A DNA stretch of 21,746 nucleotides, from IMG/VR virus record IMGVR_UViG_3300032093_000964, positions 1 through 21,746 of that record; one strand, written 5' to 3'. Below the pieces are notes generated by a model. It ran no database searches and had not been told where the DNA came from. It worked only from the letters and a program-made list of their open reading frames with translations. The position numbers and the translations under genes are program-made. Shown here piece by piece: positions 1 through 21,746 of this stretch. This DNA comes from a virus. Each line of letters starts with the position of its first letter. Within the stretch, counting starts at the first letter, position 1.

Positions 1-208
1 AAAATAAATTATTTACTATTCCTGGATCAGGAGAAATATGTAAAACTCTTATATTTTCGAATGTGGTTTTTTTGTTTAAATATCCATACTTTTCTAATGT
101 GGAATAAAGCAATCTATGCCTAGACTCACTTCCACAATTTTCACACATTTTTTGTTGAAATTTTTTCTCACCACAAATATTACATGACGATTCATTCTTT
201 ATACTCAC
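1..208 (-). CDS. Partial zinc-ribbon protein resembling SAM-dependent methyltransferases (runs off left edge)
   Basis: An open frame on the minus strand starts at a GTG (208-206) with an AAAGGG ribosome-binding site about 7 bases upstream, and is still open at base 1. About 69 residues are visible. The N-terminus has a CxxC (CNICG) and then a second CxxC (MCENCGS), followed by SESRHR, LLYSTLEKYG and VLHISPDPG. In many phage and bacterial class I methyltransferases a Cys-Cys-Arg-rich head with an RHR motif precedes a VLHIAPE-like motif I, so a methyltransferase acting on a glycan or small molecule is likely. The catalytic core lies outside the window, so this is inferred from the head alone. 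The start overlaps the end of the upstream small membrane-protein gene by 17 bases, which suggests the two are co-translated. Confidence 0.6.
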   Translation of the reverse strand, partial: MSIKNESSCNICGEKKFQQKMCENCGSESRHRLLYSTLEKYGYLNKKTTFENIRVLHISPDPGIVNNLF

Positions 209-452
209 TATTTACCCTTTCGCCGTCAATGCAAATTTCACCTTTAAAAACATAAACATTTGAATCAACTCGTATTTGTTCAAATACTTGATTGTTTACA
301 CATTTATAGGGGTCTTTGTAATTCATAAAATAATAGTATGCACCGTAACCAATGCCTGCTAGTACAAGCAGTATAGGAATTATTTTGATATATTTTGATA
401 ACTCTGGCAAAGCCGAGAGTATTTGTGGTAGAAATTTAAGTAAATCTTTCAT
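192..452 (-). CDS. Small single-pass membrane protein, unknown function
   Basis: An 86-residue protein. Residues about 24-43 (IIPILLVLAGIGYGAYYYF) form one hydrophobic transmembrane helix. An amphipathic N-terminal stretch (MKDLLKFLPQILSALPELSK) precedes it, and a polar C-terminal domain of about 40 residues with two Cys (YKCVNN, GEICID) follows. The C-terminal part would probably lie in the periplasm, where the two Cys could pair. The ATG overlaps the stop of the upstream HExxH gene in an ATGA arrangement (4 bases), so translation is coupled. I do not recognise the family. Size and topology would also suit a lysis or superinfection-exclusion protein, but nothing in the sequence proves it. 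Confidence 0.75.
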   Translation of the reverse strand: MKDLLKFLPQILSALPELSKYIKIIPILLVLAGIGYGAYYYFMNYKDPYKCVNNQVFEQIRVDSNVYVFKGEICIDGERVNSEYKE

Positions 453-856
453 TGGTAGTTTGCTACAAAAGATTCATAAAGGTTTAAACCGTAGAGCTCT
501 GCCTCGATTTCCCAAGGTTTGTTTTCGTATACAATATTTTTAGAAACTTTTTTGCCTCGCCATCTTGTCATCGGTTCATTTAAATATCCCAACGAATATT
601 GTTTTACGTGAACCATTTCATGCGCCAAGGTTTTTAGTTTATCATCTATACTCAAACAACGGTTTACTTCAATGATAAAAGAATCTGGTTTACCTTTAAG
701 GTTATAATTATCTATATAGACTAGACCAAAAACATCTAGATTTTTGTACCGAATTGTAAGTTCTAATTGAGCGATTCTCGCAGGCGTAAACAGCAACTCG
801 GCAAAATGATCAATTGCCAAGAGGTGTTTTTTCGGTACTTTTCCATTGATAATCAT
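449..856 (-). CDS. HExxH zinc-metallopeptidase-like (SprT-like) phage protein
   Basis: A 135-residue protein with HEMVH at residues 79-83, the classic zinc-binding and catalytic HExxH motif. It is preceded by a helix-like stretch (SIDDKLKTLA) and followed by PWEIEAELYG (114-123), where E116 or E118 could be the third metal ligand. The short size, the position of the motif in the second half and the downstream WExEA segment resemble SprT-like or minimal gluzincin domains in phages. Substrate unknown; it is cytoplasmic because no signal peptide is present. The ATG lies only 5 bases after a strong -10 hexamer, so the message may be leaderless. No Shine-Dalgarno site can fit. It heads a short operon with the membrane protein and the partial zinc-ribbon gene. 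Confidence 0.75.
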   Translation of the reverse strand: MIINGKVPKKHLLAIDHFAELLFTPARIAQLELTIRYKNLDVFGLVYIDNYNLKGKPDSFIIEVNRCLSIDDKLKTLAHEMVHVKQYSLGYLNEPMTRWRGKKVSKNIVYENKPWEIEAELYGLNLYESFVANYQ

Positions 857-890
857 ACGTCATTGTAACACGGAAAAATGTGTTTGTCAA
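857..890 (-). promoter_or_regulatory. Near-consensus sigma70-type promoter
   Basis: On the minus strand: TTGACA (890-885), a 17-base spacer, then TACAAT (867-862), with TG one base upstream of the -10 (extended -10). It lies immediately after the stop of the gene at 893-1207 and reads into the HExxH gene, whose ATG begins 5 bases downstream of the -10. This is the form expected of an early phage promoter read by host RNA polymerase. Confidence 0.85.
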
Positions 891-892
891 GC

Positions 893-1207
893 TCACCACT
901 TTTCTGCCCGAGACCACGATGAATCATAATCTAGATTATAATCGGTTACATCAGGAATGTCAACAGCAAAATCATCTACCGAAATTTCTCTCCAATCTTC
1001 ACCTTTATTCATTGCCGTAACCATGCGGCGAGATTTTTCTTGGGTAGCAATACCTTCTGGTGTTTGGTGATATTCGATGAGTTTTTTGCGGCGAACTTTT
1101 TTATCTTCTTCAGTATGCTCACGAACATTGCCGCAAGACCTTGAGCAAAAGGGACCACGTTTCGTATGAGTAGTGCCGCAGCGAGGACAATCTTTTTCTT
1201 TTGCCAT
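893..1207 (-). CDS. CxxC/CxxxC zinc-finger protein, unknown function
   Basis: A 104-residue protein starting at the ATG 1207-1205 (MAKEKDCPRCG). A frame extending further upstream to 1270 would read through a terminator hairpin and is not favoured. Residues 7-25 hold Cys7-x2-Cys10-x10-Cys21-x3-Cys25, a single zinc knuckle. A basic segment follows (KKVRRKKLIEYHQ), then TPEGIATQEKSRRM (about residues 50-63), which recalls the DNA-binding NUMOD-type helices of homing endonucleases. The tail is acidic and Trp-rich (DSSWSRAEKW). No HNH or GIY catalytic motif is visible, so it may be a stand-alone DNA-binding protein. The Shine-Dalgarno is weak, because the upstream region is occupied by the terminator. 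Confidence 0.7.
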   Translation of the reverse strand: MAKEKDCPRCGTTHTKRGPFCSRSCGNVREHTEEDKKVRRKKLIEYHQTPEGIATQEKSRRMVTAMNKGEDWREISVDDFAVDIPDVTDYNLDYDSSWSRAEKW

Positions 1208-1234
1208 AAAAATACCCAGACTAAGCTGGGTTTT
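1208..1234 (-). terminator. Rho-independent terminator
   Basis: On the minus strand: ACCCAG (1231-1226), loop CTTAGT, CTGGGT (1219-1214), then ATTTTT. This gives a 6-bp GC-rich stem, with an A-run before it and a T-run after. The stem overlaps the last codons of the gene at 1221-1490, and the T-run ends directly at the ATG of the next gene. It may therefore act as an intergenic attenuator rather than a complete stop. Confidence 0.65.
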
Positions 1235-1490
1235 CGTTACCTTGTAATAATATACTAGGATCTTTTTCACAAAGGAAGTTTATATACTTGACGGCATCAT
1301 TTTCGTTTTCAAAGTACCGAATGATGGTTTGACAAGTGTAAGCAGAAATAAAAATGAGTAGTACACTTTCATCTTTAGAGATGGAGAATTTAATGTACCA
1401 CCCATTTCGTTCTACTGGTGACCAAAATTTTAAATCACTTTTTACTTGATTGAACTTTACCTGGTTCAAAGTCAATGGCTTCTTTTGCAT
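1221..1490 (-). CDS. Hypothetical small phage protein
   Basis: An 89-residue frame. The ATG at 1490 is preceded by TTAGGAAACT, a reasonable Shine-Dalgarno, although the first about 18 residues overlap the upstream gene by 56 bases in another frame. The core (FWSPVERNGWYIKFSIS…VLLIFISAYTCQTIIRYFENENDAVKYINFLC) alternates beta-like and helical stretches, as in small alpha/beta phage proteins. No motif is recognised. The long overlap makes the exact start uncertain; translation could begin at a downstream TTG. The terminator hairpin begins inside its last codons. Confidence 0.6.
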   Translation of the reverse strand: MQKKPLTLNQVKFNQVKSDLKFWSPVERNGWYIKFSISKDESVLLIFISAYTCQTIIRYFENENDAVKYINFLCEKDPSILLQGNENPA

Positions 1491-1683
1491 AGTTTCCTAA
1501 TCCTACTACAAATTTTTCAGACTCTTTGGTATATGTAGTAAAAAAGGAATATGTAGCATGGTCAAAAGCTTTATTGTATGACTTGAAACCTTCAACTTTA
1601 AGGTCAATGAAGGCCTTCATAAAATCTTTTTGACGCTCTGCAACTTCATTGAAAGTCGGTACTGGTGGGAATGTATAAAACAT
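1435..1683 (-). CDS. Small helical protein, phasin-like (tentative)
   Basis: An 82-residue protein with an AGGAG ribosome-binding site 8 bases before the ATG. After a short Pro/aromatic head (MFYTFPPVPTFNEVAERQ) it is an almost continuous amphipathic helix rich in Phe, Ala and Lys. Its aromatic spacing (DFMKAFIDLKVEGFKSYNKAF) resembles phasin-family proteins, which coat polyhydroxyalkanoate granules. The resemblance is in composition only and could equally reflect a phage structural or scaffolding helix. It follows the 47-aa gene by one base and precedes the 89-aa gene with overlap, so it sits in a tight operon. Confidence 0.65.
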   Translation of the reverse strand: MFYTFPPVPTFNEVAERQKDFMKAFIDLKVEGFKSYNKAFDHATYSFFTTYTKESEKFVVGLGNYAKEAIDFEPGKVQSSKK

Positions 1684-1684
1684 T

Positions 1685-1828
1685 TTAGTTTCTCCTGTAA
1701 TTTGAATAATATTGGATCCAATGTTCTACGTCAGCCGTAGATTTTGGATTTTTAGACTCAATAAATACTTCTATCTCCGATTTATGATCCGGTGTTAGAA
1801 AATCGATTAATTTTTGTAAGCAACTCAT
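1685..1828 (-). CDS. 47-residue hypothetical protein
   Basis: Reading the gap on the minus strand gives a clean ATG-to-TAA frame of 47 codons with a GGAG site 6 bases upstream (acaggagttttt). The product is acidic and helical: MSCLQKLIDFLTPDHK, then SEIEVFIESKNPKSTADVEHW, and a basic end (YYSNYRRN). The pattern of an E-x-FI-x-S-K segment followed by ADVE-x-W-I resembles the short DUF3563-type proteins of proteobacteria, but the match is by eye only. Its stop lies one base before the ATG of the next gene, and that gene's AGGAG lies inside its last codons, so translation is probably coupled. Confidence 0.75.
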   Translation of the reverse strand: MSCLQKLIDFLTPDHKSEIEVFIESKNPKSTADVEHWIQYYSNYRRN

Positions 1829-1928
1829 AAAAACTCCTGTACAAGTATATATCCAATCCTATGTTGCAAGAGCACATTTTTTACGGTAATTAGTTTGACT
1901 AAATAGTGTATAAATTCAAGAGGTACCC
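1829..1928. promoter_or_regulatory. Divergent intergenic region with late-promoter-like motifs
   Basis: This 100-base region separates the leftward small genes from the rightward tail cassette. On the plus strand it carries TATAAATT (1909-1916), one mismatch from the T4 late promoter TATAAATA, and CTAAATA (1899-1905). An AGAGG ribosome-binding site precedes the ATG at 1929. On the minus strand TATATACT (about 1850) is a weak -10 candidate. A late promoter is expected for tail genes; the assignment is by motif only. Confidence 0.45.
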
Positions 1929-2126
1929 ATGCCAAACACAAAAGTAAAATCGCATAATCTTGCAAACACCGCAGTCACAGCAGGTTCTTATGGCGGGGAT
2001 GGAAATGCAGCGGCTATTACTGTCGATGCACAAGGTCGAATCACAGCAGCATCAAATGTTGCGGTAAGTGGCGGCGGTAGTGCAGAATCTTCAATACCAA
2101 CAATGTTAATGTTATCGGGAATGTAA
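1929..2126 (+). CDS. Small tail-fibre-type protein
   Basis: A 65-residue protein first in the rightward tail cassette, with AGAGG upstream of its ATG. It contains NTAVTAGSYG (14-23) and AAITVDAQGRITAASN (28-43), a phrase widely repeated in phage tail-fibre and baseplate proteins where beta-strands of a trimeric fibre are formed. It ends in a Gly/Ser stretch and a short hydrophobic tail (PTMLMLSGM). Its size suggests a fibre tip fragment or connector rather than a full fibre. It may be a trimmed copy of a longer fibre gene. Its stop is one base from the next start (TAA-a-ATG). Confidence 0.65.
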   Translation: MPNTKVKSHNLANTAVTAGSYGGDGNAAAITVDAQGRITAASNVAVSGGGSAESSIPTMLMLSGM

Positions 2127-2127
2127 A

Positions 2128-2460
2128 ATGCCACAAACCTTCAAAGTACTAGGACAATCAAATCCAACAGCATTTACAAATACAACTTTGTATACTGTAC
2201 CAGCAGCGACTCAAGCGGTTATATCAACAATTACAATTGCAAATGCCAATACTTCCGCAAATGCAAATTATAGTATTGCGGTACGCCCAGCCGGAGAAGC
2301 TATTGCTGCAAAACACTATATTACAAACAACAATGTGGTTCAATCGGTGGATAGTATCGCATTGACTTTGGGATTGACTTTGGGAAATACTGATGTGGTT
2401 ACTGTTTATACTTCATCATCTAATGTTTCATTTGGTATTTTTGGATCAGAGATAACGTAA
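2128..2460 (+). CDS. Small virion/tail-fibre-associated protein
   Basis: A 110-residue, beta-rich, Ser/Thr/Asn/Ala-rich protein without Cys. The phrases TTLYTVPAATQAVISTITIAN (22-42) and NTDVVTVYTSSSNVSFGIFGSE resemble conserved small structural proteins of marine T4-like phages. The last residues, FGSEIT, recur at the very end of the 1411-residue fibre (3423-7658), which suggests a shared tip or interaction segment. It is translated by coupling with its neighbours (TAA then ATG at both ends). No precise function can be given. Confidence 0.65.
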   Translation: MPQTFKVLGQSNPTAFTNTTLYTVPAATQAVISTITIANANTSANANYSIAVRPAGEAIAAKHYITNNNVVQSVDSIALTLGLTLGNTDVVTVYTSSSNVSFGIFGSEIT

Positions 2461-2461
2461 T

Positions 2462-3397
2462 ATGGCGATCAAGTCATTTGTAGAACAAAATATTAGATCA
2501 CAAAGATTTAATAGAAGAGACACCTCGAATCCTTCGCGCAACGTAACTACTCCCACGGTCGAGTATTTGGTAGTTGCGGGTGGCGGTGGTGGTGGATACG
2601 GATCATCCTCTGGAGGTGGTGGAGCTGGAGGACTTTTAACAGCAACTAATTTTTCTATAACCAAAGGTTCTTCTTTAACTGTTACTGTTGGCGCGGGTGG
2701 TAATGGAGGCACCACGGCCAGTGGATCTAAAGGTTCTAACTCAGTTTTTAGTAGCGTCACTGCTATAGGAGGAGGTTTTGGATCTTATAATGGTGCTAGT
2801 GGTGGTACCGGTGGATCAGGCGGCGGCGGTGGATTGAGTACGTTTACTGGCGGAGGCGCAGGTGGCACCGTGCAAAGTTCCGGCCAAGGAAATGCCGGCG
2901 GTGCAGCAACTGGTGATGGTTCTACTAGATTTTCATCCGGTGGAGGTGGAGGAGCAGGAGGTAACGGACAAACATGGACAACAGGTGTAACTGTCGCCTC
3001 TGATGGAGGATTAGCACTTCAATCATCAATATCTGGAACTTTAACATATTATGCCGGCGGCGGTGGCTCAGGACAAGACACTCGAGCAACAGCTCTGACT
3101 AGGGCTGGATACGGAGGAGGAACTACTACAACTTCTCAAAAAGGAGGAGCGGGTGATGGAGGTACTAATGGAAGCGCAGGGCAAAGTGGATCTACAAACA
3201 CCGGCGGTGGCGGCGCCAGCGGTTCTTATAGTCCTGGAGGCACTGGAAATGGAGGCGCAGGAGGTTCCGGAATTGTAATTATAAGATATACTTCAAATTT
3301 TCTGGATGCTGCTTCGACCACAGGATCTCCAACACTAACAATTTCTGGTGGATTTAAAATTTATACTTTCACAGGTTCAGGTTCAATTACTTTCTAA
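2462..3397 (+). CDS. Glycine-rich adhesin/tail-fibre tip protein
   Basis: A 311-residue protein. After a polar N-terminus (MAIKSFVEQNIRSQRFNRR) the YLVVAGGGGGG phrase (about residues 35-45) starts a region of poly-glycine runs that extends to about residue 275 (GGGGAGG, GGSGGGGG, GGGGGAGGNG, NGGAGGSG). It closes with VIIRYTSNF and a beta-strand tail, TLTISGGFKIYTFTGSGS. This architecture matches the Gly-rich domain family of phage tail proteins. Polyglycine sandwiches are known from T4-like gp38 adhesins, where the loops contact the host receptor. It starts one base after the previous stop. Host-range specificity is the likely role; it could also be a fibre-bound structural protein. Confidence 0.75.
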   Translation: MAIKSFVEQNIRSQRFNRRDTSNPSRNVTTPTVEYLVVAGGGGGGYGSSSGGGGAGGLLTATNFSITKGSSLTVTVGAGGNGGTTASGSKGSNSVFSSVTAIGGGFGSYNGASGGTGGSGGGGGLSTFTGGGAGGTVQSSGQGNAGGAATGDGSTRFSSGGGGGAGGNGQTWTTGVTVASDGGLALQSSISGTLTYYAGGGGSGQDTRATALTRAGYGGGTTTTSQKGGAGDGGTNGSAGQSGSTNTGGGGASGSYSPGGTGNGGAGGSGIVIIRYTSNFLDAASTTGSPTLTISGGFKIYTFTGSGSITF

Positions 3398-3422
3398 TCA
3401 CGAAAAATAAAAAGAAAAAGAT

Positions 3423-6400
3423 ATGCCATTAACACAACTAACAGGCGGATTAATTGAACCAGGATCAATTCAACAGTCCGATTTAAGTACAGAAGTAGCA
3501 GCAAACATATCTTCTGCTTTTGCTGCGGCTAACTCCGCAGCATCTTACGCCAATCAGGCATTTTCTGCGGCGAATACAGCATCATCGGGTAGCATAGATA
3601 GTTACGCTAGAGATACAGCGAATAGTGCCGCTTTTTATGCTAATAGTGCATTTAACGAAGCGAATTCGGCCTTCAATAAAGCCAATACTTCTGTTATAGC
3701 AGGTAGTTATGCAAACTCAGCATACAGTCAGGCCAACAATGCAACTACAAATGCTGGAGTGGCAGACACTAAAGCTGTAAATGCGGGATCATATGCTAAC
3801 TCTGCGTATAGTCAAGCTAATACCGCCACAACAAATGCATCTACAGCTGATGGTAAAGCAGTAACAGCTGGTAACTATGCGAATACAGCATACAGTCAAG
3901 CAAACACCGCAACTATTAATGCTGCAACAGCCGATAGTAAAGCAGTAAGTGCTGGAGAATATGCTAATACTGCCTTTGGTCAAGCCAATACGGCCGTAAC
4001 CAATGCTGCTACAGCTGATGATAAAGCTGTAAGTACTGCATCATATTCTAATTCAGCATTTGGTGCCGCTAATAGTGGTTCATCTTATGCCAATTCAGCA
4101 TATACTCAAGCTAATACAGCAACAACAAATTCAACTACAGCTGATCAAAAGGCCACAAGTGCTGGAGAATACGCTAACTCAGCCTATGGTCAATCTAATA
4201 CCGCAATCACTAATGCATCTACCGCTGATGGTAAGGCTGTAACAGCTGGCATTTATGCCAACGCTGCCTTCAGTGAGGCCAACACTGTTGATTCTAAAGC
4301 AGTAACAGCTGGTAACTATGCCAACTCGGCATTTGGTGTTGCGAACACTGCAACTACAAATGCTGCGACTGCCGACAGCAAAGCAGTATCATCCGGAGTT
4401 TATGCTAACAGTGCTTATGGTGCTGCTAACACAGTAGATTCTAAAATTATTGATGTTGGTGGTTATGCTAACTCAGCATACACTCAAGCAAATACCGCAG
4501 ATAGTAAAGCAGTAACATCTGGTAACTATGCTAACTCAGCATATACTCAAGCAAATACATCTGACAGTAAAGCGGTAAGTGCTGGTAGTTATGCTAACTC
4601 AGCTTACACACAAGCAAATACAGCAACTACAAATGCAGCAACTGCCGACAGTAAAGCTGTAAGTGCAGGATCATATGCTAATTCGTCCTTTAGTGTGGCT
4701 AATACAGCAACTACAAATGCTGCTACAGCTGATGGTAAAGCTGTTGATGCAGGACAATATGCTAACTCTGCTTATACTCAAGCAAACACTGCAACTACAA
4801 ATGCTGCTACAGCTGATGGTAAAGCAGTAACAGCTGGCAGTTATGCTAATGCAGCGTTTGGTATTGCCAACACAGCAGATGTCAATTCTATTTCTGCTGG
4901 TAACTATGCTAATGCTGCTTTTGCTGTGGCCAATAGTGGTATTACCGATTCTTGGGCTAGAGATACTGCAAACGCTGCATCTAGTTATGCCAATTCAGGA
5001 TTTTATACTGCTAATAGTTCTGGTCTTTATGCTAATGCAGCATTTGCGGCCGCAAATACAGGAGTGCCAGATACTTTAGCTAGAGATACTGCTAATGCGG
5101 CATCAAGTTATGCCAATTCTTCTTTTAATACAGCGAATACTGCTGACAGTAAAGCAGTGAGTGCTGGTAGTTATGCTAACTCAGCTTTTGGTGCAGCAAA
5201 CACAACAGCAATTTACGCAAACGCTGCATTTGCTGATGCCAACACCAAATTTAGTTCATCGGGCGGCACAATCTCTGGTAACGTTACTATCCTCTATGAT
5301 CTTAGTGTCTTAGGAAATGTTAGTTTTACAGGAAATGTTACTTCTGTAACTGTCACTGGTAATAGTGGTCAATTTTTTGGTGAAGCGAACGGGCATAACG
5401 CATTATATGCTGGTATTCCTGTTGGATATGACTATCAGCCACATACAGTATTTCAAGCATCAACAAATGAGGATAATTACTCTCAAATAAACATTCAAAA
5501 CATTAATCCTGGAAATAACGCATCATCTGATTATGTTGCTACGGCCGATAACGGTACTGAAAATGATACTTATATTGACATGGGTATTGCTAGTAGTCTG
5601 CATGCCGATCCTGAATTTACGTTAGTTGGTCCAAATGATGGTTACTTGTATGTGTCTGGCAATACAGTCACGGGCGGTGGTGGCCTTGTAATTGGTACAC
5701 TTTTAGAAAATGATGTCATATTTACTGCTGGTGGCATGAATGAAGAAAATGAACAAATGCGTATCATTGGTTCAAGCAATACGATTAACATTCGTTCTAA
5801 TGTAGATTCAAGTATCGCAAAGAGTGTTTTATTGGGACCAATTGCAAACCTTCATATTACAGGTGGTTCAAATGATGATTATATTAGAACCGATGGTTCA
5901 GGTAATCTGACATTTGCAAATTTAACTTCCGCAAATGTAATTAAAGTTTTATATGATACAGCTAACACTACTAGTCAAACAGCTGTAAGTTCTAGTTCAT
6001 ATGCAAATGGCGCTTTTGCTGCAGCTAATACAGCAGACCAAAAAGCTGTAACGGCTGGAACATACGCCAATGCGGCATTTGCAGCCGCTAATACAGGCGC
6101 CAGTAGTTCAGACCAATATGCTAGAGACACTGCTAATGCTGCATCTAGTTATGCCAATTCATCTTATAGTCAAGCAAACACAGCCACAACTAATGCTGCT
6201 ACAGCTGATGGTAAAGCTGTAACAGCTGGATCATATGCTAATGCTGCCTTTGCTTTAGCTAATACCTCAGATAGTAAAGCAGTAACAGCAGGTAACTATG
6301 CTAATTCAGCTTATGGTCAAGCTAATACAGCAACTACCAATGCTACTACTGCTGACTCTAAAGCTTTAACGGCAGGTGATTACGCTAACTCATCCTATAC

Positions 6401-7658
6401 TCAAGCTAATACTGCTACAACAAATGCATCTACAGCTGATGGTAAAGCTGTAACAGCTGGTAACTATGCTAATAGTGCTTATGGTCAAGCTAATACTGCT
6501 ACGACTAATGCTGCAACTGCTGATGGTAAAGCTGTAACAGCAGGATCTTATGCTAATGGAGCTTATACTCAAGCTAATACCGCAACTACTAATGCTGCTA
6601 CAGCTGATGGTAAAGCAGTAACAGCTGGTAACTATGCTAATAGTGCTTTTGCTGCTGCGAATACTGCTACAACAAATGCATCTACAGCTGATTCTAAAGC
6701 TGTTGATGCTGGTAACTATGCTAACTCTGCATTTAGTGTTGCTAATACGTCAGACAGTAAAGCAGTAACATCTGGATCATATGCTAATTCAGCTTACACG
6801 CAAGCAAATACAGCAACTACCGATGCTGCTACTGCTGACAGTAAAGCAGTAACAGCTGGTAACTATGCTAATTCAGCTTATACTCAAGCTAATACAGCAA
6901 CTACCAATGCTACTACTGCTGATCAAAAGGCCACAAGTGCTGGATCATATGCTAATTCAGCTTATGGTCAAGCTAATACTGCTACAACAAATGCATCTAC
7001 CGCTGATGGTAAGGCTGTAACAGCTGGTAACTATGCTAACTCGGCATTTGGTTCAGCTAATACTGCCGACAGTAAAGCAGTAACATCTGGATCATATGCT
7101 AATTCGGCATTTGGTGTAGCAAATACCGCAGATAGTAAAGCTGTAACAGCTGGATCATATGCTAATTCATCATTCACTACCGCTAACACTGTAACATCAG
7201 CGAGTTTGTATGCTAATGGTGCTTTTGCTTCTGCAAACACTCGACTAGCTACAGCTGGTGGTACAATTTCTGGTGATTTAACAGTAACAGGATTCACCAC
7301 TTTACAAGAAGTAACAGAAGTTTTAAGTACATTAACTGGTGCTACAGGAACAGTAACTCATAACTTAACTGATGGTTCTGTTTTTTATCACACAAGTGCT
7401 GCAGCAAACTTTACTGCGAATTTTACAAATGTACCAACCACAACAAGTCGATCTATTACAGTTACGATTGTTATAGTACAAGGTGCAACAGGATATATAC
7501 CAAATGCCGTACAAATAGATGGCGCAGCACAAACAATTAATTGGGCTGGCGGTGCAGCACCCACACCAACAGCAAACAAAACTGAATTTTATTCATTTAA
7601 TTTATTAAGAATAGGATCTGCATGGTCTGTATTTGGTTCTGAGATTACATTTGGTTAA
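3423..7658 (+). CDS. Giant repetitive tail fibre protein
   Basis: A 1411-residue protein. After a short head (LTGGLIEPGSIQQSDLSTEV) two long repeat blocks follow, about residues 90-605 and 850-1255. They are built of YANSAYTQANTATTNAATAD-type units, 28 residues when full and 21 when short. Between them (about 610-848) lies a non-repetitive domain with SGQFFGEANGHNALYAGIP, DYVATADNGTENDTYIDMG, NDGYLYVSGNTVTGGGG and MRIIGSSNTI, a conserved module of marine T4-like fibres. The C-terminal domain (about 1278-1411) has VFYHTSAAANFTANFTNVP, VQIDGAAQTINWAGG and FGSEITFG. The protein is rich in Ala, Asn, Thr and Ser with no visible Cys, typical of a trimeric extracellular fibre. It is flanked by the Gly-rich adhesin and the collar-like proteins, so it belongs to the receptor-binding apparatus. 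A long-tail-fibre or side-fibre role is inferred. Confidence 0.9.
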   Translation: MPLTQLTGGLIEPGSIQQSDLSTEVAANISSAFAAANSAASYANQAFSAANTASSGSIDSYARDTANSAAFYANSAFNEANSAFNKANTSVIAGSYANSAYSQANNATTNAGVADTKAVNAGSYANSAYSQANTATTNASTADGKAVTAGNYANTAYSQANTATINAATADSKAVSAGEYANTAFGQANTAVTNAATADDKAVSTASYSNSAFGAANSGSSYANSAYTQANTATTNSTTADQKATSAGEYANSAYGQSNTAITNASTADGKAVTAGIYANAAFSEANTVDSKAVTAGNYANSAFGVANTATTNAATADSKAVSSGVYANSAYGAANTVDSKIIDVGGYANSAYTQANTADSKAVTSGNYANSAYTQANTSDSKAVSAGSYANSAYTQANTATTNAATADSKAVSAGSYANSSFSVANTATTNAATADGKAVDAGQYANSAYTQANTATTNAATADGKAVTAGSYANAAFGIANTADVNSISAGNYANAAFAVANSGITDSWARDTANAASSYANSGFYTANSSGLYANAAFAAANTGVPDTLARDTANAASSYANSSFNTANTADSKAVSAGSYANSAFGAANTTAIYANAAFADANTKFSSSGGTISGNVTILYDLSVLGNVSFTGNVTSVTVTGNSGQFFGEANGHNALYAGIPVGYDYQPHTVFQASTNEDNYSQINIQNINPGNNASSDYVATADNGTENDTYIDMGIASSLHADPEFTLVGPNDGYLYVSGNTVTGGGGLVIGTLLENDVIFTAGGMNEENEQMRIIGSSNTINIRSNVDSSIAKSVLLGPIANLHITGGSNDDYIRTDGSGNLTFANLTSANVIKVLYDTANTTSQTAVSSSSYANGAFAAANTADQKAVTAGTYANAAFAAANTGASSSDQYARDTANAASSYANSSYSQANTATTNAATADGKAVTAGSYANAAFALANTSDSKAVTAGNYANSAYGQANTATTNATTADSKALTAGDYANSSYTQANTATTNASTADGKAVTAGNYANSAYGQANTATTNAATADGKAVTAGSYANGAYTQANTATTNAATADGKAVTAGNYANSAFAAANTATTNASTADSKAVDAGNYANSAFSVANTSDSKAVTSGSYANSAYTQANTATTDAATADSKAVTAGNYANSAYTQANTATTNATTADQKATSAGSYANSAYGQANTATTNASTADGKAVTAGNYANSAFGSANTADSKAVTSGSYANSAFGVANTADSKAVTAGSYANSSFTTANTVTSASLYANGAFASANTRLATAGGTISGDLTVTGFTTLQEVTEVLSTLTGATGTVTHNLTDGSVFYHTSAAANFTANFTNVPTTTSRSITVTIVIVQGATGYIPNAVQIDGAAQTINWAGGAAPTPTANKTEFYSFNLLRIGSAWSVFGSEITFG
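3690..5240 (+). repeat. Repeat block 1 within the tail fibre gene (84/63-base units)
   Basis: Tandem imperfect repeats encode YANSAF/YANSAY followed by xxANTATTNAATADSKAVTAG-type segments. Full units are 28 codons (84 bases) and short units without ATTNAATA are 21 codons (63 bases). All are in frame. Synonymous third-base variation is frequent, so protein-level selection is likely. Confidence 0.85.
5940..7220 (+). repeat. Repeat block 2 within the tail fibre gene
   Basis: The same 84/63-base in-frame repeat family continues after the central globular domain. Some stretches are identical to block 1: the run encoding ADQKATSAG at about 6919-6945 matches 4141-4167, and the run encoding NASTADGKAVTAG at about 6990-7026 matches 4214-4249. 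The order of these two segments is the same in both blocks. Confidence 0.85.
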
Positions 7659-7660
7659 AT

Positions 7661-8221
7661 ATGCCTAGATTATCTTCGATAAACACATTCGTTTTAAATT
7701 CTGTAATTGGTTCGGTAGCAACTGATCCAGAGCAAGCTAATTATCAAGGTGCCACTATGGTCTTTGTTTTACAAGGATCCGCACCAACAGGATGGGTTAA
7801 AGACACTTCAGATACCGATTATACTTTACGATGTGTTACAGGATCAGTATCAAGTGGAGGATCATCAGGATTTTCTTCCGTTATGTCATCTAAATCTTTA
7901 ACAGGTAGTCTATCGGTAACTGGAACTGTAGGAGGAACATCACTTACATCTAGTATGATACCCTCCCACAACCACGGACCTTATCCTGCTGCAGCAACTG
8001 TTGCTGCCAGCACAACTTCTCCTGTAATACCAGGACCATCAATAGCCAGAACAGTATCTAACAATTTTACACCTGGTGTGGTAAATCCAGGTGGTGTTAA
8101 TCCTGGAGTTACAGCAACTGCTCATGATCATCCGTTAAATCCAGCAACAAGTCCTGTAACCTTCACCACAGTAAATTTAGCTATTAAATATGTGGATTCA
8201 ATTTTAGCAACAAGGACTTAA
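7661..8221 (+). CDS. Tail-collar-like fibre protein, paralogue 1
   Basis: A 186-residue protein with the SAPTGWVKDTSDTDYTLR phrase (40-57), which is the core of phage tail-collar-type domains (PAGWxxxxxxxxALRVVxG). Two HxH motifs follow, HNH (H103, H105) and HDH (H155, H157), and the end is beta-stranded (LAIKYVDSILATR). HxH pairs coordinate iron in the T4 gp37 tip, so a metal-stabilised needle or tip is plausible. It starts two bases after the stop of the large fibre gene and has no clear Shine-Dalgarno, so it probably depends on coupling. It is the first of three tandem homologues. Confidence 0.8.
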   Translation: MPRLSSINTFVLNSVIGSVATDPEQANYQGATMVFVLQGSAPTGWVKDTSDTDYTLRCVTGSVSSGGSSGFSSVMSSKSLTGSLSVTGTVGGTSLTSSMIPSHNHGPYPAAATVAASTTSPVIPGPSIARTVSNNFTPGVVNPGGVNPGVTATAHDHPLNPATSPVTFTTVNLAIKYVDSILATRT

Positions 8222-8222
8222 T

Positions 8223-8720
8223 ATGGCATTAGTTATAGAATCAGGATCAAGAACAATAATGAAAATGACCACTCCACCAACGGGATGGACAAAAGATACT
8301 ACATATGATAATTATGCACTAAGAGTAACTACCGGTTCTGTTATTAATAGAACTACAGGAGAGTCTTTTTCTACAGTTTTTAAAAATTATAATAGCATTG
8401 GTGTACCGGCACCTGGACTTTCTTATTCTGCTGTAAACGCCACTGTGATAGACGATGCGGCAATGACAACGCATAATCACACTACCATAACACACCCATC
8501 CGCATTGTTAACTAGACGAGGTGGTGCAGGTAATACGAACGTAGCTCGTACCCCAGCGGGAGCACCAGTTACTTTTAGTAATAACCCTGGTGGTGGAGGA
8601 TCACATACTCATCCAATTGGAACTGTAGCCGTTACTGGTTCAATTAATCAGAGTGGAGTTAATTCAGAAATAAATTTGAATATAAAATATGTTGACACTA
8701 TTATAGCGGTTAGGAGTTAA
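8223..8720 (+). CDS. Tail-collar-like fibre protein, paralogue 2
   Basis: A 165-residue homologue of its neighbours. TTPPTGWTKDTTYDNYALR (16-34) matches the collar-type core, HNH (H84, H86) and HTH (H128, H130) are the paired HxH motifs, and LNIKYVDTIIAVRS is the shared C-terminus. AAGGA in the last codons of the previous gene provides its ribosome-binding site. Compared with paralogue 1 the N-terminus is shorter by about 20 residues. It probably forms part of the fibre tip or a short fibre, possibly as a heterotrimer with the other two. Confidence 0.8.
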   Translation: MALVIESGSRTIMKMTTPPTGWTKDTTYDNYALRVTTGSVINRTTGESFSTVFKNYNSIGVPAPGLSYSAVNATVIDDAAMTTHNHTTITHPSALLTRRGGAGNTNVARTPAGAPVTFSNNPGGGGSHTHPIGTVAVTGSINQSGVNSEINLNIKYVDTIIAVRS

Positions 8721-8722
8721 TC

Positions 8723-9226
8723 GTGGCTATTTTTGATTCTGGAACAACAACAATTTTTCATCAAACATCCGCACCCACTGGTTGGACGAAAGAAACTGTG
8801 AATTATAATAATCACGCACTTCGAGTAGTAAATGGATCGTCTTTGAGTTCTGGAGGTACTGTCGATTTCACAACAGGTTTTAATACTACATCATATATTT
8901 TTTCATCGGTTGCTGTTCCTTATACAGTAGGTAACCATACCTTAACTGGAGCTCAGTTACCATATCACCTTCATGCTGTTGCGCCATCAACAAATAGATT
9001 TGCTATTGGAACTGCTACCACACCCACAAATGCTACATCTCCAATAACTCCTGCTGTACCCGTTATGACTACTGCCGTACCGGCCGGTGGGCCGATAGGC
9101 GCATCAGTAGGTAGTTCAGGAGCGCACAATCACTCAATTACAATTACCGCTAGTGGTAATGTTTTTGGTCCAAATTCTACAATAGGTGTAAATTATATTG
9201 ATGTTATTATTGCTTCTTTAAACTAA
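8723..9226 (+). CDS. Tail-collar-like fibre protein, paralogue 3
   Basis: A 167-residue protein starting with GTG at 8723, with AGGAG about 7 bases upstream inside the end of paralogue 2. TSAPTGWTKETVNYNNHALR (15-34) is the collar-type core, followed by SSGGTVDFTTGF as in paralogue 1. HLH (H82, H84) and HNH (H135, H137) are the paired HxH motifs. The end is GVNYIDVIIASLN. The identity between the three copies is partial, so the triplication is old. This is the last gene of the fibre cassette before a new promoter-like element. Confidence 0.8.
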   Translation: MAIFDSGTTTIFHQTSAPTGWTKETVNYNNHALRVVNGSSLSSGGTVDFTTGFNTTSYIFSSVAVPYTVGNHTLTGAQLPYHLHAVAPSTNRFAIGTATTPTNATSPITPAVPVMTTAVPAGGPIGASVGSSGAHNHSITITASGNVFGPNSTIGVNYIDVIIASLN

Positions 9227-9238
9227 TTCATATATAAT
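9210..9238 (+). promoter_or_regulatory. Candidate promoter before the 9272 gene
   Basis: A perfect TATAAT (9233-9238) lies 17 bases after TTGCTT (9210-9215, three matches to TTGACA), in the end of paralogue 3 and the 45-base gap before the next gene. The -35 is weak, so this is a moderate candidate. Confidence 0.4.
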
Positions 9239-9271
9239 AGTATATTCGTTTTTAACCGAAAGGCAATTTTT

Positions 9272-9631
9272 ATGATTCAAACACATAAATTAGTAGTAAT
9301 TCCTGTTGATGGTATTGTCGTTACAGACCAAGAAGGTTTATCAGAGTTAGACTTATCTCAATGTGGAATACCAGATAATATACATGCATTACAATGGAAT
9401 AATCCCATTTGGCCAGATAAACAAAATTCCCATCTAAATGGATTGCAATATGGCCAAGGATCTGGTTGGTTAGAATTTAGATCGACCGATCCTAATGAAA
9501 ATATAACTGAATTACCACAATGGGCTATCAACTGTTATGATGTATGGTTGCAAGCATATAATATAAAACAAGCTGCACTAGCGGCATCAGATGCTGCTGA
9601 TGAAGCCGCAGCTGCAGCAGAAAACAATTAA
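9272..9631 (+). CDS. Conserved-type small phage protein, possibly tail-fibre-related
   Basis: A 119-residue protein with AAAGG about 9 bases before the ATG. It begins with beta-strands (HKLVVIPVDGIVVTDQEG) and contains IHALQWNNPIW (37-47) and LNGLQYGQGSGWLEFRS (55-71), then ends in an Ala-rich helix (AALAASDAADEAAAAAENN). The W/Q/N-rich core and Ala-rich tail recall small proteins found beside fibre genes in marine T4-like phages, some of which assist fibre assembly. No motif decides the function. It follows the fibre genes directly. Confidence 0.7.
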   Translation: MIQTHKLVVIPVDGIVVTDQEGLSELDLSQCGIPDNIHALQWNNPIWPDKQNSHLNGLQYGQGSGWLEFRSTDPNENITELPQWAINCYDVWLQAYNIKQAALAASDAADEAAAAAENN

Positions 9632-9650
9632 ATTAAAAAGTGATTATATT

Positions 9651-10811
9651 ATGAATAAATCATTAACTGAAAATAATTATATCTATATTCCCAACTTCAT
9701 TAGTGAAGCCGCTGCAAAAGTCATGGCTTCCAACTTCAAAAGTCACTGTAAACAAAATGAGGTTCAAGGAGACAATCAAGCTCCAAATTCTTCAGCGGAA
9801 TATAATTTCATAGACTTTTTAGAAATGCTATGTGATAAAGTACCAACGGTGAGCACAATTATAGGTGAAACCGTTTTACCAACATATAGTTATGCTAGAG
9901 TGTATAAAGATGGTAGTGTTTTGGAAAGACATAGGGATAGAGATGCTTGCGAAATAAGTTTAACTGTACATTTAGATGGTGATGAAGATTGGCCAATTTA
10001 TATTGAAACTCCTGATGGTAATGAAGTTGAATTGATTCTAAAACCAGGTGATGCAATGCTTTATTTGGGATGTGTTGCTGATCATTGGAGAAATCAATTT
10101 TTAGGTAAAGAATATGTTCAGGTATTTTTACATTATGTAAGAAGTAGAGGTGATAAAGCTTATACTTATTTTGATAAGAAAAAAGATTCTCCAATCAAAA
10201 AAGAAGAAAGTGTGAAACAAGAAAAAACAACACCAGTTAAAATAAACTCCAAAAATAAAATATCAGATTTCATTCAAATTTATGAAGATATTATTCCCTA
10301 CTCACTATGTGATGAAATTATAAATGAGTATAAGAATGATGATAATTGGTGTCTTGCTGGAGTAGGATACGAGGAAATGAATTTAAATGCTAGAAATGTA
10401 AATACAATTCCTATTTCACACGAAAATACAATTTTAAAAAATCCCGAAATAAGAAAACTTTTAGATGATAGACTTTATAAAGTTGCAAATGAGGTCATTA
10501 GAAAATATAATGATATTTTCCCACTAAGTCAAATAGAAGAAGATTCTGGATATGATTTATTAAAGTATGAGGTAGGGCAATTTTACCGGCAACATACAGA
10601 TTCATACAAAAAACATCCTAGAGCAGTGTCTTGTTCTTTCGCACTAAATGATGATTTTGGAGGTGGAGAATTTGCTTTCTTTGATAGAGAGTTGATTTAT
10701 AATTTAAAGAAAGGATCAGTAATCATGTTCCCTTCAAATTTTATGTATCCACACGAAATCATGCCTGTAATCAAAGGCACTAGATATTCTATTATTACTT
10801 GGTTTGTTTAA
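9651..10811 (+). CDS. Fused double 2OG-Fe(II) oxygenase
   Basis: A 386-residue protein starting at ATG 9651 (MNKSLTENNY); an ATG at 9591 lies inside the previous gene and is less likely. It carries two complete 2-oxoglutarate/Fe(II) dioxygenase cores. Domain 1 has H94-x-D96 (ERHRDRDAC), distal His145 (DHWRNQF) and Arg164. Domain 2 has H315-x-D317 (RQHTDSY), GGGEFAFFD, distal His368 (YPHEIMP) and Arg378 (KGTRYSI), a prolyl-hydroxylase-like pattern. A Lys-rich linker (about 184-205) joins them. Such enzymes hydroxylate proteins, nucleic acids or small molecules; the substrate is unknown. In T4-like marine phages they often lie near tail genes, so modification of fibre or host proteins is one possibility. 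The two domains differ in sequence, so this is a fusion of distinct copies. Confidence 0.88.
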   Translation: MNKSLTENNYIYIPNFISEAAAKVMASNFKSHCKQNEVQGDNQAPNSSAEYNFIDFLEMLCDKVPTVSTIIGETVLPTYSYARVYKDGSVLERHRDRDACEISLTVHLDGDEDWPIYIETPDGNEVELILKPGDAMLYLGCVADHWRNQFLGKEYVQVFLHYVRSRGDKAYTYFDKKKDSPIKKEESVKQEKTTPVKINSKNKISDFIQIYEDIIPYSLCDEIINEYKNDDNWCLAGVGYEEMNLNARNVNTIPISHENTILKNPEIRKLLDDRLYKVANEVIRKYNDIFPLSQIEEDSGYDLLKYEVGQFYRQHTDSYKKHPRAVSCSFALNDDFGGGEFAFFDRELIYNLKKGSVIMFPSNFMYPHEIMPVIKGTRYSIITWFV

Positions 10812-10824
10812 AGGAGATTATATT

Positions 10825-11127
10825 ATGCAATTAAAACCAGGAACATTTTGTCCTATAATGAAAGAAGAATGTGTACAGTTTAAATGTGCATGGTTTACTA
10901 AAGTTGAAGGTTATGATATCAATACAGGTAAGCAAGTTGAAGAATGGAATTGTGCTATGACTTTTATTCCTATGTTACTGATTGAAAATTCAGGAATGTC
11001 TCGTCAAACTGGTGCAGCTGTTGAAAGTTTTAGGAATGAGATGGTGAAATCTAATGAAGAAACTCAGAAGATATTCTCCAATATGTTGTCAATGAATCCT
11101 GAAAACAATACAAAATTACTTAAGTAA
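10825..11127 (+). CDS. Small Cys-containing phage protein of unknown function
   Basis: A 100-residue protein starting at ATG 10825 with AAGGAG 8 bases upstream. The N-terminal half holds FCPIMKEECVQFKCAWF (8-24) and EWNC (about 41-44), giving four Cys that could bind a metal or an Fe-S cluster. The C-terminal half is helical and conserved-looking (LLIENSGMSRQTGAAVESFR). I recall similar proteins as uncharacterised in many phages. The leader GATTATATTATG is the same as that of the upstream oxygenase gene. The end overlaps the convergent GIY-YIG gene by 12 bases. Confidence 0.7.
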   Translation: MQLKPGTFCPIMKEECVQFKCAWFTKVEGYDINTGKQVEEWNCAMTFIPMLLIENSGMSRQTGAAVESFRNEMVKSNEETQKIFSNMLSMNPENNTKLLK

Positions 11128-11520
11128 ATGTTTTTTTGTAATCTTACAAGAAACCCATTGATTGTAGTAAGATTCATTCAATAGTGCGTGGCGAGAGAAT
11201 ATCTCCCACGTTTCGTAATAAGACAATTCTGATTTAGTTTTACAGAGGTGAAGTATCTCTCTTACGTATTGATCTTCACCATTTTTTTTAACTTCTTCTT
11301 GTAGTAATAAATTAGAACCCCAGTATGTCATCCAATCAGACGATACTCGGGTTTTCTTTTTCTTACCTTTAACTTGTGTAGTCTTAGATTTGGTGAAGAA
11401 TTTTTTACCAATATATTTACGACCACTTTGAGTATGTGTGATTAGATATACAAACCCAAAATGGCCGTCTATATTTTCTTCGGTAAATTCTTCACCTGTA
11501 TTATGAAAATACCAGGTCAT
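11116..11520 (-). CDS. GIY-YIG-like endonuclease-family protein
   Basis: A 134-residue protein with GFVYLI (22-27) and KYIGKK (35-40), together the two-strand GIY-YIG signature in variant form. A basic loop (VKGKKKKTRVSSDW), YWGSN, REILHLCK (88-95) with Arg88, and YYETWEIF (101-108) with Glu103 follow; the Arg and Glu fit the catalytic positions. Related small phage proteins are widespread, and their role (free-standing nuclease, recombination or anti-competitor) is not settled. Its ATG overlaps the TGA of the upstream zinc-ribbon gene by ATGA coupling. Confidence 0.8.
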   Translation of the reverse strand: MTWYFHNTGEEFTEENIDGHFGFVYLITHTQSGRKYIGKKFFTKSKTTQVKGKKKKTRVSSDWMTYWGSNLLLQEEVKKNGEDQYVREILHLCKTKSELSYYETWEIFSRHALLNESYYNQWVSCKITKKHLLK

Positions 11521-11666
11521 TCGTCATCATCACCAAAATCCTCAGTTTCAATTAAATATTCACCGCAAAATGGACAGTAGTGTGGATCATCTTCACATTT
11601 ACTTTCATCATATTTAATTGTAAACTCTGAGGAACATGCCCCACAAGTGTGTTTCAACGAAGCCAT
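11517..11666 (-). CDS. 49-residue zinc-ribbon protein
   Basis: This frame lies in the gap upstream of the GIY-YIG gene. ATG (11666-11664) overlaps the nuclease stop (TAATG), and TGA (11519-11517) overlaps the next ATG, so both borders show translational coupling. The protein has two knuckles, HTCGAC (Cys8, Cys11) and YCPFC (Cys31, Cys34), spaced like a zinc ribbon, and an acidic tail (EDFGDDDE). Such ribbons in phages usually bind nucleic acid or mediate protein contacts. It may be a partner of the GIY-YIG protein. Confidence 0.8.
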   Translation of the reverse strand: MASLKHTCGACSSEFTIKYDESKCEDDPHYCPFCGEYLIETEDFGDDDE

Positions 11667-12115
11667 TATTGACACCAAGATTGTTTGGCTTCACCAAAAT
11701 ATTCCCGAGCGAAACCGTTTTGAATCAACATACTACGGAGACTTTGACCATCTAGAATCATATCACCCAAGACACGACCACCAAATTTATCCCAACCATA
11801 GAGTGTGACTTGTCGTTTAATGGACTTTGCAACTAGATTTTTAGTAAACACAGTTGCTGCTTGACCACGTTGATCTTCACTTGGACATTGAGCTCTATGG
11901 CCTTTTTCTGGCGTATCTACACCATAGATACGAACTGCTAATTCAGGTTTTAATGGCAAAGGTAAAAAGGGTGCTGCAATCACTACAGTATCACCATCAT
12001 TTACCCGTACAATTTGTGCATCATACGTTACACCTTTTGCTGTTTTGTCAGCATAAACATTTCCTATACCAGCGAAAGATAATAGACCAATTAAAAGTAT
12101 TTTTGTTAATTTCAT
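11666..12115 (-). CDS. Exported staphylococcal-nuclease-type (SNase) nuclease
   Basis: A 149-residue protein. Residues 1-22 form a signal peptide (hydrophobic LLIGLLSFAGIG, then VYA before Asp23). The mature part is an SNase OB-fold with NDGDT (39-43; Asp40 and Asp42 for calcium), RIYGVDTPE (62-70; Arg62 and Glu70 matching catalytic Arg35 and Glu43 of staphylococcal nuclease) and FGGRVLGDMILDG (111-123; Arg114 matching Arg87). All catalytic positions are present, so it should be active on DNA or RNA in the periplasm or outside the cell. AAGGAG precedes the ATG and the IscA-like gene ends 9 bases upstream. Roles could include nucleotide scavenging, degrading competitor DNA during entry, or lysis-time clean-up. 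Confidence 0.9.
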   Translation of the reverse strand: MKLTKILLIGLLSFAGIGNVYADKTAKGVTYDAQIVRVNDGDTVVIAAPFLPLPLKPELAVRIYGVDTPEKGHRAQCPSEDQRGQAATVFTKNLVAKSIKRQVTLYGWDKFGGRVLGDMILDGQSLRSMLIQNGFAREYFGEAKQSWCQ

Positions 12116-12124
12116 TCTTTCTCC

Positions 12125-12445
12125 TTAAATATTAAAACTTTCACCACAACCACATCGATTCTTTTCTAAAGAATTTATAAAATCAAAACCTTCATTGAGT
12201 CCATTTCTTTTCCAATCTATTTCCATTCCGTTCAGATAAGGAATATGTTTTGGGTCAACAAAAATTTTAACACCGTTAGATTCGTATATAGTATCTGTAT
12301 CCGATACACTATCAACATATTCTAAGGTATAGGCCAAACCACTGCAACCTGTGGTTCTAACACCAACCTTAATACCTAATCCTTTTCCTCTTTTGTTTAA
12401 AGAGTTTAAAGTTTTGCGAGATGCGAGTTCAGTCATTGTGATCAT
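12125..12445 (-). CDS. A-type Fe-S cluster carrier (IscA/SufA/ErpA-like)
   Basis: A 106-residue protein, the usual family size. The three ligand cysteines are present: Cys34 in TTGCSGLAYTLEYV and Cys98/Cys100 in RCGCGESF. This is the HesB/IscA pattern that delivers Fe-S clusters to apoproteins in the cytoplasm. GAAGGAG lies 6 bases before the first ATG; a second ATG three codons in is possible. It heads the leftward set with the SNase, zinc-ribbon and GIY-YIG genes. Host enzymes needing clusters may be the beneficiaries; no phage-encoded client is identified in the window. Assignment to a specific subfamily is not possible by eye. Confidence 0.9.
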   Translation of the reverse strand: MITMTELASRKTLNSLNKRGKGLGIKVGVRTTGCSGLAYTLEYVDSVSDTDTIYESNGVKIFVDPKHIPYLNGMEIDWKRNGLNEGFDFINSLEKNRCGCGESFNI

Positions 12446-12464
12446 AGATTTCTCCTTCGATCTT

Positions 12465-12471
12465 TATTTAG
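12465..12471 (-). promoter_or_regulatory. CTAAATA late-promoter-like motif
   Basis: Minus-strand CTAAATA sits about 20 bases upstream of the IscA-like ATG, between it and the porin terminator. The same heptamer occurs at 1899-1905 before the tail cassette. T4-like late promoters have TATAAATA or shortened versions at this distance. No -35-like hexamer is evident. Confidence 0.4.
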
Positions 12472-12502
12472 ACGAAAAAAAAGCCTCTTACGAGGCTTTT
12501 AA
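12472..12502 (-). terminator. Rho-independent terminator after the porin gene
   Basis: On the minus strand: AAAAGCCTC (12500-12492), loop GTAA, GAGGCTTTT (12487-12479), continuing into a run of eight Ts. The 9-bp stem with a GC core is a classical intrinsic terminator. It closes the pstS-porin transcript 16 bases after the porin stop and isolates it from the IscA-like gene. Confidence 0.9.
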
Positions 12503-12517
12503 TATAACAAAAAAATT

Positions 12518-13924
12518 TTAGAAACTTAATTGACTTCTAAACATAATTGCTTTTTCACCATTTACACGACTACCAGAACTACCAACTAATGCATCAAACT
12601 TTGTATCTACGTAGTTGAGCATGAAACGTAGATTGTCAGTGCAAAACCAAGTTAGACCGTATGTCATAGCAGTAGCACGATTTGACTTGCCTGTTGCAAC
12701 GGATACATCACTTGCATCAAACTCACTCATACGTACACCAACCTGCCACGCACCACGACCACCTTTGTCGATTGGATTATTTGGTTTAATCCAACCAAAC
12801 GCACCATCTTTGTATGCATGTGATTCGCCAGTTAAATTATAAACTGCTTGTACATAGTACCCTTTGATTTCTTGGTCACTACCTGTTGCAGCATCATATT
12901 TAAAATTGAACTGTTCGCCTTGAACTTTGAAACCGTTATATGCAAACGCTGCTTCTAATCCTTGGCGTGTTCTTGTAGTAGCACCACTCAATGCGGAACC
13001 TGTAAACCAACCAGACTGCATACGAGATTCTGTTCTACCACTGGCTGGTGCAACGCCACTTTTAATTTCACCTGTGCTGTATGCTGCACCCAAGTGTGCA
13101 GTGTATGCTTTGCTGCCTGTTAGTTCAGCAATATTAGTTGTTACACGACCAATATAATCAAGTCCATCGAACTCTGCGCTCTTATTGGATTTGCCTCTAC
13201 TTGCTGCTATAGCATATGTAAGGCCAGGTTTTGGCACACCATGTAACATGAAACCAGTTTCTTTTGCAGGAATAAATTCAGTATCATTCTGACCAATCAA
13301 ACTACGTTCCATAAAATCTAGATTGTTTGAACTTGTCATTTGTTCAAGACTAAATGGCATCTTGAATAAGCCAAATTGAAATTGCATTTCTGGATTTGCT
13401 GCATAGTTTACCCACATCTCATCTGCTGTTGATGATGTAGAACTAAAGCCATCACTTGCACCAAAGTTTGCTAACAATTGATATTTGAAGTCTTTTGCAA
13501 ATTGTCCACGAACACCAAATCTTGCACGGCGAACTTCGGCTAAGTTTTGATACGAATCCGTGGTTTGGCCGACACCATAATCTGGTGTGTATTGGCGATA
13601 GTCCATATGAATTCGACCTGTAAACTGTGCCGTATTGTTTCCATCTTTGCTTTTGAGTCCGATTCCATTTTCTGTGACTGAACCATCGTTTGCTCTTGCT
13701 TGTCTGTATTTGACCGAATCACTAACATCTTTGTCGATTCTTTGTTCTGCAAACTTTTTGTTTTCTTCTTTTTCTTCATATGCATTGAGTTTTGATTCAT
13801 ATTCTTTTTGAGTGATTATATTCTTCTCTCTTAGAATATTCAATGTATCTTTATACTCATCAGCATATGCAGGAATTACTGCTGCAAGTGCAACTACGAT
13901 AGATAATTTTTTAAATAGTTTCAT
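12518..13924 (-). CDS. Phosphate-selective porin O/P-like outer-membrane protein
   Basis: A 468-residue protein. A signal peptide (MKLFKKLSIVVALAAVIPAYA, cleaved near residue 21) is followed by a coiled-coil-like segment (DTLNILREKNIITQKEYESK), as in OprO/OprP-type porins. The beta-barrel then begins (NTAQFTGRIHMDYRQY; LAEVRRARFGVRGQFAKDFK; MQFQFGLFKMPFSLEQMTS). The protein ends in MFRSQLSF, whose terminal Phe is the outer-membrane insertion signal. The family forms trimeric anion pores that favour phosphate or pyrophosphate. The start is set by AAGGA overlapping the pstS stop, 9 bases away, so it is translated from the pstS message. Phage-encoded barrels of this type are unusual. Anion specificity is inferred from family and neighbour; a more general porin is possible. 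Confidence 0.88.
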   Translation of the reverse strand: MKLFKKLSIVVALAAVIPAYADEYKDTLNILREKNIITQKEYESKLNAYEEKEENKKFAEQRIDKDVSDSVKYRQARANDGSVTENGIGLKSKDGNNTAQFTGRIHMDYRQYTPDYGVGQTTDSYQNLAEVRRARFGVRGQFAKDFKYQLLANFGASDGFSSTSSTADEMWVNYAANPEMQFQFGLFKMPFSLEQMTSSNNLDFMERSLIGQNDTEFIPAKETGFMLHGVPKPGLTYAIAASRGKSNKSAEFDGLDYIGRVTTNIAELTGSKAYTAHLGAAYSTGEIKSGVAPASGRTESRMQSGWFTGSALSGATTRTRQGLEAAFAYNGFKVQGEQFNFKYDAATGSDQEIKGYYVQAVYNLTGESHAYKDGAFGWIKPNNPIDKGGRGAWQVGVRMSEFDASDVSVATGKSNRATAMTYGLTWFCTDNLRFMLNYVDTKFDALVGSSGSRVNGEKAIMFRSQLSF

Positions 13925-13933
13925 AATTTATCC

Positions 13934-14956
13934 TTATTTCCAAATTGGGTTGTTGTCAGGACCTTTTAAGTCTTTTTTCCAATTGTCCTGATTTAATTTA
14001 ATAACTGATTGTGGTAAATGAACATATTCTAGTTCTTCACTCATCTTGGCACCATTCTTCCAACTCCAATCAAAGAATTTCAAAACTGCACGACCTGTCA
14101 AACTATCTGCTTGTTGTTTGTGCATGAGAATGAAACTTGCGCCTGTTGCTGGCCATGCTTCTTTACCTGTTTGCCATGTGAGCAACAAATACATTCCTGG
14201 TGCATTAGCCCAATCTGCGTTTGCTGCTGCGGCTTTGAATGAATCGTCACTTGGTTGTACAAAAACACCATCACGATTTTTTAATTGTGCGTGTGCAATT
14301 TTATTTCTTTTTGCATATGCATATTCTACATAGCCAAATGCACCTTTGATTCTTTGTACTTGAACAGCAACACCTTCATTACCTTTACCACCTACACCAA
14401 CTGGCCATTTTACTGCTGTGCCTTCGCCAACAGTTTTTGCAAAATCAGCGTTTGCTTTACCTAAAAAGTTTGTCCAAATAAATGTAGTGCCTGAACCATC
14501 TGCACGATGAACAACTGTGATTGCTAATGCTGGTAGATTGACGCCAGGATTCAAATCAACAATTGCTTTATCGTTCCACTTTGTGATTTTACCAAGATGA
14601 ATGTTTGCAATAACTTCTGGTGTTAATTTTAATTGACCTGCTGCTACACCGTCAAGATTGAATACTGGTACTACACCGCCAATTACTGCTGGAAATTGCA
14701 CTAGACCTTCTTTGTCTAATTCTTCAGGCTTCAATGGCATATCACTTGCACCAAAGTCAACTGTTTTTGCTTTGATTTGTTTGATACCACCACCAGAACC
14801 GATTGATTGATAATTCAGACCAATGCCAGTGGATGCTTTATATGCTTCTGCCCACTTAGCATAGATTGGAAATGGAAAAGTCGCACCAGCGCCAGTTAAT
14901 TCTGCTGCGGATGCGACTCCTGTAAATAACAATAAAGATAAAAGTAACTTTCTCAT
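13934..14956 (-). CDS. pstS: Periplasmic phosphate-binding protein PstS
   Basis: A 340-residue protein starting at ATG 14956 with AGGAG six bases upstream; an upstream ATG at 14995 lies in the leader and has no such site. Residues 1-17 (MRKLLLSLLLFTGVASA) are the signal peptide. The phosphate-binding segments of the PstS family are intact: GAGATFPFPIY (22-32), SIGSGGGIKQI (51-61), DFGASDMPL (67-75) and RADGSGTTFIW (151-161). Length matches host PstS. It captures phosphate for the host PstCAB transporter in the periplasm. It is followed 9 bases later by the porin gene and preceded by a Pho-box-like repeat and a hairpin covering the start. PstS is a known auxiliary gene of cyanophages and other marine phages. 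Nothing suggests decay. Confidence 0.96.
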   Translation of the reverse strand: MRKLLLSLLLFTGVASAAELTGAGATFPFPIYAKWAEAYKASTGIGLNYQSIGSGGGIKQIKAKTVDFGASDMPLKPEELDKEGLVQFPAVIGGVVPVFNLDGVAAGQLKLTPEVIANIHLGKITKWNDKAIVDLNPGVNLPALAITVVHRADGSGTTFIWTNFLGKANADFAKTVGEGTAVKWPVGVGGKGNEGVAVQVQRIKGAFGYVEYAYAKRNKIAHAQLKNRDGVFVQPSDDSFKAAAANADWANAPGMYLLLTWQTGKEAWPATGASFILMHKQQADSLTGRAVLKFFDWSWKNGAKMSEELEYVHLPQSVIKLNQDNWKKDLKGPDNNPIWK

Positions 14957-15015
14957 GATTTCTCCTATAAGAATTGTGCCTTTGCACAATATCACACTTA
15001 TCTATGAAATCATGA
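14953..15015 (-). promoter_or_regulatory. Long 5' UTR hairpin enclosing the pstS start codon
   Basis: The minus-strand RNA can fold as one extended stem: TCATGATTTC (15015-15006) pairs with GAAATCATGA (14962-14953), which contains the ATG. Next come a 4x4 internal loop, ATAAG with CTTAT (15001-14997 with 14971-14967), and an asymmetric loop. The apical part is ATTGTGC-AAAG-GCACAAT (14990-14973). All three helices are perfect (10, 5 and 7 bp). The start codon is in the basal helix and part of the AGGAG is in the internal loop, so the fold would repress initiation. Function is inferred. Confidence 0.6.
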
Positions 15016-15028
15016 TCCTTAAACGGGA

Positions 15029-15057
15029 TTGTAACAAAACCGTCATCGGATTGTCAT
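15029..15057 (-). promoter_or_regulatory. Pho-box-like triple repeat upstream of pstS
   Basis: Plus-strand reading gives TTGTAAC (15029-15035), AAAA, CCGTCAT (15040-15046), CGGA, TTGTCAT (15051-15057). These are three 7-mers at exact 11-base spacing, close to the PhoB consensus CTGTCAT-N4-CTGTCAT. It lies in the 108-base gap before pstS, 73 bases from the ATG. The repeats point away from pstS, which is not the usual orientation, so PhoB action is plausible but not certain. Confidence 0.55.
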
Positions 15058-15064
15058 AAATCAA

Positions 15065-15754
15065 TTAATACATATTTGGAGGATCTACTTTCCATTCATA
15101 TCCTTCGGGAACTGGATTCCAATTATTGGTATCTTTTTTCCATGCAAAACCAATACCCCAATCGTTAGAAGTTTCAATCACGTTTGCTTCAACAGCCCAT
15201 TCATCTTTATTTAAATTTCTCATGAATACTTTTGGACCAGGATGATATGCTGTATCATGAAGTCCAACAATTCCATTTTTTCCTAAAATGTTTGTGTATT
15301 CCCAATCTTTTAAACATTGATTAACGCTGTGCCACCCGTCGATGAAAATAAAGTCAAATTCTTTTCTAGTTGCTCCACATTTTTCAAAAATTTGATTTAT
15401 TATTTTCATATTTTCTTCATAGTTGGAACTATCACCTCTTATAACATGAATATTTTCTTCTTCATTGTTTAGATATTCTCTATCATCTATATCTATTCCA
15501 ATATAGATAGTTTCTTTTTTCTTATTTTTCAACAACACTTGTGTAAATGAATTTTCTCCATTTCTATTGACTCCGATTTCAAGTATAGCGGAACAATTTT
15601 CAGAAACTCTCAAAAATCTATCTCTTAAGACCATTCTATTCGCTTCAGTTACCTCAGCCCAACCCCTAAATTCTATTCTTGGATCTCCATCACTATCATC
15701 CCAAGGTGTAAGATATCTAATATCTTTTATTAAATCATTTTTCCATTTCATCAC
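15065..15754 (-). CDS. Class I SAM-dependent methyltransferase-like protein
   Basis: A 229-residue protein, with AAAAGGAG upstream of ATGATG (start at 15754 or 15751). ILEIGV (57-62) is motif I, IYIGIDIDD (83-91) supplies the acidic residue after strand 2, and IRGDSS (105-110), FDFIFIDGWHS (133-143) and GIVGLHDTAYHPGP (161-174) follow the order of the Methyltransf_24 / cephalosporin-hydroxylase-like group. The substrate is unknown; phage relatives may act on sugars or small metabolites. It is the last gene of the nucleotide operon, 11 bases after nrdB. The C-terminus (PVPEGYEWKVDPPNMY) is Pro/aromatic-rich. Confidence 0.8.
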   Translation of the reverse strand: MMKWKNDLIKDIRYLTPWDDSDGDPRIEFRGWAEVTEANRMVLRDRFLRVSENCSAILEIGVNRNGENSFTQVLLKNKKKETIYIGIDIDDREYLNNEEENIHVIRGDSSNYEENMKIINQIFEKCGATRKEFDFIFIDGWHSVNQCLKDWEYTNILGKNGIVGLHDTAYHPGPKVFMRNLNKDEWAVEANVIETSNDWGIGFAWKKDTNNWNPVPEGYEWKVDPPNMY

Positions 15755-15765
15755 TTTTTCTCCTT

Positions 15766-16758
15766 TTAAGCTGCTTTACCCCAAACTTCTTCCCATTGTC
15801 CCGACAAGGCACCTTTTGCGTAATCAGTAACACGATTTTCGAAAAAGTTTCCGTGAATAGGAGCATTAATCATTTCTTCAACCCATGGCAATGGATTTTT
15901 CTTTACCTTGAAAATCCCTTTAAGACCAAGAGAAATAAGCCTACGGTCAGCAATATAGCGAATATAGCGCTTAACATCTTCTGCATCTAGGTTCTCCATT
16001 GGACCCATCTCGAAAGCTAGGTCAATAAATTTATCTTCTAGTTCCACCATTTTTTCTGCAATAGTATATATTCTCGATTTTAAATCATCATTCCAAATTT
16101 CTTTGTTTTCTTCCACATATGTACGGAACAATTTAATCATATTCTCGGCGTGCATTGTTTCATCAACAATAGACCAAGTAACGATTTGTCCCATACCCTT
16201 CATCGTACCGTTGCGTGGGAAGTTAAGTAACATGATAAAGGAACTGAATAATTGCATCCCTTCGGTGAAAGCAGAGAATACTGCAATGTGAGTAGCAGTA
16301 GAAGCAGCATCGCCATTCTGTGAGCTAAGATTAAGTACGTAATCATGTTTATCTCTCATTGCCTGATATTCTAAAAATTGATTGTACATTGTATCAGGCA
16401 ATCCTAATGTTTCAATCAAGTGTGAGTATGCTGCAATGTGTAATGCTTCACGAGCTGCAAAACCAAGTAACATCATTCTTACTTCCGGTTGAGGAAAATA
16501 AGGAAGATAATTCTTTACATAACCACCTGCCACATCAATGTCGCCTTGTGTGAAGAATCTAAAAATGTGTGTGAGAAATTGTTTCTGTTCTGTTGTTAAT
16601 TTGTTTTTCCAATCTTTTACATCTTCGATCATTGGAACTTCTGAATGAAGCCAATGAGCTTGTTCATGTTGCAACCATGCATTATATGCCCAAGGATATG
16701 CGAATGGTTTAAATGCGGTTCTTTCGTCCGTTAGTTTTGTGTCGTGCTTTTTAATCAT
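15766..16758 (-). CDS. nrdB: Class Ia ribonucleotide reductase small (beta) subunit
   Basis: A 330-residue protein of typical phage NrdB size. The diiron ligands are all visible: Asp73 (TQGDIDV), Glu104 and His107 (REALHIAAY), Glu166 (SAFTEGMQ), Glu200 and His203 (VDETMHAEN). Tyr111, four residues after His107, corresponds to the radical Tyr122 of the E. coli protein, so this is a tyrosyl-radical enzyme. It makes the radical used by NrdA to reduce ribonucleotides to deoxyribonucleotides. The start overlaps the thioredoxin gene by 8 bases. The subunits are separated by five genes, unlike adjacent nrdAB in most bacteria. Confidence 0.97.
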   Translation of the reverse strand: MIKKHDTKLTDERTAFKPFAYPWAYNAWLQHEQAHWLHSEVPMIEDVKDWKNKLTTEQKQFLTHIFRFFTQGDIDVAGGYVKNYLPYFPQPEVRMMLLGFAAREALHIAAYSHLIETLGLPDTMYNQFLEYQAMRDKHDYVLNLSSQNGDAASTATHIAVFSAFTEGMQLFSSFIMLLNFPRNGTMKGMGQIVTWSIVDETMHAENMIKLFRTYVEENKEIWNDDLKSRIYTIAEKMVELEDKFIDLAFEMGPMENLDAEDVKRYIRYIADRRLISLGLKGIFKVKKNPLPWVEEMINAPIHGNFFENRVTDYAKGALSGQWEEVWGKAA

Positions 16759-16996
16759 TGATGAATGCCTCTAGTTCTTGTTTTGTTTTATTTCCTATGA
16801 GTCTTTTTGATGCCATATTATCTTCAACGATTACCAATGTTGGTACACTACGAATGCCAAATTCTGTTGCAATTTCTGGATTGACATCAATATCAATCAC
16901 TTCAATTGGTACATTAGTTTCAACTTCTTCTAATGTTTTAGCTAGCATTTTACATGGTCCACACCATGATGCTGTAAATCTTAAAACTTTTTTCAT
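16751..16996 (-). CDS. Thioredoxin
   Basis: An 81-residue minimal thioredoxin fold with FTASWCGPCKML; the redox pair is Cys12 and Cys15 in the canonical WCGPC. RSVPTLVI supplies the cis-Pro (residue 52). At 81 residues it is shorter than host thioredoxin (about 105), like phage glutaredoxin/thioredoxin reductants. It is the likely electron donor for the NrdA/NrdB pair encoded around it. The ATG overlaps the stop of the upstream 44-aa gene, and its own end overlaps nrdB. Confidence 0.93.
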   Translation of the reverse strand: MKKVLRFTASWCGPCKMLAKTLEEVETNVPIEVIDIDVNPEIATEFGIRSVPTLVIVEDNMASKRLIGNKTKQELEAFIND

Positions 16997-17127
16997 CGAC
17001 CTTGACCTCTATATTTTTTATTTGATGTTTTTTCTGTTTTATTCATGGAGGAGGTTTTTTTCTGTCCACCCTGTTTAGTTCTTTTGTGTACTGATTTGTG
17101 TTTACTTGTTCCGGTTTGCTTAGCCAT
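16993..17127 (-). CDS. 44-residue highly basic protein
   Basis: Reading the gap on the minus strand gives ATG (17127-17125) with AAGGAG 7 bases upstream, open to TGA (16995-16993), which overlaps the thioredoxin ATG. The product is Lys/Arg/Gln/Thr/Ser-rich (MAKQTGTSKHKSVHKRTKQG…KKYRGQGR) with no acidic residue except Glu32. It is probably disordered and nucleic-acid binding. The strong ribosome-binding site and both junctions support a real gene. Family unknown. Confidence 0.75.
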   Translation of the reverse strand: MAKQTGTSKHKSVHKRTKQGGQKKTSSMNKTEKTSNKKYRGQGR

Positions 17128-17136
17128 AATATCTCC

Positions 17137-17301
17137 TTATTTGCTTTTGTAATTTACATTTTGTTTTGCTTCCAATTCACGCAAATCGTTTGCCACATCT
17201 GATACGCCATGCCAATCTTCAATCGCAATCATTACTTGTAAATAATCCAATAATATTTCTTTTTGTGTTTCAAAATTGCTGTAATCTTTACTTTTGCTCA
17301 T
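17137..17301 (-). CDS. 54-residue hypothetical protein
   Basis: ATG at 17301 with AAGAGGAAAAAAAG upstream, open to TAA (17139-17137), whose downstream bases form the AAGGAG of the next gene. The product is helical and acidic in the middle (QKEILLDYLQVMIAIEDWHG, then VSDVANDLRELEAKQ). It resembles small alpha-helical accessory proteins seen in phage operons, without a known domain. It overlaps the upstream membrane protein gene by 14 bases. Confidence 0.78.
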   Translation of the reverse strand: MSKSKDYSNFETQKEILLDYLQVMIAIEDWHGVSDVANDLRELEAKQNVNYKSK

Positions 17302-17419
17302 TCTTTTTTTCCTCTTGTACTATTGCTGGTTTTTCTGGCCATATTTTTTCTTTAATGTATGAAGCACCAAACCAACCCCATGCTGAAAAGAAACCCCACA
17401 TAATGATTTCACCTATCAT
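17288..17419 (-). CDS. 43-residue small membrane protein
   Basis: ATG at 17419 with GGAG 8 bases upstream; the GATase-like gene stops one base before it (TAG-t-ATG). Residues 1-22 (MIGEIIMWGFFSAWGWFGAS) form a hydrophobic, Trp-rich helix, followed by a charged tail (KEKIWPEKPAIVQEEKKNEQ). A single-pass inner-membrane protein is expected. Function unknown. Confidence 0.72.
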   Translation of the reverse strand: MIGEIIMWGFFSAWGWFGASYIKEKIWPEKPAIVQEEKKNEQK

Positions 17420-17420
17420 A

Positions 17421-18059
17421 CTACTTCTCCATCAATCTGTCAACAAATTGTTTTAATAATGTATGATGTTTACCATTATTCCAGTGACGATGCAAATAAG
17501 GTTTATCATACCAATATTCTTCTGCTTCGAGATGGGGTCCAATCAAACCTATACGACCTTGTATAATTGCGGCTGGATCTCCATTTTTATATCTCGCTAC
17601 AACTTCATAATTCGATTCTTCTCCGATAAATGTAGGTGCATCGTAAAAGAAGAATCTATCATCTGTGCCGTTCCAGTTACATTCAATTGCTTTACTGTAT
17701 GATCGTCTGGTACAGGTGTTTGGTCTTTTAATATATTGTTTTGATTCAACTCCGTACAGTATATTAAAATAATGTTTATCAGCCCAATAGGCACCCATAC
17801 ATATCCCAAGATATCTGCCACCAGATTTGATGTAGTCAAGGATAAAACTCCCGTGATGCCTAAAATATGTATCGAAAGCATCACTGTCGCCAACACCACC
17901 AGGAAAACACAAGAGATCCACATTATCAAAAAAGTCGTTTTCGATTTCATGTTTAGTAAATAATTTATATGTATAGTTCGGTCCTAGTGCTTTGATTATA
18001 CCATTGCACGATTGAACCGAACATTTCGGGTGTTGCACAAATAATGCAATTGTTGACAC
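17421..18059 (-). CDS. Class I glutamine-amidotransferase-like protein (BPL_N type)
   Basis: A 212-residue protein starting with GTG (18059-18057), 10 bases after the nrdA stop. The Shine-Dalgarno is weak (AAGGAT, about 13 bases away). CFPGGVGDSDAF (51-62) is the oxyanion-strand loop. GRYLGICMGAYWA (81-93) is the nucleophile elbow with Cys87, and GPHLEAEEYW (174-183) holds His176 and Glu178. Together they give a Cys-His-Glu triad of the GATase1-like fold. The layout is closer to the biotin-protein-ligase N-terminal-type group than to synthetase-linked amidotransferases. The reaction is unknown; no partner synthetase is visible. Placement between nrdA and nrdB suggests a role in nucleotide or nucleotide-precursor metabolism. 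Confidence 0.75.
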   Translation of the reverse strand: MSTIALFVQHPKCSVQSCNGIIKALGPNYTYKLFTKHEIENDFFDNVDLLCFPGGVGDSDAFDTYFRHHGSFILDYIKSGGRYLGICMGAYWADKHYFNILYGVESKQYIKRPNTCTRRSYSKAIECNWNGTDDRFFFYDAPTFIGEESNYEVVARYKNGDPAAIIQGRIGLIGPHLEAEEYWYDKPYLHRHWNNGKHHTLLKQFVDRLMEK

Positions 18060-18069
18060 TTTATATCAA

Positions 18070-19866
18070 TCATCCTTCGCAAGCTAAACAAACATCTTCT
18101 GTTGCTAAAGCCTTCAAATCAATTTCTTCGATCACTTTTCTTTCGATTCTCTTTGACACTTTATCTGCTTTAGCCAATTTCTCACTACGGCAGTAATAAA
18201 GTGTTTTGAGTCCTTGTTTCCAAGCCTGAAAGTGTACAGCATGTAGATACTTTACATTTACATCAGGTCTAAAAAAGAGGTTAATGGATTGCGCCTGGTC
18301 AATGTAATTTTGTCTGTTAGCTGCGTGGTCCACAATCCATCTTTGGTCAATTTCCATACTAGTTTTGTAGACATCTTTGGTCCATTCATCCAAGAAATCC
18401 AAGTGTTGGACGGAACCATCGTTTGCAATGATAGATGACCAGATTTCTTGATAATCCAATTTGCTGTCGGCATCACATTTCTCCTTGATTAACTTATCCA
18501 AATACTTATTTTTATTTAAGTAGGCTCCAGAAAGAGTATCTTGTCTATAGGCATTGGCACGATAAGGCTCAACAGAAGGGCTAGTATTGCCCATGATAAT
18601 AGAGCTAGAAGCATTAGGAGCAATGGCCATAAGATGACTGAAACGTAGTCCGGTGCCTCTAGCATCCGGTGCTTCACCTCGTTCAGCACCCAATTGAAGA
18701 TTCGCTTCATTTAATCCTTCTCGTATGTGTTTAAATATTTTATTGTTTGAAGATGTTGCCAGCGCCGACTCAAACGGTATGCCATTTCTCTGTAGATAAG
18801 CGTGAAAACCAAGAGCCCCCACACCAATGCTGCGCTCTTGGATAGCAGAGTACCTGGCTCGGCTAATGTGATCAGGAGCATTGCTAATAAAGTACTGAAG
18901 TACATTATCCAGCATTTCAGCCGTGTCCCGTAAAAAAAGTTTATCATTTTTCCACTCATCAAAATACTCCAAATTCAATGACGAAAGACAGCAAACAGCA
19001 GTTCTTTCTTTGTCGGTTGGTAAAATAATTTCGCTGCATAGATTACTTTGTTTAATTGATAGACCTAATTTCTTTTGAAATTCTGGCATTGCACGATTAC
19101 TTGTATCAATAAAATGCAAATATGGTTCACCCGTCATCATACGCATTTCAAGTACACGTTGCCACAATTCTCTCGCAGAAACTTTGTCACGTACTTCACC
19201 ACTATGTGGATCTTTTAGTTCCCATGTATCATCTGCATCATGGTCTAACATACACTTTTCAATTAAATGCATGAAGTCATCTGTAATGTTAATTCCGTGA
19301 TGTAAATTCAAACAACGCATGTTTTGATCACCCGTTGGTTTACGCATCTCTAAGAAAATAAGAATATCTGGATGACTAATATCAAGATAAGCAGCGTAAG
19401 AACCGCGGCGGGTCCTACCTTGCCTATACGCCAAAGAAGAAGCGTCATAGGTACGCAAGTGAGGCATAATGCCAACAGACTTATCATCAGCAGAACGAAT
19501 ACCAAGACCAATTCCAACTCCTCCTCCTAACATTGAAAGCCAGTTGACTTCCGATAACGTATCGACCAAGCCCTCAGCACTATCATCCAAATAAGGTAAG
19601 AAACAAGAGATAGGAAGGCCACGCTTACTACGGCCAAAGCTAAGAATGGGAGTAGAATAACTAAGCCAATGCTTGCTACTATAATTATAAAGTCTTTGTG
19701 CATGTTCTTCATTTGAACTAAAAGCTTTTGAAACATATGCAAACCTTTCTTGTGGAGAGTTTTCTTCCTCTTTCATGTAAGATTCTTTTAATCTTTTTAC
19801 ACCCAACTCATCAAACAAACTATCTTGAGAATAGTCTACCTTAATACCATTGATGATATCTTCCAT
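18070..19866 (-). CDS. nrdA: Class Ia ribonucleotide reductase large (alpha) subunit
   Basis: A 598-residue protein starting at ATG 19866 (MEDIINGIKV) with GGAG 7 bases upstream; the longer frame upstream lacks such a site and overlaps thyX. Active-site residues are in place: Cys88 (GLPISCFLPY), Asn275-x-Cys277-x-Glu279 (QSNLCSEII), Cys292/293 (AVCCLSSLN), Tyr557-Tyr558 (TLYYCRSEK) and the C-terminal relay CLAC (593-596). The protein is about 160 residues shorter than E. coli NrdA and starts close to the 10-stranded barrel, so the N-terminal ATP-cone that mediates dATP inhibition is missing. It reduces ribonucleoside diphosphates with NrdB and the phage thioredoxin. Confidence 0.97.
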   Translation of the reverse strand: MEDIINGIKVDYSQDSLFDELGVKRLKESYMKEEENSPQERFAYVSKAFSSNEEHAQRLYNYSSKHWLSYSTPILSFGRSKRGLPISCFLPYLDDSAEGLVDTLSEVNWLSMLGGGVGIGLGIRSADDKSVGIMPHLRTYDASSLAYRQGRTRRGSYAAYLDISHPDILIFLEMRKPTGDQNMRCLNLHHGINITDDFMHLIEKCMLDHDADDTWELKDPHSGEVRDKVSARELWQRVLEMRMMTGEPYLHFIDTSNRAMPEFQKKLGLSIKQSNLCSEIILPTDKERTAVCCLSSLNLEYFDEWKNDKLFLRDTAEMLDNVLQYFISNAPDHISRARYSAIQERSIGVGALGFHAYLQRNGIPFESALATSSNNKIFKHIREGLNEANLQLGAERGEAPDARGTGLRFSHLMAIAPNASSSIIMGNTSPSVEPYRANAYRQDTLSGAYLNKNKYLDKLIKEKCDADSKLDYQEIWSSIIANDGSVQHLDFLDEWTKDVYKTSMEIDQRWIVDHAANRQNYIDQAQSINLFFRPDVNVKYLHAVHFQAWKQGLKTLYYCRSEKLAKADKVSKRIERKVIEEIDLKALATEDVCLACEG

Positions 19867-19889
19867 TCGCTGCTCCAATTTTATTGTTA

Positions 19890-20558
19890 TTAATTTTCTG
19901 TGAATTCTTTTGCCATCGGAAATACTTTGGCAACTACTTCTGCACATTTACGTGCGATGAGCATGTGCTCTTTTTGTGTGCCGTTTGCTGAACGTAACTG
20001 TATGTAGTGTATCCAACTACGCAAGGTTCCATTCATATACAAACGTGATACTGTTAGACCTTCTGGCAAAACTACACGGGCTTGTTCTTTTGCAAGACCA
20101 TTTTCTATAGCCCACTCATACGCTTGTTTTGCTCTTAGAATTACTGATGCTTGTTCTGATTCCCATCTTTCTTGCAAGTAATCATCATTCGTTTCAATAG
20201 AATTTTGTCGATTCTTTGTATCTTGTAATCTAGCTTCACGATACACAAAATCCAAATCTTCTACAGGATTAGCATAACGCTGTGAAAATTCCTGAAAAGA
20301 AAAAGAACGGTGACGAAGCATCTGTCTAGCAATATCTCTTGTGGTTTCAATTTCTAAACACATACTCACCATCTCTAAAGGTGACCAGTGTTGGTTTTTG
20401 ATGAGATAACGAATTAACTTCTCACTTGTTTCTTTATTTGATTGGTTACTGGGATTTGATACTCTTGCACAGAAAGCGACTAACTCTTGTAAATCTTTTT
20501 CAATGCCACCACCTGATGTTCGTGCTATTTGTGAATAACTAATCAAATTAACTTTCAT
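19890..20558 (-). CDS. thyX: Flavin-dependent thymidylate synthase ThyX
   Basis: A 222-residue protein with the ThyX signature RHRSFSFQEFSQRY (82-95), including the RHRx7S core. The usual flanking segments are present: NQHWSPLEM (55-63) before it, and VLPEGLTVSRLYMNGTLRSW (about 163-182) with SWIHYIQLR after it. It converts dUMP to dTMP with methylene-tetrahydrofolate, NADPH and FAD. The ATG is one base after the primase stop and the nrdA start is 23 bases downstream. Length matches the family. Confidence 0.97.
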   Translation of the reverse strand: MKVNLISYSQIARTSGGGIEKDLQELVAFCARVSNPSNQSNKETSEKLIRYLIKNQHWSPLEMVSMCLEIETTRDIARQMLRHRSFSFQEFSQRYANPVEDLDFVYREARLQDTKNRQNSIETNDDYLQERWESEQASVILRAKQAYEWAIENGLAKEQARVVLPEGLTVSRLYMNGTLRSWIHYIQLRSANGTQKEHMLIARKCAEVVAKVFPMAKEFTEN

Positions 20559-20559
20559 G

Positions 20560-21591
20560 TTAAACTCTTTTCCAAAATGTAAATCTAGTTTGTGCTTCCA
20601 AACCAGAAAAAGTATTATTACTTATAATTTCTTCAATTGCGTCAGGTGAAATGCCTGACATTACCATTTCATTTATATCTTTGGCTTCAATATAATCTGG
20701 CCATATCACTACCTTATAACCTAATTCTATCGAATTGTGCATCATCTTTAGAATTTCTTTATTTCTTTTTTCATTATCATAGATGAGAATCTTTTCTTTG
20801 CAATCTACATTCTTAGCTGCGATTGAAAGATTTCCATCACCTGAAGCGATGCAGTTATTTAGAAACAAGGAATCTAACTGGCCTTCTACAATTCTTACTG
20901 GTTGATTTAAATCAACTGTATCCATACCAAACAATAACTTATCTTTTGAATCGTTTGTTCTCACGGTAACATAACGAAGCACTTTACTTCCAGATTCCAA
21001 TGATCGACCAGTTACAGCGATTAATTCATTGTAATGGTCATAGAAAGGTATAACTAGACGAGCATCAGGTACTAATTCTTTATCACAATCAGGTATGAGT
21101 TTCTTAATGAACTTCTCATAGTTGGTTGTGAAATAGAGGTTATCAAAAAACTTTTCTGGTATTTTTCTTTTTTGTACGTATGTTAAACAAAAATGTCCAG
21201 AAGGCAAGTCCGAAAGTCTATCTGCGTATTCGAATGTTGTTTGCTTTTTGATCTTATCAAATTTGGGTTGTGGTATGTCGAAAGTTGGCTTTTGGTAATT
21301 GGAGTTACCTGATTCGCCGGCCTTGTATCTCTCAAGGATATATTCTTGATATAAGGCTGAGTCGGTGTGTTTAATAAGATTGCCAAGGTTCGTACTCGCT
21401 GCACAATTGTGACATCTGTAAAATAAACCACCAGATTTCTCGAAAACATATCCTCGAGCTTTAGATTTATTTTTCTGTGAATCACCACAGAAGTTACAAG
21501 AAAAATTGAATAGGTTAGTATCTTTCTGTTTGAAGTTACGCAAACGAGAAGAAATTAACCGCAAATACTTCACATCAATAGACAGAGACAT
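20560..21591 (-). CDS. DNA primase, T4 gp61-like
   Basis: A 343-residue protein. A zinc ribbon (CNFC, Cys32/Cys35, and CHNC, Cys60/Cys63) is followed by a linker and a TOPRIM-type core: RLVIPFYDHYNELIAVTGR (178-196), VRIVEGQLDSLFL (232-244) with Glu236, and ILIYDNEKRN (268-277) with Asp272 and Glu274. This order and size match the T4 gene 61 primase, which lays RNA primers with the gp41 helicase. The gene starts a leftward operon behind a consensus promoter and has no Shine-Dalgarno before its ATG (only AT-rich sequence), so initiation may be weak or unconventional. Confidence 0.9.
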   Translation of the reverse strand: MSLSIDVKYLRLISSRLRNFKQKDTNLFNFSCNFCGDSQKNKSKARGYVFEKSGGLFYRCHNCAASTNLGNLIKHTDSALYQEYILERYKAGESGNSNYQKPTFDIPQPKFDKIKKQTTFEYADRLSDLPSGHFCLTYVQKRKIPEKFFDNLYFTTNYEKFIKKLIPDCDKELVPDARLVIPFYDHYNELIAVTGRSLESGSKVLRYVTVRTNDSKDKLLFGMDTVDLNQPVRIVEGQLDSLFLNNCIASGDGNLSIAAKNVDCKEKILIYDNEKRNKEILKMMHNSIELGYKVVIWPDYIEAKDINEMVMSGISPDAIEEIISNNTFSGLEAQTRFTFWKRV

Positions 21592-21619
21592 AATATAGTA
21601 AATTATTTAATGAACGACT

Positions 21620-21651
21620 ATTATAACAGAAACTTGATGAAGTATCAAGTT
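21620..21651 (-). promoter_or_regulatory. Strong promoter with overlapping palindrome before the primase gene
   Basis: On the minus strand: TTGATA (21648-21643), a 17-base spacer, TATAAT (21625-21620). A palindrome AACTTGAT-5-ATCAAGTT (21651-21631) overlaps the -35 and spacer, as expected of an operator or symmetric protein site. The -35 lies next to the stop of the preceding gene. Transcription should start near 21613, giving a leader of about 22 bases. Confidence 0.85.
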
Positions 21652-21746
21652 ATATAAACAACTTTACCAATGACTCAAATTTAATGTTGGAGATTACCCA
21701 AGCTAAGATTATTACCCCACCAGCAATCATCCATTTCCATTGGGTG
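21650..21746 (-). CDS. C-terminus of a small membrane protein (runs off right edge)
   Basis: A minus-strand frame open from the window edge to TAA (21652-21650) encodes 31 visible residues. TQWKWMIAGGVIILAWVISN is mostly one hydrophobic helix, followed by IKFESLVKLFI. The end of the gene overlaps the palindrome of the primase promoter. A short membrane protein is likely; identity unknown. Confidence 0.5.
   Translation of the reverse strand, partial: TQWKWMIAGGVIILAWVISNIKFESLVKLFI

Follow-up and report, generated by a model that had tools for sequence, protein, structure and literature searches.

A phage pstS–porin gene pair as a likely phosphate-import cassette

What does a virus gain from a gene for PstS, the periplasmic phosphate-binding protein, that is directly followed by a gene for an outer-membrane porin? 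Such a pair lies in a viral contig of 21,746 nt (IMG/VR record IMGVR_UViG_3300032093_000964), the whole of which is called the window below. The likely answer is that the two genes form a phage auxiliary-metabolic unit, switched by PhoB, through which phosphate is brought past the outer and inner membranes of a Gram-negative host; its probable use is to help infected cells to acquire phosphate for new viruses. Phosphate import had been put forward as the role of the pair in a first-pass annotation, and the genes themselves, their linkage, the porin fold and a Pho-box-like repeat support it as likely; PhoB binding, expression during infection, the substrate of the pore and the benefit to the phage are what we infer from them.

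The gene pair and its phage setting

The features of the locus are as follows.

13934..14956, minus strand: pstS, periplasmic phosphate-binding protein (340 aa, signal-peptide-like N-terminus; NF008171, TIGR00975 and PDB PstS matches)
12518..13924, minus strand: OprO/OprP-family outer-membrane porin (468 aa; PF07396, AF2 model, VIA Z)
13925..13936, minus strand: pstS/porin junction, where TAAGGA combines the pstS stop TAA and the porin ribosome-binding site
12479..12500, minus strand: intrinsic-terminator-like stem and T run, 3′ of the porin gene (AAAAGCCTCGTAAGAGGCTTTT and T run)
15018..15057, plus strand, opposite to the genes: Pho-box-like repeat of four tandem half-site-like 7-mers (CTTAAAC, TTGTAAC, CCGTCAT, TTGTCAT) at 11-bp steps
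15028..15057, minus strand: weak sigma-70-like promoter match inside the Pho-box-like repeat (ATGACA-18-TACAAT, TG before the −10)
14974..14989, minus strand: leader hairpin TTGTGC-AAAG-GCACAA (z −2.8), between the box and the pstS ribosome-binding site

This layout agrees with the first-pass annotation, which had described pstS, a porin gene 9 bases further on with its ribosome-binding site overlapping the pstS stop, a terminator after the pair, and a Pho-box-like repeat and leader hairpin before it. The pstS start was taken as the ATG at 14956; the ORF list begins the gene at a GTG (14995), from which the protein would be 13 residues longer. The 9 bases between the pstS stop and the porin start (13925–13933) recur as a 9-base gap in 108 of 132 relative loci measured, a count that is not deduplicated. 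The terminator-like stem is the one minus-strand match within 11500–16500, and on both strands three such sites were found compared to 2.7 in shuffles, so that its position is informative and its presence is not. Sigma-70-like matches are at chance level (19 sites, with 17.8 expected in 5 kb), and the leader hairpin is not general, with z below −2 in 11 of 54 distinct upstreams and a mean z of −0.65. Both genes are probably carried on one transcript.

The identity of PstS is clear from two equivalog models, NF008171 (2.3e-125; 418.2 bits, cut-off 339) and TIGR00975 (8.1e-112; 373.3 bits, cut-off 205), and from a PDB PstS match at 2.7e-115. Its phosphate-contact residues, which we take to be a T-F near the start, SGSGG, D and R..SGT, include positions T26, F27, S54, D72, R151, S155, G156 and T157, all invariant in 18 phage PstS proteins. 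Part of the phosphate-contact residues of PstS is listed in the accessible text of PMC10987575.

The surroundings are those of a phage genome, as first annotated. Neighbouring genes in the window encode a primase, NrdA, NrdB and ThyX, the primase being nearest to those of T4-like phages (about 40%), and a T4-type gp23 capsid protein is present in 13 of 20 long related contigs (the window is outside this count). The cassette had also been called self-contained, and this description fails: a PstC/PstA-type permease (PF00528) was detected in 0 of 21 phage records (the window and the 20 long related contigs, which may be fragments), and in 14 of 14 control genomes. Since no PF00528 permease accompanies the phage PstS, the host PstCAB would be needed for the inner-membrane step.

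Recurrence and origin of the pair

Among IMG/VR viral contigs, pstS lies directly upstream of the porin gene in 80/80 of the nearest porin contigs (best 80 of 109 relatives), and the porin gene is found downstream of pstS in 78/80 of the nearest PstS contigs (best 80 of 293 relatives). Counting distinct sequences only, these two sets contain 53 porins and 54 PstS proteins. A wider porin scan (best 80 of 131 relatives) found pstS in 78 of 79 readable contigs. Across the scans, two contigs with a broken copy (the porin of L135, the pstS of L276) were counted as present. Overall, the two-gene arrangement occurs in more than 100 contigs, many of them near-copies, and chance adjacency is ruled out by the recurrence in the first two sets. 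The earlier statement that no phage was known to pair these genes holds in part: the porin has no match in deposited phage records at E 0.01, and no description of a phage pstS–porin pair was found in the open-access literature searched, among the matches listed, but among uncultivated IMG/VR contigs it is a common arrangement. The word 'porin' does not occur in the available portions of PMC12195039 and PMC9004378, and the porins mentioned in that of PMC12285232 are of the KdgM type only.

Both genes have their nearest bacterial relatives in one Burkholderiales group, the porin relatives there being 47–54% identical to the phage porin. In that group the two genes are not neighbours but lie close to ppk, Ppx and PhoX. 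The bacterial porin relatives adjoin Ppx and PhoX, and one such region (G002) also holds ppk, pstS and phoU. Adjacency of pstS and the porin gene was seen in none of 29 bacterial porin loci (with no more than 90 bases visible ahead of the gene in L150) and in none of 38 bacterial pstS loci (34 distinct places), which speaks against inheritance of a ready-made bacterial pair, though an unsampled donor may have carried one. The phage sequences form one clade in the PstS tree and one in the porin tree. A common host origin of the two genes, raised in the first-pass annotation, has in its favour the single Burkholderiales group, but in the best porin tree the phages and the donor group alone do not form one clade, and an AU p of 0.147 leaves that grouping open.

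Purifying selection acts on both cassette genes, with a median dN/dS of 0.093 for pstS (1004 pairs) and 0.127 for the porin gene (698 pairs). The porin frame is free of stops in 21/21 records; the compared proteins were extracted as open frames, so internal stops are absent among them by construction. By similarity both genes are bacterial in origin, and one might regard the pair as bacterial DNA picked up by chance from a host or joined in by misassembly, a functionless passenger. This is extremely improbable: the pair turns up again and again in independent contigs, which already contradicts it, and it has against it the phage neighbours, the gp23 genes, the single phage clade in each tree, the low dN/dS and the separation of the two genes in every readable bacterial locus examined. 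Bacterial contamination was rejected on the grounds of the phage neighbours, gp23 and the single phage clades.

The porin and its likely substrate

Assignment of the porin to the OprO/P type was borne out by Pfam PF07396 (Porin_O_P; 3.4e-50, 171.8 bits, curated cut-off 20.9) and by its fold; none of the PHROGs and NCBIfam families was matched. The AF2 model, of fair quality (pLDDT 66.9), shows a signal-peptide-like start, a helical N-terminal domain and a barrel with about 16 long strands, and is nearest to OprO (VIA Z 30.2) and OprP (29.8), the next structure scoring 23.3.

The expected Lys/Arg anion path was recovered only in part. In the profile alignment the OprP loop R218–R226 is gapped in the phage porin and R242 is a Ser, leaving the outer arginine ladder mostly absent, whereas in the multiple alignment R222 and R226 meet Arg. 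In the periplasmic lysine cluster of OprP, K74 and K323 are kept, K378 is replaced by Arg and K15, K25 and K30 are lost; K313 is kept in the profile alignment but gapped in the multiple alignment. The central site of OprP, given as R34, Y62, D94, K121, S124, S125, K126 and R133 in the accessible part of PMC5877670, has five of eight positions identical (R34, D94, S124, S125, R133) and invariant in 35 phage porins, and three changed (Y62R, K121Q, K126N). Loop 189–220, into which five of these eight positions fall, ranks with the best-conserved segments of the phage porins, at 0.31 bits compared to 0.61 for loops. The retained residues are also kept in nearly all of 26 aligned bacterial relatives; being family-wide, they are no proof of Pi specificity. 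According to the available text of PMC5877670, ExtI is assigned by Pfam to it and is thought not to carry phosphate, its nearest characterised porin being the amide/urea porin FmdC.

The pore might serve mainly for pyrophosphate or short polyphosphate, like OprO, or for another anion, with the supply of Pi helped only indirectly. OprO and OprP tie as the best structural match, the bacterial relatives adjoin Ppx and PhoX in a region that also includes ppk, and two aligned positions (Y62 to R135, Y114 to K188) make the constriction more basic than in OprP. We consider this unlikely, as the presence of PstS beside the porin in almost all contigs examined suggests that Pi is what the system finally delivers, and no polyphosphatase was found among the window proteins scanned.

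A second alternative concerns the cell surface. The porin of lambdoid phage PA-2 reportedly acts in receptor masking or superinfection exclusion, and other phage-encoded porins occur among predicted viral structures; if the present porin did the same, the pstS neighbourhood would be incidental. The surface loops are not hypervariable (0.61 bits, strands 0.49), which keeps this reading at a very low probability. The porin gene is also tightly linked to pstS and, at a locus where it stands without pstS (L273), it still has the same kind of Pho-box-like row.

Pho-box-like control and the proposed role

PhoB sites follow a pattern of TGTNAY half-sites at 11-bp steps. Using scoring patterns chosen after the upstreams had been viewed, the window repeat was the best place on both window strands, at 22 of 24 (next independent site, 18), and its score was reached in 0 of 200 shuffles. 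A strict pattern likewise picked after viewing, TGTNAY-N5-YGTNAY, matches the gene strand of 39 out of 54 distinct 120-bp upstreams (shuffles: mean 0.1, maximum 1) and 3 of 530 random locus windows, and it is present in 6 of 12 upstream clusters. It is missing from the gene strand in 15 of the 54, including the window's cluster, where a four-unit row lies on the strand that does not carry the genes. Thirteen of these 15 (all but L081 and L137) were scored with a half-site matrix derived from the strict hits: the two-unit score was reached by 0–2 of 200 shuffles in eight upstreams, by 6–9 in three, by 23 in L021 and by 187 in L073. Pho-box-like control, as first annotated, is supported by a recurrent 11-bp tandem repeat, a predicted site; Pho-box prediction in phage genomes is called unreliable in the accessible part of PMC10976474.

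The box does not point the same way in all promoter families, and in the window it is reversed, so it may be read by a regulator other than PhoB and the cassette may answer a different signal. We regard this as improbable, since the 11-bp steps and TGTNAY half-sites match the PhoB pattern, and CTGTCATAAACATGACAT precedes pstS in the donor genome itself.

Under the preferred reading, PhoB-switched phosphate import, PhoB of a phosphate-starved host would bind the 11-bp tandem repeat and switch on a single cassette transcript. The porin would enter the outer membrane and admit phosphate-type anions to the periplasm, where phage PstS would capture Pi and pass it to the host PstCAB, and the cassette may in this way sustain the phosphate flow for phage production once host transcripts decay. 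A broader proposal, for which we see about even chances, is that T4-like phages of putative freshwater-type Burkholderiales hosts joined two genes that lie apart in a host phosphate island, so that a new transcript under PhoB control both opens the outer membrane and feeds the host inner-membrane importer, and that this unit, a mobile viral mini-Pho-regulon, was passed between phage lineages that differ in the neighbouring genes and fall into two groups by gp23 score. If true, no earlier phage unit would be known to join an outer-membrane nutrient pore to its own periplasmic binding protein. A pore as near-constant partner would imply that phage production in low-phosphate water can be constrained by how permeable the outer membrane is, and that the import path is under selection as a whole. 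The cassette would offer a clean test of host PhoB phosphate sensing by phages outside cyanobacteria and a possible virome marker of phosphate stress.

To our knowledge, the known phage phosphate genes act in the periplasm, inner membrane or cytoplasm. Those in the available part of PMC10987575, a soil phage set of 17 gene kinds including pst clusters, share phosphate transport with the present pair and act in the same compartments, and that part holds 0 occurrences of 'porin'. Cyanophage pstS, in some cases with phoA, is likewise a phage-borne gene tied to phosphate starvation and under host PhoBR (PMC10976474, accessible part). The window PstS is about 33–45% identical to cyanophage PstS, the higher values being over part of the protein, but the porin has no match in the deposited records, while here PstS comes almost constantly with an outer-membrane pore. 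The phage porin shares with Pseudomonas OprP and OprO the family PF07396, the barrel fold and R34, R59, R60, D94, S124, S125 and R133, and differs from them in overall sequence (about 24% identity), in the helical N-terminal domain of about 60 aa, in the mostly absent outer arginine-ladder loop and in K121 and K126, both replaced. The Burkholderiales porin beside Ppx/PhoX has the same key residues as the phage porin, but does not adjoin pstS in the bacteria examined. Two predicted, phage-assigned viral proteins named as phosphate-selective porins, compared as proteins alone and perhaps also with a pstS beside them, were found by Foldseek with the porin model: A0A8S5S2G8 of Siphoviridae sp. ctBLh2 (9.4e-17, 14% identity) and A0A8S5QG53 of ctr8v12, a fragment (1.5e-4, 19% identity). 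Matches were also found in 15 plasmid records, with 27–29% identity among the 8 matches listed.

Layout and linkage of the pair

The cassette lies on the minus strand of the window, which is a virus record 21,746 bases long, and is laid out as follows.

14956-13934, minus strand: pstS; its product scores as PstS above the NCBI equivalog cut-offs
pstS/porin junction, minus strand: 9-base gap; the porin ribosome-binding site (TAAGGA) begins on the pstS stop
13924-12518, minus strand: porin gene, PF07396 (3.4e-50)
12500-12479, minus strand: terminator-like stem 3′ of the porin gene

The porin also matches the Pseudomonas porins OprO (1.9e-17) and OprP (1e-16) in sequence. The best account of the cassette, as read from sequence, is a PhoB-switched phosphate import unit: host PhoB would switch it on, and the phage porin and PstS would carry phosphate over both membranes to PstCAB, the host's inner-membrane part of the Pst importer.

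No porin match was found by tblastn (E 0.01) among 50,697 deposited phage records, while PstS matched 90 of them, every one at <60% identity; at the DNA level, nothing close to the entire window was found among deposited phages. In the phage collection, a bacterial-looking PstS (~52%) is carried by two Campylobacter phage records and by two 0.5-Mb Salmonella contigs; the latter are bacterial and look mis-filed.

IMG/VR was scanned with both proteins, keeping the best 80 of 109 porin relatives and the best 80 of 293 PstS relatives. pstS, complete or truncated at a contig end, was immediately 5′ of the porin gene in all 80 porin loci, and the porin was 3′ of pstS in 78 of the 80 PstS loci, the exceptions being L114 and L149. 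Seventeen new contigs came from a wider porin scan (best 80 of 131 relatives kept); 15 have pstS, one (L273) does not, and one (L235) is cut at the gene. By the locus list, the three scans, with the best 80 of each, cover 124 distinct contigs. Of 132 loci measured (not deduplicated), 108 have the 9-base gap, and lengths are 467-473 aa for the porin (139 loci) and 340-343 aa for PstS (141 loci). By eye, in L273 (4960-7389) two genes, one desaturase-like and one small, separate an nrdB-like gene from the porin, and the single contig L114 has, from 4847, a small secreted-looking protein in the porin's place, followed by a nuclease-like gene.

The porin was above cut-off and free of in-frame stops in the window and in all 20 long related contigs searched (82-365 kb). 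T4-type gp23 was detected in 13 of the 20, six scoring 1e-143 to 1e-151 and the other seven ~1e-100, and these two groups of scores suggest more than one phage lineage. A PF00528 permease was found in none of these 21 phage records, with matches in 14/14 control genomes, so the cassette probably depends on host PstCAB.

The porin and its central residues

An AlphaFold2 model of the porin, built with 35 phage sequences as input, shows a barrel, with fair confidence (pLDDT 66.9, pTM 0.63). Foldseek placed OprP (6e-21) and OprO (2e-19) on top, the rest scoring 6e-12 and worse; VIA gave a tie between OprO (30.2) and OprP (29.8), with the next at 23.3. Eight central OprP residues are listed in PMC5877670. 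By profile alignment, five of those listed there are identical in the phage porin (R34, D94, S124, S125 and R133) and three are changed (Y62 to Arg, K121 to Gln and K126 to Asn); all eight positions are invariant across the 35 phage porins. Almost every one of 26 bacterial relatives retains the same central residues, making them a family trait and no proof of phosphate specificity. The profile alignment lacks the outer arginine-ladder loop, and in a wider alignment two ladder positions meet Arg. Loop 189-220 varied by 0.31 bits on average, strands by 0.49, loops by 0.61 and the N-terminal domain by 0.78. Two other phage-assigned proteins in a viral structure library are named phosphate-selective porin, so the present group is not alone among phages in carrying members of this broad family.

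The upstream repeat

Patterns were sought in 54 distinct 120-base sequences upstream of pstS, and were chosen, with the PhoB consensus as guide, after these had been viewed. The strict pattern, TGTNAY-N5-YGTNAY, occurs on the gene strand of 39/54 upstreams and the other strand of 17/54, against a mean of 0.1 (maximum 1) in shuffles and 3/530 in random windows from the same loci, and YGTNA pairs spaced 11 occur in 40/54 (0.8 expected); the upstreams are kin, so the shuffle figures are not independent tests. Clustering at 70% identity gave 12 clusters, six with the strict pattern. The window's cluster is not among the six and carries a four-unit row of half-site-like 7-mers, in 11-bp steps, on the opposite strand (0/200 shuffles for the window); this is the top-scoring place of the entire window. 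Its reversed direction speaks against simple activation. Similar rows stand upstream of pstS in L149, which has no porin, and 5′ of the porin in L273, which has no pstS (21 of 24). The pstS of a donor-group genome (Burkholderiales) has CTGTCATAAACATGACAT upstream. Pho-box prediction in phages is described as not reliable in PMC10976474.

The closest known case is cyanophage pstS under host PhoBR (PMC10976474). What is new here is an outer-membrane pore as near-constant partner, another group of phages and of donors, and the recurrence of a promoter repeat along with the cassette. No description of a pstS-porin phage pair turned up in a search confined to open-access papers.

Origin, mobility and neighbours

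In a single scan of bacterial genome contigs, the nearest porins (47-54%) were in seven MAGs labelled Burkholderiaceae, Oxalobacteraceae, Burkholderiales, Polynucleobacter or Noviherbaspirillum. Other relatives, which include many Methylophilaceae, were at ≤40%. Within a family sample of 294 genomes, taken out of a larger group and with these MAGs among them, 16 had the porin at 1e-40 or better, and the top seven were the same seven. PstS was present at 1e-100 in 231 of 399 genomes of the order, where the best two (74-75%) again came from the seven MAGs and the next was at 69%. In the PstS tree, 22 phages form one clade (100/100) that groups with five donor-group genomes (100/99), separate from 28 other bacteria. 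Phage porins also form one clade (100/99); a phage-plus-donor porin clade is absent from the best tree, its topology not being rejected (AU p 0.147).

The bacterial porin adjoins Ppx and the alkaline phosphatase PhoX, except at two loci with other flanking genes (L150, L154). In one genome (G002) pstS lies ~10.7 kb from the porin with ppk in between; in another (G004) a pstS piece lies at a contig end, ~12.5 kb away; and the pstS contig of a third (G006) has, by eye, genes resembling pstC, pstA, pstB, phoU, phoB and phoR. Adjacent pstS and porin genes were not found in any readable bacterial locus fetched, so the pair probably arose in phages or else in a host outside the sample.

Median pairwise dN/dS (pairs with dS 0.1-1.5) was 0.093 for pstS (1004 pairs, 54 distinct sequences); the porin gave 0.127 (698 pairs, 53 distinct sequences). 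Genes just 5′ of pstS vary: with ten queries and 49 representatives, nrdB was nearest in 19, three further window genes in 6, and none of the ten in 24. PstS and porin can differ within a locus in their likeness to the window's pair (97% and 87% in L033), indicating that pieces recombine. The L095 porin (6133-7536) is a domain-level mosaic, its barrel near-identical to the window's and its N-terminal domain of another phage type.

Neighbours scanned in the window include primase (nearest to T4-like phages, ~40% identity), thyX, nrdA, nrdB, thioredoxin, and IscA-like and thermonuclease-like proteins. The last, near the cassette at 11666-12115 (minus strand), has a signal-peptide-like start; its gene is present in 24/54 representative loci and is the nearest query gene downstream of the porin in 15/50. 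Taken as secreted, a nuclease beside phosphate-uptake genes might release phosphate bound in DNA, or else keep incoming DNA out.

On the plus strand, the product of 9591-10811 has top PHROGs matches named 'ferrochelatase' and also matches a 2OG-Fe(II) oxygenase family; from these matches the name looks doubtful. Three tandem proteins of 165-186 aa at 7661-9226 (plus strand) look alike and may be a set of duplicated domains from a tail tip or collar, and the 1411-aa protein of Ala/Asn/Ser-rich repeats at 3423-7658 (plus strand) is perhaps a long fibre.
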